A stretch of 64,000 nucleotides of DNA from Bacillota bacterium (GTDB lineage Bacteria > Bacillota > Clostridia > Lachnospirales > Bianqueaceae). The DNA lies in NCBI GenBank assembly GCA_017442535.1, contig JAFRZL010000015.1, positions 62,001 to 126,000 of the forward strand. Reading direction: 5' to 3'. Made by a program: the position numbers and the translations under genes. Each line of letters opens with the position of its first letter. Position 1 is the stretch's first letter. Below, piece by piece: positions 1 to 64,000 of this stretch. The notes beneath the pieces are model-generated. The model was not told the DNA's origin and made no database searches. It saw nothing but the letters and a program-made list of their open reading frames with translations.

Positions 1-2
1 TG

Positions 3-476
3 GAATCCGGCCTGAGGATCTCGATCGATACTTCGGAGTCGACGGATGCGGGGGTAGCTTTCCTGGTGGACGTCGATGGATTCAGGGTTTATCATGCCGG
101 AGATCTGACTAACTGGTATGATCCGGGAAGGCATTCCGAGAATGACAGAGTGCGGTTGGAACAGGATTTCCGCAGGGATTCCGCGACCCTGCTGCAGGGT
201 AAGCGTGTTCATTTTGCGATGCTTCCAATGGATCCGCGCCTTGGCGATGTCAGCTTGGCATCGGTCCATGAATTGGTGAGCCGGTATGATATTCGTCGCT
301 TTGCACCGATGCATCAATGGCTGGATTACGGCTTTACAGAAAGGTTTGTAAAGGCTTATCCGCAGGATGCGTCGCGGATGATCCGCATCTATGAGAATAC
401 GCACGAATTGACCGGGGTAGGGGGAGTCCCTTCAGAGACCGCTCCCGGGAACTGGTTTATGATCGATGGTAAATAA
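3..476 (+). CDS. MBL-fold metal-dependent hydrolase, C-terminal part (partial at left edge)
   Basis: The reading frame is open from the first bases of the window, so the start lies to the left and only about 157 C-terminal residues are visible. The segment VYHAGDLTNWYD fits the metal-binding Asp strand of metallo-beta-lactamase-fold proteins, and FAPMHQW later on fits the terminal metal-binding His. The HxHxDH motif would be upstream, outside the window. The stop is 12 bases before the next start, and AAGGAG of the next gene follows at once, so the two genes are probably co-transcribed. The fold is fairly clear; the substrate cannot be told. A GTG at 66 could be mistaken for a start but would cut the fold. 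Confidence 0.7.
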   Translation, partial: ESGLRISIDTSESTDAGVAFLVDVDGFRVYHAGDLTNWYDPGRHSENDRVRLEQDFRRDSATLLQGKRVHFAMLPMDPRLGDVSLASVHELVSRYDIRRFAPMHQWLDYGFTERFVKAYPQDASRMIRIYENTHELTGVGGVPSETAPGNWFMIDGK

Positions 477-488
477 GGAGATATGATC

Positions 489-1763
489 ATGCATCAGGAA
501 GAATTGGAACGTTTTGATATGAATCGTCCGCCCATGCGGGCCAGATGGTATCTTAAGCCGCTGACCATGGCACTGGCGCTTCCCGATCTCTGGAAGCATC
601 ATGCAAAAATGATGCGCACCGGTGTGGAAGGGCTGAAGCCTCCCTATTTAATGCTCTGCAATCATAATGCCTATATGGACATTAAGGTCGCCGCAAAGAC
701 TGTTTTTCCCCACTCGGCAAACTATGTTGTCGCGATCGATGGCTTTATTGGCCGGGAAGGGCTGCTGCGCCGCGTCGGGTGCATCTGCAAGCGTAAATTC
801 ACCAATGATCTGGTCCTGGTCCGTCAGCTTAAAAAAGTCATCCAGAACGGCGATATCGCCGTGGTTTATCCGGAGGCCCGCTATTCCCTCTGCGGCACGA
901 CCGCCGTCTTGCCTTCCTCGCTGGGCAAGCTCTGCAAGATGCTTAAAGTGCCCGTCGTAACGCTGATCTGCCACGGGCATCATATTAATTCTCCTTTCTG
1001 GAATCTGCACGACCGTAAGGTCAGGCCGATCGAGGCGGAATTATCCATGCTCTTTACGACGGAGGACCTCGAGAATTCCTCTCCTGATGAACTGAATCAG
1101 CGGATCGTGGAGCGTTTTCAATATGATGACTACACCTGGCAGAAAGAAAAAAACATCCATGTGACCTACAATGGACGCGCCGAGGGTCTGCACAAAGTCC
1201 TTTATCAGTGTCCCGCCTGCGGAAAAGAATACCATATGACTTCCAAAGGGACTTCTCTGATCTGCGAAGCCTGCGGCAAAACATGGACACTTTCCGAGCT
1301 CGGCGAACTGCATGCGGATCAGGGCGAGACCGAATTCACTCACATCCCGGACTGGTATGAGTGGGAGAGGGCGAATGTCCGCCGTGAAGTGGAGGCAGGC
1401 ACCTATTCGACCGGTGAAATGCCCGTGACAGTCGACTCCCTGCCCAATGCCAAAAAGTTTATCCGCCTGGGCGAAGGCCATATGATCCACGATATGAACG
1501 GCTTCCGTGTGAGTGGCACAGATGTGGACGGCGATCCCTTTGAGATGGTCAAGCCCGTCAGCTCGCTGTATTCCTGTCATATCGAATATGAGTATCTCGG
1601 CAAGTTCGGGGACTGTGTGGATCTGAATACACTCGAGGACACCTGGTATATCTATCCGCATGATTGCGAATTCGCGGTGACCAAGATGGCGCTCGCGACT
1701 GAAGAACTGTATTCTGCCTACCGCAGACAGATTGGTAATCCCTGCAAGCCGGGACTGGCCTAA
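489..1763 (+). CDS. 1-acyl-glycerol-phosphate acyltransferase-like protein with C-terminal zinc ribbon
   Basis: A 424-residue protein of the lysophospholipid acyltransferase (PlsC-like) family. The acyltransferase signature NHNAYMD (His59 and Asp64, the HX4D catalytic pair) and a later VVYPEAR block are visible in the first 200 residues. Unusually, about 200 more residues follow, starting with a CPACG...CEACG zinc ribbon near residues 240-265 and then a domain I do not recognise. Two in-frame ATGs lie close together; 489 is preferred because it sits 8 bases after AAGGAG, while 483 is only 2 bases away. It probably acylates a glycerolipid at the membrane, but no clear transmembrane segment is seen. 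Confidence 0.75.
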   Translation: MHQEELERFDMNRPPMRARWYLKPLTMALALPDLWKHHAKMMRTGVEGLKPPYLMLCNHNAYMDIKVAAKTVFPHSANYVVAIDGFIGREGLLRRVGCICKRKFTNDLVLVRQLKKVIQNGDIAVVYPEARYSLCGTTAVLPSSLGKLCKMLKVPVVTLICHGHHINSPFWNLHDRKVRPIEAELSMLFTTEDLENSSPDELNQRIVERFQYDDYTWQKEKNIHVTYNGRAEGLHKVLYQCPACGKEYHMTSKGTSLICEACGKTWTLSELGELHADQGETEFTHIPDWYEWERANVRREVEAGTYSTGEMPVTVDSLPNAKKFIRLGEGHMIHDMNGFRVSGTDVDGDPFEMVKPVSSLYSCHIEYEYLGKFGDCVDLNTLEDTWYIYPHDCEFAVTKMALATEELYSAYRRQIGNPCKPGLA

Positions 1764-1789
1764 TGATTTATCTTCCCAACAGACATGAA

Positions 1790-1826
1790 AAAGCCCTGCA
1801 TGAGTCCTTAAACTCCGCAGGGCTTT
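1790..1826. terminator. Bidirectional intrinsic terminator
   Basis: A perfect 10-bp inverted repeat (AAAGCCCTGC / GCAGGGCTTT) with a 17-base loop lies between the convergent acyltransferase and DUF1846 genes. The A- and T-rich ends of the stem allow use from both sides. Confidence 0.8.
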
Positions 1827-1858
1827 GTTATACATAAAGCGTGAAAAGGGGACGGATC

Positions 1859-3364
1859 TTACTGGTGGCGGCTCGCAAATACAGGCTCACAGGTCAGGTC
1901 GATGCCCAGACGCCGCAGCAGCTGTTCCTCCGTATGGTCTAGCAGGCAGGTGGAATGTGCCTGGCAGCCTGAAAGCTTCTCCAGTTGGTCCAGGGCCTGC
2001 TTGGCCAGTTTGTCATTGGCCGCGCAGACGCAGAGGGCGTTGAGTGTTTCCTCGGCATTGAGCTCACCACTCAATTCATGCATGATCTCCGTCTTCAAAC
2101 GGCTGATGGGTTCCAGAACATAGGGAGCCAGCATATGAACCTGGTCATCGATTCCGGCAAGCGCCTTCAGCGCGTTCAGCAGACAGGCGGAAACCGCACT
2201 CATGACCTGCTCGGGCGAATGACGGCCGGTGATGATCTGTCCGTCAGGCAATTCAAGCGCCACTACCTGGCAGAAAGCAGGGCCGTTGCCCTGTTCAGCA
2301 AGTCTGGCGGAACGGTCCAGTGCAGGCTGCACCACCGAACGGTCGGAGGGCTTCAGATTGACTTCGTTCATCAGCAGAGTGGCCCGCTCGAGCGTCTCGG
2401 CATCGGCAAAGCCCTTGCGGTAATCACAGGCGGTTTTGTAATAACGGCGGATGATTTCCTGCAGAGAAGCAGCGCGCACGACATCGTCATCCACGATACC
2501 GAAAGCGATCCGGTTCACACCCATATCGGTGGGGGATTTGTAGAAGGATTCCTTACCGGTAATGCGTTCAATGATGCGGCGCAGGACGGGGAAGGTCTCC
2601 AGATCACGATTATAGTTGACGGCGATCGTACCGTAAGCATCATAGTGGAACGAATCCAGACGGTTTACATCCTTAAGATCCGCAGTAGCCGCTTCATAAG
2701 CCACATTCAGCGGATGCTGCAGGGGCAGGTTCCAGACCGGGAATGTTTCGAATTTGGAATAACCGGCCTTGACCCCATGCTTGTATTCATGATAAAGCTG
2801 GCTGAGGCAGGTGGCAAGCTTACCGCTGCCGGGACCGGGCGCCGTGACGACAACGATCGGGCGGGTCGTCTCGATAAATGCGTTAGAGCCATAACCTTTG
2901 TCACTGACGATCAGGTCGACATCCGTAGGATAACCCGGAGTAGAGCGGTGCGCATAGGAGCGGATCCCATGCCGCTCCAGCTGAACCATGAACTGCTTGG
3001 CAGCAGCCTGCTCCTCATAACGAGTCACAACGACACTATTGATGAGCAGCCCATAACTGGTCAGCATATCGATCATACGGAAAACCTCTTCGCCATAGGT
3101 GATACCGAAATCACCATGCTGCTTATTCCGCTCCAGATCACGGGCGTAGACACAGATGATCAGCTCCGCCTGATCTTTAAGCTTCTGCAGCAGACGAAGC
3201 TTACAGTTCTCATCATAACCCGGCAGAACACGCTTGGCATGCAGGTCATTCATCAGCTTGCCGCCGAACTCCAGATAAAGCTTATTAAAACTGTGCACAC
3301 GTTCCAGAATAAACCGGGATTGCTCTGCCAAGTATTTCTCGGGATCAAAACCTATCTTACTCAT
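1859..3364 (-). CDS. DUF1846 family protein
   Basis: A 501-residue protein that matches the DUF1846 family along its full length, from the N-terminal [12 protein letters not shown] onward; this family is common in Clostridia and lactic acid bacteria. A phosphate-binding-loop-like GPGSGK occurs near residue 180, inside [15 protein letters not shown]. The family has solved structures but no agreed function, so none is assigned. The start at 3364 has AGAGGT about 8 bases upstream. It is monocistronic: a consensus promoter lies just upstream and a terminator separates it from the convergent acyltransferase gene. The large open frame on the opposite strand over this gene is a shadow. Confidence 0.85.
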
Positions 3365-3406
3365 GAGCGAGACCTCTTTCTTAAGGATAAGAGCACCAAC
3401 TCAATT

Positions 3407-3435
3407 AATTTATCATATTCATGGCCCGATGTCAA
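3407..3435 (-). promoter_or_regulatory. Sigma-A promoter of the DUF1846 gene
   Basis: Read on the minus strand, TTGACA (3435-3430) is followed by a 17-base spacer and TAAATT (3412-3407), about 40 bases before the DUF1846 start. Confidence 0.7.
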
Positions 3436-3458
3436 CTCTTGGGAGGATTTTTTGAAAG

Positions 3459-3487
3459 AAAAAAGCAGCTGTTATGCAGCTGCTTTT
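3459..3487 (-). terminator. Intrinsic terminator of the tRNA-Ser pair
   Basis: On the minus strand, AAAGCAGCTG and CAGCTGCTTT form a 10-bp stem with a short loop, followed by a run of T. It begins 4 bases after the tRNA-Ser(GGA) 3' end. Confidence 0.85.
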
Positions 3488-3490
3488 GAG

Positions 3491-3579
3491 CGGAGAAGAA
3501 GGGATTTGAACCCTTGCATCGCTATTAACGATCTACTCCCTTTCCAGGGGAGCCCCTTCGGCCGCTTGGGTACTTCTCC
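3491..3579 (-). tRNA. tRNA-Ser (GGA)
   Basis: The minus strand folds as an 89-base class II tRNA with a 7-bp acceptor stem (GGAGAAG / CTTCTCC), anticodon loop CTGGAAA (anticodon GGA, reading UCC/UCU), a long variable arm and a TTCAAAT T loop. The discriminator is G and CCA is not encoded. It is the second gene of a two-tRNA transcript. Confidence 0.95.
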
Positions 3580-3613
3580 ATGTTGCCTACCAAAACAATC
3601 ATATTGCGTAAAA

Positions 3614-3698
3614 CGGAAAGGGTGGGATTTGAACCCACGAAACCTTACGGTTTACTGGATTTCGAGGCCAGCTCCTTCGACCACTCGGACACCTCTCC
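3614..3698 (-). tRNA. tRNA-Ser (CGA)
   Basis: An 85-base class II tRNA on the minus strand, starting GGAGAGG and ending CCTTTCCG, with anticodon loop CTCGAAA (anticodon CGA, reading UCG), a long variable arm and TTCAAAT in the T loop. CCA is not encoded. It lies 34 bases upstream of tRNA-Ser(GGA) and directly behind a consensus promoter. Confidence 0.95.
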
Positions 3699-3701
3699 AA
3701 G

Positions 3702-3720
3702 CGTGTCAGTCACTGACACG
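3702..3720. repeat. Perfect 9-bp palindrome at the predicted tRNA-Ser transcript start
   Basis: CGTGTCAGT and ACTGACACG face each other around a single C. On the minus strand the repeat starts 7 bases after the -10 box, so its first base is about +1 and its last base is 3 bases before the mature tRNA-Ser(CGA) 5' end. It could be a protein operator or a 5' hairpin of the tRNA precursor. Confidence 0.8.
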
Positions 3721-3726
3721 ACCAAT

Positions 3727-3755
3727 ATTATATCCTAATCGGGACATCTTGTCAA
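3727..3755 (-). promoter_or_regulatory. Consensus sigma-A promoter of the tRNA-Ser operon
   Basis: The minus strand reads TTGACA (3755-3750), a 17-base spacer and TATAAT (3732-3727): a perfect consensus in sequence and spacing, as expected for a stable RNA gene. Confidence 0.9.
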
Positions 3756-3813
3756 GCATAATTTTTGATTTTCTGAAAAAACGCTGAGAGACATGGCCCT
3801 GGTCAAAGAAGCA

Positions 3814-3840
3814 GGGTGCGTCCCGGTAAGAAACGCACCC
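3814..3840 (-). terminator. Hairpin downstream of ispD, possible weak terminator
   Basis: GGGTGCGT and ACGCACCC form an 8-bp stem 14 bases after the ispD stop. The following minus-strand sequence is only moderately T-rich, so termination may be weak. Confidence 0.5.
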
Positions 3841-3853
3841 GCATAGCAGTCTG

Positions 3854-4549
3854 TTACAGATCCTCCTGTGTCGTGATTTTGCGGTTGATGTAGGAACCGC
3901 GGCACAGATGCACAGGACAATTCCCGTAGCGCTCGAGCACCTGAGCATCGTCCGTGCAGGCATTATCACCGGCCAGGACCGCTGCCCGGTGAGCCGCGAG
4001 GATCAGATCCATCCGGAAGACCTGCGGTGTCTGCATGCTCCAGAGAGTATCCCGGGGCGGAGTCATGATCACAAAACCATTCGCGTCGGTCTGCTTGATG
4101 GTATCCTTGACCGGCACAGCCAGGCAGCTCGCTCCATGTTCCTGCGCGTCAAGCAGAACATGAAGCAGATCCTCCTGAGTCAGATAGGGCCTGGCCGCGT
4201 CATGAATAGCCACATAATCCGGAGATTCGGACGGATCATCGTTCAGCAGTGCATGAAGCGCCTCGAGTCCGTGTAAGACGGATTGCTGCCGAGTGGTGCC
4301 CGCCCCGGCCAGGCAGCGCAGCTTGGTAATGCCTTCTGCATGCACGATGGCTTCGGAGCGCTCGCGGTCTTCGGCGGCGCAGATCAGGACGATTCCCCTG
4401 ATCAAGGGGCATTCCTGCATGACGGACAGGCTGTGGGCCAGGATCGTGCGGCCATCGCTTAAGGGAAGAAACTGCTTTTTCTCGGATTGATGCATCCTGG
4501 AGCCGCTCCCGCCGGCGGCGACGACCGCCCAGAAATTCGCTTGATTCAT
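3854..4549 (-). CDS. ispD: 2-C-methyl-D-erythritol 4-phosphate cytidylyltransferase
   Basis: A 231-residue cytosolic nucleotidyltransferase that joins CTP to methylerythritol phosphate in the non-mevalonate isoprenoid pathway. The CTP-binding loop AAGGSGSRM with the following KKQF, the GTTRQQSV block, DAARP, PVKDTIK and the MQTPQVF block are all present in the expected order. A start at 4567 would overlap the upstream stop by one base, but ATG 4549 (MNQANFWAVV) has AGAGGT at good spacing and starts right before the first strand. It follows the glycosidase-like gene closely on the same strand. The related TarI family (ribitol-phosphate) is an alternative, but no teichoic acid genes are near. 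Confidence 0.85.
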   Translation of the reverse strand: MNQANFWAVVAAGGSGSRMHQSEKKQFLPLSDGRTILAHSLSVMQECPLIRGIVLICAAEDRERSEAIVHAEGITKLRCLAGAGTTRQQSVLHGLEALHALLNDDPSESPDYVAIHDAARPYLTQEDLLHVLLDAQEHGASCLAVPVKDTIKQTDANGFVIMTPPRDTLWSMQTPQVFRMDLILAAHRAAVLAGDNACTDDAQVLERYGNCPVHLCRGSYINRKITTQEDL

Positions 4550-4566
4550 AGTGCGACCTCTTTTCA

Positions 4567-6609
4567 TCAGGGAAGAGGCAGGATATCCTCGAATTCCACA
4601 TCCCAGTCAGTCGGGAATCCGGGGACTTTCTCGGAACATCCGTCCCAGCCGGCACACATCAGGCCGACCGCCAGCAGCAGCCCGCCGTTTCCCGGCAGAT
4701 ACAGGGGAATATCACGCCTGTCCGCCTGCCGGTTGTGGCCGTTATTCAGATATACATTCTTGGGCGAATCATAGAGCAGGCAGTCAACCGCGGTCTCGGG
4801 CAGCCCCAGACGCGCCGCGCACATCGCGAGCATCGGATAATCCCAGCCCCAGGTTTCCTGCATCTGCCATCCGCCGTTCAGCACTTTGCGAAGCGTGCGT
4901 TCCATCAGAGGCGGATTGATACGTTTTCCGGGAAGCATTCCGAGTGCGGCGACCATGGATGGATGGTCTCTGTTGAAAGCCGGGGTATAAGTGTCGGGGC
5001 AGCGCTCGTGCGCCAGATACAGATTGTCTTTGACGGGAGCGGGTGCCATGTAGGCAGCGATACGCAGCCAGTTTTCCCGCTCCGGCTCACCCAGCCGCTT
5101 CAGCCAGGCATTGGCCGTGTTCAGTCCGAAGGCCCAGTATTCCAGTTCATACGGAGGATTCATGACGATGCGGGCATTATGGTTTTCTTGCGAAGGAATC
5201 ATGCCGGGACCCAGCATATAGCACTGACGCTCTTCATCCCAGCGGGCGTAATCCGCCATAAAGGTTGCCGTCTGAATGACGATTTCCCGATAGGTATTCA
5301 ATACTTCGCGGGTCGGGTTCGCGCGGTAGATCAGCTCGGCATAATAGATCGGATGGGGCTGCTGCCAGATCAGCAGCGGGCCGATAGGTGAGGGACTGTC
5401 CACACCGGAAGGATCGGTCATCTTGGGCCAGCGGGCGCCTTTATAGCCCTGGCCCGAGGCCAGCTCCAGCGCTTTAGGCAGGATGGCTTGATAATACCAG
5501 AGGCTTCGCTCCAGCAGTTCCGGCCTCTTCCACGAGGCAAAATGCGCCGCATGCCAGTAATGCATTTCCAGATGGAATTTGCCATACCAGCTGTTCATCG
5601 TCAGACCTGTCTCCTGCGGAGGCAGGCTGCCTGCGCAGTTGATGGCCGTCAGATACTGGGAAAGCAGAATGCGACGCTGCAGTTCACGCCCGCGGTCACC
5701 GCCGGCTCCGATGTGGACAAAACCGCCTTTACTCCAGAACTGTTCCCAGTGTTCCACCGTATCGCGGAGCGAATCCGCCAGAGAGGGCAGATCCTCGGGG
5801 GCGGGCCGTGAGGTCAGCAGAACGGAAAGTTCCATCACCTCGGACCCGGAAGCGATCTCCACGCGATGCATACCGGTCTTGGTGACTGTAACACCGGGCC
5901 CGGCAAGCAGTGTGACAAAGTATTTGTCGTCATCCAGTATACGCAGGATCTCGGTACGCTGTGCATCCTGGCGTGTAATCATGGTCTGATGTGCTTCGGG
6001 ATGCTCCCAATCGGCGCCGGTCCTGGTGGGGGAAGCTCCGGGGAAATCGAGCGAGAGCTTAAGCCCCTCTCCGAAAAGAGGAGTGCGGATCATAAAGGAA
6101 AACATATCCAGCGAGGGATGAGCCCAAGAACGGACTTCCACATCACGGTTCCTCCAGCGGAAACGGCTGGACAGGATCCCTTCCCATAGAGAAAGCTTTT
6201 GGTAAGGGGCTTCGATCTCCATCCGGTCGGGCGTATGATCAGGAAACATAAAGCTCAGACGGCCCATGTGGAATTTATGCGGATTCTTGCGGAGCCAGTC
6301 AAATTCGGCCGGCTGATAGCCGGGCTTGGTCGTGTAGGGCACGTCCCGGACACCGTTTGAATACAGGGTTCTGGCCAGCTTGTGGTAATCAAAGCGCGGC
6401 TCGCCGGGGCGGTACGGAGACGTATGCCATCCCCACTGAGCCTGCGTGAGCAGAGGGATGCCATCTTCATAAAATGCGCTGAAAGTCTGCAGACCGGTAA
6501 TATCGGCGGTAAAAGCAACTTCGCCGTTGCCTATGGAGAACGGGGAATACGGATCCCATGTAGTATTGACGGGAGAAAACTGAGAAACGATTTCATGCCG
6601 GTTGATCAT
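4567..6609 (-). CDS. Glycosidase-like protein, six-hairpin type (substrate unknown)
   Basis: A protein of about 680 residues with no signal peptide, so probably cytoplasmic. The N-terminal segment with SIGNGEVAFTADITGLQTF, a long beta-rich part, and a C-terminal part rich in helices (ETWGWDYPMLAMCAARLG, LPGNGGLLLAVGLMCAGWDG) resemble glycoside hydrolases of the (alpha/alpha)6 six-hairpin class, such as GH65/GH95 relatives. I do not recognise the exact family, so catalytic residues are not named. GTG 6624 is too close to the AAGGAG site, and ATG 6609 is 14 bases from it; the latter fits the protein better. The gene precedes ispD in a probable two-gene transcript, which has no obvious functional logic. 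Confidence 0.65.
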   Translation of the reverse strand: MINRHEIVSQFSPVNTTWDPYSPFSIGNGEVAFTADITGLQTFSAFYEDGIPLLTQAQWGWHTSPYRPGEPRFDYHKLARTLYSNGVRDVPYTTKPGYQPAEFDWLRKNPHKFHMGRLSFMFPDHTPDRMEIEAPYQKLSLWEGILSSRFRWRNRDVEVRSWAHPSLDMFSFMIRTPLFGEGLKLSLDFPGASPTRTGADWEHPEAHQTMITRQDAQRTEILRILDDDKYFVTLLAGPGVTVTKTGMHRVEIASGSEVMELSVLLTSRPAPEDLPSLADSLRDTVEHWEQFWSKGGFVHIGAGGDRGRELQRRILLSQYLTAINCAGSLPPQETGLTMNSWYGKFHLEMHYWHAAHFASWKRPELLERSLWYYQAILPKALELASGQGYKGARWPKMTDPSGVDSPSPIGPLLIWQQPHPIYYAELIYRANPTREVLNTYREIVIQTATFMADYARWDEERQCYMLGPGMIPSQENHNARIVMNPPYELEYWAFGLNTANAWLKRLGEPERENWLRIAAYMAPAPVKDNLYLAHERCPDTYTPAFNRDHPSMVAALGMLPGKRINPPLMERTLRKVLNGGWQMQETWGWDYPMLAMCAARLGLPETAVDCLLYDSPKNVYLNNGHNRQADRRDIPLYLPGNGGLLLAVGLMCAGWDGCSEKVPGFPTDWDVEFEDILPLP

Positions 6610-6648
6610 GGCTGCTTTCCACACTCCTTTTTTTCTATATTTGCTGCT

Positions 6649-6677
6649 ATTATACCATAATCATCCGGATTTGAAAA
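6649..6677 (-). promoter_or_regulatory. Probable promoter of the glycosidase-like gene
   Basis: On the minus strand, TTTTCA (6677-6672), a 17-base spacer and TATAAT (6654-6649), with TGG just before the -10 box as an extended -10 element. It lies about 30 bases upstream of the ribosome site. Confidence 0.6.
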
Positions 6678-6713
6678 GCATTTAAGAAGCGTTTACGGCA
6701 AACTCGCATGACC

Positions 6714-6742
6714 TTGACAAGTGTGTCCACCTGCGGTATGAT
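6714..6742 (+). promoter_or_regulatory. Sigma-A promoter of the two-component operon
   Basis: TTGACA (6714-6719), a 17-base spacer and TATGAT (6737-6742), about 50 bases upstream of the response regulator start. Confidence 0.8.
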
Positions 6743-6791
6743 AAAGATACGGACAGGCATTATCAGGGCATTTTACGGGAGAAGTGATTTG

Positions 6792-7460
6792 ATGGACAGA
6801 ATACTGATCGTGGAAGACGAAGCAGAGATCGTGCAGGGCCTTAAAACGATCCTGCAGCAGGAAGGGTTTACGGCGGACAGCGCCGCCGGGCAGAGCGAGG
6901 CACTGGCCTTGTTGGAAGAAAGACCTTACGGGCTGGTGCTCACGGATATTTCCCTGAGCGACGGTAATGGCTATGCCGTCTGCGCCGCGGCCAAACAGCG
7001 TTATCAGACAGCGGTCATTTTTCTGACGGCTTCGGGCGACGAATTCAGCACCGTCGCCGGTTTTGAGATGGGTGCGGACGATTATATCGCGAAACCTTTC
7101 CGTCCGAGGGAACTGATCAGCCGCATCAAAAATGTCCTGCGCCATACCCGACAGCCTGTGATGCTGAAATATCGCGAACTGAGCGCCGACACCCTTCGCG
7201 GCAAAATCACCCGTTCCGGCGAGGAAATCATTCTCTCCGCCCTTGAATACCGTCTGTTGCTGATCCTGATGCGTCATCAGGGAGAGGTAATGACCCGCGA
7301 TGGCCTCCTGACCGAACTGTGGGATGCCGCCGGTGAATACGTGAACGATAATACCCTGACCGTCTATATCAAGCGGCTCAGGGAAAAAATCGAGGAAGAC
7401 CCTTCCGATCCGCAGTACATCCGTACGATCCGCGGCATCGGTTATCAATTCGGTGAATAG
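6792..7460 (+). CDS. OmpR-family response regulator
   Basis: A 222-residue DNA-binding regulator. The receiver domain (residues 1-115) has the acidic pocket at Glu8/Asp9, the phospho-accepting Asp52 in LVLTDISLSDG, Thr79 and Lys101 in AKPFRP. The C-terminal winged helix (about 125-222) ends with the family-typical TVYIKRLREKIEEDP and IRTIRGIGYQF. ATG 6792 starts right at the first receiver strand and follows GGGAGAAG; an upstream in-frame start would add 28 unrelated residues inside the promoter region. The kinase gene begins 2 bases after the stop. It probably controls the adjacent ABC transporter through sites in the 8473-8530 gap. Confidence 0.92.
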   Translation: MDRILIVEDEAEIVQGLKTILQQEGFTADSAAGQSEALALLEERPYGLVLTDISLSDGNGYAVCAAAKQRYQTAVIFLTASGDEFSTVAGFEMGADDYIAKPFRPRELISRIKNVLRHTRQPVMLKYRELSADTLRGKITRSGEEIILSALEYRLLLILMRHQGEVMTRDGLLTELWDAAGEYVNDNTLTVYIKRLREKIEEDPSDPQYIRTIRGIGYQFGE

Positions 7461-7462
7461 TC

Positions 7463-8473
7463 ATGTCCTGGCTGCGTAACTCCGAAATCCGCCGGGATAT
7501 ATGGATTTTTGGTGCCGGAATGCTGATCGCGGGAGTGGCGGGCGGATTTGTTATTTCTCCCGCAGCCGGTTTATGTATGGCTCTCTGTGTTCTGATCAGT
7601 GCGATCTATCATTTGTGGACTGCCTCGCAACGTTACCGCAGGATATCCGAACTGACGGATCATCTGGACCGGGTACTGCACCAGCACAAAAATCTTCCTC
7701 TGGAGGAGTATCAGGAGGGCGAGCTTGCGGTACTCGCGACGGAACTGCAAAAGCTTCTTGTCCGGCTGGAAGAGCAGGCAAGCCTGCTGCAGCGGGATAA
7801 GACTTTCCTGGGAGATCTGATCGCAGATATCTCGCATCAGCTTCGGACACCCATGACTTCTCTCAGGCTTTACACGACCCTGCTGCAGGATCCGCGTACT
7901 TCCGAGGACAAGCGCAAAAAGATCCCTTATGATATTTCGCGGCTCCTCGACCGGATGGAATGGCTGATCGAGACACTTCTAAAGCTTAGCAAACTGGATT
8001 CAGGGACGGTGCATTTCCGTCAGGATACGGTCAGTGTGGAGCAGCTGATCCGTCAGGCCGCTCAGCTGGTCGAGATTCCGATGGAACTTCGCGGGCAGGA
8101 GCTTTCCATCCGGCTTGAGGGAGACGAGACCTATACGGGTGATCTATCCTGGTCGGTGGAAGCGGTCAGCAATATTCTCAAAAACTGTATGGAGCATATG
8201 GAGACGGGCGGTTCAATCGAGATCGCGGCTTCGGAAACACCGATTTATACGGAAATAACGATCCGTGACCATGGACTGGGAATTGATCAGAATGACGCGG
8301 AACATCTTTTCGAGCGTTTCTACCGAGGGCACAACGCGACGTCCTCCAGTATCGGCATCGGACTTGCCCTTGCCCGAATGATTATCAAAGAGCAGAACGG
8401 CACGATCCGTGTGGAGAATGTGAAGGACGGAGGCGCGCTGTTTACCATACGTTTTTACCGCGAAGTCGTTTAA
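7463..8473 (+). CDS. Sensor histidine kinase, intramembrane-sensing type
   Basis: A 336-residue kinase. Two hydrophobic segments (about 13-31 and 35-52) are joined by only a few residues, so there is almost no extracellular sensor domain, as in intramembrane-sensing kinases that take their cue from a partner ABC transporter. The dimerisation/phosphorylation segment DISHQLRTP carries His125, followed by an ATP-binding domain with IRDHGLGID (G1 box) and IGIGLALARMI (G2 box). It is translated just behind the regulator and followed by an ATPase/permease pair. This order (regulator, kinase, ATPase, permease) is typical of peptide-antibiotic detoxification modules of the BceRS-AB kind, although the permease here differs from BceB. 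Confidence 0.9.
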   Translation: MSWLRNSEIRRDIWIFGAGMLIAGVAGGFVISPAAGLCMALCVLISAIYHLWTASQRYRRISELTDHLDRVLHQHKNLPLEEYQEGELAVLATELQKLLVRLEEQASLLQRDKTFLGDLIADISHQLRTPMTSLRLYTTLLQDPRTSEDKRKKIPYDISRLLDRMEWLIETLLKLSKLDSGTVHFRQDTVSVEQLIRQAAQLVEIPMELRGQELSIRLEGDETYTGDLSWSVEAVSNILKNCMEHMETGGSIEIAASETPIYTEITIRDHGLGIDQNDAEHLFERFYRGHNATSSSIGIGLALARMIIKEQNGTIRVENVKDGGALFTIRFYREVV

Positions 8474-8489
8474 GTGACAATAATGTCAC
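8474..8489. promoter_or_regulatory. Palindrome, candidate operator upstream of the ABC pair
   Basis: GTGACA-ATAA-TGTCAC begins right after the kinase stop, and a further GTCAC half-site follows at 8497. The sites sit just upstream of an extended -10 promoter for the transporter genes, so they may bind the adjacent response regulator. A small RNA hairpin is the alternative. Confidence 0.5.
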
Positions 8490-8518
8490 CTGAGAGTCAC
8501 GCAAGTCCTCTGCCATTA

Positions 8519-8527
8519 TGGTATGAT
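8519..8527 (+). promoter_or_regulatory. Extended -10 promoter candidate for the ABC pair
   Basis: TGG followed by TATGAT (8522-8527) makes an extended -10 element. The base positions 17 upstream do not resemble a -35 box, which suits an activated promoter. The next gene starts 50 bases downstream. Confidence 0.5.
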
Positions 8528-8576
8528 AGGATCAGCCGGACAGGAAAATGCCGGCAGATCACAGGAGGGCTTAACG

Positions 8577-9260
8577 ATGGAAATATTACGAGTCGAACAT
8601 TTAACCAAAACCTATGGCGAGGGAGAGAATATCGTCTATGCGCTGAATGATGTCAGTTTCAGCGTGGAGCAGGGCGAATTTGTAGCTGTCGTCGGACCCT
8701 CCGGATCCGGTAAATCGACTTTGCTGCACATTCTCGGCGGCGTGGACCGGCCGACATCCGGTCATGTTTTTATGAACGGACAGGATGTCTATGCGCAGAA
8801 TGAGGAGCAGCTCGCCATTTTCCGCCGCCGTCAGGTCGGCCTGATTTATCAGTTCTATAACCTGATCCCCGTCCTGAATGTCAGGGAAAACATGACACTG
8901 CCGGTTCTGATGGACGGACGCAAAGTCAATGAGGAACGTCTGAATGACCTGGTCGAACTGCTTGGCCTGAAGGACAGGGTCGAGAATCTGCCCAATCAGC
9001 TGTCAGGCGGACAGCAGCAGCGTGTCTCGATCGGCCGTGCACTGATGAATGCCCCGGCTGTTGTCCTGGCCGATGAACCGACCGGTAATCTGGACTCCCG
9101 CAACAGCCAGGAGATCGTGGAGCTGCTTAAGGATTCCAATCGCAAATATCATCAGACGCTTCTGATGATCACACATGATGAGAACATCGCACTCCAGGCC
9201 GACAGAATCATGAAGATCGAAGACGGCAGGATTACCCGGGATGAGGTGATCCGCTCATGA
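8577..9260 (+). CDS. ABC transporter ATP-binding protein (MacB/Bce-type)
   Basis: A 227-residue ATPase of the FtsE/LolD/MacB class. Walker [10 protein letters not shown] lies at about residues 40-48, the Q-loop region at QFYNLIPVL, the signature LSGGQQQR, and Walker [13 protein letters not shown] with the catalytic Glu, followed by the switch His in MITHDE. ATG 8577 follows an AGGAGG site at 8562. The end overlaps the permease start by 4 bases (ATGA), showing tight translational coupling. It energises the adjacent FtsX-type permease and is probably induced by the two-component system upstream. Confidence 0.93.
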
Positions 9261-11857
9261 ATATCTTCTTCAGAGTCACCTCAAAAACGCTGCAAAAAAA
9301 CCGTTCCCGTACACTAGTTACCATCATTGGAATCATTCTATCTGCCGCTATGATCACCGCCGTGGCAACACTGGTCGTCAGCTTCCGGCAAATGATGGTG
9401 GATATGGTGGTCTCGGAGACAGGTAACTGGTATGTGCGCGGCGATTTTGTCAGTGAGAAAGACGTCAGTACTTTCCGGCAGGATCAGCAGTTGGAATCCG
9501 TCTACCTGGCCGAACGTCTTGGCTACGGCAAGGTCGGTTCCGGCAATACGTATAAGCCATATCTGTATGTCATCGGTGTTCAGGAGAATTTCCTGAAGAA
9601 TATGGGAATCCATCTGACGGAAGGGCGACTCCCGGAACGAGAGGGAGAGATTATTCTGCCGGAGCATTTAATGTCAAATGGCGAGGTCAAATATTCGCCG
9701 AATGATACGCTCCGGATCGACCTGGGCCGCCGCATGGCTCATGGAAGCGAGCTGGGGCAGGACAATGACTTCATGTTCGATTATGACAATCCGGACATAC
9801 AGTTTGAAACACTCGAGGATCTGCGCCCCTATAACTTCAAGGTCGTGGGCATCTATGCGAGACCGGGCTTTGAAGATTATTCCGCTCCCGGTTTTACAGC
9901 GATTACTTATGCGGAGGAGACCGGTGCCGCTGAGACGTATGAGGTATTTATCCGTACCAAATCGGCGCGTCAGGTATACGACTGGGCCGAGGCCAATCTG
10001 GACCAGTACGAAACGAACAGTGATCTGCTCTTATACATGGGCGTTTCCCGTCATGCCAGCTTCTACCGCGTCCTCTATGGATTTTCAGCCATTCTGATCG
10101 CGCTGATCCTGTTCGGATCCGTTTCTCTGATTTATAACGCGTTTTCGATTTCAGTCAGTGAACGGACGCGTCAGTTCGGACTTCTTTCCTCGATCGGCGC
10201 AACCAGGAAACAGATCAGACAGTCGGTCATCTATGAAGCTCTGATCGTGGGATGTATCGGTGTCCCGCTCGGGATCCTGGCGGGCCTCCTGGGAATCGGC
10301 ATAACGATCCGGATCATCGGCGCCAAACTTGGCAATCTCTTTCTGGGAGCGCGTGCCGAGGGCAGTCAGCTCAGGATGATCGTGTCCTGGGGCGCCATGG
10401 CTTTTTCCCTGATTCTCGGTATGGTGACCGTGCTGATCTCTGCGTGGATCCCGGCCGGCAGAGCGATGCGCATATCGGCCGTGGAAGCCATCCGGGGGAA
10501 TCGCGATATCAGAATCAATTCAAAGAAGATCCGCGAGAACCCGCTGATTTACAGGCTTTTCGGACTGCCCGGCTTGCTCGCCGATAAGTACTATAAGCGT
10601 GATAAGAGGAAATACCGCGCGACAATTGTCTCGCTTTTTATGAGTGTCGTTCTCTTTATTTCTGCAAGCGCCTTCCTGAAATATGCTTTCGGCAGCGTGA
10701 CAGAGATCATGCAGACAAGTGAATATGATCTCTCCATGACAATTTATACCGATGAAGAGGGACATATGTTTGACCATGCTTCCGCGAAGCAGATGGAAGA
10801 GATTACTGATGTGGAAGAGGTCAAAAGGTATTACCAGCATATGGTGACGATTGCCGGCCTTCAGGACTTCTACACAGCTGAGGCAAAGAAAACCTTCACT
10901 TATACCAATGACAGCGGTGAGGAAGAGGTAGTTCCTATCAACGCCAAACTGGTCTTCCTGGATGATGAATATTACAGACAGTATGCGCTGGATTGTGGGC
11001 TTAACGCAGACGGTTTCATGGATCCTTCCGCGCCAAAAACCATTATTAACTGTACTTTCCGCTTCTTTGATGAAGTAGCCGACCGCTACAACTATGTATC
11101 CATCCTGGAGAAGCTCCCGGAAAACCTTACCATGACCTGGGATGATGGCGAAGGCAATACTCATGAGATCGCAGCCATTCCCGGAGCCATCACGGATAAG
11201 CATCCGTGGAGTGATGACAGGCTCAAACTGACGATGATGTGCGTTTTCCTGCCCGCAAGCGCTCAGGATAGCATGGTAGACAATCTTCAGGCGTTCAACA
11301 CCGAAGGTGCGGTCGAGCTTGCCATTATTGCCCCCAACCACAAGAAAGCCGTCGAAGAGATCAAGTCTTATTTCAATGAAAGTCATCCCGGAATGGCCTA
11401 TAATCTCTACGATGTCCGCGAAGAAGAGGAAACGGTACGCAATCTGATCTTTGTCGTCAAGCTCCTTTCCGGCGGTTTTATCGTCCTGATCTCCCTGATC
11501 GCCGTGGCCAATGTCTTTAACACGATCTCGACCAACCTGATGCTCCGGCGTAAAAGCATTGCGATGCTGCGTTCCGTGGGTATGACACAGAAGGGCCTGA
11601 TCCGTATGATGATGTATGAGTGCCTCTTCTACGGAGTACGTGCGCTCCTGTACGGACTGCCGGTATCCGGCGTAATCACCTACCTGATCTGGAAAGTGGC
11701 CAGTAACGGTGCGGATACGGCCTTTACGCTGCCCTGGAACGCGATCCTGATCGCAGTATTAAGCGTATTCCTGGTCGTCTTTATCTCGATGTTGTATGCG
11801 ATGAACCGGATCCGCAAAGAGAATCTGATCGACGCGCTCAAGACAGAGATCCAGTAA
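9257..11857 (+). CDS. ABC transporter permease, double FtsX domain
   Basis: An 866-residue integral membrane protein of the MacB/FtsX (type VII) class. A first hydrophobic segment (LVTIIGIILSAAMITAV) is followed by an extracytoplasmic domain of about 230 residues, then three membrane helices from about residue 275 to 405. The pattern repeats with a helix near 455, a second extracytoplasmic domain, and three helices from about 735 to the end. This two-fold layout makes the protein a single-chain pseudo-dimer. It overlaps the ATPase gene by 4 bases. BceB-type permeases have ten helices and one large loop, so the substrate class (peptide antibiotic, lipid or lipoprotein) remains open. Confidence 0.88.
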   Translation: MNIFFRVTSKTLQKNRSRTLVTIIGIILSAAMITAVATLVVSFRQMMVDMVVSETGNWYVRGDFVSEKDVSTFRQDQQLESVYLAERLGYGKVGSGNTYKPYLYVIGVQENFLKNMGIHLTEGRLPEREGEIILPEHLMSNGEVKYSPNDTLRIDLGRRMAHGSELGQDNDFMFDYDNPDIQFETLEDLRPYNFKVVGIYARPGFEDYSAPGFTAITYAEETGAAETYEVFIRTKSARQVYDWAEANLDQYETNSDLLLYMGVSRHASFYRVLYGFSAILIALILFGSVSLIYNAFSISVSERTRQFGLLSSIGATRKQIRQSVIYEALIVGCIGVPLGILAGLLGIGITIRIIGAKLGNLFLGARAEGSQLRMIVSWGAMAFSLILGMVTVLISAWIPAGRAMRISAVEAIRGNRDIRINSKKIRENPLIYRLFGLPGLLADKYYKRDKRKYRATIVSLFMSVVLFISASAFLKYAFGSVTEIMQTSEYDLSMTIYTDEEGHMFDHASAKQMEEITDVEEVKRYYQHMVTIAGLQDFYTAEAKKTFTYTNDSGEEEVVPINAKLVFLDDEYYRQYALDCGLNADGFMDPSAPKTIINCTFRFFDEVADRYNYVSILEKLPENLTMTWDDGEGNTHEIAAIPGAITDKHPWSDDRLKLTMMCVFLPASAQDSMVDNLQAFNTEGAVELAIIAPNHKKAVEEIKSYFNESHPGMAYNLYDVREEEETVRNLIFVVKLLSGGFIVLISLIAVANVFNTISTNLMLRRKSIAMLRSVGMTQKGLIRMMMYECLFYGVRALLYGLPVSGVITYLIWKVASNGADTAFTLPWNAILIAVLSVFLVVFISMLYAMNRIRKENLIDALKTEIQ

Positions 11858-11881
11858 TGCAATAATATCTGCAGGCGGGTA

Positions 11882-11910
11882 TTCACAAAGGCATGTTTCT
11901 GTGGTATAAT
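11882..11910 (+). promoter_or_regulatory. Promoter of the nitroreductase gene
   Basis: TTCACA (11882-11887), a 17-base spacer and TATAAT (11905-11910), with TGG before the -10 box; 31 bases upstream of the start. Confidence 0.7.
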
Positions 11911-11941
11911 AATAACAAATCCATAGAAGGGGGTACTGGTT

Positions 11942-12457
11942 ATGAATGAAGTATTAAAGAATATCCTGACACGCCGCAGCATCCGCTCCTTTACCGAGGA
12001 GAGGATTCCCGACGAGGCGGTTGAGCAGATCGTACAGGCAGCGATCTATGCACCGAGCGGACGCAATCTGCAGAGCTGGCATTTCACGGTAATTCATGAC
12101 CGTGATAAGATCGCACGTTTGGCCGCCGTTATGCAGGAGCTGCTGGGCAATCCCAATTATAATCTTTATAAGCCGGATATGCTGATCCTGGTGGCCGCGG
12201 ATCGCGAGAACAGTCTGGGCCAGTTGGATACCGGATGTGCGATGGAGAATATTTTCCTGGCAGCGCATTCGCTGGGCATTGGCTCAGTATGGGTCAATCA
12301 GTTGTATGCTTTCTGTGATAAGGAACCGCTGCGCGCGCTGCTTACCGAATACGGATTACCGGAGACTCATGTGGTTTGGGGAACGGCTGCGCTTGGCTAT
12401 GCTGCCGGTCCGGCTGCGGAGAGACCCAGAGCCGAAGGTACGGTCAATTACGCATGA
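11942..12457 (+). CDS. Nitroreductase-family flavoprotein
   Basis: A 171-residue FMN-dependent NAD(P)H oxidoreductase of the nitroreductase family. The N-terminal RRSIRSFTEE and the following APSGRNLQSW fit the FMN phosphate-binding segments, and the ALGYAAG near the C terminus is the usual late FMN contact. It is shorter than classical nitroreductases (about 200-220 residues), as in the many small clostridial members. The ribosome site GAAGGGGG precedes ATG 11942. It is monocistronic, with its own promoter and a terminator. The natural substrate is unknown. Confidence 0.88.
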   Translation: MNEVLKNILTRRSIRSFTEERIPDEAVEQIVQAAIYAPSGRNLQSWHFTVIHDRDKIARLAAVMQELLGNPNYNLYKPDMLILVAADRENSLGQLDTGCAMENIFLAAHSLGIGSVWVNQLYAFCDKEPLRALLTEYGLPETHVVWGTAALGYAAGPAAERPRAEGTVNYA

Positions 12458-12468
12458 TCTGATGAAAG

Positions 12469-12500
12469 GCGGGAGGAGTGAGGAACTCCTCCTGCTTTAT
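12469..12500 (+). terminator. Intrinsic terminator after the nitroreductase gene
   Basis: An 11-bp stem with one G-U pair (12469-12479 with 12484-12494), 4-base loop, followed by TTTATTAT. The ribosome site of the next gene begins 10 bases after the stem, so the hairpin may also limit read-through translation. Confidence 0.75.
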
Positions 12501-12514
12501 TATAGGAGCGATGA

Positions 12515-13201
12515 ATGATGGAAGAGCAGAATAAAAGCCGCGTACAGGCCATTGTTACAGGCAGGACTCTCACGGAGCCTGATCCCCGTATCGAAAAGCG
12601 GGTCATCGGCGCCTGTCATACCAATGTCTATCTGGTTATTTCGGCCCGCGGGAATGCCGTTCTGGTCGACCCTGCGGACGACGCAGAGCAGATCATAAGA
12701 TGGATTCAGGAGAGCGGAGTACGGCTCCGTTATATTTTTGTGACGCATGGACACGCGGATCATGTTCTGGCACTGGAAGCCGTGAGAGACGCGTTTCAGG
12801 TGCCGGTGATCATTTCCGCCATCGATGCGCCGAGGCTGCTCGATCCGGAAGGCATCAACGAGAGACCTTATGTTACCGTCCCCTATAAAGCCGTTACACC
12901 CGATATCCTGGTGCAGGAAGGGGACGAACTGTGGCTTGACGAGCTGAAATTATGTTTTTACGGAATGCCGGGACATACGGATGGATCTATGGCAATCGTG
13001 GCCGGGCGAACGATTCTGACGGGGGACACATTACTGTGCGAAGGGCATGGTAAAACAACGCTCCCCGGCGGAGACAGGGAGCGGTTGATCGCTTCCATCA
13101 GGCGGCTCCTTGTGGATTTCCCGGGAGACGCCAGGGTACTGCCCGGACACCGGCAGGAGACGACGCTGCAGGCGGAGCGGGAGTACTGGAAGCATCATTG
13201 A
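12515..13201 (+). CDS. MBL-fold hydrolase, glyoxalase II-like
   Basis: A 228-residue metallo-beta-lactamase-fold enzyme. The metal-binding motif THGHADHV (HxHxDH), the second His in MPGHTDGS, the metal-bridging Asp in ILTGDTLL and the terminal GHRQET are all present. The length and motif spacing fit hydroxyacylglutathione-hydrolase-like thioester hydrolases. Three overlapping ATGs (12511, 12515, 12518) follow the AGGAG site; 12515 and 12518 are in frame and either could be used. It is transcribed behind the nitroreductase terminator and converges with the radical SAM gene. Confidence 0.87.
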   Translation: MMEEQNKSRVQAIVTGRTLTEPDPRIEKRVIGACHTNVYLVISARGNAVLVDPADDAEQIIRWIQESGVRLRYIFVTHGHADHVLALEAVRDAFQVPVIISAIDAPRLLDPEGINERPYVTVPYKAVTPDILVQEGDELWLDELKLCFYGMPGHTDGSMAIVAGRTILTGDTLLCEGHGKTTLPGGDRERLIASIRRLLVDFPGDARVLPGHRQETTLQAEREYWKHH

Positions 13202-13218
13202 TCGGTTGTAAGAGCAGT

Positions 13219-14502
13219 TTACGGCAGCCTGCCTGCACAGCAGGCTTTGAACTTAAGGCCGCTTCCGCAGGGACAGGGATCGTTGCGGTTCACATTCCGG
13301 TAACGGCTCCGCGTTTCGGAGGCGAGCTGCCGCATGATCTGATCGGCAGGAATGTGCATGGAAGACATCTGAATGGCACGGTTAAGGAGAGGTATGGCAT
13401 CCTTGTAATAGGCTTTCAGGCCTTTACAGAGCCATGTCTGCCCGGCTTCTCCGGACGCGGTGTGTGTAAAGCGGTCTTTAGGACATCCGCCGCAGCATAA
13501 TTTCAAATAGGGACAGGAACGGCACTCCCCGGGGAGAGCCGTTTTTTTGCGCAGTCCGAAAGCCTGCTGCACTTCAGAGGCGACAATCTGCCGCAGATCA
13601 TCCTGCAAAATATATCCGCGCAGATGGTCCTGATCCACGAAATGATCGCAGGCATATAGACTGCCGTCATATTCCGCGACGAGGACATTTCCGCAGGTGG
13701 GGGCAAGGGTACAGAGGGATGCCTGTCCTCCGGCAAGGACGGAGGCAGTTTCCGCAAACAATTGAACATTGACGCGGCCCATATCATGGTAAACCCAACA
13801 TGCGAAAACATTCCGCAGAAACTCGCCGTACCCCTCGGGTGTGACCGAATCCGGCGTCACCGAATCATCACCCAGACGGTTTACAATGGGGATAAATTGG
13901 ATCCATCCGGTATCGAGATCGCGGAGCGCACGATATATTTCCACCGCGTGAGGGACGGAATCCGAGTGAACCGTGCAAAGCAGATCCGGCCGGATCCCAT
14001 GCGCTTTCAGCCGTTCCACGGCGGCCCGGACACGTTCATAGGTCGGACTGCCGTCAGCCATTCTGCGGTGGGCATCATGTATCATTTTAGTGCCGTCGAT
14101 GCTTATGCCTACGTCAAAATGATTCTCGGCCAGAAAAGCGCAGAATTCTTCATCGAGAAGTGTCCCGTTCGTCTGGAGATTATTGATGCAGGTCATTCCC
14201 TCCGGCAAGTATTTTTGCTGCAGCGCAATGGCTTTTGAATAAAAATCACGGCCCGCCAGTGCAGGCTCGCCTCCGTGCCAGGTGAAAGAGACCTGTGGTC
14301 CGGCCGCAGCCTCCAGATACTTGCTAACCACGGCCTCCAGCACTTCATCGGTCATGAGATGCGCGGGAGCGTGACCGGCATAATCCGTATCCAGATAATA
14401 GCAGTAGTCGCAGCGCATATTGCAGAGCGATCCGACGGGTTTGATCATGAGAACAAAAGGCAGCTTGCGGCTGCCTTTGTCAACAGAGGGAGAAGCGGTC
14501 AT
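13219..14502 (-). CDS. Anaerobic sulfatase-maturase-type radical SAM/SPASM protein with SEC-C tail
   Basis: A 427-residue radical SAM enzyme. CNMRCDYCYY (CX3CX2C near residue 30) binds the SAM-cleaving iron-sulfur cluster. A SPASM domain with cysteines from about residue 265 to 350 (CTLAPTCG, CDHF, CRSCPYLKLCCGGC) binds auxiliary clusters. The order and spacing resemble anSME, which converts a Cys or Ser of sulfatases to formylglycine. The last 25 residues form a SEC-C zinc motif (NDPCPCGSGLKFKACC), which is not part of standard anSME. No sulfatase gene is in the window, so the substrate could also be a peptide. Its start overlaps the dienelactone hydrolase gene by 4 bases, so the two are translated together. 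Confidence 0.85.
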   Translation of the reverse strand: MTASPSVDKGSRKLPFVLMIKPVGSLCNMRCDYCYYLDTDYAGHAPAHLMTDEVLEAVVSKYLEAAAGPQVSFTWHGGEPALAGRDFYSKAIALQQKYLPEGMTCINNLQTNGTLLDEEFCAFLAENHFDVGISIDGTKMIHDAHRRMADGSPTYERVRAAVERLKAHGIRPDLLCTVHSDSVPHAVEIYRALRDLDTGWIQFIPIVNRLGDDSVTPDSVTPEGYGEFLRNVFACWVYHDMGRVNVQLFAETASVLAGGQASLCTLAPTCGNVLVAEYDGSLYACDHFVDQDHLRGYILQDDLRQIVASEVQQAFGLRKKTALPGECRSCPYLKLCCGGCPKDRFTHTASGEAGQTWLCKGLKAYYKDAIPLLNRAIQMSSMHIPADQIMRQLASETRSRYRNVNRNDPCPCGSGLKFKACCAGRLP

Positions 14503-15251
14503 GAGGGCTCCTTCAGATGGGCGTCAAGGAATTCCTGACATTTATTCCAGGAATCCATGGCCTGCGCCTGCCGGTACATGGGTTTATCATAGTACCAGAT
14601 CCCGTGCCCGGCCCCGTCATACCGGTAGAAGGTGTAGTCTTTATTATGTTTCTTTAAGGCTTCTTCCAGACGATCCACTTCCTCGGGGGTCGGATGCTGA
14701 TCGTCGTTGCCGAAGATTCCGAGAAGCGGGCAGGCAAGGTCCTCCGTATGATCAATGGGAGCGTTGCCGGGAGGATTCATGATGCCGCCGCCCCAGCAGT
14801 CCACAGCCGCATCAAAGCCTTCTACCGTGCAGGCCGCGAGGAAGGCATGACGTCCGCCGGAACACATTCCGATCACGCCGACTTTACCGTTGCTTTCGGG
14901 GCTGAGTTTGAGAAAATCCAGTGAAGCCTTGGTGTCGCCCATGACCTGATCATCCGGCCGTCCACCAAGTTCACGTGATTTCATGGAAACTTCGACTGGT
15001 GTACCGGTACCGACCCGTGCATAGATATCGGGGCAGACGACAGCATAACCATGCTGGGTAAAACGTCTGGCTGCCTCACGGCACCATTCGTCCCATCCGG
15101 GCATATGGGGGATCAGAACCAATCCGGGGTGACGGCCGCCGCCAAGAGGACGCGAATAATAAGCTCTGATCGGATCATCGCCATAGCCGCGCAGACTGAT
15201 GGTCTCGGCGATCATTCCTTCATAGGCGCCGGTATTCAAATCGTTCCACAT
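14499..15251 (-). CDS. Dienelactone hydrolase family protein
   Basis: A 250-residue alpha/beta hydrolase. The nucleophile elbow GMCSGG has Cys in the active position, as in true dienelactone hydrolases; the acid is probably the Asp in FGNDDQHPTPEE and the base is His in GAGHGIWYY. The start at 15251 has AAGGAGGT at 7 bases spacing and a good promoter. It is the first gene of a two-gene operon with the radical SAM enzyme, joined by an ATGA overlap. Substrate unknown; aromatic degradation is unlikely in this context. Confidence 0.88.
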   Translation of the reverse strand: MWNDLNTGAYEGMIAETISLRGYGDDPIRAYYSRPLGGGRHPGLVLIPHMPGWDEWCREAARRFTQHGYAVVCPDIYARVGTGTPVEVSMKSRELGGRPDDQVMGDTKASLDFLKLSPESNGKVGVIGMCSGGRHAFLAACTVEGFDAAVDCWGGGIMNPPGNAPIDHTEDLACPLLGIFGNDDQHPTPEEVDRLEEALKKHNKDYTFYRYDGAGHGIWYYDKPMYRQAQAMDSWNKCQEFLDAHLKEPS

Positions 15252-15282
15252 AATATGACCTCCTTACTGTTTAATTTCCTTT

Positions 15283-15311
15283 ATTATAACAGATCGGGAC
15301 AAAAGATTCAA
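15283..15311 (-). promoter_or_regulatory. Promoter of the dienelactone hydrolase-radical SAM operon
   Basis: On the minus strand TTGAAT (15311-15306), a 17-base spacer and TATAAT (15288-15283), about 32 bases before the start. Confidence 0.75.
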
Positions 15312-15382
15312 TCGGATTCTTGACGAAGATCGAATCGGGAGATGAAAATCCGGTCATCACGGAGATGTTATCACGCTTATCC

Positions 15383-15412
15383 TTGACAAGCGCCGCCGGA
15401 TGTCGTTATAAT
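15383..15412 (+). promoter_or_regulatory. Sigma-A promoter of the SGNH hydrolase gene
   Basis: TTGACA (15383-15388), an 18-base spacer and TATAAT (15407-15412). The predicted transcript start near 15419 leaves only a very short leader before the TTG start at 15431. Confidence 0.8.
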
Positions 15413-15430
15413 CAGATGGGGGTGACTGAA

Positions 15431-16486
15431 TTGGAACGAATCTATGAGATCGATAAGAATTTCAGAGCCGAAACGAATACCGCGCATGGAGATGCGGTTT
15501 TTTATGACCCGCGCATGGAGCCGTTTTGCATTTACGGTGTTTTCTATGATAACGGGGCTTACCGCAGACTGCCCGAGGAGAAAGCGCTCGGAATCAGTGA
15601 AGGAGTCCATTATCTGCATGCACATGCCGCAGGGGGCCGCGTGCGCTTTTGCTCGGACAGCCCATACATTATCGTGAATGCCGGATTGGACGGTTTTTCA
15701 CATATGCCGCATTTTCCGCTGGTTGGGTCTGCAGGATTTGATCTGTACGCGGATGGAGAGTATATACGCAGCTTTGTACCGCCGGCCGATATGCGGGACG
15801 GTTATGAGAGCCGTGTGGAGCTGGGCGGCAGCAGGATGCGTGAACTGATGATTCATTTCCCTTTATATGCCAATGTCAGAGAGCTTAGCATCGGGCTGGC
15901 GCCCGATGCCTGCGTCCTGCCCGCTCCGGGGTACCGTAATATTCCGCCGGTTGTTTACTATGGATCGTCCATTACGCAGGGAGGCTGTGCCTCTCGGCCT
16001 GGTAACGCATACGAGAACATGCTTTCCAGATGGCTGAATGTGGATCATCTCAATCTGGGATTTGCCGGCAAGGCAAAGGGAGAGCCGGAGATGGCGGCAT
16101 ACATCAGCACTCTCAATATGTCCGTATTTGTTATGGATTATGACCACAATGCACCCGACGCGGAGCATCTGAAACGGACCCATGAGAGGATGTTCCGCAC
16201 GATTCGCGAAGCACGGCAGGATCTGCCCATCATCATTCTGCCGCGTCCTCAGTACCGTCCGAGTCCGGCTGAGCAGGAACGGGCCGCTGTGATAAAAAAG
16301 ACTTACGAAAACGCACTTGCTGCGGGAGACCGTAATGTTTATTACCTGGAGAGCCCCGCTCTGATGGCTGCCGCAAAATGCGATGGTACCGTGGATAACT
16401 GCCATCCCAATGATCTTGGCTTTTATTCCATGGCAAAAGCCCTTGAGCCCCTGCTTAAAAGTATTCTGCAGCGTTATGACGGGTGA
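15431..16486 (+). CDS. SGNH/GDSL-family hydrolase with GxDLY N-terminal domain
   Basis: About 351 residues. An N-terminal beta-sandwich domain contains GFDLYADGEY, the GxDLY signature, and is followed by an SGNH esterase domain with block I VVYYGSSITQGG (catalytic Ser) and a C-terminal DNCHPNDLG (catalytic Asp and His). Such enzymes deacetylate carbohydrates or act on other small esters. No signal peptide is seen, so it is probably cytoplasmic. The start is inferred: the promoter places the transcript start near 15419, so upstream in-frame starts are not transcribed, and TTG 15431 follows GGGGGTG at short spacing. Confidence 0.8.
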   Translation: MERIYEIDKNFRAETNTAHGDAVFYDPRMEPFCIYGVFYDNGAYRRLPEEKALGISEGVHYLHAHAAGGRVRFCSDSPYIIVNAGLDGFSHMPHFPLVGSAGFDLYADGEYIRSFVPPADMRDGYESRVELGGSRMRELMIHFPLYANVRELSIGLAPDACVLPAPGYRNIPPVVYYGSSITQGGCASRPGNAYENMLSRWLNVDHLNLGFAGKAKGEPEMAAYISTLNMSVFVMDYDHNAPDAEHLKRTHERMFRTIREARQDLPIIILPRPQYRPSPAEQERAAVIKKTYENALAAGDRNVYYLESPALMAAAKCDGTVDNCHPNDLGFYSMAKALEPLLKSILQRYDG

Positions 16487-16538
16487 TCCAGGACATTACG
16501 GGAGGTTTTCTCCGGAATCAAAAAAACAGAAAAAAAGC

Positions 16539-16567
16539 TTGTCAAATACGGGCAACTGCTATATACT
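16539..16567 (+). promoter_or_regulatory. Promoter of the heterodimeric ABC exporter operon
   Basis: TTGTCA (16539-16544), a 17-base spacer and TATACT (16562-16567), 45 bases upstream of the first gene. Confidence 0.7.
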
Positions 16568-16611
16568 TACCTCTGTGTCGCATTTTACAGAAACAGAAGT
16601 GGGGAGAGCAT

Positions 16612-18393
16612 ATGATTTTCGGCAAACACATTAACCGGTATTATCTGCGGTTCGCAGGAATGCTTGTCATTGGCCTGATTGCTCTGATCGCCGTCGATTA
16701 TCTGCAGCTGATCATACCGAACCTGTATCAGATGGTGATTAACGGTGTGAATAAAGGGTATGTTTTCGTCGACGGAGAGCAGGCTGCTTTTGATATGGAA
16801 TTCCTGGTGAACCGTATTTGTATGCCCATGGTCGGAGTCATTCTGGCACTGGTTTTCGGCCGTTTTTTGTGGCGCGTGACATTCTTCGGCGCCGGAATCA
16901 AAATGGAAGCCGATCTGCGCAACCGGATGTTTAATAACGCCAAAGATCTGAGCAGGGAGTACTATCAAGTCAATAAAGTCGGGCATATGATGAGTCTTTT
17001 CACGAATGATCTGAATACTGTCCAGGAATGCTTTGGCTGGGGCATCATGATGTTTTTCGACGCGCTCTTCATGGGCGTCCTTGCCATCAGTAAAATGTGG
17101 AGGATGAACTGGATTCTGGCGCTGTTATCTCTCATCCCCATGGCGCTGCTGCTTGCTTCGGCAACGGTCGTGGGCCGGTATCTGATGCGCAAATGGGAGG
17201 AGAGGCAGGAAGCTTTTTCCAGGCTCTCTGATTTTTCACAGGAGAGCTATTCCGGCATCGCCGTCATCGAGGCGTTTGTAAAAGAAGCGAAGGAACTGAT
17301 GGCTTTTACGGCGCTGAACCGCGAAAATGAGACCGCCAACGTGGCGCATACCAAGGCAGCGGTCATGATGCGCATCCTGGTAACCATGTTCGTCGAAAGC
17401 GTGATCTGCATCATTCTTGGCTATGGCGGCTATCTGGTCTATCAGGGCATTTTTAACGCGGGTCAGCTGGTAGAATTCATTGGCTATTTTACCGCCGTTG
17501 TCTGGCCGATCATGGCTGTCTCGGAACTGATTGATATGTCTTCCCGCGGCAGGGCTTCGCTCAACCGTATCAGTGAACTCCTCGATGCCAAACAGGATGT
17601 TAAGGACCGCGACGGTGTTGCCGAGCTTTCCGATGTCAAAGGCGATATCGAATTCCGCGATCTGACATTCCGTTATCCCGACGGAGAGTATAACGCGCTC
17701 CGAGATGTTTCCTTCAGAATCAACGCAGGGGAGAGTGTCGGTCTGGTCGGCAAGACCGGGTCCGGCAAAACGACGCTGGTCGATCTGATCCTGCGTACGT
17801 ATAATGTGCCGGACGGAACGCTTTTTATCGACGGCCATGATGTGAATGATGTTTCGATTCATTCCGTACGCGAGGCCTGCGCCTATGTGCCCCAGGACAA
17901 TTTCCTCTTCTCGGATACGATCGAGCGCAACATTTCCTTCAGCAACCGTGAAGCAGGATCCGAAGCGGTTGTCCGGGCAGCAAAGCTTGCGGATGTGGAT
18001 GACAATATCAGGGAATTCCAGGAGCAGTATCAGACAGTACTCGGCGAACGCGGCGTCACTGTCTCGGGAGGCCAGAAGCAGCGAATCTCTATCGCGCGCG
18101 CCCTCCTGAAGGACGCTCCGATCCTGATTCTGGATGATTCCGTTTCCGCTGTCGACACTGATACCGAACGCACGATCCTGCGTAATCTCAAGGAGACACG
18201 CCTGGGCAAAACGACAATTCTGATCGCTCATCGCATTTCCACCATTGAACAGATGGACAAGATTCTCTTCCTGGAAAACGGCAAGATGATCGCCGTGGGC
18301 ACCCATGAAGAGCTTTATGCAAGCTGCAAGCCCTACCGCAAGATGGTCGACCTGCAGAAGCTGGAAGAGGAAGGAGGCCTTCAAAATGCGTGA
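16612..18393 (+). CDS. ABC exporter half-transporter, degenerate-site subunit
   Basis: A 593-residue fused permease/ATPase. Six membrane helices fill about residues 12-310, followed by the ATPase domain with Walker A GKTGSGKTT near 380 and a canonical signature VSGGQKQR. The residue after the Walker B Asp508 is Asp509 (ILILDDSVSAVD) instead of the catalytic Glu. This change is the hallmark of one subunit in heterodimeric exporters such as TM287/288 and BmrCD. ATG 16612 follows GGGGAGAG; an earlier in-frame start would add 43 residues across the promoter. The partner gene overlaps by 8 bases. Confidence 0.9.
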   Translation: MIFGKHINRYYLRFAGMLVIGLIALIAVDYLQLIIPNLYQMVINGVNKGYVFVDGEQAAFDMEFLVNRICMPMVGVILALVFGRFLWRVTFFGAGIKMEADLRNRMFNNAKDLSREYYQVNKVGHMMSLFTNDLNTVQECFGWGIMMFFDALFMGVLAISKMWRMNWILALLSLIPMALLLASATVVGRYLMRKWEERQEAFSRLSDFSQESYSGIAVIEAFVKEAKELMAFTALNRENETANVAHTKAAVMMRILVTMFVESVICIILGYGGYLVYQGIFNAGQLVEFIGYFTAVVWPIMAVSELIDMSSRGRASLNRISELLDAKQDVKDRDGVAELSDVKGDIEFRDLTFRYPDGEYNALRDVSFRINAGESVGLVGKTGSGKTTLVDLILRTYNVPDGTLFIDGHDVNDVSIHSVREACAYVPQDNFLFSDTIERNISFSNREAGSEAVVRAAKLADVDDNIREFQEQYQTVLGERGVTVSGGQKQRISIARALLKDAPILILDDSVSAVDTDTERTILRNLKETRLGKTTILIAHRISTIEQMDKILFLENGKMIAVGTHEELYASCKPYRKMVDLQKLEEEGGLQNA

Positions 18394-20278
18394 ATTAAAA
18401 CCGATTCTGATAGTTGCCTCTATTATTGCCGTCTTTTCGATCGTCTTTATCATCGCGTTCGTGATCCGCAAGCACAAGAAAGAACTGCTGGAATTCAACC
18501 GGCATATGTCTGACGGAGAGATCATACGGCGCCTGCTGCGCTACTCGAAGCCATATTATAAAAGCTTTATTGCGGTTCTGTTGGTCATGATCCTTTCGAT
18601 CGGATATGATCTGGCTTCGCCCATCCTTGTGGGCCGCATCGAAGAACTGGTCAAGGAACAGTTCGAGCTGAGCCGTCTTTTCGCACTTGTCTTTATCTAT
18701 GCGGGCATATTGGTGGTCAGCCTCGTAGGGACCTATTTGCAGGCCATGATCCTGCAGAAGACCGGTCAGAAGATCCTGACATCCATGCGCCAGGACATCT
18801 TCACCCATATCGAAAGCCTCTCTCACGAACAGCTGAACAATATTCCCGTGGGGCGGTTGGTCACGCGTACCACCAATGATCCCAATATGATCTCCTTCAT
18901 GTTCACCAATATTCTGGTAACGCTGATCAAAAATGTCATGGTGATCTTCGGCGTACTAGGAGCCATGCTCAGCCTGAATTACGCCCTGACGCTCATGGTG
19001 CTTTGTTTCGTACCGTTTGTAGTACTGTTTACGGTGATCTTCCGCAAATTCTCCCGCACGGCTCACCGCAAAGTCAACGATGCGACGACGGATATCAACA
19101 CCTATCTGTCAGAGAACCTCTCCGGCATTAAGATCACACAGATCTTTAACCAGGAAGAGACCAAGATGCAGGAATTCATGGTCAAAAGCGATGCCCTTAA
19201 GAAAGCCAAGCAGACACGCATGTTCGTGTTCGGCATCTTTCGTCCGATCGTATATATGCTCTATATTTCATCGGTCATGTGCCTCCTGTATATGGGCGGA
19301 CGGGGAGTGATCGAGCACCGGCAGTGGCTGGGACAGGTGATGACCTCGGGCATCATTGTCACCTTCTATATGTATATCTCCAAATTCTTCAATCCGATCC
19401 AGAGCCTGGCGGAGCAGTTCGATAGTCTGCAGCAGGCCTTTGCCTCGGCGGAAAAGATTTTCACGATCATGGATATCGAGCCGGAGGTGGTGGATGTGCC
19501 TGATGCGGTTGAGCTGGATGAAATCCGCGGAGAGATCGAATTCCAGGATGTCTGGTTTGCGTATAAGCCGGATGAATGGGTACTGAAAGGCGTTTCATTC
19601 CATGTAATGCCCAGGCAGACAGTGGCCTTTGTAGGTGCGACCGGATCAGGCAAGACAACGATCCTCTCGCTGATCTGCCGCAATTATGATATTCAGAAAG
19701 GCCGGATCCTGATCGACGGGATCGACATCAAGCACATAAAGATCGCCAGCCTGCGTAAACATTTCGGGCAGATGCTGCAGGATGTATTCCTGTTTTCCGG
19801 TGATATCCGAAGCAATATTCTGCTGCGGGAGACCGGGATCTCCGACAGCGAAGTAATGGAAGCCTGCCGCTATGTGAATGCGGATTCGTTTATTAACAGG
19901 CTGGACGGAGGCCTGGATGAAGTTGTCCGTGAGCGCGGCAATAATTTTTCAGCTGGTCAGCGTCAGCTGCTGAGCTTTGCCCGTACCATCGTACACAAGC
20001 CCTCCGTGATCATTCTCGACGAAGCGACGGCCAATATCGACACGGAGACTGAGCTGCTGATCCAGGACTCTCTGGAGCGTATCAAGAATATCGGCACCAT
20101 GCTGATCGTCGCGCATCGTCTGTCCACCATCCAGCATTCAGACAATATTATCGTCCTGTCCAACGGCGTGATCCTGGAGCAGGGCAATCATCAGGAGCTC
20201 CTGGCTAAACGGGGACAGTATTATAAGCTCTATTCGCTTCAGTTCAGCCGCCAGCAATTACTGACGGAAACCGAATAA
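18386..20278 (+). CDS. ABC exporter half-transporter, partner subunit
   Basis: A 630-residue fused permease/ATPase. An extra N-terminal hydrophobic segment (PILIVASIIAVFSIVFIIAFVI) precedes the six-helix membrane domain. The ATPase domain has Walker A GATGSGKTT near residue 417 and a Walker B VIILDEATANID with the catalytic Glu, but its signature reads FSAGQRQ instead of LSGGQ. It therefore complements the upstream subunit: one nucleotide site of the heterodimer is fully active and the other combines the Asp substitution with the altered signature. The start at 18386 overlaps the preceding gene by 8 bases. Drug or lipid export is likely; the substrate is unknown. Confidence 0.9.
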   Translation: MRELKPILIVASIIAVFSIVFIIAFVIRKHKKELLEFNRHMSDGEIIRRLLRYSKPYYKSFIAVLLVMILSIGYDLASPILVGRIEELVKEQFELSRLFALVFIYAGILVVSLVGTYLQAMILQKTGQKILTSMRQDIFTHIESLSHEQLNNIPVGRLVTRTTNDPNMISFMFTNILVTLIKNVMVIFGVLGAMLSLNYALTLMVLCFVPFVVLFTVIFRKFSRTAHRKVNDATTDINTYLSENLSGIKITQIFNQEETKMQEFMVKSDALKKAKQTRMFVFGIFRPIVYMLYISSVMCLLYMGGRGVIEHRQWLGQVMTSGIIVTFYMYISKFFNPIQSLAEQFDSLQQAFASAEKIFTIMDIEPEVVDVPDAVELDEIRGEIEFQDVWFAYKPDEWVLKGVSFHVMPRQTVAFVGATGSGKTTILSLICRNYDIQKGRILIDGIDIKHIKIASLRKHFGQMLQDVFLFSGDIRSNILLRETGISDSEVMEACRYVNADSFINRLDGGLDEVVRERGNNFSAGQRQLLSFARTIVHKPSVIILDEATANIDTETELLIQDSLERIKNIGTMLIVAHRLSTIQHSDNIIVLSNGVILEQGNHQELLAKRGQYYKLYSLQFSRQQLLTETE

Positions 20279-20322
20279 AGCAAGCTATCTGCGAGGGGAT
20301 TCTGCGCCGCATCTTGCTTTTT
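20277..20322 (+). terminator. Possible terminator after the ABC exporter operon
   Basis: AAAGCAAG (20277-20284) pairs with CTTGCTTT (20313-20320), followed by TT. The loop is long (28 bases) and the T run overlaps the -35 box of the next promoter, so its strength is uncertain. Confidence 0.45.
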
Positions 20323-20342
20323 CGGCTGAAATATGCTATATT
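20314..20342 (+). promoter_or_regulatory. Promoter of the alpha/beta hydrolase operon
   Basis: TTGCTT (20314-20319), a 17-base spacer and TATATT (20337-20342), 30 bases upstream of the start. Confidence 0.65.
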
Positions 20343-20372
20343 GATAATAATAATCCAAAAGGGGGATTCATC

Positions 20373-21461
20373 ATGTTAAATCAGGAAATGCGTGATTTCT
20401 TTGAAGGAATTCTGGCACGCCGTTCGAATGAATACAGGGTCAGCGACGAGGACCTTGCATCCGTAGAAGCCCTGTGCGGGAAGCAGACTGCGATCCGCAC
20501 ACGGCTTAAAGATCTGTTAAAGCTGGACGCCATCGCAGCGGAAGCCGGGATGGAGCGTTATGACAGCGAGGGACATGTCGCCAAGCTTCCCGCGCCGACG
20601 ATCGTCGTCAACGAGCGGATCAATTGCGACGGCTATGTGCGAGAGCACTGGATGATGGAAGTGATGCCCGGAATCCATATGCCTTTGTATGTCCTTGTTC
20701 CGGACGGATTCAATAATAACAAAAAGCATACCGTCGTCCTGGCGGCTCATGGCCATGGTCCCGGCAAAGACGGTACGATCGGCAATATGCCCAATCCGAT
20801 CTTCGGACAGATCAATAGGGGCAGCAGCTACGGCGAACAGATGGTTAAGGCCGGATATATGGTCTATGCGCCCGATATGTGGGGCTTCGGCGAACGCCGC
20901 GTGCTGGACCGCAGCCAGTACGGCGCTTCGGATTGCACCAAGCTTTCCGACGCGGCCGAGGCCTGCGGGTTTACGCTGCTTGGTCTCTTTGTCTGGGATC
21001 ATATGCGGATCATCGATTATATGATGGCGCAGCCTTATTTCGGCAATGTGGTGATGATGGGCTTCTCCGGAGGCGGCGAGCAGACCATCTTTACAACGGC
21101 GCTGGATGAGCGAATCGTCTGCGCGTACGCGGGCGGATACCTGCATCAGTTTAAGGGCGGCATGCTGTACAACCATATGTGCTCCTGCAATTTCGTTCCC
21201 GGACTGTTCAGGGATATGGAGCTCTCCGACGTGGCCGGACTGATCGCCCCGAGACCCATGCTGTATGAGAACGGTTTCCAGGATGGGCTGAACGGCGAAG
21301 GCGGTATCTGCAATGTGGAAGAAGCCGCGGACCGTATCCGCAAGGTATATGCCGTTTATGGCAAAGAAGACGCACTGGTAACCAATTTCTGGGACGGCGG
21401 ACATCAGTATAACGGCAGCAAAACACTGGACTTCTTTAGCACGAACGCTCAACTCGGATAA
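20373..21461 (+). CDS. Alpha/beta hydrolase (acetyl-esterase-like)
   Basis: A 362-residue cytosolic alpha/beta hydrolase. After an N-terminal extension, the core has LAAHGHGPGKDG (oxyanion region), the nucleophile elbow MGFSGGGEQ, an acid likely in the ENGFQDG segment, and the catalytic His in FWDGGHQYNG. The layout resembles the Abhydrolase_7/acetyl xylan esterase group, which suggests deacylation of a sugar or related ester, but the substrate is not identified. AAAGGGGG precedes ATG 20373. The rRNA methyltransferase gene follows after 15 bases, so they share a transcript. Confidence 0.8.
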   Translation: MLNQEMRDFFEGILARRSNEYRVSDEDLASVEALCGKQTAIRTRLKDLLKLDAIAAEAGMERYDSEGHVAKLPAPTIVVNERINCDGYVREHWMMEVMPGIHMPLYVLVPDGFNNNKKHTVVLAAHGHGPGKDGTIGNMPNPIFGQINRGSSYGEQMVKAGYMVYAPDMWGFGERRVLDRSQYGASDCTKLSDAAEACGFTLLGLFVWDHMRIIDYMMAQPYFGNVVMMGFSGGGEQTIFTTALDERIVCAYAGGYLHQFKGGMLYNHMCSCNFVPGLFRDMELSDVAGLIAPRPMLYENGFQDGLNGEGGICNVEEAADRIRKVYAVYGKEDALVTNFWDGGHQYNGSKTLDFFSTNAQLG

Positions 21462-21476
21462 ATAGGAGGTTAGGGC

Positions 21477-22643
21477 ATGACTATAGTCGTTCCCACCCTT
21501 TTCGGCCTGGAAGGCCTTGTCGCCGACGAACTGCGGTTTTTCGGCATGGAGCAGGTCCGGGCCGAGAACGGAAGAGTCCTGTTTGAAGGTGACCTGGAGG
21601 AAGCGGCCCGCGCCAATATCCGGCTTCGTATGGGTGAACGTGTGCTGCTGGAATTAAGCCGTTTTACCGCCGTGACCTTCGAGGAGTTATTTCAGGGCGT
21701 CCGTGACATTCCCTGGGAGTACTGGGTCGGGCGGACGGATACTTTCCCCGTGAAAGGCTGGTCGCTTAATTCCACCCTGCACAGCGTACCTGACTGTCAG
21801 AGCATCATCAAAAAGGCGATCGTAGACAGGCTTTCATCCCATTATGGAATCGAATGGTTCGAAGAAACCGGCCCGACGGTTCAGATCCAGTTCTCCATCA
21901 TGAAGGATGAGGTCAGTATAATGCTGGACACTTCCGGCCCTGGGCTGCACAAGCGCGGCTACCGCGCGAATGCCAATGAGGCTCCGCTCAGAGAGACGCT
22001 GGCGGCAGGAATGGTGGATCTGGCTCATGTAAGGCGCGACAGTACTGTATTGGATCCGATGTGCGGGTCGGGCACCATTCTGATCGAAGCTGCTTTGAAA
22101 GCACGCAATATCAGTCCTGGACTCACACGTCGCTTTGCCTGTGAGAAATGGAGCTGCTTCCCGGAGGAGATTTTCCCCCGTGAACGTGAAGCGGCCAGGG
22201 CGCTGATCCGCAAACCGGAAGGATTCCAGGCGATCGGCTATGATATTGATACGAATGCCGTGGAATTAACGGAGAGCAATGCACGCAAAGCCCATGTGGA
22301 GGATCTGATCAAAGTCAGGAAACTGGACCTGCACCGTCTGATTCTGCCCAGAACGCCTCTGATTCTGATTACGAATCCTCCCTACGGCGAGCGTATGCTG
22401 GACCGTCAGGAAGCGGAGGAGCTGTACCAGGTGCTCGGGTCGCGCTGTCACCCGCAGCCCGATCACTCCTATTATGTGATTACATCGGACGAAAAGTTTG
22501 AAGAGTATTTCGGCCGGCCTGCGGACAGGCGCCGCAAGCTTTACAACGGCATGCTGAAATGCAATCTGTATATGTATTATAAAAACAGCAATAGTGGAGG
22601 AAAGAACAATGAGTCAACAATCGGAAAACGTAACCCCCGATAA
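21477..22643 (+). CDS. THUMP-domain rRNA large-subunit methyltransferase (RlmL/YpsC-like)
   Basis: A 388-residue SAM-dependent N2-guanine methyltransferase. The N-terminal part (about 1-160) is a ferredoxin-like plus THUMP RNA-binding region; the C-terminal Rossmann domain has the SAM-binding DPMCGSGTILIEAA and the catalytic NPPYGERM. It corresponds to the single-domain YpsC/RlmL protein of Firmicutes, which modifies 23S rRNA. AGGAGG precedes ATG 21477. The 3' end overlaps the mrp start by 35 bases, so that gene's ribosome site lies inside this one. Confidence 0.88.
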   Translation: MTIVVPTLFGLEGLVADELRFFGMEQVRAENGRVLFEGDLEEAARANIRLRMGERVLLELSRFTAVTFEELFQGVRDIPWEYWVGRTDTFPVKGWSLNSTLHSVPDCQSIIKKAIVDRLSSHYGIEWFEETGPTVQIQFSIMKDEVSIMLDTSGPGLHKRGYRANANEAPLRETLAAGMVDLAHVRRDSTVLDPMCGSGTILIEAALKARNISPGLTRRFACEKWSCFPEEIFPREREAARALIRKPEGFQAIGYDIDTNAVELTESNARKAHVEDLIKVRKLDLHRLILPRTPLILITNPPYGERMLDRQEAEELYQVLGSRCHPQPDHSYYVITSDEKFEEYFGRPADRRRKLYNGMLKCNLYMYYKNSNSGGKNNESTIGKRNPR

Positions 22644-23466
22644 CTGCACACATGACTGCAGTACCTGCGGAGCCAACTGCGCATCGCGTGATCCCGCGAG
22701 CCTTCTGGAAAAGACGGCTGCCGGCACGAATATCAAACATGTCATCGCGGTCATGAGCGGCAAGGGAGGCGTGGGCAAGTCCATGGTCTCGTCCGAGATC
22801 GCGATCGGCCTGCGGGAGAAAGGTTTCAGTGTCGGTATTCTGGACGCTGATATCACCGGTCCCTCCATCCCCAAGGCCTTCGGCGTGCACATCAATGATA
22901 TTTCCGTACAGAATGAGCTGCTGGTTCCGGCGGTATCCGAGGGCGGAATCAAATTGATGAGCCTGAACCTGTTGATCGATGACGAGTCTTCACCTGTTGC
23001 CTGGCGCGGACCGATCATTGCAGGGACGGTCAAGCAGTTCTGGACCGATGTCATGTGGGGTGAGCTGGATTATCTGGTTATCGACATGCCTCCCGGCACC
23101 GGCGACGTACCTCTGACGGTATTCCAGAGCATTCCGGTTGATGGAATCGTGGTCGTAACTTCTCCACAGGAACTCGTCGGCCTGATCGTAGAAAAAGCGG
23201 TCCGCCTGGCCGGTTCGATGCAGAAGAAGATCCTCGGCATTGTCGAGAATATGAGCTATGTGGTATGCCCTCACTGCGGTGAAGTGCTCAGGATCTTCGG
23301 TGAGAGTCATGTGGAAGAGATCGCGGATCGCTACGGTCTGGAAGTTCTGGGCCAGATCCCGATGGACGGCAGTCTTGCGGCGGCCGTGGACCGGGGCGCT
23401 GTTGAGAAGCTTTCCACCACCTATTTTGAAGGTCTTGTCGACCGCATTACAGAATTAATGCCCTGA
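22609..23466 (+). CDS. Mrp/NBP35-family iron-sulfur cluster carrier ATPase
   Basis: A 285-residue P-loop ATPase of the Mrp/ApbC group, which carries and delivers Fe-S clusters. The deviant Walker A GKGGVGKS follows an N-terminal segment with several cysteines (CTHDCSTCGANC), and DADITGPSIPKAF and MPPGTGD are the family's switch regions. The C-terminal YVVCPHCGE holds the CX2C that binds the bridging cluster. The N-terminal cysteine cluster is a common addition in clostridial members. ATG 22609 has GGAGG at 8 bases spacing; an earlier GTG overlaps the site itself. It fits the many Fe-S enzymes in this window (Rnf, radical SAM). Confidence 0.9.
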   Translation: MSQQSENVTPDNCTHDCSTCGANCASRDPASLLEKTAAGTNIKHVIAVMSGKGGVGKSMVSSEIAIGLREKGFSVGILDADITGPSIPKAFGVHINDISVQNELLVPAVSEGGIKLMSLNLLIDDESSPVAWRGPIIAGTVKQFWTDVMWGELDYLVIDMPPGTGDVPLTVFQSIPVDGIVVVTSPQELVGLIVEKAVRLAGSMQKKILGIVENMSYVVCPHCGEVLRIFGESHVEEIADRYGLEVLGQIPMDGSLAAAVDRGAVEKLSTTYFEGLVDRITELMP

Positions 23467-23488
23467 TACAAAACAAAGGAGGATTATG

Positions 23489-24298
23489 ATGCAGACGATT
23501 TACAAGGCTTTTCCCGGCGGCAAGCACAAAGTGCTTACCATGAGCTATGATGACGGACGAGAAGAAGACGTGCGCCTGATCTCGATTTTCAGAAAATACG
23601 GGATCAAAGGTACGTTTCATCTGAACAGCGGATTGTATGACGATCCGGTCTACAGACGCAATCCCAAGGAACAGATCAGAGATCTGTATGAGGGAATGGA
23701 GATTTCATGCCATACCTATACGCATCCGACGATCGCACGCTGCCCCAGCACCGAAATGGTAAAGCAGACGCTTAAAGACCGCGAGGAGCTGGAAGCGATC
23801 GCGGGCTATACGGTTCGCGGAATGTCCTATCCCAACGGTTCCTACAGCCGTGAGGTGATCAAGGCCATGGAAGTCTGCGGTATCGAGTATTCCCGCACTG
23901 TGCTTTCCACCTTCCGTTTTGACATGCCGACTGATTTCATGGAGTGGAATCCGACCTGCCATCATAAGGCGAACGGACGATTGCTGGAGCTCGGCCAGCA
24001 GTTCCTTGACCTGCACAAGACCCAGTATCTGTATATGATGTATGTCTGGGGACACAGCTATGAATTCGGCATTGACAATAACTGGGACCTGATCGAAGAC
24101 TTCTGCCGGCTGATGGGCGGAAAAGACGATATCTGGTATGCGACCAATATCGAGATCGTCGATTATCTGAAGGCCTGGGATCAGCTTAAATTCTCAGCTG
24201 ACGGCACTTTCTGCTACAACCCGACGGCACTCAGTCTGTGGGTGGAGGTCAATAAGAAGGCCTATGAAGTCCGTCCCGGGGAAACGCTTCATTTCTAA
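23489..24298 (+). CDS. Polysaccharide deacetylase-family protein
   Basis: A 269-residue NodB-fold (carbohydrate esterase 4-like) protein without a signal peptide. The metal site is visible as the SYDDG pair and HTYTHP (HX3H), with GTFHLNS and YPNGSYS in the expected positions. Typical members remove acetyl or other groups from amino sugars; the absence of a secretion signal suggests a cytosolic substrate. Two adjacent ATGs follow AAAGGAGG; 23489 has the better spacing (6 bases) than 23486. The HAD gene starts one base after the stop, so the two are probably coupled. Confidence 0.85.
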   Translation: MQTIYKAFPGGKHKVLTMSYDDGREEDVRLISIFRKYGIKGTFHLNSGLYDDPVYRRNPKEQIRDLYEGMEISCHTYTHPTIARCPSTEMVKQTLKDREELEAIAGYTVRGMSYPNGSYSREVIKAMEVCGIEYSRTVLSTFRFDMPTDFMEWNPTCHHKANGRLLELGQQFLDLHKTQYLYMMYVWGHSYEFGIDNNWDLIEDFCRLMGGKDDIWYATNIEIVDYLKAWDQLKFSADGTFCYNPTALSLWVEVNKKAYEVRPGETLHF

Positions 24299-24299
24299 G

Positions 24300-24986
24300 A
24301 TGAATTACGCATTTCCCGAAGGGTTGAAGGCAGCGATTTTTGACATGGACGGGACGGTGTTGGACTCCATGGGGATGTGGCCCGAAGTAGACCGCATTTT
24401 CCTGGAGAATCATGGCCTCGTCTATACACCGGATTATAATGCGGCTGTTAAAACCATGCATTATCCGGAAGCGGCCCGGTATACGATCGACCGCTACGGG
24501 CTCAGGCTGACGCCGGAAGAAGTCATGAAGGAATGGGATGATCTGGCGCTCTTCGAGTATGAAGGACGGATCGGACCCAAGCCTTTTGTCGCGGAATATC
24601 TGGAAGCCCTGCGAAGAAATCATATTAAAACGGCTCTGGCGACGGTATCGCCGGAGCCGTATTATAAGGCGGGGCTTGAGAGTAATCATCTGATGCATCT
24701 TTTTGACCTGACAACGGATCTGTCCCCCGTCACGCGTGGCAAACACTATCCGGACCTCTTCCTGTATGTTGCCAAAAGCCTGGGGTGCCGGCCGGAGGAG
24801 TGTCTGGTGTTCGAAGACAGTCTGCATTCCCTGCAGGGCGCCAAAAAGGGGGGCTTCCGCCTGTGTGCGGTCTATGACCGGTATTCAGCCGATCAGTATG
24901 CGGATATGCTTGCCATCTGTGATTACTGTCTGACTGATTACCGTGAGGGAACGCGTCCGGTTGATTCAGACAGCGGCCTCCTCTAA
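24300..24986 (+). CDS. HAD-superfamily phosphatase (beta-phosphoglucomutase/phosphoglycolate phosphatase-like)
   Basis: A 228-residue HAD hydrolase. Motif I FDMDGTVLDSMG (nucleophile and acid Asp) is at the N terminus, motif II at LATVSPE, and the Lys of motif III and acidic motif IV (LVFEDSLHS) follow. A helical cap is inserted after motif I, as in subfamily IA. ATG 24300 lies one base after the previous stop; a start inside the previous gene is possible but not needed. The 3' end overlaps the convergent MATE gene by 21 bases. Substrate unknown. Confidence 0.88.
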   Translation: MNYAFPEGLKAAIFDMDGTVLDSMGMWPEVDRIFLENHGLVYTPDYNAAVKTMHYPEAARYTIDRYGLRLTPEEVMKEWDDLALFEYEGRIGPKPFVAEYLEALRRNHIKTALATVSPEPYYKAGLESNHLMHLFDLTTDLSPVTRGKHYPDLFLYVAKSLGCRPEECLVFEDSLHSLQGAKKGGFRLCAVYDRYSADQYADMLAICDYCLTDYREGTRPVDSDSGLL

Positions 24987-26333
24987 AGCGATGCTTCTGC
25001 GGAGCCTGCCGATCTCTACATAATAGGAGATCGAGAGAAAAATGGCTGCTCCCGACCATGCCGCCACCTCCGCGACAAAGAGCCCTGTTTCACCGATGAT
25101 GCCGGGTAAGAGCAGAGCGCTCCCGACACGCATGATCAGTTCAAGCACGCCTGAAAGCATCGGAATGATGGTATTTCCCATGCCCTGCAGCGCGGAACGG
25201 TAGACATAAAGCATGTACAGGACCGGCAGAAAAAGGCACATTATCATCAGATATTTCTGTGCATAAGCGAAAACGGTCCGGACCTCATCCGGGCTGCCCG
25301 AGATAAAGAGCATGATAAGAGGCGTGGAAAACAACCAGATCAGTCCCGCCAGGGCGGAGGATGTCAGAAGTGCCATCCATACGCCGGAATGAACCCCATG
25401 ATGAATACGGCGCGGATTACGCGCACCCAGATTCTGGCCTGTGAAAGACGCTATGGCGAACCCGAATGAAGTCGCCGCGATCTCCAGCAGGCCATACATT
25501 TTGCTCGTGGTCGTATAACCCGCAACAAAAAGCGTTCCGAATGAATTGACGACTGCCTGGACGGCCAGCCCTCCGACCGAGATCGTGACATTCTGGAAAG
25601 CCATGGGCAACGCGAGCTTCATCAGATGGGAGGAAAGACCTTTCTCACGTCTGAAATCTTCACGTGACAGCCGCACTTCGGGCATACGGGAGAGCCCCAG
25701 AAAGCATATCAGGAAGGAAACGGTCTGAGACGCGACGGTCGCGGCAGCCGCACCTGCGATACCCCATCCAAGCTGCAGGACGAAAACAAGATCCAGTATA
25801 ATATTGATGATGCAGGCAGAGAGCATCGCAAGTAAAGGCGTCCTGCTGTTCCCGAGCGCCCTTAGAATTGCGGCCGCCAGATTGTACGCGGCTGCGATCA
25901 GAATGGCGGCATAGCGTATCCGCATATAAAGAGCCGCTTCAGCAATGATGTCGGAAGGAGTACCAAGCAGACGGAGAGTAGGGTAGACCATGCTCTCACT
26001 GAATACCGTCAGCACGATTCCGATTATGAGCGCAAGACGGATCGCATGAGCGATGGTGCGGCGGAGCTTCAGCAGGTCGCCTGCTCCGAAATCCTGCGCA
26101 CACTGCAGAGAAAAACCCTGCATAAAGCCCATTACTGTAGAGAACATCAGCCAGTTGATCCAATCGGTCGTACCGACCGCCGCGAGAGCGCGGACGCCCA
26201 GGCCTTTGCCGACGACCGCGGTATCAACCATGGTATAGAGTTCTTCAAATACATTGGCAGCCATGAGCGGCAGAGCAAACAGTAAAATCAGTTTCGCCGG
26301 CGAACCATGAGTCAGATCCTTTGCCCTTGCCAT
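24966..26333 (-). CDS. MATE-family efflux transporter
   Basis: About 455 residues with twelve hydrophobic segments in two halves, typical of multidrug and toxic compound extrusion proteins, which expel cationic compounds in exchange for Na+ or H+. The opening segment GSPAKLILLFALPLMAANVFEELYTMVD and the repeat near residue 235 (LMKLALPMAFQNVTI) are family-typical. ATG 26333 follows a GGGGGG site at about 7 bases; TTG 26339 is possible. It lies 28 bases downstream of tRNA-Thr on the same strand, so read-through from the tRNA promoter may supply transcription. Confidence 0.88.
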   Translation of the reverse strand: MARAKDLTHGSPAKLILLFALPLMAANVFEELYTMVDTAVVGKGLGVRALAAVGTTDWINWLMFSTVMGFMQGFSLQCAQDFGAGDLLKLRRTIAHAIRLALIIGIVLTVFSESMVYPTLRLLGTPSDIIAEAALYMRIRYAAILIAAAYNLAAAILRALGNSRTPLLAMLSACIINIILDLVFVLQLGWGIAGAAAATVASQTVSFLICFLGLSRMPEVRLSREDFRREKGLSSHLMKLALPMAFQNVTISVGGLAVQAVVNSFGTLFVAGYTTTSKMYGLLEIAATSFGFAIASFTGQNLGARNPRRIHHGVHSGVWMALLTSSALAGLIWLFSTPLIMLFISGSPDEVRTVFAYAQKYLMIMCLFLPVLYMLYVYRSALQGMGNTIIPMLSGVLELIMRVGSALLLPGIIGETGLFVAEVAAWSGAAIFLSISYYVEIGRLRRSIALEEAAV

Positions 26334-26361
26334 CGCCAACCCCCCTTTTGCAATAAAAAAG

Positions 26362-26434
26362 AGCTACTAATCGGATTCGAACCGATGACCTACGCATTAC
26401 GAGTGCGTCGCTCTACCTGCTGAGCCATAGTAGC
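26362..26434 (-). tRNA. tRNA-Thr (CGT)
   Basis: The minus strand folds as a 73-base tRNA with acceptor stem GCTACTA / TAGTAGC, D-loop GCTCAGCAGGTAGAGC, anticodon CGT in CTCGTAA (reading ACG) and T loop TTCGAAT. The discriminator is T and CCA is not encoded. A short T run follows directly. Confidence 0.95.
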
Positions 26435-26450
26435 ATCTTGGACGGGTATT

Positions 26451-26479
26451 ATAATACCCTAAACGCGCCAAAATGTCAA
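26451..26479 (-). promoter_or_regulatory. Promoter of tRNA-Thr
   Basis: Minus strand: TTGACA (26479-26474), a 17-base spacer and TATTAT (26456-26451). Overlapping TATAAT 3 bases further on is an alternative -10. Confidence 0.8.
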
Positions 26480-26529
26480 GACATTTATGCAAATATTTTT
26501 ACGGGATTATTCCCATAAGCCGGAAAGTA

Positions 26530-26538
26530 TGGTATAAT
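26530..26538 (+). promoter_or_regulatory. Extended -10 promoter of uxaC
   Basis: TGG followed by TATAAT (26533-26538), with no good -35 box 17 bases upstream. It lies 50 bases upstream of the uxaC start. Confidence 0.6.
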
Positions 26539-26587
26539 AGTCATAGGTATGTATTTCAACATTATAATGAAAGGAATGGTATCCAAC

Positions 26588-27988
26588 ATGCAACCCTTTA
26601 TGAATGATGATTTTCTGCTCAAAACCGAGACAGCGAGGCATCTTTTCCATACGTATGCCGAGAGCCTGCCTATTTTTGACTATCATTGTCATATCAGTCC
26701 CAAGGAAATCTGGGAGAATAAGTCTTATGAGAACATCACGCAGGTATGGCTCTATGGAGATCACTACAAGTGGAGAATCATGCGCGCGGTCGGTATCGAT
26801 GAGAAGTATATCACCGGTGACGGAACCGATTATGAGAAATTCCTGGCTTATGCCAAGGCCTTGTCTCTGGCCATCGGCAATCCCCTGTATCATTGGTCGC
26901 ATTTGGAACTGAAGCATTATTTCGGAATCGACGAGACGCTGAACGAGAAGTCCGCGCCCGCGATCTGGGAGAAAGCAAATGCTGCGCTTAAAGAGCTTCC
27001 CTGCCGCAAACTGATCGAGATGAGCAATGTGGCGCTGATCGCGACGACCGATGACCCTATCGACTCTCTGGAGTATCATAAGCTGATCCGTGAAGAAGGC
27101 GCGATGAAGACCAAAGTCCTTCCCGCTTTCCGTCCTGACAAGGCCGTGGATCCCACTCGTGCGGATTTTGCGGAATACATGGGCAAGCTCTCCGAAGTCA
27201 GCGGCGTGGATATCCGTACCTTTGCCGATGTCAAGGAAGCGCTGCATAAACGTCTGGCTTTCTTCCATGAAAATGGCAGCCGTGTTTCCGACCATGCGCT
27301 GGATTATATTCCTTTTGTCGAAGCTACCGAGGCCGAAGTCAATGCCGTTCTGGCCAAAGCGCTGCTCGGACAGCCTCTGACACAGGTCGAGCGTGATCAG
27401 TACCGTACCGCGATCGTCAAGTTCCTGGCGGCTGAGTATCATGATCTGGGATGGGTCATGCAGTGGCATATCGCTTCCATCCGCGACAATAATAAGCGTC
27501 TGTACAGAAAGCTCGGCGTCGATGTCGGTAATGACGCGATCCTTGACGTGCATCTGGCCCGCAACCTCTCGGCTCTGATGAATGCCTGTGCCGAGGATGA
27601 CAAGCTTCCGCGCACGATTCTCTATAGCCTGAATCCCAACGACAATTATACGCTGATGACCGTCGGCGGCTGCTTCCAGGGCGAGGGCGTCTTCGGCAAG
27701 ATCCAGCTTGGCTCCGCTTGGTGGTTCAATGATCACATTGACGGCATGACCGATCAGCTGCGCGCCTTCGCGAATGTCGGCGTACTGGGAACCTTTATCG
27801 GTATGCTGACCGACTCCCGCAGCTTCCTTTCCTACTTTCGTCATGAGTATTTCCGCCGCATCCTTTGCAACCTGATCGGTGAGTGGGTGGAGAATGGCGA
27901 ATATCCCAATGATGAGGAGACGCTGGCGCAGATCGTTGAAGGCATCAGTTTCAAGAACGCCGTCAAGTATTTCAATATTGAGCTCTAA
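26588..27988 (+). CDS. uxaC: Uronate isomerase
   Basis: A 466-residue amidohydrolase-superfamily enzyme that interconverts glucuronate/galacturonate with fructuronate/tagaturonate, the first step of hexuronate breakdown. FDYHCHISPKEI carries the metal-binding His pair of the family, and the later motifs (LQQWH-like GWVMQWHIASIRDNN, SLNPND, GSAWWFNDH) are in order. The length is normal. The start is not certain: ATG 26588 is 12 bases past AAAGGA, and ATG 26576 overlaps that site. No other hexuronate genes are adjacent, but a GPH-type sugar symporter lies at 51.5 kb. The downstream pseudouridine synthase gene overlaps the stop by one base. Confidence 0.92.
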   Translation: MQPFMNDDFLLKTETARHLFHTYAESLPIFDYHCHISPKEIWENKSYENITQVWLYGDHYKWRIMRAVGIDEKYITGDGTDYEKFLAYAKALSLAIGNPLYHWSHLELKHYFGIDETLNEKSAPAIWEKANAALKELPCRKLIEMSNVALIATTDDPIDSLEYHKLIREEGAMKTKVLPAFRPDKAVDPTRADFAEYMGKLSEVSGVDIRTFADVKEALHKRLAFFHENGSRVSDHALDYIPFVEATEAEVNAVLAKALLGQPLTQVERDQYRTAIVKFLAAEYHDLGWVMQWHIASIRDNNKRLYRKLGVDVGNDAILDVHLARNLSALMNACAEDDKLPRTILYSLNPNDNYTLMTVGGCFQGEGVFGKIQLGSAWWFNDHIDGMTDQLRAFANVGVLGTFIGMLTDSRSFLSYFRHEYFRRILCNLIGEWVENGEYPNDEETLAQIVEGISFKNAVKYFNIEL

Positions 27989-29001
27989 TGCAAACTTATA
28001 CGGTTTTATCAGATGAGGAGGGGCGCCGGCTGGTGCGTTTTCTGATGAAAATGCTGCCACAGGCCCCCTCCGGTCTGCTTTATAAGGCGCTGCGGACGAA
28101 GCTGGTCAAAGTTAACGGCCGGCCCGCCAAACCGGACCAGGTGCTTCAAGCGGGGGATGTACTGCAATTCTATTTTCCGGATGAACGTCTTGCCTCACTT
28201 GGCTACCACGCGGCCGGGAAAGCCGTACGCTCCGAAGCTGCCATGGATGATTTCCCCGAAATTCCGGTCGTTTATGAAGACGATTATCTGGTTGTTTTCA
28301 ACAAACCAGCCGGCATCCTGAGCCAGAAGGATCAGTCTGCCGGCCGTTCTTTGTCTGAATATGCCGCGGATTATGTGGCACGCGGATCGGAAGCAGCTTC
28401 CTTCAGAGCGGGGCTCTGCAACCGTCTGGACCGGGGTACGAGCGGGATCGTCCTCTGCGGCAAAAACCTGCGGATGCAGCAGGCCTTAAATGAATCGATC
28501 CGGCATAAAGACTGCCGCAAGTATTATCTTGCCATTGTGACGGGTGTCAGCAGCTGGAAAGGAGTCCGCTATCTCGTCCATCACTGGCGCAAGAATCGTG
28601 CCGACAATAAAGTTTCGCTGGAGCTGATCAGCTGCGGATCCGAGATGCCGGCACAAATCCCGGCTGATGTGGCCTGCTGCAGTGCCCGTGTGATACAGAC
28701 AGATGCCAAAGCAGGGCTCTCGCTCCTCATGCTGGAGCTTATCAGCGGCAAGAGCCATCAGCTCCGCGCGCAGCTGGCGTCAGAGGGCATACCGATCCTG
28801 GGAGACCGTAAATACGGTCCCGGCGCCAATAACGGTGCACGCGCCGCACACCAGATGCTGCACGCGTACAGATATCAGCTGCCCGAGGACACCGAAGCCT
28901 TCCGGCCGCTCGCAAGCCGCTCCTTTACAGCGCAGCCTCCCACGGATATGACGCGCCTCCTGGACCGTCATTTTCCCGGCTGGCAGCAAAAAATCAATTA
29001 G
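27988..29001 (+). CDS. RluA-family pseudouridine synthase with S4 domain
   Basis: A 337-residue RNA-modifying enzyme that converts uridine to pseudouridine in rRNA or tRNA. An S4 RNA-binding domain occupies about residues 10-70. The catalytic motif NRLDRGTSGIV has the active Asp near residue 150; the usual HRLDR has Asn for His here. KYYLAIVTG and the late GKSHQLRAQLA and GDRKYG are RluA-family landmarks. The start overlaps the uxaC stop by one base (TAATG), so translation is probably coupled. The target uridine is not predictable. Confidence 0.88.
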   Translation: MQTYTVLSDEEGRRLVRFLMKMLPQAPSGLLYKALRTKLVKVNGRPAKPDQVLQAGDVLQFYFPDERLASLGYHAAGKAVRSEAAMDDFPEIPVVYEDDYLVVFNKPAGILSQKDQSAGRSLSEYAADYVARGSEAASFRAGLCNRLDRGTSGIVLCGKNLRMQQALNESIRHKDCRKYYLAIVTGVSSWKGVRYLVHHWRKNRADNKVSLELISCGSEMPAQIPADVACCSARVIQTDAKAGLSLLMLELISGKSHQLRAQLASEGIPILGDRKYGPGANNGARAAHQMLHAYRYQLPEDTEAFRPLASRSFTAQPPTDMTRLLDRHFPGWQQKIN

Positions 29002-29009
29002 GTGAAAAC

Positions 29010-30479
29010 ATGTTTGAAGGATGGATCAACCAAAAAGCCTTTGAGGAATTTGCATGGATTTGTTCGATTCCCCATGGCTCCTCTCACGAAAAAGCCCTGT
29101 CTGACGCGATTCTGGAACGTGCGCGGCGCTTAGGGTACGACGCTTATCAGGATCAGCTCTATAATCTCCTGATCCGTATCCCGGCCTCCCCCGATCGCGT
29201 TGGGGATCCGGCACTAGCCCTGCAAGGCCATCTGGATATGGTATGTGATCAGGCCCCCGGCATGGATCTGGATCTTCTTTCCGAACCTGTGCAGCTTGTC
29301 ATAGACGGCGATTATCTGCGGGCGGACGGGACTACACTCGGCGCGGATGACGGCGTGGCGATCGCCTATATGCTTGCTCTGATGGAAGATCTGCCGGCAA
29401 GTCACCCTGAACTGGAACTGATGATGACGGTTTCGGAAGAAACGGGCATGGACGGCGCGGCGGGATTTGATTATTCACGACTGAATGCCCGCCGGTTGAT
29501 CAATCTGGATTCAGAAGAAGAAGGCACCTTTATCGCGGGAGGTGCGGGCGGTGTAACCGTTCATTTCGAGCATGTTCTGGATAGAACGGAGATCGCCGGA
29601 CGCATGATCCCGGTGGAGATCGTAATGGACGGTTTGCGGGGAGGCCATTCCGGTGAAGATATCCACCTGGGCCGAGGCAACGCGAATTCTCTGCTCGGGC
29701 GCTTTCTGATGGGATGGTTTAATCATTGCCCGGATTCCCGTCTGGACTCACTGGTCGGCGGATCCAAAGCAAATGCAATTCCCCGCTATGCGAGATGCCG
29801 TCTGTGGATTCCCGCGGATTCCATTAAAGCGATCGAAGAAGGTGTCTGGTGGTTCGGCGAGGATCTGGCCAAAGAATTCGTTGCTTCCGACCCTAAAGCC
29901 TCCATTCATCTGCGATATGTTGATAATCCGAAGGTGGAGGGCTGGTTTGGGCTTCCGGTCACGCAGCACGATTCATGGGAAGTGATCAATTTCCTGCAGC
30001 TATGCCCGACAGGCGTCCGCTCCATCAGTAAAGATCTCCAGGGAGTAGTGGAGAGTTCACAAAACGTAGCCGTTATGGAGACGGAAGAAAGCATGTGGAA
30101 GCTGAGTGTTTCGATCCGCAGCAATGTGCAGCAGCTTGTTTCTGTTATGACCGATCGGATCCAGCTGATGGCCGAGATGGACAATATGGATTACTGGTTC
30201 GGAATGGCGCATCCCGCCTGGGATTATCGACAGGATTCCGTGCTCCGCAGCAGAATGGCCGCAGTCTATGAACGCATGTACGGCATGCTTCCCCAGATCC
30301 GTGCGCTTCACGCGGGCCTGGAATGCGGAGTGATTCAGAGAGCCATCCCAGAGATGGATATTGTTTCAATAGGCCCCAATATACAGGGAATTCATACTTC
30401 GGGAGAGAAGCTCGAGATCGCTTCGTTCGGCAGAGTATATGAGTATCTGCGGGACCTTATCACCTATCTGGACAATTAA
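29010..30479 (+). CDS. pepD: Aminoacyl-histidine dipeptidase (M20 family)
   Basis: A 489-residue zinc dipeptidase, PepD-like, that cleaves Xaa-His and other dipeptides in the cytosol. GHLDMVCD and the metal-bridging Asp in LGADDGVAIAY, the catalytic Glu in SEETGMDGA and the metal ligand Asp in INLDSEEEG are visible in order, followed by the dimerisation domain and a late GLECGVIQ. It starts 8 bases after the pseudouridine synthase stop and is the last gene of the uxaC transcript, ahead of a terminator. Confidence 0.92.
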   Translation: MFEGWINQKAFEEFAWICSIPHGSSHEKALSDAILERARRLGYDAYQDQLYNLLIRIPASPDRVGDPALALQGHLDMVCDQAPGMDLDLLSEPVQLVIDGDYLRADGTTLGADDGVAIAYMLALMEDLPASHPELELMMTVSEETGMDGAAGFDYSRLNARRLINLDSEEEGTFIAGGAGGVTVHFEHVLDRTEIAGRMIPVEIVMDGLRGGHSGEDIHLGRGNANSLLGRFLMGWFNHCPDSRLDSLVGGSKANAIPRYARCRLWIPADSIKAIEEGVWWFGEDLAKEFVASDPKASIHLRYVDNPKVEGWFGLPVTQHDSWEVINFLQLCPTGVRSISKDLQGVVESSQNVAVMETEESMWKLSVSIRSNVQQLVSVMTDRIQLMAEMDNMDYWFGMAHPAWDYRQDSVLRSRMAAVYERMYGMLPQIRALHAGLECGVIQRAIPEMDIVSIGPNIQGIHTSGEKLEIASFGRVYEYLRDLITYLDN

Positions 30480-30503
30480 AAACTGCCGGTTAATTCAAAC
30501 TGC

Positions 30504-30555
30504 AAAAAAAACGTTGCCTGCCGCGGATAATCTCCGGACAGACAACGTATTTTTA
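30504..30555. terminator. Bidirectional terminator between pepD and the P-loop gene
   Basis: ACGTTG...(30511) and ...CAACGT (30548) form a long stem with a few mismatches that become G-U pairs in the minus-strand RNA. A run of A on the left and T on the right provides U tracts in both directions; the fold is better on the minus strand. Confidence 0.75.
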
Positions 30556-30573
30556 TGAATTGACGCGGTTCGA

Positions 30574-30984
30574 TCAGATCAGAAACTCTTTCACATCATC
30601 GGGCAGGGCAGCGGGATCGCAGCTCATGCTGATGATAAAATTGACATCTGTCCGCTCGGAGACCAGACGGATCTTATGAAGCAGATCGGGAACATTGGAG
30701 AGCTCGGCCTTGGCGTTCTTGAGCAGGCCGTCAATGTAAACAGTGACAATATCATAATCCTGGGAGAGAATGCCGCAGACAAATCCAAAGAATTCGCTGG
30801 CAGTCTCAAGTGGATACTCATCGGGCTTGATCAGACGGATTTTGTGGGAAAGCTGGAGAATGCGGCTGTTATCGGCGTCTACATAGACGATGTGGCCGTG
30901 ACTGGTCTTGGATTCACTATTCGCAAGCTCAATCAGGTTCTTGGTTTTGCCGGCTCCCTGCAATCCTGCAATTATCTGTATCAT
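30574..30984 (-). CDS. Small P-loop NTP-binding protein of unknown function
   Basis: A 136-residue protein starting straight into a Walker A loop, GLQGAGKT (residues 7-14), with a plausible Walker B strand at DIVTVYIDGLL. YVDADNSRILQL suggests a nucleotide-kinase-like core, but no transporter signature or kinase lid is evident and I do not recognise the family. The start at 30984 has AAAGGAGG at suitable spacing. It is a single-gene unit, antisense to neither neighbour, and lies beside the rnf operon in the opposite direction. The size is that of a bare single-domain P-loop fold. Confidence 0.75.
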   Translation of the reverse strand: MIQIIAGLQGAGKTKNLIELANSESKTSHGHIVYVDADNSRILQLSHKIRLIKPDEYPLETASEFFGFVCGILSQDYDIVTVYIDGLLKNAKAELSNVPDLLHKIRLVSERTDVNFIISMSCDPAALPDDVKEFLI

Positions 30985-31165
30985 GATAAATTCCTCCTTT
31001 ATTAATGGACATAATCCTTAGTTATATTATTCGACGCAATGGTCCGGTATCCTTTTTTCGAATCGATTTTTGCAAGATAAAATCGGCATTCCATCTGACT
31101 CTGTGTATTTTTTAACAATAATGTACTGCTATTCTCCGATTTTTTCAGAAACATGTTACAAACTC

Positions 31166-31194
31166 TTGTATTTTTGCTAAAAATGGTATATAAT
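31166..31194 (+). promoter_or_regulatory. Promoter of the rnf operon
   Basis: TTGTAT (31166-31171), a 17-base spacer and TATAAT (31189-31194), 57 bases upstream of rnfC. Confidence 0.75.
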
Positions 31195-31250
31195 TAACGA
31201 ATGAATGAGTGCCGATTTCTCATGAAACTCTTTTAGGGGGTAATTTCTCA

Positions 31251-32711
31251 ATGAAACAACCTTTGTTAAACGCACCCCGCACTTTTAAGGGAGGCATACA
31301 TCCTCCGGATTTCAAGTCCTTTACAGAGGGAAATTCGATTCAGATGTATATGGATCCTAAGATGGATCTTGTCTTTCCTATGGTGCAACATATCGGTGCG
31401 CCCTGTAAACCCACAGTCAAGAAAGGGGATCTTGTGCTGCGCGGACAGGTTATCGGAGAAGCACAGGGCTATGTTTCTGTGCCGATCCATTCCAGTGTTT
31501 CCGGCAAGGTCAAGGATGTGAAGCCCATGCTGCACACCAACGGCTCCAAGGTGCTTTCGGTCATTATCGAGAATGACCATCAGTACAATGAAGTCGAGGG
31601 TATGCACAAAGCTCATGACTACAAGAATATGACCAAGGCTGAGATTCTGGATGTGATCAAGAATGCAGGTATCGTCGGCATGGGCGGAGCCGGGTTCCCG
31701 GCTCATGTCAAGCTGAATCCACCACCTGACAAGAAGATCGATACGATCATCGTGAACGGTGCGGAATGCGAACCCTTCCTTTCTTCCGACTTCCGTCTGC
31801 TGATCGAGGAGCCTAAGAAAGTCGTCGAGGGACTGCGCATCATTCTGCATATGTTCCCGGAGGCGGAGGGATTTATCGCCATCGAGGACAATAAACCCAC
31901 AGCGCTTTCTCTGATGAGCCTTCTTACAACGGGTGAAGAGCGCATTCACGTCGCCACGTTAAAGACCAAGTATCCGCAGGGCGGTGAGAAACAGCTGATC
32001 GAGGCTATTACTGGACGCGAGGTCCCGTCGGGCGGCCTGCCCGCGGATGCCGGATGTATCGTCCACAATGCCGATACGGTCGTCGCCATCTACCGCGCCA
32101 TGATCGAAGGCCGTCCCCTGATGCGCCGCATCGTGACGATCGCCGGCGGAGCCGTTGCAAAAGCCTGTACCTTCAAAGTCAGGATCGGCACCAATGTTCA
32201 GGAACTGGTCGAGGCCGCAGGCGGAGTAGTGGGAACACCTTCCAAGATCATCTGCGGAGGCCCGATGATGGGCATGGCTCAGGTTTCTCTGGATATCCCG
32301 GTACTTAAGGGCACTTCGGGCATCCTCCTCTTTAATGAAGAACAGGACTTCATGGGCGATGAAACGGCCTGCATCCGCTGCGGCAAATGTGTCGGCGCCT
32401 GTCCGATCCATCTGATGCCACTCATGCTTAACCGTTTTGCGCTGGACCGTGACTGGGCTTCCTTTGAGAAGTATCATGGCATGGACTGTATCGAATGCGG
32501 ATCCTGCGCCTATGTCTGCCCGGCCAAGCGCCATCTGACACAGACATTCAAAGCCGGTAAAAAGATCATTGCCGATGAACGACGCAAGAAAGCCGCCGCG
32601 GCCAAAGCTGCCGCCGATGCCAAGGCAGCTGCCGAAGCCAAAGCCGCCGAAGCAGTTCCGGCTCCTGCCAAAGCTGAAGATAAAGCCGGTGCCGCTCCGG
32701 CTGGAAAGTGA
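31251..32711 (+). CDS. rnfC: Rnf complex subunit C (NADH-binding, Fe-S)
   Basis: A 486-residue peripheral subunit of the membrane Rnf complex, which couples ferredoxin oxidation by NAD+ to ion pumping. A GMGGAGFPAHVK flavin/NAD-binding block lies near residue 143, and two [4Fe-4S] motifs lie near residues 380-430: CIRCGKCVGACP and CIECGSCAYVCP. The C terminus is an Ala/Lys-rich low-complexity tail of about 40 residues. ATG 31251 follows AGGGGG at about 11 bases. It opens a six-gene operon in the order C-D-G-E-A-B, the usual clostridial arrangement. Confidence 0.95.
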   Translation: MKQPLLNAPRTFKGGIHPPDFKSFTEGNSIQMYMDPKMDLVFPMVQHIGAPCKPTVKKGDLVLRGQVIGEAQGYVSVPIHSSVSGKVKDVKPMLHTNGSKVLSVIIENDHQYNEVEGMHKAHDYKNMTKAEILDVIKNAGIVGMGGAGFPAHVKLNPPPDKKIDTIIVNGAECEPFLSSDFRLLIEEPKKVVEGLRIILHMFPEAEGFIAIEDNKPTALSLMSLLTTGEERIHVATLKTKYPQGGEKQLIEAITGREVPSGGLPADAGCIVHNADTVVAIYRAMIEGRPLMRRIVTIAGGAVAKACTFKVRIGTNVQELVEAAGGVVGTPSKIICGGPMMGMAQVSLDIPVLKGTSGILLFNEEQDFMGDETACIRCGKCVGACPIHLMPLMLNRFALDRDWASFEKYHGMDCIECGSCAYVCPAKRHLTQTFKAGKKIIADERRKKAAAAKAAADAKAAAEAKAAEAVPAPAKAEDKAGAAPAGK

Positions 32712-32719
32712 GGACTATT

Positions 32720-33649
32720 ATGGCTGAACAACAAGAACAGGTCTTATACCATCTGTCGGTCTCTCCTCATATACGTTCCAAACAGACGACGACTTCCATT
32801 ATGTGCGAAGTCCTTCTGGCACTTACACCCGCTGCCATTTTCTCCATCTGGTATTTCGGAATCAGGACATTATTCGTTTATCTGGTAACCATGGGTTCCG
32901 CGGTGCTTTCGGAGTGGGTCTGGCAGAAGCTTACCAAGCAGAAGACTACGATTAAAGACTGCAGCGCCCTTGTAACGGGCATGCTGCTTGCGATGAATCT
33001 GCCGGCCGGCATTCCGCTCTGGATGGCTGCCGTAGGCGCTGTTTTTGCTATTATCATCGTAAAGCAGATCTTCGGAGGAATCGGGCAGAACTTTATGAAT
33101 CCCGCTCTTTCGGCCCGCTGCTTTATGCTTGTCGCCTGGTCATCGGCCATGACGAACTTTACAGTTCACGGCGTTGCGTCCGCCACACCGCTGACCATTA
33201 TCAAGAACGGCGGAGAACTTCCCGAGATGCTTGACTGCTTCCTGGGTACCATTCCCGGATCACTGGGCGAGACCTCCGCGCTGCTTCTGTTGCTCGGCGG
33301 GATCTATCTGATTATCCGCGGCATTATTGACTGGATCGTTCCGCTCACGTATATTGTGGTTGTACTTGGCCTGAGCTTCCTCTTCGGACGCAATGGTGTT
33401 TATGAGATCCTGACAGGCGGACTGATGCTCGGCGCGTTCTTTATGGCAACCGATTACGCGACTACCCCCATGACACACAAAGGCCGCTTCTTCATGGGCC
33501 TTGGCTGCGGTATTCTGACGACACTGATCCGCTGCTTCGGCGGCTATCCGGAAGGCGTCAGTTTCTCCATCCTTCTGATGAACGTCATGGTTCCGATCAT
33601 TGACCGCTTTACGCTTCCGCGAATCTATGGGGAGGTGAAGTCCAAATGA
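32720..33649 (+). CDS. rnfD: Rnf complex subunit D (membrane, covalent FMN)
   Basis: A 309-residue integral membrane subunit related to NqrB. It has about eight to ten hydrophobic segments. SATPLT at residues 154-159 matches the flavinylation motif, with Thr156 as the expected FMN attachment site; GQNFMNPALSARC just before it is also conserved. ATG 32720 has GTGAGGA upstream, and an earlier in-frame start overlaps the rnfC stop. Its stop overlaps the rnfG start by 4 bases. Confidence 0.95.
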   Translation: MAEQQEQVLYHLSVSPHIRSKQTTTSIMCEVLLALTPAAIFSIWYFGIRTLFVYLVTMGSAVLSEWVWQKLTKQKTTIKDCSALVTGMLLAMNLPAGIPLWMAAVGAVFAIIIVKQIFGGIGQNFMNPALSARCFMLVAWSSAMTNFTVHGVASATPLTIIKNGGELPEMLDCFLGTIPGSLGETSALLLLLGGIYLIIRGIIDWIVPLTYIVVVLGLSFLFGRNGVYEILTGGLMLGAFFMATDYATTPMTHKGRFFMGLGCGILTTLIRCFGGYPEGVSFSILLMNVMVPIIDRFTLPRIYGEVKSK

Positions 33650-34230
33650 GTGAGAAGAAGAACTTAAAAGCTGTTTCCGCTCCGGTTAAACTCGGTATTA
33701 TTCTGTTGATCATTGCCGGATGCATGGGACTTCTGTTGGGCGGTGCTAATGTCCTGACCAAGGACCGGATCGCTTCCGCCAAAGAGACGGCTAATAAGAA
33801 GGCTTATGCGGCTGTCCTGCCAGAAGGGGCTTCGGTGGATGCACTTGAAGAAGTGCAGGTGCCCGATGAATACAAGGATTCGGTCCTTGAAGCCTTCCGA
33901 TGCGGGACGATCGGCTACTGCCTGCGCGTTTCCAGCAAAGGCTACGGCGGCCCGGTGATCATTGCTGTCGGGCTAGACGCATCCGGCCAGGTTACAGGCG
34001 TTGAGATTGTGGAGCATTCTGAGACGCCGGGTCTTGGCGCCAACGCGACCAACGAATCTTTCCGCAGCCAGTATACGGGGAAGAGCGGATCGGTCGAGCT
34101 CGTTAAAGGAGAAGCCGGTGCCGGCCAGGTTGCCGCGATCTCCGGTGCGACGATCACGTCCCGCTCCGTTACGGCAAGCGTCAACACGGCGCTGACCTTT
34201 TACGAAAACTGCCTGAAAGGAGGGAAATAA
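33646..34230 (+). CDS. rnfG: Rnf complex subunit G (covalent FMN)
   Basis: A 194-residue subunit with one N-terminal membrane helix (about residues 16-36) and an extracytoplasmic FMN-binding domain. SGATIT at residues 166-171 is the flavinylation motif, with Thr169 as the expected attachment residue, and HSETPGLG is conserved upstream. It overlaps rnfD by 4 bases and is 2 bases from rnfE. Confidence 0.95.
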   Translation: MSEKKNLKAVSAPVKLGIILLIIAGCMGLLLGGANVLTKDRIASAKETANKKAYAAVLPEGASVDALEEVQVPDEYKDSVLEAFRCGTIGYCLRVSSKGYGGPVIIAVGLDASGQVTGVEIVEHSETPGLGANATNESFRSQYTGKSGSVELVKGEAGAGQVAAISGATITSRSVTASVNTALTFYENCLKGGK

Positions 34231-34232
34231 GC

Positions 34233-34835
34233 ATGTCAAAATTGTCTGACGGACTGAAGCGCGGTATTATCACCGAAAATCCGACCTTTGTCCAGGTACT
34301 TGGTATGTGCCCGACGCTCGCGACGACGACCGCGGCGATCAATGGACTCGGTATGGGCTTGTCGGTTACCGTTGTACTGATGTGTTCCAACCTTGTGATT
34401 TCCCTTCTGCGTAATGTGATTCCCAACAAGATCCGTATTCCCGCATTCATCGTGATTATCGCGACCTTTGTTACGGTAGTGGATCTGTTCCTGCAGGCTT
34501 TCTTCTATGATTCCCTGTATAAATCACTGGGACTTTTCATTCCGCTGATCGTGGTTAACTGCATTATTCTGGCACGTGCCGAAGCGTTCGCCTCCAAGAA
34601 CGATCCGGTTTCATCGCTCTTCGACGGACTTGGCATGGGCCTCGGATTTACCGTTGCGCTGACGCTTCTCGGATCCGTCCGTGAGATCCTCGGCGCCGGC
34701 ACTATCTTCGGCCTCCAGATCATCCCGTCCGCGATTACACCTGCGGTCATCATGATCATGGCGCCGGGCGGCTTTATCGTTCTGGGAATCCTGCTCGCGG
34801 TTTTCAACCATATCCGAGCCAGAAAGGAGCTGTAA
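34233..34835 (+). CDS. rnfE: Rnf complex subunit E (membrane)
   Basis: A 200-residue membrane subunit with six predicted helices, homologous to NqrD. The conserved NPTFVQVLGMCPTLA near the N terminus includes the membrane-embedded Cys that, in relatives, helps hold an iron centre between subunits A and E. It starts 2 bases after rnfG and ends 3 bases before rnfA. The open frame on the other strand is a shadow. Confidence 0.95.
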   Translation: MSKLSDGLKRGIITENPTFVQVLGMCPTLATTTAAINGLGMGLSVTVVLMCSNLVISLLRNVIPNKIRIPAFIVIIATFVTVVDLFLQAFFYDSLYKSLGLFIPLIVVNCIILARAEAFASKNDPVSSLFDGLGMGLGFTVALTLLGSVREILGAGTIFGLQIIPSAITPAVIMIMAPGGFIVLGILLAVFNHIRARKEL

Positions 34836-34838
34836 TCC

Positions 34839-35414
34839 ATGCCTAAATTATTAATCATTCTTATCAGTTCTATTCTGGTCAACAACTTCGTGATGTCACG
34901 GTTCCTCGGCATTTGTCCGTTCCTGGGCGTCTCCAAGAAAACCGATACGGCGCTTGGAATGGGCCTTGCCGTTATCTTCGTCATCACCGTTTCATCCGCC
35001 TTTACCTATCTGGTCTATCAGTTCCTGCTGGTTCCGCTTCATGTAGAATATCTTTACAATATCGCGTTCATCCTGGTGATCGCATCCCTGGTACAGATGC
35101 TTGAAATGGTGCTGCAGAAGGTCAGCCCTACGCTGTATTCCGCGCTTGGTGTCTATCTGCCCCTGATTACGACCAACTGCGCCGTGCTGGGCGTTGCGGT
35201 TCTGAACATGCAGGAAGGGTATAATCTGCTCGAGTCCGTTGTCAACGGATTTGCAGCGGCGGTCGGCTTTACGCTGGGTATTACGCTTTTTGCCGGCGTG
35301 CGCGAGCGTATCGAGCATAACCGCATTCTCTCCGCCTTTGAAGGCTTCCCGATCGCGATGATTGCTGCCGGGCTGATGGCAATCGCGTTCTTCGGCTTCA
35401 AGGGCCTGATCTAA
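34839..35414 (+). CDS. rnfA: Rnf complex subunit A (membrane)
   Basis: A 191-residue membrane subunit with six predicted helices, homologous to NqrE and related to rnfE by ancient duplication with inverted topology. VNNFVMSRFLGICPFLG and TTNCAVLGVA carry the two conserved Cys positions. Spacing to rnfE is 3 bases and to rnfB 12 bases. Confidence 0.95.
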   Translation: MPKLLIILISSILVNNFVMSRFLGICPFLGVSKKTDTALGMGLAVIFVITVSSAFTYLVYQFLLVPLHVEYLYNIAFILVIASLVQMLEMVLQKVSPTLYSALGVYLPLITTNCAVLGVAVLNMQEGYNLLESVVNGFAAAVGFTLGITLFAGVRERIEHNRILSAFEGFPIAMIAAGLMAIAFFGFKGLI

Positions 35415-35426
35415 GGAGGTGGCAGC

Positions 35427-36227
35427 ATGTTAATTGAAATTCTGACACCTTTTCTGCTGCTGGCGGGTCTGGGAATCGTTTTCGGCCTCTGCATCGGCGT
35501 AGTGGCCAAGAAATTCGAAGTGCCTCAGGATCCTAAGTTCCCATTGGTCCGTGATGTTCTTCCCGGCGCCAACTGCGGCGGATGCGGCTATGCAGGCTGT
35601 GATGCTTTTGCAAAAGCCGTCATCAGCGGTGAAGCTTCTCTTAGCGGCTGCGTTGTCGGTGGAGAAGCCGTCGCGCACAAAGTCGCCGAGATCCTTGGAG
35701 TAGAAGAAGGGCATTTCGAGAAAAAAGTCGCTTATGTCCAGTGTTCCGGTGACACTTCCCATGCCCATGACAAAATGCGTTACGACGGTGTTAAGCATTG
35801 TCTGGAAGCCTCCATGGTCCCGGGCGCGGGTCCCAAGTCCTGCCCTTACGGCTGTGTGGGCTTCGGAACCTGTGTTTCCGCCTGTAAGTTCGGTGCGATC
35901 CATGTTGAGAACCGTCTGGCCGTTGTGGATGAATCCAAATGTGTCGGCTGCGGCGCCTGCGTGAATGTCTGTCCCAAGAATATTATCCGACTGGTACCCA
36001 AGCGTCAGACTGTCCGCGTACAGTGCTCCGGCCAGGACCGCGGTAAAGATGTACGTCTTGTCTGCGAAGCCGGATGCCTTGGCTGCACGCTCTGCGTCCG
36101 CACCTGTGAAGCCGGCGCAATCAAGATGGAAGGCAATGTTGCCCGTATCGATCCCGCCAAATGCGTGCTCTGCGGCAAATGCGTGGCCAAATGCCCGGCC
36201 AAAGTCATTCATATCATCGAGAACTGA
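35427..36227 (+). CDS. rnfB: Rnf complex subunit B (ferredoxin-binding, multi Fe-S)
   Basis: A 266-residue subunit that takes electrons from ferredoxin. An N-terminal membrane helix is followed by a CGGCGYAGC...C cluster motif near residue 50, and then several ferredoxin-like motifs (CVSAC, CVGCGACVNVCP, CLGCTLCVRTC, CVLCGKCVAKCP) in the C-terminal half. It is the last gene of the rnf operon, with a strong terminator 20 bases after the stop. ATG 35427 has AAGGAGG at 6 bases. Confidence 0.95.
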   Translation: MLIEILTPFLLLAGLGIVFGLCIGVVAKKFEVPQDPKFPLVRDVLPGANCGGCGYAGCDAFAKAVISGEASLSGCVVGGEAVAHKVAEILGVEEGHFEKKVAYVQCSGDTSHAHDKMRYDGVKHCLEASMVPGAGPKSCPYGCVGFGTCVSACKFGAIHVENRLAVVDESKCVGCGACVNVCPKNIIRLVPKRQTVRVQCSGQDRGKDVRLVCEAGCLGCTLCVRTCEAGAIKMEGNVARIDPAKCVLCGKCVAKCPAKVIHIIEN

Positions 36228-36245
36228 TTACAGTTATTTATCCCC

Positions 36246-36275
36246 AAAACGCCCCGTCAGTACGGGGCGTTTTTC
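36246..36275 (+). terminator. Intrinsic terminator of the rnf operon
   Basis: A perfect 12-bp stem (36246-36257 with 36262-36273) with loop CAGT, followed by T residues. The A-rich left side could also stop minus-strand transcripts. Confidence 0.92.
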
Positions 36276-36321
36276 AATGACGCTCAGCGAACTTTTCACT
36301 GAATTTTTCTTTGAAAAAGAA

Positions 36322-36350
36322 TTCCCAATCGGGCGATTCTGTGATATAAT
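36322..36350 (+). promoter_or_regulatory. Promoter of the radC-mre operon
   Basis: TGA followed by TATAAT (36345-36350) forms an extended -10; TTCCCA (36322-36327) is a weak -35 at 17-base spacing. The radC start is 92 bases downstream, leaving a leader in which I see no clear structure. Confidence 0.6.
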
Positions 36351-36441
36351 GAATTAGTATCGGCTGATAAAAAACAGATAATAAGCCCGATACATCTGAT
36401 CAAATATCCCGTGGCCGTCTTTCCCGGAAACAGGAGGAAAG

Positions 36442-37206
36442 ATGTTGCTGCAATTAAGTTCGGAAGATTTTACGCCCGATCAGTCCGGGGGAAGGAATGG
36501 CGAACGTCCCGCATTTACGATGAAGGATCTGCCGCCTGCCGAGAGGCCCTATGAACGCCTGTGGGAGAAGGGAGCCGATGCCCTCTCCGACGCGGAACTC
36601 TTGGCGATCATCCTGCGTTCCGGCCGTTCCGGAGAGAGTTCCATCCAGATGGCGCAGCGTCTGCTGTATGAAAGCCCCGGTTCAGAGACCGGCGGTAATC
36701 TGCGGATTATTTTCACACGTTCACCTCAGGAACTCGCTCAGATCGACGGGATCGGACGCGTTAAAGCCATCCAGATTGCCGCGGTGAGGGAGCTTGCATC
36801 CAGACTTGCTTCGGAGCGTTTGCCCGATTCGTTCCGGGCACTCGACCCGTCCGCGGTCGCTGATCATTACTATTCCAGAGTCAAAGGACTTCAGAAAGAA
36901 CATGTTTTCGGCATCTGGCTGGACAACCGGCTTCGCTATCTCGGCGATTCGCTGATTTCGGTCGGAACGGTTAATCATTCGGTTTTCAGCATCCGCGATG
37001 TATTCCTGGAGGCGCTTCGGTTTAAGGCCGTTCATTTTATTTTACTGCATAACCATCCGAGCGGAGACCCCGTGCCTTCCGAGAATGATCTCGAAGCAAC
37101 CGCCAGAATCCGCCAGGCCGCCGAGCTCATTCAGATTATGTTAATTGACCATATTGTGATCGGGGACAACCGTTTTTATTCCTTCAAAGAAGACGGGCTG
37201 CTCTGA
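36442..37206 (+). CDS. radC: RadC family (JAB-domain) protein
   Basis: A 254-residue UPF0758/RadC protein. The N-terminal helix-hairpin-helix part includes IDGIGRVKAIQI, and the C-terminal JAB metalloprotease-like domain carries LLHNHPSGDPVPSENDLEAT, the HxHPSGxxxPSxxD motif. Despite the name its role in DNA repair is not established. The N terminus has about 20 residues before the core. AGGAGG precedes ATG 36442. In Clostridia radC commonly heads the mreBCD cluster, as here; the gap to mreB is 54 bases. Confidence 0.93.
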   Translation: MLLQLSSEDFTPDQSGGRNGERPAFTMKDLPPAERPYERLWEKGADALSDAELLAIILRSGRSGESSIQMAQRLLYESPGSETGGNLRIIFTRSPQELAQIDGIGRVKAIQIAAVRELASRLASERLPDSFRALDPSAVADHYYSRVKGLQKEHVFGIWLDNRLRYLGDSLISVGTVNHSVFSIRDVFLEALRFKAVHFILLHNHPSGDPVPSENDLEATARIRQAAELIQIMLIDHIVIGDNRFYSFKEDGLL

Positions 37207-37260
37207 TTTAACCCAAGGATTACGGCCGGACATCGGATCCGGCTGGAAGGAGGACCATTC

Positions 37261-38295
37261 ATGCTGCTTTCCAGAAGCCTCGCCATCGATCTTGGCTCAT
37301 CCAATACCCGTGTATATTCACGCGGCACAGGTATCGTCCTTAACGAGCCCAGCGCCGTCGCCATTCAGACCCGTACCCGCGAAGTGATCGCTGTCGGTAA
37401 CGAAGCCAAAGAAATGATTGGCAGGACGCCCAACGAGGTTTCTTCAGGCTATCCGATCCGTCATGGTACTGTTACGGATCTGCTGACGACCAAAGCCATG
37501 TTCCGCTATTTTCTCAAGCATCTTTTCCCGCGCGCGATTCCTTTTTCCCGTCCCAGGCTGCTGATCTGCATTCCCTACAGCCTGACGGATACGGAGCGCA
37601 GAGTTCTGGTGGATGTGGCAGTACAGGCCGGCTTCAGCGACAGCGGCACCCATCTGCTTGAACAGCCTGTTGCGGCGGCACTTGCATCCGAAATGGATGT
37701 TTTGTCCCCCGCAGGTAATATGGTCGTGGACATCGGAGGAGGGCTGACAGAGGTTGCGATCGTCTCCATGGGCGGCGTCGTCACCAGCCGCTCCATCCCG
37801 ATCGCGGGCGATACCATGAATGAAGAGATCGAACGTTTTGTACAGCGTGAATTCAATCTGATGATCGGCGAACACACTTCCGAGCAGATCAAGATCCGCC
37901 TTGCAAACGCCTATTTTGATCCGCATATGGAAGAAGAAAAGATGGAGATCAAAGGGCGCGACAGGGAGACCGGTTTGCCCAGGATCGTAGAAATGACGAA
38001 TTTTCAGGCTGCAATGGCGATCCGCGAATCCGTAGATGCCATTGTAGCTGCTGTCCTCAGTACACTGGAGCATACTCCGCCCGAACTATCCGCCGATATC
38101 GTTGAGAACGGTATGGTCATGTCCGGCGGGGGTTCATTGCTTCGCGGGCTGGACCGTGTATTGTATGAGAAAACCAATATCCGTGTCAAATTGGCTTCCG
38201 ACCCGATGAATGCCGTGGCCAACGGCGCGGGCATTGTGCTGGAAGATATGAAGAAATATCACAGCACACTGGTTCCGCTGAGGAATCTTTTGTAA
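37261..38295 (+). CDS. mreB: Rod-shape protein MreB (bacterial actin)
   Basis: A 344-residue actin-family ATPase that forms membrane-associated filaments guiding side-wall synthesis. The phosphate-1 loop AIDLGSSNTRVY, the phosphate-2 region MVVDIGGGLTEVA and the adenosine motif MSGGGSLLRGL are clear. AAGGAGG precedes ATG 37261. mreC follows after 12 bases. The sequence diverges from model MreB at several common positions, e.g. RGTGIVLNEPS is preserved but the surroundings vary; paralog Mbl is an alternative name. Confidence 0.93.
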   Translation: MLLSRSLAIDLGSSNTRVYSRGTGIVLNEPSAVAIQTRTREVIAVGNEAKEMIGRTPNEVSSGYPIRHGTVTDLLTTKAMFRYFLKHLFPRAIPFSRPRLLICIPYSLTDTERRVLVDVAVQAGFSDSGTHLLEQPVAAALASEMDVLSPAGNMVVDIGGGLTEVAIVSMGGVVTSRSIPIAGDTMNEEIERFVQREFNLMIGEHTSEQIKIRLANAYFDPHMEEEKMEIKGRDRETGLPRIVEMTNFQAAMAIRESVDAIVAAVLSTLEHTPPELSADIVENGMVMSGGGSLLRGLDRVLYEKTNIRVKLASDPMNAVANGAGIVLEDMKKYHSTLVPLRNLL

Positions 38296-38307
38296 AGGAG
38301 CCCCCGG

Positions 38308-39336
38308 ATGCCCAAGAACAGAAAACCATTTTACAGCTCTCTCAGAGATCTGACCCGTGTATCGCTGCGAGATCTGAAACCCATCGAGATAGAGAAGAAG
38401 AAACACCAATTCCATATGACGGTGCGGCAGAAGATCCTTTCGGTTACAGCTGCCTGTATTCTGCTGATAGTCATTACCCTCACACTCGGCAATTTTCTGG
38501 CGCCTGCAGGATCGTTCTTCAGCACGATATCACTTCCTTTCCAGCGCGCCTTTTCCGCTATCGGCAATTTCTTTGAGGAGCGCGCCACCGCCTCCAGAGA
38601 CGCCAAGGAGCTTCGTGAAGAGAACGCGTCTCTGAAACGGACGCTTGAAGCCATGCAGTATGAGAATACACTGCAGGAAGTGCGTCTGAACCGTCTGAAT
38701 GAATTGATGGCCTTGTATGAGCTGGATAATCAATATTCTGACTATCCCAAGACAGCTGCTGAAATCATCGCTGCCTCTCCGAGCAATTGGTTCAGCTCGG
38801 TTACGATCAATAAAGGCGCCGCGGACAAACTCGCCGCCTATATGCCGGTTCTCTCGGGAAGCGGCCTCTTTGGCTATATCGACACGGTTTACCAGAAGAC
38901 TTCGCGTGTCACAACGATCCTTTCGGACGGCAGCTTTGTCTATGGAGAGATCCTCCGCAGCATGGACAGAGTCTCCGTCATCGGGACCGCGGAGGGCGAA
39001 CGGGAAGGCGTCTGCGAGATCGAGTTTGCGATTGGTCAAGTCGATATCGCGGTAGGCGACGAAATCGTTACGTCAGGCATGAGTACGATATATCCGCCGG
39101 GCGTACGGATCGGTGAGGTCATCAAGATCTCCGAGAAAGGCGATGGCGTCATGGGGATCGCCACAGTCCGTCCGTTCGCGGAGATCCATGATGTCACCTG
39201 TGTACTGATCATGCAGGAAGTAAAAGCAAAGCCCGTCGACATCACGAATGTGGACGATCAGGAGGAGAGCGTATCCGAAAGCCGTGAGGAATCCGTTCCT
39301 TCCGAATCGGGCAGTGGGGAAGTGTCGCAGCCATGA
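38308..39336 (+). CDS. mreC: Rod-shape-determining protein MreC
   Basis: A 342-residue membrane-anchored protein that links MreB to the extracellular synthesis machinery. A cytoplasmic N-terminal stretch of about 45 residues precedes one membrane helix (about 46-66), a coiled coil (about 90-135, DAKELREENASLKRTLEAMQ) and the beta-barrel domain with TINKGAADKL and the late YPPGVRIGEV. An acidic, Ser-rich tail ends the protein. It overlaps mreD by 4 bases. Confidence 0.93.
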   Translation: MPKNRKPFYSSLRDLTRVSLRDLKPIEIEKKKHQFHMTVRQKILSVTAACILLIVITLTLGNFLAPAGSFFSTISLPFQRAFSAIGNFFEERATASRDAKELREENASLKRTLEAMQYENTLQEVRLNRLNELMALYELDNQYSDYPKTAAEIIAASPSNWFSSVTINKGAADKLAAYMPVLSGSGLFGYIDTVYQKTSRVTTILSDGSFVYGEILRSMDRVSVIGTAEGEREGVCEIEFAIGQVDIAVGDEIVTSGMSTIYPPGVRIGEVIKISEKGDGVMGIATVRPFAEIHDVTCVLIMQEVKAKPVDITNVDDQEESVSESREESVPSESGSGEVSQP

Positions 39337-39896
39337 GACTGAGAAGCATATCGATTTCGATACTGGCCTTCCTGCTGCTTTGCCTCGAAGCCACTGTCAT
39401 GCAACGGATCAGGCTTGCCGGAGTGGTGCCCAACCTGTCCGTCTGTGTCGTTGTCAGCGCTGCGCTTTTATACGGCAGTGCGTTCGGGCGGAGGCTTGGA
39501 CTCGCCGTCGGACTTATTCAGGACTTGCTTTTTATGCGGTTTACAGGCTTTTTCGGACTCCTGTTCTTCCTGGCCGGGCATATAGCCGGGCAGTTCAAAG
39601 ACGGCTTTGAACAGAATAATTTATTTATGGCGCTATCGATCACAGCACTTATCGATTTCGCGTTTTCCGCAGTATGCTATCTGCTGCTGCATTTTTTCCA
39701 GGGAAGGATCAATGTTATGGACTATTTCCGGGACCTGATCCTCCCTGAACTGATTTATACCATGCTTGCCGCGCTTCCGGTCTACCTTCTGGTCCGCGCT
39801 GTCGGAATCATCTCAGACAGGATCACGGAGCGCAAACGGCATAATGTGACGGAAGGCAATATGTCCGTCGATGTAAGGAGTGCACCCTATAATTGA
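39333..39896 (+). CDS. mreD: Rod-shape-determining protein MreD
   Basis: A 187-residue protein with five or six hydrophobic segments; sequence identity in this family is always low, so position between mreC and the PBP2 gene is the main support. It overlaps mreC by 4 bases and the PBP2 start by 4 bases (TTGA), indicating translational coupling on both sides. Confidence 0.88.
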   Translation: MRLRSISISILAFLLLCLEATVMQRIRLAGVVPNLSVCVVVSAALLYGSAFGRRLGLAVGLIQDLLFMRFTGFFGLLFFLAGHIAGQFKDGFEQNNLFMALSITALIDFAFSAVCYLLLHFFQGRINVMDYFRDLILPELIYTMLAALPVYLLVRAVGIISDRITERKRHNVTEGNMSVDVRSAPYN

Positions 39897-42673
39897 GAGA
39901 ATTATGGCTGAGGATTAAGGAATTCTTCTCTAACCGCGTCGTGGTGCTGGCTCTGATCTTTTCAGTGATCCTATTCGCACTCTGGAGCCACCTCTTCAGA
40001 CTGCAGGTAGTCGAGCCTCAGAAATATGCGGATATTCAGTCAGGCACTTATGTGAATACCGTCATCACCGAAGGCGTAAGGGGAGAAATATTTGACCGGT
40101 TTGGACATCCGCTCGCGAGCAACCGCTATGTATGGTCGCTTTATTATGATGCATCCACCGAGTCTAAGAACCTTAATGATATCTGCCATCATATGGCCGT
40201 CCTGCTGCAGAATCACCAGCTTCAGGCCGACCTTGATTTTGCTCTGGAATATTCGGAGGGAACAGGTGTCGTATACCGTCCCCGTTATGAAAACAGCGCG
40301 ACGCTCCGGATCCTTTTCCTGGCCGAGATTTTCAGCAAATCCAGCATCAACCTGACTTCAGCGGAAAAAAGGACGACAGCGGAAGAGGCGTACCTCTTTA
40401 TGCGGGATGAACTGTTCAAAATTCCTGCCGATCAGTATACGGTTCAGGAGATCCTTGAAATCATGCGGTTCAGGTATGCTTTCTATATCCAGCGTTTCAA
40501 GACGGAAGAGCCAATCCTGATTCTGCAGGATCTTCCGGAGGAGCTGCGTGTAAACATCTATGAGCGGCAGATGGATTATCCCGGATTTTTCTGCCGTTCG
40601 GAGGAGACCAGGTATTATCCAGGCGGCGAAGCTTTTTCACATATTCTGGGATATCTTGGCAGTATTCCCGAGGATGCTTATGAATCACAGTATAAAGCGC
40701 GCGGCTATCAGATCGATGATGTGATCGGCCGTGACGGATTGGAAGCCGTTTATGAATCATCTCTTCGCGGCAATCAGGGACGGATCGACATCACTTATAA
40801 TGAATTGACCGATGCCGAGGTCTCCCGGACAACCGTTCAGGAAGCAACGATGGGCAATCATCTGTATCTGACGATCGATGCGGATCTGCAGCGCATGGTT
40901 TATGAGCAGCTGGAACAGTCCGTCAAAGAAATGCTTGCCAAAAAAATCAACGGCAAGAAATCAGAAACCGGTTCCAGCTATACAGCCATCGACGTGCTGA
41001 TCGCCATGATCGATAACGAAACGATCCGTCCCAGACAGCTGTTTAATGCGAATTCCGAATATGCCAACCACCTGCGCAGTCTGTACGAGGCGTATTCCAG
41101 GACCAAACTCGATCAGCTGCGGGGAGCCGTTGTCAATCCCAAATTACTGCTTCGCAATTATGACGAAGACCTGATGACGATGTACAATACCTGGATCGAG
41201 ATCATGCGCGATGCCGAGGGCATACTGTCAAGAGATTATCAGAAGACCGGCGTCTTCTACGAGCAGTATAAGAACGGCGAGAAATCCGCCGCAGAGTTCC
41301 TGGAATACTGTTTCTACAGCGATTTTATCGATCTGGAACCATACGGGCTTGCGCACGAGATGGACGTGAATGTCATCTTTCCGGCCTTTATTGAAGCGGA
41401 ATTTGAAAAGCTGCAGGATAATGAAAGCTTTATGCGGCTGATGTGTGAGTGGCTGCTGCGCGACAAAGCCTTCTCGGACCATGATTTTCTGCTGATTCTC
41501 TATGATATCGGCTATTTGTCCAATGCGGACGGTTCCAGAGACCGTCTGATGCTTAACCAGGCAACACCCGAGCAGACCCTTGCCGCAAAGATCCTCGACA
41601 GTGAGATCCTTCCGACGGATATTCACTTGGATCCTTACAGTGCAAGCGCTGTAATCACTTCCGTTGAGACAGGCGAAGTCCTGGCCATCGCAAGTTATCC
41701 TTCCTACGATAATAACCGCTTTGTAAGTGACGAGGATTATTACCTCTCCGTCGTAACCAGTTCCTCATCGCCGATGATTTTCCGCGCCCTGGAAGAGGGC
41801 AGAGCGCCGGGCTCAACCTTTAAACTCTGCACATCGATCACCGCGCTTGAATATCATAAGATCGATGACAAAGAAAAAATCTATGATGACTATGAGTTTA
41901 CCAAGGTTCACAGCAACGACAATCCGGTTTGCCATAGTACGGAATCCCACGGAAGCATCAATATCGCAGAAGCCATCATGGTTTCCTGCAACTACTTCTT
42001 TTATACCATGGGCTATCGGCTCTGCGATCCGGTAGAAGACGATCAGGGCAATTTCGACTATAAGGATATCGTCGGTCTGGAACGCATGGCAGCCTTTGCC
42101 AAAGATCTGGGACTCGCGACCAAAACAGGAATCGAACTGAATGAAGCCGAACCTCAGACTTCCGTTCAGGATGCTGTCAGAAGTGCCATAGGGCAGGGCA
42201 CAAACTCCTACACGACTGCCAATATCAACCGCTACACCTGTACGATCGCCAATGACGGCGTGGTCAAAGATCTGTTTCTGGTTGCTAGAGTCACCGATTA
42301 TGCCGGACGCACGATTGAGGAAACCAGACCTCATGTGGACCATAAGGCCAATGTCTCCCAGAGTTCCTTCGATCTGGTCAAGCAGGGCATGAGGATGATG
42401 GCGAATGATAATCTGACGCTCTCCAACTTTATGGATGACAGCGGGATCATCGTCGCGGGTAAAACCGGTACCGCGCAGGAACTGAACAACCGTCCCGACC
42501 ACGCGCTTTTCACCGGCATCACCAACATAGATAATCCGGAAGTCGTGATTACCGTTACGGTGCCGTTCGGAGGCAACTCATATCATGCAGTCGACCTGTT
42601 TGCAGAACTTGCCAAAATCTACTATGATCTGGATAAGGACGAAGCGGGTTCGGAAGAATATGCCGCGAATTAA
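39893..42673 (+). CDS. mrdA: Penicillin-binding protein 2 (class B transpeptidase), long form
   Basis: A 926-residue peptidoglycan transpeptidase for side-wall growth. One membrane helix (about 16-34) is followed by the PBP dimer domain (RGEIFDRFGHPLA near 63) and the transpeptidase domain with SxxK at Ser641-Lys644 (PGSTFK), SxN at 698-700 (SCN) and KTG at 857-859. Usual PBP2 proteins have 600-720 residues. Here about 230 residues of charged, helix-rich sequence (about 350-580) lie between the LTIDADLQ segment and SASAVITSVETGEVLAI, which are normally close together. The start is TTG at 39893, with AAGGAG upstream and overlapping the mreD stop; no ATG fits as well. Confidence 0.92.
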   Translation: MRELWLRIKEFFSNRVVVLALIFSVILFALWSHLFRLQVVEPQKYADIQSGTYVNTVITEGVRGEIFDRFGHPLASNRYVWSLYYDASTESKNLNDICHHMAVLLQNHQLQADLDFALEYSEGTGVVYRPRYENSATLRILFLAEIFSKSSINLTSAEKRTTAEEAYLFMRDELFKIPADQYTVQEILEIMRFRYAFYIQRFKTEEPILILQDLPEELRVNIYERQMDYPGFFCRSEETRYYPGGEAFSHILGYLGSIPEDAYESQYKARGYQIDDVIGRDGLEAVYESSLRGNQGRIDITYNELTDAEVSRTTVQEATMGNHLYLTIDADLQRMVYEQLEQSVKEMLAKKINGKKSETGSSYTAIDVLIAMIDNETIRPRQLFNANSEYANHLRSLYEAYSRTKLDQLRGAVVNPKLLLRNYDEDLMTMYNTWIEIMRDAEGILSRDYQKTGVFYEQYKNGEKSAAEFLEYCFYSDFIDLEPYGLAHEMDVNVIFPAFIEAEFEKLQDNESFMRLMCEWLLRDKAFSDHDFLLILYDIGYLSNADGSRDRLMLNQATPEQTLAAKILDSEILPTDIHLDPYSASAVITSVETGEVLAIASYPSYDNNRFVSDEDYYLSVVTSSSSPMIFRALEEGRAPGSTFKLCTSITALEYHKIDDKEKIYDDYEFTKVHSNDNPVCHSTESHGSINIAEAIMVSCNYFFYTMGYRLCDPVEDDQGNFDYKDIVGLERMAAFAKDLGLATKTGIELNEAEPQTSVQDAVRSAIGQGTNSYTTANINRYTCTIANDGVVKDLFLVARVTDYAGRTIEETRPHVDHKANVSQSSFDLVKQGMRMMANDNLTLSNFMDDSGIIVAGKTGTAQELNNRPDHALFTGITNIDNPEVVITVTVPFGGNSYHAVDLFAELAKIYYDLDKDEAGSEEYAAN

Positions 42674-42733
42674 AAGGATTTACAGCATATTTTATAGTTT
42701 TTACTTGAAAAATCAGAAAGGAGAGGGTATACT

Positions 42734-43945
42734 GTGAAGGGAAAGCAATTAAGACAGCGTATTGATTTTACACTGATCCTTGCGGTTACGGCGCTGGTTG
42801 GCTTCAGCATCATCATGATCGGCAGTGCAGGCGGACGTACATTTGATCTGCTTCACATTACCCTCGGCCCCAGCATGAAGCGGCAGCTGCTCGGGTTTGC
42901 ATTGGGCCTGGTTTTTGCAACGGTTCTGATGCTTGTCAGCCGTGAACTGTTGAACTTTCTGACCATCCCGATTTACTTTTTCATGCTGCTCCTGCTGCTT
43001 ATCGTTCTGTTGATCGGTATCGGTTCCGGAGCGGAGGGAGAAGAAGAGGGAGTTCACCGATGGATCCAGCTGATCGGCGGCTTTACACTGCAGCCTTCCG
43101 AATTTGCCAAATTCTTTATCATCATCGTACTGGCACGTTTCTGTGACGTCCGTTCCGACAGGATCAACCGTTTCGGAGTACTTCTGGCATTTGGAGCGAT
43201 TCTGGTCTTACCATTCTATCTGGTACTAAAAGAGCCCGATCTGTCCACCTCTATCATACTGATCGCGATCGGCGCGGCCATTCTTTTTACCGCCGGCCTT
43301 AACTGGAAGTATATACTGGCAGCTTTTCTGATCGCCGGGATCGGGATCTATGTGATCCTCGCTGATGCGTATAATCCGGATGGCCCCAGGATTCTCTCAG
43401 AATACCAGGCCATGCGTATCTGGGCCTTTATAACACCTGAAAAATATGCCGAGAACTATGCCTATCAGACGCTCAGATCACAGTACGCCATCAGCTCCGG
43501 CGGGCTCACGGGCGTCGGATTATTCAATTCAAGCGGATTGATTCCCGTCCCCATGACAGACTTTATCTTTGCGATACTCGGAGAAGAACTCGGATTTATC
43601 GGCTGCAGCATCATGATGGGAATCATGACCCTGATCGTAGGACATATTATCCGGATTTCCACTATGGTTCGCGATACCTACGGCAAACTGATCTGCGTGG
43701 GCGTCGCAACCTGGATCGCGACGCAATCCTTTATCCATATAGGCGTTAATACCGCGGTCCTTCCCAATACCGGCATTCCTTTGCCCTTTATGAGCTATGG
43801 TCCGAGCTCGCTCGTCGCCATTATGGGCGGCATCGGACTTGTACTGCATGTCTACTATCATCACAAAATGCAGGAAGAACTGCGGCGCAGTCCTAATACT
43901 GAGACAGGAGGTACGCAACTTGAACATCGCTTTGGCAGCTATTAA
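42734..43945 (+). CDS. rodA: RodA/FtsW-family peptidoglycan glycosyltransferase
   Basis: A 403-residue SEDS-family protein with about ten membrane helices that polymerises lipid II for side-wall growth together with PBP2. VHRWIQLIGGFTLQPSEFAK contains the conserved family segment including the catalytic-region residues, and FIFAILGEELGFIG and NTGIPLPFMSYGPSSL are late landmarks; the last usually reads SYGGS, with Pro for Gly here. The GTG start at 42734 has AAAGGAGAGG upstream. The 60-base gap to the PBP2 gene contains no gene. The 3' end overlaps the next gene by 26 bases. Confidence 0.9.
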   Translation: MKGKQLRQRIDFTLILAVTALVGFSIIMIGSAGGRTFDLLHITLGPSMKRQLLGFALGLVFATVLMLVSRELLNFLTIPIYFFMLLLLLIVLLIGIGSGAEGEEEGVHRWIQLIGGFTLQPSEFAKFFIIIVLARFCDVRSDRINRFGVLLAFGAILVLPFYLVLKEPDLSTSIILIAIGAAILFTAGLNWKYILAAFLIAGIGIYVILADAYNPDGPRILSEYQAMRIWAFITPEKYAENYAYQTLRSQYAISSGGLTGVGLFNSSGLIPVPMTDFIFAILGEELGFIGCSIMMGIMTLIVGHIIRISTMVRDTYGKLICVGVATWIATQSFIHIGVNTAVLPNTGIPLPFMSYGPSSLVAIMGGIGLVLHVYYHHKMQEELRRSPNTETGGTQLEHRFGSY

Positions 43946-44306
43946 CAACAAGAAGAGATTGATGCAGAATTTCTGTATCGCTTACAGACAGATCCTGTCC
44001 AAGCATACTCTGTATGCTACAGGTACGACCGGCCGGCTGATCGAAGAGGTCACCAATCTGCATGTTCATAAATATCTGGCCGGACCCTTGGGCGGAATCC
44101 AGCAGATGGGTGCGCAGATCTCCGGCAATGAATTGGATATGGTCATTTTCCTCAATGAGCCCAGTGAAACCGGAGAAGCCTTCCACCAGATCGTAAATCT
44201 GTGTGACACACATAATATTCCTATCGCGACCAACCTGGCTACGGCCGAGATGCTGGTTCTCGGTATGGAAAGCGGGAATCTGGACTGGAGGAATCTGTAC
44301 AAATAA
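43920..44306 (+). CDS. Methylglyoxal-synthase-like protein lacking the catalytic residues
   Basis: A 128-residue MGS-fold protein in the place of mgsA. LSKHTLYATGTTG and IPIATNLATAEML are strongly conserved, so homology is clear. Compared with E. coli MgsA as I recall it (offset 11), the catalytic or active-site residues are replaced: His19 by Ile8, Asp20 by Asn9, Ser65 by Ala54, Asp71 (GGDQQ) by Ile60 (GGIQQ), Asp91 by Glu80, and the loop with His98 and Asp101 is altered and three residues shorter. The phosphate-binding Lys12 and Thr34/36/37 remain. It is therefore probably not a methylglyoxal synthase but a phosphate-ligand-binding protein. TTG 43920 with AGGAGG 8 bases upstream is the start, inside rodA. 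Confidence 0.85.
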   Translation: MNIALAAINNKKRLMQNFCIAYRQILSKHTLYATGTTGRLIEEVTNLHVHKYLAGPLGGIQQMGAQISGNELDMVIFLNEPSETGEAFHQIVNLCDTHNIPIATNLATAEMLVLGMESGNLDWRNLYK

Positions 44307-44321
44307 ACTAGGAGTGAAAAC

Positions 44322-46205
44322 ATGAGAACAGTGCATGTGCCCGATCAGATTCTGTTATCCGTGGATAAGCCTGCCCGTTATATCGGGGGCGAGTTGAACG
44401 CCGTTCGTAAAAATCCGGATCAGGTCTCTGTTCGGGTTGCTTTTTGTTTCCCGGACGTCTATGATGTGGGCATGTCCCACCTTGGATTACAGCTTCTGTA
44501 CGGACAGTTTAATTCAATGCCCAATGTCTATTGCGAGCGCGTTTTTGCGCCATGGCCCGATATGGAGGAGAAGATGCGTGCACATCATATTCCTCTGTAT
44601 ACGCTGGAGACTTTTTCTCCGGTAAAGGACATGGATTTCCTCGCCATCACGCTGCAGTATGAGATGAGTTTCACCAATATTCTGAATGTGCTGGACCTCT
44701 CGGGCATCCCTATTTATGCCAAAGACCGTACGGATGATGACCCGCTTGTGATTGCGGGCGGACCCACGGCCAGCAACCCCGAAGTCCTGGCGCCCTTTAT
44801 CGATTTCTTCTATATCGGAGAAGGTGAAGTCTCTTATGAAGAGCTCTTTAACCGCTATGAAGCGCATAAAAAAGCCGGCGGTCACCGCAGGGATTTTCTG
44901 ACAAAAATCCTGGACCTTGGTCCCATCTATGTCCCGGCATTTTATGATGTCGAATATGAGGAAGAACCCGCGCCGGGGGCCGAATACACCCCCAGAATCC
45001 GTTCGATCAGGCCGAATCGACCCGACGCACCGGCCACTATCCGTAAAGATATCGTGGACGATCTGGAGCATTCCTACTATCCGACCAAGCCCATTGTATC
45101 CTATTTACAGGCTGTTCATGACCGGGCCGTTGTTGAGATCTTCCGCGGTTGCATCCACGGCTGCCGTTTCTGTCAGGCCGGACAGGTCTATAAACCCGTC
45201 CGTTACCGCAGTAAGGAGAAAGTCATGCAGCTATGTGATGAAATCCTGCAGAATACCGGGTATGACGAGATTTCTTTCACTTCGCTCAGCACGGATGATT
45301 ATCCATGGCTGGAAGAGCTTATGACGGAGTTCCGGGAGAAATATCCCCATGTCGGGGTCAGCCTTCCCTCGCTGCGCGTGGACGCATTCTCACTATCCCT
45401 GATGGAGAAGCTCGCGGAGGGCAAGAAGAGCGGCCTGACCTTTGCTTCGGAAGCAGGGACGCAGCGCCTCCGCGATGTGATCAATAAGGGTCTTACCGAG
45501 GAAGATGTCCTGGGAGGCTGCAGACTGGCTTTCTCCGGCGGCTGGGACCGCGTCAAACTGTATTTTATGCTGGGTCTTCCTACCGAGACCGAACAAGATA
45601 TTTATGGCATTGCCCATATGGGATATCAGATTCTGGATGCGTGGTATCAGACACCGCAGGAAAAGCGTTCGCGGGATGTCTCTATTACGGTCAGTACTTC
45701 TTTCTTTGTTCCCAAATCATTCTCACCATTCCAGTGGGCACCCCAGGCGACCCCAGAAATGTATGCGGAGAAACAGGCCTATCTGAACGGCCAGATCCGC
45801 AACCGCAAGATCCGCTATAACTGCCATGATTCTTTCCTGAGCACCCTTGAGGGAGTGATGGCCCGCGGCGACAGGCGCGTCTCCCGATTACTCTATACCG
45901 CATGGCAGAAAGGCTGCCGTTTTGACAGCTGGTCGGATCACTTCCGTGCGGATCTGTGGAAGGAATCCCTGGAGGAATGCGGGATCGAGCTGGCATATTA
46001 TAATTATCGCGAACGTCAGGCCGACGAAATCTTCCCCTGGGACATGATCGATTATGGTGTCAGTAAACAGTGGCTGCGGCATGAATATGAGCGGGCCCTG
46101 GCCGGCAAACCGACACCTAACTGCAAAGAACGCTGTTCTGGATGCGGTATGATGAAACTCGCCCATACGGGTCTTTGCTTTGAAGAGAGGAGAGTGGAAT
46201 CATGA
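44322..46205 (+). CDS. TIGR03960-family B12-binding-like radical SAM protein
   Basis: A 627-residue protein. The N-terminal half contains a B12-binding-like fold (DVGMSHLGLQLLYGQFN), followed by the radical SAM core with CIHGCRFCQAG (CX3CX2C near residue 275) and a C-terminal segment with a late Cys cluster CKERCSGCGM. The family is widespread in Clostridia, always beside the DUF2344 gene and ribosomal protein L21, and is suspected of RNA or cofactor modification, without proof. ATG 44322 follows TAGGAG. It overlaps the next gene by 4 bases. Confidence 0.88.
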   Translation: MRTVHVPDQILLSVDKPARYIGGELNAVRKNPDQVSVRVAFCFPDVYDVGMSHLGLQLLYGQFNSMPNVYCERVFAPWPDMEEKMRAHHIPLYTLETFSPVKDMDFLAITLQYEMSFTNILNVLDLSGIPIYAKDRTDDDPLVIAGGPTASNPEVLAPFIDFFYIGEGEVSYEELFNRYEAHKKAGGHRRDFLTKILDLGPIYVPAFYDVEYEEEPAPGAEYTPRIRSIRPNRPDAPATIRKDIVDDLEHSYYPTKPIVSYLQAVHDRAVVEIFRGCIHGCRFCQAGQVYKPVRYRSKEKVMQLCDEILQNTGYDEISFTSLSTDDYPWLEELMTEFREKYPHVGVSLPSLRVDAFSLSLMEKLAEGKKSGLTFASEAGTQRLRDVINKGLTEEDVLGGCRLAFSGGWDRVKLYFMLGLPTETEQDIYGIAHMGYQILDAWYQTPQEKRSRDVSITVSTSFFVPKSFSPFQWAPQATPEMYAEKQAYLNGQIRNRKIRYNCHDSFLSTLEGVMARGDRRVSRLLYTAWQKGCRFDSWSDHFRADLWKESLEECGIELAYYNYRERQADEIFPWDMIDYGVSKQWLRHEYERALAGKPTPNCKERCSGCGMMKLAHTGLCFEERRVES

Positions 46206-46921
46206 ATCCTGAGAGATATCGGAAGCGTGTCGTTTTCTGGAAAGGAGACCGCATGCGTTTTGTAGGCCATCTTGATCTGCTTCGCGTATTACAGCGGGCC
46301 ATGAACCGGGCCGGGATCGAACTGGTCTTTTCCAATGGATTTAATCCGCATCCTCAGATGTCATTTGCCAAGCCCCTCTCCCTGGGACAGGAAGGCATGC
46401 GAGAGATCATGGAACTGGAGCTCGCTTCTCCGATGACTGATCAGGAGCTGATCGAGCGGATCAACGCGGTACTTCCGCCCGGGATCCTGCTGCTGGACGC
46501 GGCGGATATGCCGGAGGGCACCAAATCCGCCATGTCTATGGTAGATCTGGCTGAATACGAGATCCATCTTCCTGATCTGGATATTGACTATCCTGAGGCG
46601 CTCAAAGGTTTCTTATCGCTTCCGGAAATACCGATACGCAAGCTCGCCAAATTCCATGGGCGCAAACAGGAGATAACGGTAGATATCCGCCCCAGAATCC
46701 GCGAACTCAAGGCGCTGAACGCAAATACATTTTATCTGCTGGCCGTCAGTACGGGCGAAGAAAACCTTAAACCTGACAAAATGATGCAGGTCTTCTGGAA
46801 CTATATCGGTCATCCTGAGCAGACGGCTAATGAACAGATCGTCAGGACCGGACTGTATCAGTGCCGGGAAGACGGGACGCTTGCGGATATGATGCAATTA
46901 TTGGAATATCAGGCGGAGTAG
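46202..46921 (+). CDS. TIGR03936-family radical SAM-associated protein (DUF2344)
   Basis: A 239-residue protein of the family that in some organisms is fused to the TIGR03960 radical SAM protein. RMRFVGHLDLLRVLQRAMNRA and FSNGFNPHPQMSFAKPLSLG are the conserved N-terminal blocks. Function unknown; it presumably acts with the upstream enzyme, to which it is joined by an ATGA overlap. A ribonuclease G gene often follows in Clostridia, but here the L21 promoter and leader come directly. Confidence 0.88.
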   Translation: MNPERYRKRVVFWKGDRMRFVGHLDLLRVLQRAMNRAGIELVFSNGFNPHPQMSFAKPLSLGQEGMREIMELELASPMTDQELIERINAVLPPGILLLDAADMPEGTKSAMSMVDLAEYEIHLPDLDIDYPEALKGFLSLPEIPIRKLAKFHGRKQEITVDIRPRIRELKALNANTFYLLAVSTGEENLKPDKMMQVFWNYIGHPEQTANEQIVRTGLYQCREDGTLADMMQLLEYQAE

Positions 46922-46987
46922 AGCCGAGCCCAAAGCGTCTGATGCTCAAATAATACTGAAAATAAGCGATTTTCCTCAATTTTATGC

Positions 46988-47016
46988 TTGACAAGCAGAC
47001 ACTCCTGTGATAAAAT
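46988..47016 (+). promoter_or_regulatory. Sigma-A promoter of the rplU operon
   Basis: TTGACA (46988-46993), a 17-base spacer and TAAAAT (47011-47016). Confidence 0.85.
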
Positions 47017-47018
47017 CG

Positions 47019-47098
47019 ATATGTTGCCGCTCGACGAGGCCTTTAATGGTATGCTTTGAGGCATGCAGCCATAGTCGGCGAGTCTTAAAAGAAGGAGG
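47019..47098 (+). ncRNA. Ribosomal protein L21 leader (candidate)
   Basis: The 80-base untranslated leader between promoter and rplU contains GCCGCTCGAC near its start, a GTATGC-TTTGAG-GCATGC hairpin in the middle and GTCGGCGAG near the end, so the outer parts can pair around the central hairpin. The position and layout fit the L21 leader of Firmicutes, in which L21 binding represses its own operon. A covariance-model match has not been run. Confidence 0.7.
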
Positions 47099-47107
47099 TG
47101 CCTAGTA

Positions 47108-47419
47108 ATGTATGCTGTAATCGAAACAGGTGGCAAGCAGTACCGGGTACAAGAAGGAGACGTTGTTTTTGTCGAGAAGCTCGGTCTGGTCGAGGGTGAG
47201 AATTATGTATTTGATAAGGTTCTTGCCGTATTTACCGATGACGGAGCGATGGTTGGAAAGCCTTACGTCGAGGGTGCAAAGGTTTCTGCGACGACCCTTA
47301 AGGAAGGACGCGCCAAGAAGGTCATTGTTTACAAGTACAAGTCCAAGAAGGGCTATCACAAGAAGCAGGGCCATCGTCAGTGCTTCACCAAGCTTCAGAT
47401 CAATTCGATCCAGGCTTAA
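47108..47419 (+). CDS. rplU: 50S ribosomal protein L21
   Basis: A 103-residue ribosomal protein that binds 23S r[21 protein letters not shown] at the start and [12 protein letters not shown] near the end are typical. AAGGAGG precedes ATG 47108. It is the first gene of the rplU-prp-rpmA unit, probably regulated by the leader upstream. Confidence 0.97.
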
Positions 47420-47433
47420 TTCCTTGGTTTGAC

Positions 47434-47775
47434 ATGATTCAGGCAGTCCTATTCACTAATTCCGAAGGGCATATCTGGGGATTCCGCATTAAGGGCCACG
47501 CCGAGTACGCGGCTGATGGCGAACCCGATATCGTCTGTGCCGCGGTTTCCGCCCTTGCCTATAATACAGTTAATGGGCTGCAGCAATTATGCGGTCAGCA
47601 TGTTCTCTGCAAGACGAACGATGACGGCTTTATGGCTGCACAAGTGCCCTTGATTCGTGAGGGGGCCAATTCGGACAAAGCAGAACTGGTTTTCAGATTG
47701 TTATATCTGGGCCTGAAACAGCTTGCCAGACAATACAGATCCAATGTAACCGTAAAAACTGTTAAGCACACTTGA
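47434..47775 (+). CDS. prp: Ribosomal-processing cysteine protease Prp
   Basis: A 113-residue cysteine protease that trims the N-terminal extension of ribosomal protein L27. GHAEYA carries the catalytic His (residue 22) and DIVCAAVSAL the catalytic Cys (residue 34). It always sits between rplU and rpmA, as here. ATG 47434 begins the conserved strand; upstream in-frame codons belong to the end of rplU. No strong ribosome site is visible, so coupling to rplU (14 bases away) is likely. Confidence 0.93.
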   Translation: MIQAVLFTNSEGHIWGFRIKGHAEYAADGEPDIVCAAVSALAYNTVNGLQQLCGQHVLCKTNDDGFMAAQVPLIREGANSDKAELVFRLLYLGLKQLARQYRSNVTVKTVKHT

Positions 47776-47790
47776 AGGAGGTGCATTTCA

Positions 47791-48084
47791 ATGCTTCAGA
47801 TGAATCTTCAGTTGTTTGCTCATAAGAAGGGCGTAGGTTCCAGTAAGAACGGACGTGACTCCGAGTCCAAGCGCCTGGGAGCGAAGAGAGCCGATGGTCA
47901 GGTCGTAAAGGCCGGCAACATTCTGTACCGCCAGAATGGTACTCGTATCCATCCCGGAACGAATGTAGGCATCGGTAAGGATGACACCCTTTACGCTCTG
48001 GTAGAGGGACGTGTCAAGTTTGAGAGATACGGACGCGACCGCAAGAAGGTCTCCGTATATCCCGTGGAGGAAGCTGCGGTTTAA
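47791..48084 (+). CDS. rpmA: 50S ribosomal protein L27
   Basis: A 97-residue ribosomal protein whose N terminus reaches the peptidyl-transferase centre. The first residues, [11 protein letters not shown], carry the Firmicute extension that Prp removes between Phe9 and Ala10; the presence of prp just upstream fits. [17 protein letters not shown] is the family core. AAGGAGG precedes ATG 47791. Confidence 0.97.
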
Positions 48085-48114
48085 TCGCCGCAAGCCGAAT
48101 ACTTCAGCAATCAG

Positions 48115-48151
48115 GCAGGTTCCAAGCATCCTTTGGGACCTGCTGTTTTTT
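48115..48151 (+). terminator. Intrinsic terminator between rpmA and obg
   Basis: An 11-bp stem with one G-U pair (48115-48125 with 48133-48143), loop GCATCCT, followed by TGTTTTTTC. It ends 23 bases before obg, so obg may rely on read-through or an unseen promoter. Confidence 0.85.
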
Positions 48152-48174
48152 CTAAATCAGGAAGAGGGACTATC

Positions 48175-49467
48175 ATGTATGTAGATGAAGCTCGTATTAC
48201 CATTGAATCCGGCAAGGGCGGGAATGGCTGTACTTCTTTTAGACGTGAGAAATTCGTGGCTGCGGGAGGCCCCGACGGCGGCGATGGCGGTAAGGGTGGA
48301 GACATCATCTTCGAGACCGAGCAGGGGATGACGACCCTTTATTATTTCCGCCATCATCGTATTTTTAAGGCGGAGAAGGGCGGCGATGGCGGCGGCAAAA
48401 ATTGCCATGGCAAGGATGCGGATGATCTGATCATTCGTGTCCCGATCGGAACGGTGCTCCGGGAAGCGGAGTCAGGTCTGGTCGTCGCAGATCTCTCCAA
48501 GCCCGATATGCATGAAATCATATTAAAAGGCGGACGTGGCGGCAAGGGGAACCAGCACTATGCGACCGCGACAATGCAGATTCCGCAGTATTCTCAGTCC
48601 GGACGGCCGGGGCACACTCTGGATTTGATCCTGGAGCTTAAGGTGCTGGCTGATGTTGGATTGCTCGGTTATCCCAATGCCGGCAAATCGACATTTTTAT
48701 CCCGTGTATCCAATGCCAAGCCTAAGATTGCCGATTATCCCTTTACTACACTTGAACCCAATCTGGGTGTGGTTAACCTGAGCTATGGCAAGTCTATGGT
48801 AATCGCCGATATTCCCGGGCTGATCGAGGGCGCGGCAGACGGCGCCGGTCTGGGACACGAGTTTCTGAAGCATCTGGAACGGACACGCGTTCTGATTCAT
48901 TTAGTTGATACTGCCGGTCTGGATGGACGTGATCCGATCTCGGATCTGGAGGTGATCAACGCGGAATTATCCCGTTACAGCGCTGAATTAGCTTCGCTGC
49001 CGCAGATCATAGCCGCGAATAAGATGGATTTACCCGACGCACAGGCCTTCTATCCCGAGCTGGAACAATATTGCAATGAAAAAGGCTATGAGGTCTTCCC
49101 GATTTCAGCCGCAACCGGCAAAGGGATCCAGGCGTTATTGGATCGCGTCATTCAGGTTCGTGATTCCATTGCCCCCGAGCCCCGCGTTTTCGACAAAGAA
49201 TTCGATATCAATACGCTTAATCAGGACAATGGTTTGTCGGAAGATGGCGGAATTACTATTGACTTGATGCCTGATGGAGCGTATAATATAGGTGGACCTG
49301 CGATCGAAAAAATGTTGGGATACACTTATTTGGATACGGAAAAAGGATTTGATTTCTTCCAGCGTTTCCTTAGGGAACGCGGTGTCATTGACCGGCTGGA
49401 AGCCATGGGCATTCAGGAAGGTGATACGGTTATCGTAGCCGATATCGCTTTCGAATTCTATCCGTAA
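48175..49467 (+). CDS. obg: GTPase Obg (ribosome assembly)
   Basis: A 430-residue GTPase acting in 50S assembly and stress signalling. The Gly-rich Obg fold covers about 1-158, followed by the G domain with GYPNAGKST (G1, near 165), DIPGLIEGA (G3), and NKMD (G4), and the C-terminal OCT domain (about 355-430). AGGAAGAGG precedes ATG 48175, which starts the conserved MYVDEARI; an upstream in-frame start lies inside the terminator. Confidence 0.96.
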   Translation: MYVDEARITIESGKGGNGCTSFRREKFVAAGGPDGGDGGKGGDIIFETEQGMTTLYYFRHHRIFKAEKGGDGGGKNCHGKDADDLIIRVPIGTVLREAESGLVVADLSKPDMHEIILKGGRGGKGNQHYATATMQIPQYSQSGRPGHTLDLILELKVLADVGLLGYPNAGKSTFLSRVSNAKPKIADYPFTTLEPNLGVVNLSYGKSMVIADIPGLIEGAADGAGLGHEFLKHLERTRVLIHLVDTAGLDGRDPISDLEVINAELSRYSAELASLPQIIAANKMDLPDAQAFYPELEQYCNEKGYEVFPISAATGKGIQALLDRVIQVRDSIAPEPRVFDKEFDINTLNQDNGLSEDGGITIDLMPDGAYNIGGPAIEKMLGYTYLDTEKGFDFFQRFLRERGVIDRLEAMGIQEGDTVIVADIAFEFYP

Positions 49468-49490
49468 TCATTTGCATTGAGGAGATATTT

Positions 49491-49781
49491 ATGCTTACAA
49501 CCAAACAAAGAGCCTATTTGCGTTCTCTTGCCCAGACCGAAGAAGCCATTTTCCAGATCGGAAAGGGCGGGGCGACCAGGGAACTTGTAGAGGCCCTCAG
49601 TGACGCGCTTGAAAAGCGTGAGCTGATCAAAATATCTGTGCTGCAGAATTGTGAAGACGACGTCAAATATCTGGCGGATGTCGTATCCACTCGCACCCAC
49701 GCGGAGCTTGTACAGACCATCGGTAAGAAAATCATTTTGTACAGGCCATCCAAGAAACCACATATTATTCTGCCGCGATGA
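49491..49781 (+). CDS. yhbY: YhbY-family ribosome assembly RNA-binding protein
   Basis: A 96-residue CRM-domain protein that binds pre-50S particles. MLTTKQRAYLRSLAQTEE at the start and QIGKGGATRELVEALSDAL with the GKGG-type RNA-binding loop are typical. GAGGAG precedes ATG 49491. It overlaps nadD by 4 bases. Confidence 0.93.
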   Translation: MLTTKQRAYLRSLAQTEEAIFQIGKGGATRELVEALSDALEKRELIKISVLQNCEDDVKYLADVVSTRTHAELVQTIGKKIILYRPSKKPHIILPR

Positions 49782-50413
49782 ATGCCATGGATGCACAGAA
49801 GGATTATGATCGCATGGCCCGCAGGGTCGCGATCATGGGCGGTACATTTGATCCGATTCATTACGGTCATCTCTTGACCGCTGAGACCGTCCGTGAAAAG
49901 CTTCAGATGGATCAGGTCCTGATTATTCCTACAGGTGTTTCTTATTTCAAAATCAATCGTAATGTGACGCCTCCCGACGTCCGTTTTCGGATGGTGGAGG
50001 CCGCTGTAAGAGATAATCCCTGGTTCTTTGCCTCTCCGATTGAGACGGAGCGGGATGGCTATACCTATACGGTCGATACCATTCATCAGCTGCGGCAGAT
50101 TTATTCGGACAGTACCGAATTCTATTTTATCATCGGGGCAGATGCCATTTCCGGATTATCCTCCTGGTATCATGTGAAAGAACTGGTTTCTCTCTGTCAT
50201 TTTGTCAGTGTCAACCGTCCGGGGTATGACTCGATCGTGCCGGATATCTTTAATGAAGAAGGCTGCAAGGGATTCTATCGGGTATCCGTCCCCGAGATGG
50301 AGATTTCTTCCTCCGACCTGCGTGAGCGGGTGAGAAGAGGAGAGAGCATCCGGTATATGGTACCGGAAATTGTCGAACAAATGATTTATCAATATGGCCT
50401 TTATCAAGAATAA
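49778..50413 (+). CDS. nadD: Nicotinate-nucleotide adenylyltransferase
   Basis: A 211-residue enzyme that makes deamido-NAD from nicotinate mononucleotide and ATP. GGTFDPIHYGHL has the HxGH nucleotidyl-transfer motif, GADAISGLSSW the substrate-binding segment and ISSSDLRERVRRGESIRYMVP the SSTxxR motif. The first 15 residues are an extension before the first strand, so an internal start is possible, but the ATGA overlap with yhbY supports 49778. Confidence 0.95.
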   Translation: MNAMDAQKDYDRMARRVAIMGGTFDPIHYGHLLTAETVREKLQMDQVLIIPTGVSYFKINRNVTPPDVRFRMVEAAVRDNPWFFASPIETERDGYTYTVDTIHQLRQIYSDSTEFYFIIGADAISGLSSWYHVKELVSLCHFVSVNRPGYDSIVPDIFNEEGCKGFYRVSVPEMEISSSDLRERVRRGESIRYMVPEIVEQMIYQYGLYQE

Positions 50414-50428
50414 AGGAGGTTGTAGGTA

Positions 50429-50995
50429 TTGCTGCCTGACAGAATTGAGATTTTGCGGTGGTTATATAGTAATTTAAAGCCGAAACGTTTTCTGCATACA
50501 TTGGGCGTGGAGCAGGAGGCGATTGAACTTGCTATGATCCACGGACTGCCTCTCCGTGAAGCCTCGGTTGCGGCGCTGCTGCATGATTGTGCGAAGAATT
50601 TGCCGGAAAGAGAGATGCTGCGCATACTTGAGAGCCATCAGGATCCCTATGCGGATAAGGATTTTCCACAGGTGCTTCACGCATTCGCCGGTCCGTATGT
50701 AGCGGAGGATCAATTCGGACCGCTGCCGGAAGATATTGCCAATGCCATCCGTTTTCATACGACCGGCCGCAGCGCGATGTCTCCTCTGGAAAAACTGATT
50801 TTTTCAGCCGATTATACGGAGCCCGGCCGCGAAGAATTTGCCGGTCTGGCCGAGGCCAGGGCTTTGATCCGCAAGGACCTCAGCCTGGGAACAGCTCATA
50901 TTATCCGCAACAATGTCTATTATTTACAGCGTAAAGGCGCTTTGATCCATCCACTGACCTTAACGGCCCTTACGGATCTGTCCAATGGCGTCTGA
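50429..50995 (+). CDS. yqeK: YqeK-family HD-domain symmetrical Ap4A hydrolase
   Basis: A 188-residue HD-domain enzyme that splits diadenosine tetraphosphate symmetrically. The metal site is visible as the early His in RFLHTLGVE, LHDCAKNLP (HD), FHTTGR and FSADYTEPGR. The start is TTG at 50429 with AAAGGAGG 9 bases upstream; no ATG fits. In Firmicutes yqeK regularly follows nadD and precedes rsfS, as here. Confidence 0.93.
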   Translation: MLPDRIEILRWLYSNLKPKRFLHTLGVEQEAIELAMIHGLPLREASVAALLHDCAKNLPEREMLRILESHQDPYADKDFPQVLHAFAGPYVAEDQFGPLPEDIANAIRFHTTGRSAMSPLEKLIFSADYTEPGREEFAGLAEARALIRKDLSLGTAHIIRNNVYYLQRKGALIHPLTLTALTDLSNGV

Positions 50996-51023
50996 AGATG
51001 ACCAATTTGATTAGGAGGTAAAA

Positions 51024-51407
51024 ATGTCCGATCAGTTTAATCTTGCAGAAGATTTAAAAGAATCCGCTCATATGGCCAAAGTTGCCTATCAGGCACTTGA
51101 AAGCAAGCAGGGCGAAGACATCCGTGTACTGGATATCCACGATGTATCTGTGCTTGCCGATTATTTTGTCATCGCCCATGGCCGTAACCGCAGCCATGTA
51201 CAGGCTCTGCTGGATGAAGTAGAGGATAAACTGGCTGAGGCCGGGTATGAAATCATGTCTAAAGAGGGCATGGAATCCTTTACCTGGGGCTTGCTTGACT
51301 GCAACCGTATCATTGTTCATATCTTCAGTGAAGAAGCAAGACTTTTTTACAATCTGGAGAGAATCTGGTCCGACGGCAAGAAGATCGATCCGTCTGAGCT
51401 GGCTTGA
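51024..51407 (+). CDS. rsfS: Ribosome silencing factor RsfS
   Basis: A 127-residue protein that binds L14 and blocks subunit joining when nutrients are scarce. DIRVLDIHDVSVLADYFVI and WGLLDCNRIIVHIF are the conserved blocks, and YNLERIWSDGKKID is a typical end. TAGGAGG precedes ATG 51024. It ends the obg-to-rsfS group, followed by a short terminator. Confidence 0.95.
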   Translation: MSDQFNLAEDLKESAHMAKVAYQALESKQGEDIRVLDIHDVSVLADYFVIAHGRNRSHVQALLDEVEDKLAEAGYEIMSKEGMESFTWGLLDCNRIIVHIFSEEARLFYNLERIWSDGKKIDPSELA

Positions 51408-51428
51408 TTCTCTGTTTTACTCTGTTTG

Positions 51429-51449
51429 AAGAGCCCACGCCGGGCTTTT
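51429..51449 (+). terminator. Intrinsic terminator after rsfS
   Basis: An 8-bp stem with one G-U pair (AAGAGCCC / GGGCTTTT), 5-base loop, T-rich end. Confidence 0.7.
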
Positions 51450-51515
51450 CATCATATTAAATCAGTACTGCATGGTGTCAGGGCTGATTGAAATGAATTA
51501 TAAGGAGGAACCACT

Positions 51516-53039
51516 ATGAGTACCGGTAAGGCCTTAACGGAGGCGGAGCGTATCAAAAGAAGGAATCTATGGACCTATCCCGTCGGAACAGTGGGAAGGG
51601 ATGCCATTTATCAGCTTTTTAACAGCTTCATCCTGATCTACGTTATCTTTACCCGCAATCTTACCGACGCGCAATTAGGCGTCATTACCGCAATTATGGT
51701 AGCTGCCCGTATCTTTGATGCCCTGAATGATCCCATCATGGGCAATATCATTGAGCGGACGCGTACCAAGTGGGGTAAATTCAAGCCCTGGCTTGCGATC
51801 GGCGTCGTCAGCACTTCCCTGGTTGTGATCTATATCTTTAACACCAAGCTTCAGGGCTGGGCTTTTATCGTCGCGTTCGGTATTGTCTATTTCCTTTACA
51901 GCATCACTTATACGATGCATGATATCTCCTACTGGGGCATGGCTCCTTCTCTGGGGCATGACGCCAATTCCAGAAACCAGTTTACCTCCAGAGCCACGCT
52001 CTTTGCCGGTATCGGCAATGTTCTGGCGACGGTCGCGATTCCGATGCTGACCACCGGATCAAACGCGATCGGAGGAAACGCTGCTACCGCATATGGCACC
52101 ATCGCTCTGATCTTTGGTATTGCTGCGCCCTTATTCCTCTGTGTAACCCTGTTCGGCGTAAAAGAGGATTACAGCTACAATGCAGAACCTGTTCCGAAGG
52201 TCAGTTTCAAGACGATCATCAATACCTTCAAGGGTAATGATCAGCTGATCTGGATCGCCATTATCTTCCTGATCCAGCAGATTGGTAACAATGTCGTCAT
52301 CGGTGGTCTCGGCTCGACCTATATTTACTTCGAATTCGGATATGAGGGCGGTTATTATTCGCTGTTCTCCATGGTCGGATTGATGGCTACCGGCTTCCTG
52401 ATGGTCTTCTATCCCATGATTTCCCGTCATATCAACCGTAAACCGCTGATGAAGATCATGGCTATCATTTCTTTGGCGGGCTATGCCATTATGCTGCTTG
52501 TCGGACTGCTGATGCCAACCTCCATGGTCAAATTCTGGGCTATCACGATCGGCTTTATGCTGGCGAACTTCGGAATGTACTGCTTCTACCTGATCATGAT
52601 GATTTCGATCTTCAATACGGTGGAGTATAACGAACTGAAGCATGGTGTCCGTGACGAAGCGATCATTACCTCCGTCCGTCCTTTTGTTACCAAGCTTGCA
52701 TCCGCGCTTACCGCACTGCTGACTTCTTTAAGCTTCCTGATCTTCGGCGTACTCAAATACACGAACGGTATCTCCGATCTGGAGCAGCTGACGAATATGG
52801 GTAAGATTACGGAAGTGGAGAAGCTCGCTCAGATCAAAACGCTTCTTGAGCAGGTCAGCTCCGGTCAGATCATCTGCCTGCTGTTCTGCATTACAGTCCT
52901 GCCCTGCGCACTGATGATCATTTCTTACCGTATGTATCAGAAGAAGTATAAACTGGATGAGGATGAGTATGACCGCATCCGTGCAGAGCTCGAAGAAATC
53001 AAGGCCGGTAAGGCTAAGGAGTCTCATCCTGAGGAATAA
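51516..53039 (+). CDS. GPH-family sugar:cation symporter (MFS)
   Basis: A 507-residue transporter with twelve predicted helices, of the glycoside-pentoside-hexuronide:cation symporter family. RIFDALNDPIMGNIIERTRTKWGKFKPWL near residue 65 contains the family-typical cation-binding Asp residues and the loop motif. Na+ or H+ drives uptake. AAGGAGG precedes ATG 51516. The substrate may be a xyloside, galactoside or hexuronide; no glycosidase is adjacent, but uxaC is at 26.6 kb. The MATE gene follows after 24 bases. Confidence 0.9.
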   Translation: MSTGKALTEAERIKRRNLWTYPVGTVGRDAIYQLFNSFILIYVIFTRNLTDAQLGVITAIMVAARIFDALNDPIMGNIIERTRTKWGKFKPWLAIGVVSTSLVVIYIFNTKLQGWAFIVAFGIVYFLYSITYTMHDISYWGMAPSLGHDANSRNQFTSRATLFAGIGNVLATVAIPMLTTGSNAIGGNAATAYGTIALIFGIAAPLFLCVTLFGVKEDYSYNAEPVPKVSFKTIINTFKGNDQLIWIAIIFLIQQIGNNVVIGGLGSTYIYFEFGYEGGYYSLFSMVGLMATGFLMVFYPMISRHINRKPLMKIMAIISLAGYAIMLLVGLLMPTSMVKFWAITIGFMLANFGMYCFYLIMMISIFNTVEYNELKHGVRDEAIITSVRPFVTKLASALTALLTSLSFLIFGVLKYTNGISDLEQLTNMGKITEVEKLAQIKTLLEQVSSGQIICLLFCITVLPCALMIISYRMYQKKYKLDEDEYDRIRAELEEIKAGKAKESHPEE

Positions 53040-53063
53040 GTCCGTTGTAAGAGGGGGTTGCGA

Positions 53064-54479
53064 ATGAGCCGGCATATAGATAAAGCTGCTCAAAACAGAG
53101 AAGTATTCGAGAACCTGAGCGTGCCGAAAGCGCTCGCTACTTTGGCGATTCCCACCATCATAGGCCAGCTGATCATCCTGATTTATAATCTCGCAGATAC
53201 GTTTTTTATCGGGAGGGTCAACAACCCTTATATGGTGGCGGGAGTCTCCTTAATTTTGCCGGTTTATAATATCTGTATTTCCATAGCCGGTCTGGTCGGC
53301 ATCGGCGGCGGAGCCTTGATCTCCAGACTGCTCGGTGCGGGACGCGATGATGAAGCCGTAAAGGTCAGCGCTTTCAGTATTTATACGGCTATCGGCGTCG
53401 CCTTTCTGTTTGCGCTTTCCGTGCTGATTGGCATGAACCCTCTGCTGAATGTCCTGGGGGCGAGCAGTGAAACAGAAGCTTTTGCGAGAGAATATGCCAT
53501 CTGCGTCATCGTAGTCGGCGGTATTCCGACAGTTCTTTCCATCACGATGGCGAATCTGCTGAGAAGTACCGGATGTGCACGCGAAGCTTCTTTTGGCGTA
53601 TCGATGGGTGGAATCATTAACATGATTCTGGATCCGCTGTTTATGTTTGTGATTTTCCCGAGGGGAAAAGAGATCCTGGGTGCGGGCCTTGCGACAGCAA
53701 CGTCCAATTTGCTTGCCTGCATCTATTTTGTTATCACGATTAAACGCCTTCAGGGGAATACTGTCCTGACGCTTTCGCCTTCGGCGGGAATGCCGAGCCT
53801 GCAGAATATTAAGGCCATATTTGCCATTGGAATTCCGTCCGCGTTGGCTTCCTTCCTTTTCGATTTGGATTTTATAGTAATTGACAAGTTGGCTACTTCT
53901 TATGGCGATATTCCTCTGGCAGCGATCGGTATAGTTCTTAAAGCCGAGAGGCTTCCACTGAATGTGGGCGTCGGTCTGGCACAGGGAATGATGCCGCTCG
54001 CAGCTTATAACTATGCCGCCCGGAATCTACCGCGGATGCGTAAAGCCATTTCTTATTCGAGAATTGCCGGATTAATCTTTGCGTTTATCAGTATTATTCT
54101 ATATGAGATAGGCGGCGGAGCAGTGATGCGACTATTTATCAATGATCCGGAAACCGTCAGGATCGGAACAAATTTCATTCGTGTCAGATGTATTGCTACG
54201 CCGCTGATGTTTACCAGCTTTCATATGGTAAATGCCTTTCAGGCACTTGGTAAAGGTAAAATGGCATTCTTTTTGCCTTTTGCACGCTGGGCCATGTTCA
54301 ACATACCATTGCTGTATATCATGAACGCGCTGTTTGGCATGTACGGCATTGTCTGGGCCCAATTTGCCGGAGATATACTGACAGTAACTGTTTCGATCAT
54401 AGCCTATGTGCAATTTGAAAAGAAGGAATTAAAACCAATGGAACAGGCAATGATGTCGGAGGCAGCCATTTCCGGATAG
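53064..54479 (+). CDS. MATE-family efflux transporter (second)
   Basis: A 471-residue protein with twelve hydrophobic segments. LSVPKALATLAIPTIIGQL and the second-half repeat (FAIGIPSALASFLFDLDFIVIDKLA) are typical for the family, and the sequence is clearly different from the MATE gene at 25 kb, so this is not a recent duplicate. ATG 53064 follows GAGGGGG; an earlier TTG is closer to the site. It is probably co-transcribed with the symporter upstream. It ends 35 bases before a palindrome and a terminator. Confidence 0.9.
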   Translation: MSRHIDKAAQNREVFENLSVPKALATLAIPTIIGQLIILIYNLADTFFIGRVNNPYMVAGVSLILPVYNICISIAGLVGIGGGALISRLLGAGRDDEAVKVSAFSIYTAIGVAFLFALSVLIGMNPLLNVLGASSETEAFAREYAICVIVVGGIPTVLSITMANLLRSTGCAREASFGVSMGGIINMILDPLFMFVIFPRGKEILGAGLATATSNLLACIYFVITIKRLQGNTVLTLSPSAGMPSLQNIKAIFAIGIPSALASFLFDLDFIVIDKLATSYGDIPLAAIGIVLKAERLPLNVGVGLAQGMMPLAAYNYAARNLPRMRKAISYSRIAGLIFAFISIILYEIGGGAVMRLFINDPETVRIGTNFIRVRCIATPLMFTSFHMVNAFQALGKGKMAFFLPFARWAMFNIPLLYIMNALFGMYGIVWAQFAGDILTVTVSIIAYVQFEKKELKPMEQAMMSEAAISG

Positions 54480-54513
54480 GGAAGTTCAGCGTTTACCTGA
54501 TTCAAATGCTTCC

Positions 54514-54547
54514 AACTATTCGTAAAAGGCAAGTTTTACGAATAGTT
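54514..54547. repeat. Palindrome A (14-bp arms, 6-base centre)
   Basis: AACTATTCGTAAAA and TTTTACGAATAGTT face each other around GGCAAG. The core ATTCGTAA/TTACGAAT recurs at 55528-55560, and the two copies bracket the lipoprotein gene. There is no T run directly after it, so it is not an ordinary terminator. Confidence 0.85.
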
Positions 54548-54556
54548 GTACCGTAA

Positions 54557-54600
54557 AAATAGGGGGAGCCCTCTTGATGAAGGCTCCCTTTTGATTTTGG
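54557..54600. terminator. Bidirectional terminator between MATE and lipoprotein genes
   Basis: GGGAGCC (54564-54570) pairs with GGCTCCC (54582-54588), with G-U and A-T pairs extending the stem. T-rich sequence follows on the plus strand, and on the minus strand the stem runs into TATTTTT. Confidence 0.8.
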
Positions 54601-54630
54601 CATTCTTTTTGGCATAATCGGAAATAATGA

Positions 54631-55458
54631 TTATTCTTCCGGATAATCATCTATTTCCGCAGGAAAAACAAGTTCGACAGGTTTGCCGGGGTCTTCCAGC
54701 TGCAATTCTATTTGAACGTGAACATGCGTTTCCGGCATTCCTTCCTCGATGACGTTCAGCTCAAATGATGTGACTGTACTCACAATGTAACCTTCGCTGT
54801 TGACCGTCATCGTTCCCTTCATGCCATCGATATTGTGCAGCATAGTCTCTGTAAAAGAATTATCAATCATTTCACCCGTCAGCATGCTCCAGAATAATTC
54901 CAAGATGGATCCGGACATCTGATCGATCATTTTCTCAGGATCGGCCGTATACTTCAGTATCGCATAATCCCTGGAACGCTCTGAACTCAGCTTTTGAATT
55001 GCTTGTGGCGCGATCGGTTTATATATAACGGTCGTCGGATCCGGAATACCGTATAGATCCTTATGATCCTGACTATATCGCCATTTAACCGTATTTTCAT
55101 GATGATCGTTCAAATAGATATAACCGCCTCGAGAATAAACATCCATGGTTTCAGCCGGTTCGGAATTATTAAACGCGTATATTTCCATCTGCATTACAGC
55201 GGGAATCTCTGTGTCAAGAATCTGATTACGTACATCCAACTGAACCATAAAACCTGATTTGAGCATTAACGAACCGATTTTGCAGCTAAAATTGCCCTTA
55301 AAATGCTGTTCCTTAAGTCCAGTGGTCAATTCATAGGCTTGCTGATACAATTTGAAAGGATCTTTTTCATCCAGAATGCTTTGGGATACAGGCAGCCGGA
55401 TGCAGGCCATACATGTCATGATAACCAGAATGACTGGGATCAACAGGATCTTTTTCAT
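54631..55458 (-). CDS. Predicted lipoprotein (DUF6612/LolA-like fold)
   Basis: A 275-residue predicted lipoprotein. The N terminus MKKILLIPVILVIMTCMAC is a signal peptide ending in a lipobox-like CMAC (lipidated Cys19 likely; Cys16 is an alternative). The mature part is about 250 residues of mixed beta sequence resembling the LppX/LolA-like DUF6612 proteins that are thought to bind lipophilic molecules at the outer face of the membrane. The start at 55458 has AAGGAG at 8 bases; 55476 lacks a site. It has its own consensus promoter with palindrome B upstream of the -35 box. No ABC or efflux partner is in the same transcript. Confidence 0.8.
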   Translation of the reverse strand: MKKILLIPVILVIMTCMACIRLPVSQSILDEKDPFKLYQQAYELTTGLKEQHFKGNFSCKIGSLMLKSGFMVQLDVRNQILDTEIPAVMQMEIYAFNNSEPAETMDVYSRGGYIYLNDHHENTVKWRYSQDHKDLYGIPDPTTVIYKPIAPQAIQKLSSERSRDYAILKYTADPEKMIDQMSGSILELFWSMLTGEMIDNSFTETMLHNIDGMKGTMTVNSEGYIVSTVTSFELNVIEEGMPETHVHVQIELQLEDPGKPVELVFPAEIDDYPEE

Positions 55459-55490
55459 ACCGGATACTCCTTGCATTGTATGATAATCAA

Positions 55491-55519
55491 ATTATACCAC
55501 ATACTTGGATGCCTGTCAA
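55491..55519 (-). promoter_or_regulatory. Consensus sigma-A promoter of the lipoprotein gene
   Basis: Minus strand: TTGACA (55519-55514), a 17-base spacer and TATAAT (55496-55491): perfect in sequence and spacing. Confidence 0.88.
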
Positions 55520-55527
55520 ACCCACAA

Positions 55528-55560
55528 AGTATTCGTAATAAAAAATATTTTACGAATACT
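55528..55560. repeat. Palindrome B between two divergent promoters
   Basis: AGTATTCGTAA (55528-55538) and TTACGAATACT (55550-55560) face each other around an AT-rich 11-base centre. It begins 9 bases upstream of the lipoprotein promoter's -35 box, and its last base is the first base of the ttcA -35 box. This position, and the shared core with palindrome A, suggest an operator. Confidence 0.85.
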
Positions 55561-55588
55561 TGACAGATCACTTGGATTGTGTTATGAT
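55560..55588 (+). promoter_or_regulatory. Sigma-A promoter of ttcA
   Basis: TTGACA (55560-55565), a 17-base spacer and TATGAT (55583-55588), 50 bases upstream of the ttcA start. Confidence 0.82.
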
Positions 55589-55637
55589 CCTGTTGTCATT
55601 CATTGCTTTACCATATTATCCAGATGAGGGATCCATT

Positions 55638-56390
55638 ATGACTTTACAGCAGCTTATGGGCTATATGCGCCGAGCTATCGACGACTATCAAATGATCCAG
55701 GAAGGCGACAAAATTGCGATCGGTATATCCGGCGGCAAGGACAGTATCTCCATGGCACTGGCACTTCGCGGCCTGCAGGATTATTATCCGAAGCATTTTG
55801 AACTGGAAGCTTTTACAGTGTCCCTGGGGTTCCCTGAATTCGATGTTACGGGAATCCGTGAGCTGATGAACCGGTACGATATCCCCTACTCTCTTATCGA
55901 GACGGACATCGGTAAAATCGTTTTTGAGGACCGTCGCGAGAAGAATCCCTGTTCGCTTTGTGCCAAATTAAGAAAAGGGTCATTTAACAAGCATGCAGCC
56001 GCGCATGGCTGCAACAAAGTTGCTCTCGGCCATCACACGGAGGATGTCGTTGAAACCTTCTATTTAAGCCTGTTCTATGAGGGCAGACTCCATACATTCT
56101 CTCCCGTTACCCAATGGGACCGATCGGGTCTCGTTGCCATTCGTCCCATGATATATGTTAAGGAAGCAGATATTATTTCATTTGCTAGGCGCGAACAGCT
56201 GCCCATTGTCAAGAATCCATGTCCGGCTGACGGGAATACGCAGAGAGAAATCATAAAGAACCAGATTCGTGAATGGAATCGGCAATTCGGTCATAATACA
56301 GAGCGTACATTCAAGGCCATTCAGGATGGATTGCCGGATTGGGAAGTGCTGTCCCCTTCCTCGATACGCCGCAGAAAAGGAGATCAATGA
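55638..56390 (+). CDS. ttcA: TtcA-like tRNA 2-thiocytidine synthetase
   Basis: A 250-residue PP-loop ATPase that thiolates cytidine 32 of some tRNAs using an Fe-S cluster. GISGGKDSISMALAL is the PP-loop, NPCSLCAKLRKG the CX2C of the cluster-binding site, GHHTEDVVET the second active-site block, and KNPCPADG supplies a later Cys. ATG 55638 follows GAGGGA; upstream in-frame codons lie in the promoter. It overlaps the recombinase gene by 4 bases. Confidence 0.87.
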   Translation: MTLQQLMGYMRRAIDDYQMIQEGDKIAIGISGGKDSISMALALRGLQDYYPKHFELEAFTVSLGFPEFDVTGIRELMNRYDIPYSLIETDIGKIVFEDRREKNPCSLCAKLRKGSFNKHAAAHGCNKVALGHHTEDVVETFYLSLFYEGRLHTFSPVTQWDRSGLVAIRPMIYVKEADIISFARREQLPIVKNPCPADGNTQREIIKNQIREWNRQFGHNTERTFKAIQDGLPDWEVLSPSSIRRRKGDQ

Positions 56391-57538
56391 TGAGTACCAG
56401 CTATCATGAAGAACAGCGCAGGAAGAATATCCTCAAATTAAGGGATCTGATGCTGGAAATGCCGGATTTTTGCTTTGAATATTTCCAGGGAATCGAACAA
56501 ACGACGGCTGAACGCACCCGGCTCGGCTACGCACACGACCTGAAGATCTTCTTCGAATATCTGCTGCAGTACAAGACTGAATTCAAAGGTCTGGAAATGC
56601 ATCAACTGACCCTGGCTCATCTGGATCAGGTGAAGGTCCGCGATATTGAGCGTTTTATGGAATATCTGACCTTCTATGAGAAGAAAACGGATGAAGGGAT
56701 CCAGATCGAATTGCAGAACGGCGAAACGGGCAAAGCCCGTAAAGTGGCTGCGATCCGCAGCATGTTCAAGTATTTCTACAGGAAGCAGGAAATCAGCAGC
56801 AATCCAGCCTCTCTGATCGATACGCCCAAAATCCATGAGAAGAATATTATTCGTCTGGAAGTCGATGAGATCGCCAGGCTTCTGGATGAAGTTGATTCCG
56901 GCGAACAGCTGACCGAGCGCCAGCAGGCTTATCATAAATATACCCACTCGCGGGATCTTGCACTGATCACCTTATTATTGGGAACCGGCATGCGTGTATC
57001 GGAATGTGTCGGCTTAAATTTGAGCGATATTGATTATCGCGTCAATGGCCTGAAGATCACCCGCAAGGGCGGTAACGAAGCCGTCATCTATTACGGTGCA
57101 GAAGTCGAAGAAGCCCTCCTCCCCTATCTGGAAGAACGCCGGCATATTATCCCTCAGACAGGACATGAAGACGCGCTTTTCCTATCCATGCAGAAACGCC
57201 GCATAACAGTGCGTGCAGTCGAGAATATCGTAAAAAAATATGCCTCCATCGTTACGCAGATCAAACGCATCTCTCCTCATAAGCTCCGGAGCAGCTACGG
57301 CACACAGTTATATAATGAAACAGGAGATATCTATCTGGTGGCCGATGTGCTGGGTCATAAGGATGTCAATACGACAAGGCGTCATTATGCGCAGATGGAG
57401 GACACAAGGCGCAGACGAGCTGCCAACGCTGTCCTGCTGCGGAAAGATCCGGAAACAGTTTCAGCACCTGCAGAAGCCTCTGAAACGGTCATACCTGAGG
57501 CTGATGCAGATCATACCAGCTCTTCTGAACAGGAATGA
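56387..57538 (+). CDS. Tyrosine recombinase (XerC/D-like) with long N-terminal domain
   Basis: A 383-residue site-specific recombinase. The catalytic set is complete: Arg203 in GTGMRVSE, a Lys near 227 (TRKGGN), His298 and Arg301 in SPHKLRSS, His324 in LGHKDVNTT and Tyr334 in TRRHYAQ. XerC/D proteins have about 300 residues; here the core-binding N-terminal domain is longer and an acidic tail of about 40 residues follows the tyrosine. It is coupled to ttcA (ATGA overlap), and no phage or transposon genes surround it, so it is more likely a resident chromosomal recombinase than a mobile-element integrase. Its last 50 bases overlap the convergent LysM gene. Confidence 0.88.
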   Translation: MMSTSYHEEQRRKNILKLRDLMLEMPDFCFEYFQGIEQTTAERTRLGYAHDLKIFFEYLLQYKTEFKGLEMHQLTLAHLDQVKVRDIERFMEYLTFYEKKTDEGIQIELQNGETGKARKVAAIRSMFKYFYRKQEISSNPASLIDTPKIHEKNIIRLEVDEIARLLDEVDSGEQLTERQQAYHKYTHSRDLALITLLLGTGMRVSECVGLNLSDIDYRVNGLKITRKGGNEAVIYYGAEVEEALLPYLEERRHIIPQTGHEDALFLSMQKRRITVRAVENIVKKYASIVTQIKRISPHKLRSSYGTQLYNETGDIYLVADVLGHKDVNTTRRHYAQMEDTRRRRAANAVLLRKDPETVSAPAEASETVIPEADADHTSSSEQE

Positions 57539-57866
57539 TCAGATAGGAACCTTCGACTATCGTTGTATCCTCCAGGTGATTCAGTGATATGATCTGATTC
57601 ACGAGAAGTCTGGGGTCCTCATCCGGCAGCGAATACTGTACGGCCAGATCCCAGATCGTGTCATCGGGCATAATCTGTACGGACTGGTAAACTCTGACAT
57701 TGTCTGACTTGGCATAGGCAACATGTGCTCTGCTGATGGCCGAAATCATAAGGATGGCAAGAATCAGGCCAAGAACGATGAGTCCGGGGAAAACAAGATG
57801 ATATCTCTTAACCAAAGAAGTGCGGCGCGGATAATTCTTAGAAGTAAAGGATGATTTGCAGTACAT
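57489..57866 (-). CDS. YneA-like LysM protein, probable SOS cell-division inhibitor
   Basis: A 125-residue membrane-anchored protein: a basic N terminus, one membrane helix (about residues 24-46) and a LysM peptidoglycan-binding domain (about 59-113, with PDDTIWDLAVQYS and EGSYLIIPV). YneA of Bacillus, which delays division during DNA damage, has the same layout at about 100 residues. The promoter carries an SOS box in its spacer, which supports this call. AAAGGAG precedes ATG 57866. The lexA gene, often the divergent neighbour of yneA, is not in the window. The 3' end overlaps the recombinase gene by 50 bases. Confidence 0.8.
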   Translation of the reverse strand: MYCKSSFTSKNYPRRTSLVKRYHLVFPGLIVLGLILAILMISAISRAHVAYAKSDNVRVYQSVQIMPDDTIWDLAVQYSLPDEDPRLLVNQIISLNHLEDTTIVEGSYLIIPVQKSWYDLHQPQV

Positions 57867-57919
57867 GACGGATTCTCCTTTCGCGAAAGGGAATGTATGT
57901 TCCCCGTTCGTATGTTCGC

Positions 57920-57948
57920 ATTATAGCACGAACATTTGTTCCTGTCAA
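57920..57948 (-). promoter_or_regulatory. Consensus promoter of the YneA-like gene
   Basis: Minus strand: TTGACA (57948-57943), a 17-base spacer and TATAAT (57925-57920). The strength of the promoter implies that it must be tightly repressed in normal growth. Confidence 0.85.
57929..57942. promoter_or_regulatory. SOS (LexA) box
   Basis: CGAACATTTGTTCC matches the Firmicute LexA consensus CGAACN4GTTCG at all but the last base and fills most of the spacer between the -35 and -10 boxes. Further GAAC half-sites occur just downstream of the -10 box (57905-57919), possibly a second weaker site. Confidence 0.8.
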
Positions 57949-58095
57949 TACCTTTTTTCAAAATTATCCGAAGTTTTTTTGATTATTATCCGAGCTGATT
58001 CGAACAGCCGTTCTCTACTGTTTCGTTTACTCACTGTGATCCCAATGTGCGTACATCGCATTATGCATTCACCTTATGATCATATCTTTCGTCAA

Positions 58096-58131
58096 AAAAA
58101 GCAGCATAGTTTTGAGGCTATGCTGCTTTTT
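58096..58131. terminator. Bidirectional terminator, end of the atp operon
   Basis: A perfect 14-bp stem (58096-58109 with 58118-58131) with an 8-base loop and A/T-rich ends. The stretch between it and the YneA-like promoter (about 57950-58095) holds no gene that I can see. Confidence 0.9.
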
Positions 58132-58141
58132 GCATGCTGGA

Positions 58142-60616
<2,475 letters not shown>

Positions 60617-60617
<1 letters not shown>

Positions 60618-62116
60618 CAGCGGTCACCATTCATTTCACCAAGCGCTTTCTGCAGCAGCGCAATCAGATCGTCAGAATACTCGCCGCGCTCAAAAGCCTG
60701 CAGCAGATCGGCATACTGGTTTTCCAGCTTCTCGAACAGGCGGGCCTCGTATTGCTGCACCTTGTCGACTTCGACATTGTTAAGCCAGCCATTGGTGACG
60801 GCATAGATGATTGCGATCTGGCAGCCGGGGCGTACAGGGCTGTTGCGCTTCTGTTTCAGCACTTCAACGATGCGTTCGCCCAGTGCCAGTCTGGCTTTGG
60901 TGTCAGCGTCCAAATCACTGCCGAACTGGGCAAAGGTCTGCAGTTCACGATACTGTGCATACATAAGCTTCAGCTCGCCGGAGACCTTTTTCATTGCGGT
61001 CAGCTGAGCACTGCCGCCGACACGGCTGACGGAGATGCCGGGGTTGATAGCTGGCATAATGCCTGCGTGGAAAAGCTCGGTCTCGAGGAATATCTGTCCA
61101 TCCGTGATGGAGATGACATTCGTGGGAATGTAAGCGGAAACGTCACCTGCCTGCGTCTCGATGATCGGCAGCGCGGTAATGGACCCTCCGCCGTATTCGG
61201 GAGCAACGCAGGCCGCGCGCTCCAGCAAACGTGAGTGAAGGTAAAAAACGTCGCCGGGGTAAGCTTCACGTCCGGGCGGACGCCGGATCAGAAGCGAAAG
61301 CGCTCGGTAAGCTACCGCGTGTTTGGAAAGGTCGTCGTAAATTATCAGAACATCCTTCCCCTGCTCGCGGAAATATTCTGCCATGGCGCAGCCCGAATAA
61401 GGCGCGATATACTGCAGCGGCGCGCTTTCGGAAGCGGACGCGGACACAATAATGGTTTTACTCAGGACGCCGGCCTTTTCCAGCTCAGTGGCAAGCTGCA
61501 CGACAGAAGAGCTCTTCTGTCCGATCGCGACATAGATGCAGAGTACATCGGTATCGCGCTGGTTGATCATCGTGTCGATCGCTATTTCTGTTTTACCGGT
61601 CTGTCGGTCTCCGATCAGCAGTTCGCGCTGTCCGCGTCCGATCGGGATCATGCTGTCAATAGCTTTAATACCGGTCTGCAGCGGGACAGAAACGCTCTTG
61701 CGCTCGATGATGCCCGGAGCCTCCGATTCAATTGGACGCGTCTCGCGGCACAGTGCCGGGCCCTTGCCGTCAATCGGCTCACCCAGAGCATTAACGACAC
61801 GTCCAAGCAGCGCTTCGCCGACAGGCACGGAGAGAACACGGCCTGTCCGACGCACCTCTGTACCTTCTGTGATCGTATTTTTATCGGATAGAATTGCGAT
61901 AGAAACAGATTCATCCTCCAGGTTCTGCGCCATACCCATGCTGCCGTCTTCAAATTCAAGAAGCTCATTGGCCATGCAGTCACGTAGCCCGTAAGCACGT
62001 GCGATTCCGTCGCCGACCAGAATAACCGTACCTGTCTCCTGCATCTCGATCTTGGTACGGTAATGGCGGATCTGCTGCTTGATAATGCTGCTGATTTCAT
62101 CCGGTTTCATATTCAT
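60617..62116 (-). CDS. atpA: ATP synthase alpha subunit
   Basis: The 499-residue non-catalytic nucleotide-binding subunit of F1. [13 protein letters not shown] is the P-loop, and [14 protein letters not shown] contains the arginine finger that reaches the catalytic site of beta. The start overlaps atpH by 4 bases, with AAGGAAG upstream. Confidence 0.97.
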
Positions 62117-62643
62117 TGTGTAATCACTTCCTTCAAATCCTTAATCCGATGTCTGAGACTGCCATCCAGAACAATGCCGTCATATTCCACAATAATGCCT
62201 CCAAGCAGGGCCGGATCGACCTGATACTGCATCAGAGGTTCCTTATTCAAGCGTTTGGACATAGCCTCCTGTAAACGCTTTTTCTCATCGTCCCCCAGAG
62301 GAACGGCGCTTTTGATCAGAACAGTCGTCTGGTGCATGTAGTTATGGTATAGCAGATCATACTCCGTCCGGCAGCGGTCAAACTCTCTGATGCGGCGCTT
62401 ATCCCCGAGAAGCATCAAAAATGACAGAAGTTCTTCCGGGATCTTTCCGCCGAAGGCATCTTCCAGCACCTGATTCCGTTCCGTACCCGATAAGCTGCGC
62501 GAAGAAAGCAGGTCCTTGTATTCAGGATTTTCTGCAAATAGTTTCGCGACAAGTTCCAAGCCTTCATAGACTTCACGCTCCCTGCCCTGTTCCGCGGCAA
62601 TCTCGTAAAGGGCGTCCGCGTATTCCTTATAGACCTCGGTCAT
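62113..62643 (-). CDS. atpH: ATP synthase delta subunit
   Basis: A 176-residue stalk subunit that joins F1 to the b subunits. [15 protein letters not shown] at the N terminus and [25 protein letters not shown] at the C terminus are the conserved ends. GTG 62652 is in frame, but ATG 62643 has AGGTGA at 6 bases, so it is chosen. It overlaps atpF by 17 bases and atpA by 4. Confidence 0.92.
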
Positions 62644-63142
62644 CGTCTTCACCTACGGATGCGATAAAAGAATCGATCATGGCCTGATGATCCTCAGCAT
62701 TGATCTCTCGCTCGAGCAGTTTGCTGGCGAGTGCCGTGGACACATCGATGATTTCGCGCTTCATATCTTCTTCCGCTTTCTGGCGCTCCAGACGGGCCTC
62801 TTCCTCTGCACGCCGCACGATCTGATCCGCTCTCTGTTCAGCATCGGAGATGATCCTGCTGCCACGATAGCTTGCTGTCGACGCAGCATCCGAAATAAGC
62901 TGATCAGCCTCGGCCTGCGCATTCTGCATCTTCTCGTTCCAGGTGGCTTCCTGCTGATTGGCTTTATCCAAAGCTTCATCGGCGGCACGATACTGCATAT
63001 CTACCGCATTCTGCCTGTCCTGAAGAACCTTACGGACGCGTTCATACAGAAAATGCTTGACCAGAAAATAAAGAAGTACGAGATTAGCGAGTGAAATCAG
63101 TGTCTGCCATATATTGACCGAAATGATTTCTGAAAATTGCAT
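62627..63142 (-). CDS. atpF: ATP synthase b subunit
   Basis: A 171-residue peripheral stalk subunit. One N-terminal membrane helix (WQTLISLANLVLLYFLVKHFLY, about residues 12-33) is followed by a long, charged, Ala-rich coiled coil of about 130 residues. It lies between atpE and atpH in the usual operon position. Confidence 0.95.
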   Translation of the reverse strand: MQFSEIISVNIWQTLISLANLVLLYFLVKHFLYERVRKVLQDRQNAVDMQYRAADEALDKANQQEATWNEKMQNAQAEADQLISDAASTASYRGSRIISDAEQRADQIVRRAEEEARLERQKAEEDMKREIIDVSTALASKLLEREINAEDHQAMIDSFIASVGEDDDRGL

Positions 63143-63158
63143 GATCTCTCCTTATGAA

Positions 63159-63461
<303 letters not shown>

Positions 63462-64000
63462 TTATTGATTTTTAGCGGCCTTGCGGGCCATCTTGCGTTC
63501 ATAGTCTTCTTTGGGGAAGCCCCCGGACACATACATCATTGTCAGCATGGCAAAGATAAATGCCTGCAGACAACCGCTGAACAGGTCGAAATAAACAGAT
63601 AAAATGGCCGGCAGACCGACCTGCAGGAAAGGTATTTCACCTAAGAACCCGGGCAGCCACCCGAGCAGCATGTTGGAGAGGCCCTGCAGCGCTGCAACTA
63701 CCAGCACGGATACGACAGAGCCCGACATGACATTTCCGTAATGACGGAAGGCCATCGAGACGGGCGTCGCGAATTCACTGATAATATTGATCGGCAGGAG
63801 CACGGGAGTAGGCTCCAGAAAACTCTTGGAGTACGAAACGATGCCTCCCTTAAGCTTATAATGCGTGATCAGCACAAATACCATAATGGCCCATCCGGCT
63901 ACGACATTCAGATCGGATGTGGGCGGGAAAAGCCCGAAGAGCGACAAAAGGCTGGAGAACGCGGACAGTCCCAGGATCGCACCGATGAAAGGCACGAACC
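63462..64000 (-). CDS. atpB: ATP synthase a subunit (partial at right edge)
   Basis: About 179 C-terminal residues are visible and the frame stays open to the window end (FVPFIG), so the true start lies beyond; full-length subunits have about 220-250 residues. The stator Arg needed for ion translocation is in AFRHYGNVMSG, and helices fill most of the rest. The C terminus is a short basic tail (MARKAAKNQ). It is upstream of atpE in the usual a-c-b-delta-alpha-gamma-beta-epsilon order; the operon promoter is outside. Confidence 0.93.
   Translation of the reverse strand, partial: FVPFIGAILGLSAFSSLLSLFGLFPPTSDLNVVAGWAIMVFVLITHYKLKGGIVSYSKSFLEPTPVLLPINIISEFATPVSMAFRHYGNVMSGSVVSVLVVAALQGLSNMLLGWLPGFLGEIPFLQVGLPAILSVYFDLFSGCLQAFIFAMLTMMYVSGGFPKEDYERKMARKAAKNQ

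Follow-up and report, generated by a model that had tools for sequence, protein, structure and literature searches.

Two related palindromes, which we call A and B, lie in the window (the whole stretch of 64,000 nucleotides of DNA analysed here) in the gene order MATE transporter, A, lipoprotein-like open reading frame (ORF) on the minus strand, B, ttcA and xer (Table 1). An earlier reading of the letters alone (the sequence-only reading) had proposed that A and B are related through a common core. Both palindromes were confirmed in the window: it holds exactly four copies of the shared core TATTCGTAA, every one inside A or B. A genome-wide search for the core palindrome, which that reading had recommended, was run on the assembly (2.25 Mb in 52 contigs, 79.7% complete; G000), and TTCGTAA followed after 3–30 bases by TTACGAA matches there at A and B only. 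With two copies in the genome, a plain scattered small repeat is ruled out.

A consists of two perfect 15-bp arms (54513–54527 and 54534–54548) with GGCAAG between them, the longest perfect separate-arm pair among the 14 pairs returned by an inverted-repeat scan of the whole window. The inverted repeat had been recognized before, with arms given as 14 bp and limits as 54514–54547; its likeness to a tyrosine-recombinase crossover site, with two arms flanking six bases, holds as proposed. A is the sole copy with 6-base spacing in its own genome. In B, 12-bp perfect arms (55527–55538 and 55550–55561) enclose 11 bases; read with 14-base arms in the manner of A, B becomes 14+7+14 with one mismatch between the arms and the centre AAAAATA. 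The half-sites of B are those of A, spaced 1–2 bases wider.

The ORF between the palindromes carries a lipoprotein-like signal (MKKILLIPVILVIMTCMAC, as read from the sequence), in keeping with its earlier description as a lipoprotein gene, and has no Pfam or NCBIfam match that would confirm the name. Weak relatives of it occur in 4 of 95 other genomes, and in G002, G005 and G009 these lie on contigs other than that of xer.

Table 1. Features of the A–xer locus in window coordinates
Feature	Position	Strand	Remarks
Palindrome A, dif-like crossover site	54513..54548	none	two perfect 15-bp arms, 6-base asymmetric centre
Centre of A, GGCAAG, predicted strand-exchange region	54528..54533	+	compared across the family
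Terminator-like hairpin just past A	54564..54588	scored on −	end of the lipoprotein-like transcript
Lipoprotein-like ORF	54631..55476	−	likely start ATG at 55458; no part of the Xer system
Promoter of the lipoprotein-like ORF, TTGACA/TATAAT	55519–55491	−	12/12 consensus
Palindrome B, Xer-type half-site pair, predicted autoregulatory operator	55527..55561	none	7-base AT-rich centre
Promoter of the ttcA–xer operon, TTGACA-17-TATGAT	55560..55588	+	11/12 consensus
ttcA-like tRNA 2-thiocytidine synthetase gene, first in operon	55638..56390	+	one-base overlap with xer
xer, single-chain Xer-type tyrosine recombinase, 382 aa	56390..57538	+	Pfam PF00589, NCBIfam, alignment

A conserved Xer-type recombinase

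The tyrosine recombinase that had been placed 0.8 kb further on is indeed there: the start of its ORF lies 0.83 kb past B, its product matches PF00589, and the gene is 1.8 kb from A. The catalytic residues of Xer proteins (R202, K226, H297, R300, H323 and Y333) are retained in all 47 rows of an alignment that includes the window's Xer twice, and matches at E ≤ 1e-60 occur in 85 of 96 genomes, its own included. XerS is the top NCBIfam model, with 188.7 bits against a cut-off of 267, and XerC and XerD score lower still, also below cut-off; in sequence matches to solved structures, XerD is best (E = 2.4e-25) and XerH reaches E = 1.1e-9. This Xer is the only PF00589 protein in G003, a 98% complete genome, and one of two in the window's own assembly, the second being a 429-aa ORF.

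Just past xer lies the gene of a small LysM protein (57489–57866), whose best NCBIfam model is the YneA cell division suppressor at 42.5 bits, below the cut-off of 60. A relative of this protein also adjoins xer in G001, G002, G005, G009 and G024.

The A-type site in relatives

A loose-spacer search of 96 genomes found near-identical sites within the window's family, and an A-type site with exactly six central bases is present in 13 of the 16 family genomes searched, own included. The surroundings of xer in 19 relatives, 20 stretches in total since G018 contributed two, were also scanned for the arms of A. A site with a 6-base centre lies on the xer stretches of 12 of these relatives (G002–G009, G013, G015, G016 and G024), and none with good arms and such a centre on those of G001, G010, G011, G018, G026, G042 and G070; G001 has an A-type site on a different contig from xer. 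Wherever both neighbours were found, the site sits between rsfS and xer. In the family it lies just upstream of the ttcA–xer operon, ~0.8–5.5 kb from xer in the 12 genomes (own included) that carry both on one stretch. Read in the direction of xer, the family centres are cgcaag, ggcatg, ggcaag, cacaac or cgcaac, always six bases long, with the consensus [CG][GA]CA[AT][GC]. Centres that are asymmetric and alike among relatives are expected for a strand-exchange region, not for a hairpin loop.

For counts across the order we used the fixed 6-base form only, because a free-spacer pattern mixed in chance matches: in many distant families its reversed control was at least equally common. TTCGYWAAA-N6-TTTWRCGAA matches exactly in 183 of 393 order genomes and is absent from the other 210; the reversed pattern is found in 5 of the 393. 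Counted by eye, 164 of the 183 genomes hold a single copy and 19 hold two to five. With at most one mismatch, TTCGYWAAA-N6-TTTWACGAA is found in 205 of 294 order genomes. Extended arms as in the window, such as ACAACTATTCGCAAAA, occur at several of 26 loci outside the family, a set drawn from 31 candidates after five were dropped for a misfitting core or shifted coordinates. In GTDB terms, the surveyed order is probably Lachnospirales. Its named relatives include Roseburia and Lachnospiraceae MAGs; G239 is Clostridium sp. MD294 (the dnaA and PF00589 positions are identical), which NCBI places in Eubacteriales. Outside the order, a class-wide search found the pattern in 26 of 277 genomes and the reversed control in 6 of 277, so we do not claim that the site is specific to the order.

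The genomes of the order with more than one copy include G349 (five), G208 (four) and G035 (three exact, four with one mismatch), and the extra dif-type copies could be elements integrated through Xer. Sites resembling TTCGCTAAAT-N4-ATTTAGCGAA recur in other Clostridia families (f58 and others), a hint that dif sites of this kind may form a broader class.

Pairing of the site with Xer genes

Outside the family, the distance between site and xer ranges widely. It is below 1 kb in G039 and G072, 5.6 kb in G043, 10 kb in G054 and hundreds of kb in G120, G221, G278 and G239, and at the loci checked in family f17 there is no xer within 1.5 kb of the site. Genus g10 (G023, G076 and G095) has an Xer of 32–33% identity, and a site with the same arms lies ~100–130 bp from the Xer match. 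There are counter-examples: G056 and G093 have a site match without a close Xer. That the site adjoins Xer genes across separate lineages is strong evidence that site and Xer are paired.

The g10 contigs with a divergent Xer beside the same dif arms are C16 of G023, C23 of G076 and C19 of G095, and the recombinase of this genus may have been replaced, or may have diverged, with the dif arms retained. A further Xer match (37%) lies elsewhere in G095, where no site was seen with it.

Chromosomal position and GC skew

A sign change of the GC skew at the site is the signature of a terminus dif site. We located dnaA in complete genomes through PF00308 and computed the skew of six genomes from twenty blocks of ~15 kb each. 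The skew turns from positive to negative between the blocks that flank the site in five of the six (G120, G221, G278, G039 and G043). As a fraction of the chromosome, the distance from site to dnaA is 0.509 in G120, 0.530 in G221, 0.509 in G278, 0.519 in G043, 0.497 in G054 and 0.475 in G239. In G039 the site is off-centre (0.382), and the skew flip is off-centre to the same degree. The exception is G060, whose single match lies at 0.042 and away from a skew flip near 1.8–1.9 Mb, so that the match may be due to chance or the true dif of this genome may differ. Two single-contig genomes with a site match, G084 and G238, were left out of the placement; G084 has no clear DnaA. Within the window, positive skew predominates up to ~60 kb, and the values at 60–64 kb are negative. 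This change, a few kb past A, is consistent with a terminus location of A but weak.

Xer-type half-sites in front of ttcA

B lies between the two divergent promoters and touches the −35 box of the ttcA promoter, as the sequence-only reading had noticed; the right arm overlaps the box by two bases. To survey relatives, we derived a half-site matrix from sites outside the family (of 42 loci offered, the 34 that fit were used and eight dropped) and applied it to the 200 bp preceding ttcA in 11 family genomes and in G070, a genome of f17. Xer-type half-sites precede ttcA in all 11 family genomes. The best half-site scores above every background window of the same locus in 10 of them, and in G002 4 of 304 windows reach it. 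The scan found no half-site in the 200 bp before ttcA of G070.

These half-sites come in three layouts. A pair with a 7–8 base centre is present in G000, G001, G002, G005, G006 and G009, with a weak right half in G005 and G009. G003 and G007 have a lone half-site that begins inside a −35-like hexamer. In G013, G015 and G016 dif itself lies directly before ttcA, and no clear promoter was seen there. Where the right arm overlaps a −35 box with a 17-base spacer, it does so by the same two bases in all five genomes concerned (G000, G001, G002, G005 and G009), which span two genera. The gene on the divergent side varies among relatives, which assigns B to the ttcA–xer promoter.

The earlier suggestion that B is an operator thus agrees with what is found in relatives, where predicted half-sites stand before ttcA in a fixed register to the −35 box. 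The occurrence of Xer-type half-sites at this place in 11 of 11 family genomes makes an autoregulatory Xer operator the most likely reading of B. The arms of B have a G at position 3, a base with a frequency of 0.05 in dif half-sites and different from that in A; given this rare base, a different regulator with a similar motif could also be the one that binds.

A candidate dif site and a predicted Xer operator

The arms of a dif site are ~11 bp long, and recombination by Xer is under FtsK control in most systems. A has the arms around an asymmetric centre of 6–8 bases that are characteristic of dif (15+6+15, the centre constant in relatives), is present once in G000 and once in most matching genomes, and lies at the skew flip in five of the six complete relatives sampled, G060 being the exception, with a weak skew change in the window itself, whose assembly is in 52 contigs. 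On these comparisons, it is very probable that A serves as the chromosomal dif of an Xer system with one recombinase. B, judged by its half-sites and their register, is probably an operator for Xer. The full model, in which A is the dif site of a single-recombinase Xer and B a predicted autoregulatory Xer operator, we consider quite likely. The sequence-only reading had offered a crossover site and an operator as alternatives; both probably hold, with one protein acting at A and at B.

Other explanations of the two palindromes were weighed against this model. B could be a decayed or modified second dif of an element that once integrated at dif, comparable to the modified dif of the gonococcal island, the stretch from A to B being its remnant. 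Like half-sites do flank ~1 kb, and integrated elements with a modified dif are known (PMC9765430); but the register of B to the −35 box is constant across five genomes from two genera despite the changing content between A and ttcA, and the centre of B, 7–8 AT-rich bases, is unrelated to that of A. We therefore regard such an origin as unlikely. It is also improbable that A and B are operators for an unrelated regulator and that the neighbouring recombinase is a coincidence. The place of B between two divergent consensus promoters would suit a regulator of this kind, as would the third base of its arms, unlike that of A. Yet A stands far from the strong promoters of the window. Its centre is fixed at six bases, most genomes that have it carry one copy, and in complete genomes it coincides with the skew flip; the same arms also adjoin Xer genes even where Xer identity has fallen to 32–33%.

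The sequence-only reading had further raised excision or inversion of the segment at 54.5–55.6 kb, for which an inverted repeat pair beside a tyrosine recombinase is a reasonable starting point. Strand exchange by tyrosine recombinases requires homologous centres, however, and GGCAAG (six bases) and AAAAATA (seven) differ in length and have no homology. The sites also keep their places among relatives while the genes between them change: a rubrerythrin-like ORF takes this position in G003, G005, G007 and G009 (in G005 and G009 the name of this divergent ORF is presumed from its sequence), and 4.7 kb of other genes in G002. With centres that lack homology and variable content between constant sites, rearrangement of the segment is unsupported. 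A cassette inverted or excised by the neighbouring recombinase is very improbable, given that this recombinase is a conserved core gene (the 85 of 96 genomes above, own included) most similar to Xer proteins and that B-type half-sites remain beside ttcA in relatives. Just as hard to credit is A as an RNA hairpin that signals termination or processing of the MATE transcript. Its stretch folds well as RNA (z = −4.1), but A has no T run after it, the terminator-like hairpin nearby is a separate one (Table 1), and conservation extends beyond pairing to the whole sequence, centre included, in genomes with different neighbours.

In the preferred model, with A as dif and B as operator, each arm of A would be occupied by one of two Xer monomers. 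In a dimer of fused sister chromosomes, two A sites would pair, and Xer, by analogy with known Xer systems, would swap strands over the six central bases and so restore monomers. Xer on B would block RNA polymerase and so keep its own supply low, and the wider, unrelated centre of B would prevent recombination with A. A more elaborate version, which we put forward tentatively and hold to be doubtful, is that Xer represses its own operon through spaced, non-recombining dif half-sites and that Xer molecules on dif may bridge to those on the promoter, which would let xer expression track dif occupancy in a feedback-controlled dimer-resolution module. Bridging is conceivable because dif lies only 1 kb off or, in G013, G015 and G016, immediately in front of ttcA.

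Comparison with known Xer systems

In streptococci and lactococci, a single Xer of ~356 aa, XerS, acts on difSL, a site beside xerS whose unequal arms, TTTCCGAAAA and TTTTCTTGAAA, flank a centre of 11 bp, according to the available part of PMC5357621. As far as that description goes, the system of the window resembles it in its single Xer and in the site adjoining the gene in the window's family, G039 and G072, though not in f17; it differs in the 6-base centre and equal arms of A, and the window's Xer falls under the equivalog cut-off of the XerS model (188.7 against 267 bits).

The accessible text of PMC9765430 describes a single recombinase in Legionellales, XerL, with long uninterrupted dif arms that its authors call unusual. 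A single recombinase, uninterrupted palindromic arms and a near-terminus site that is not always near the gene are common to both systems in that account; the arms are 10–12 bp there and 15 in A, and the likeness is one of the systems as described. XerH/difH of Helicobacter and Campylobacter also has a single Xer with its site near the gene (available part of PMC5357621). The window's Xer is closer to solved XerD than to XerH, as the E values above show. A is like the dif sites of XerC/XerD in its arms around 6–8 bases, terminus location and single copy. Those systems use two recombinases, whereas here the arms are identical, G003 has one recombinase, and the XerC and XerD scores are below cut-off.

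We found no description of this site in the open-licence literature searched, and it may be described elsewhere. The main text of a genome-wide dif survey, in the form available (PMC3025954), contains no word starting with 'lachnospir'; a survey of tyrosine recombinases treats Xer proteins in general terms in its accessible part (PMC8138268); and the available portion of an Xer review (PMC5357621) makes no mention of Xer autoregulation through dif-type half-sites.

Possible mobile elements and significance

The long dif core CTATTCGYAAAA-N6-TTTTRCGAATAG also occurs on 14 IMG/VR viral contigs: L254 (9846–9875), L267, L274, L285 and L443–L452. The fetched stretches of these contigs have no Xer or TtcA match. 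That of L254 also encodes a ParA-type ATPase, a ParB-like protein (below the Pfam cut-off) and a Rep3 initiator, suggesting that contigs of this type may be plasmids or phage-plasmids relying on the Xer of their host. The centre of the sites on L254, L285, L449 and L451, GGATAG/CTATCC, is that of the dif-type sites of genus g15.

Taken together, the analysis gives a large order of Clostridia from gut and rumen a sequence-defined, very probable dif site and the recombinase that probably acts on it. The site can serve as a terminus marker for draft assemblies, and plasmids and phages that borrow the Xer of a host could use it as a target. The arrangement of B further suggests an Xer recombinase that would control its own promoter through dif-type half-sites.
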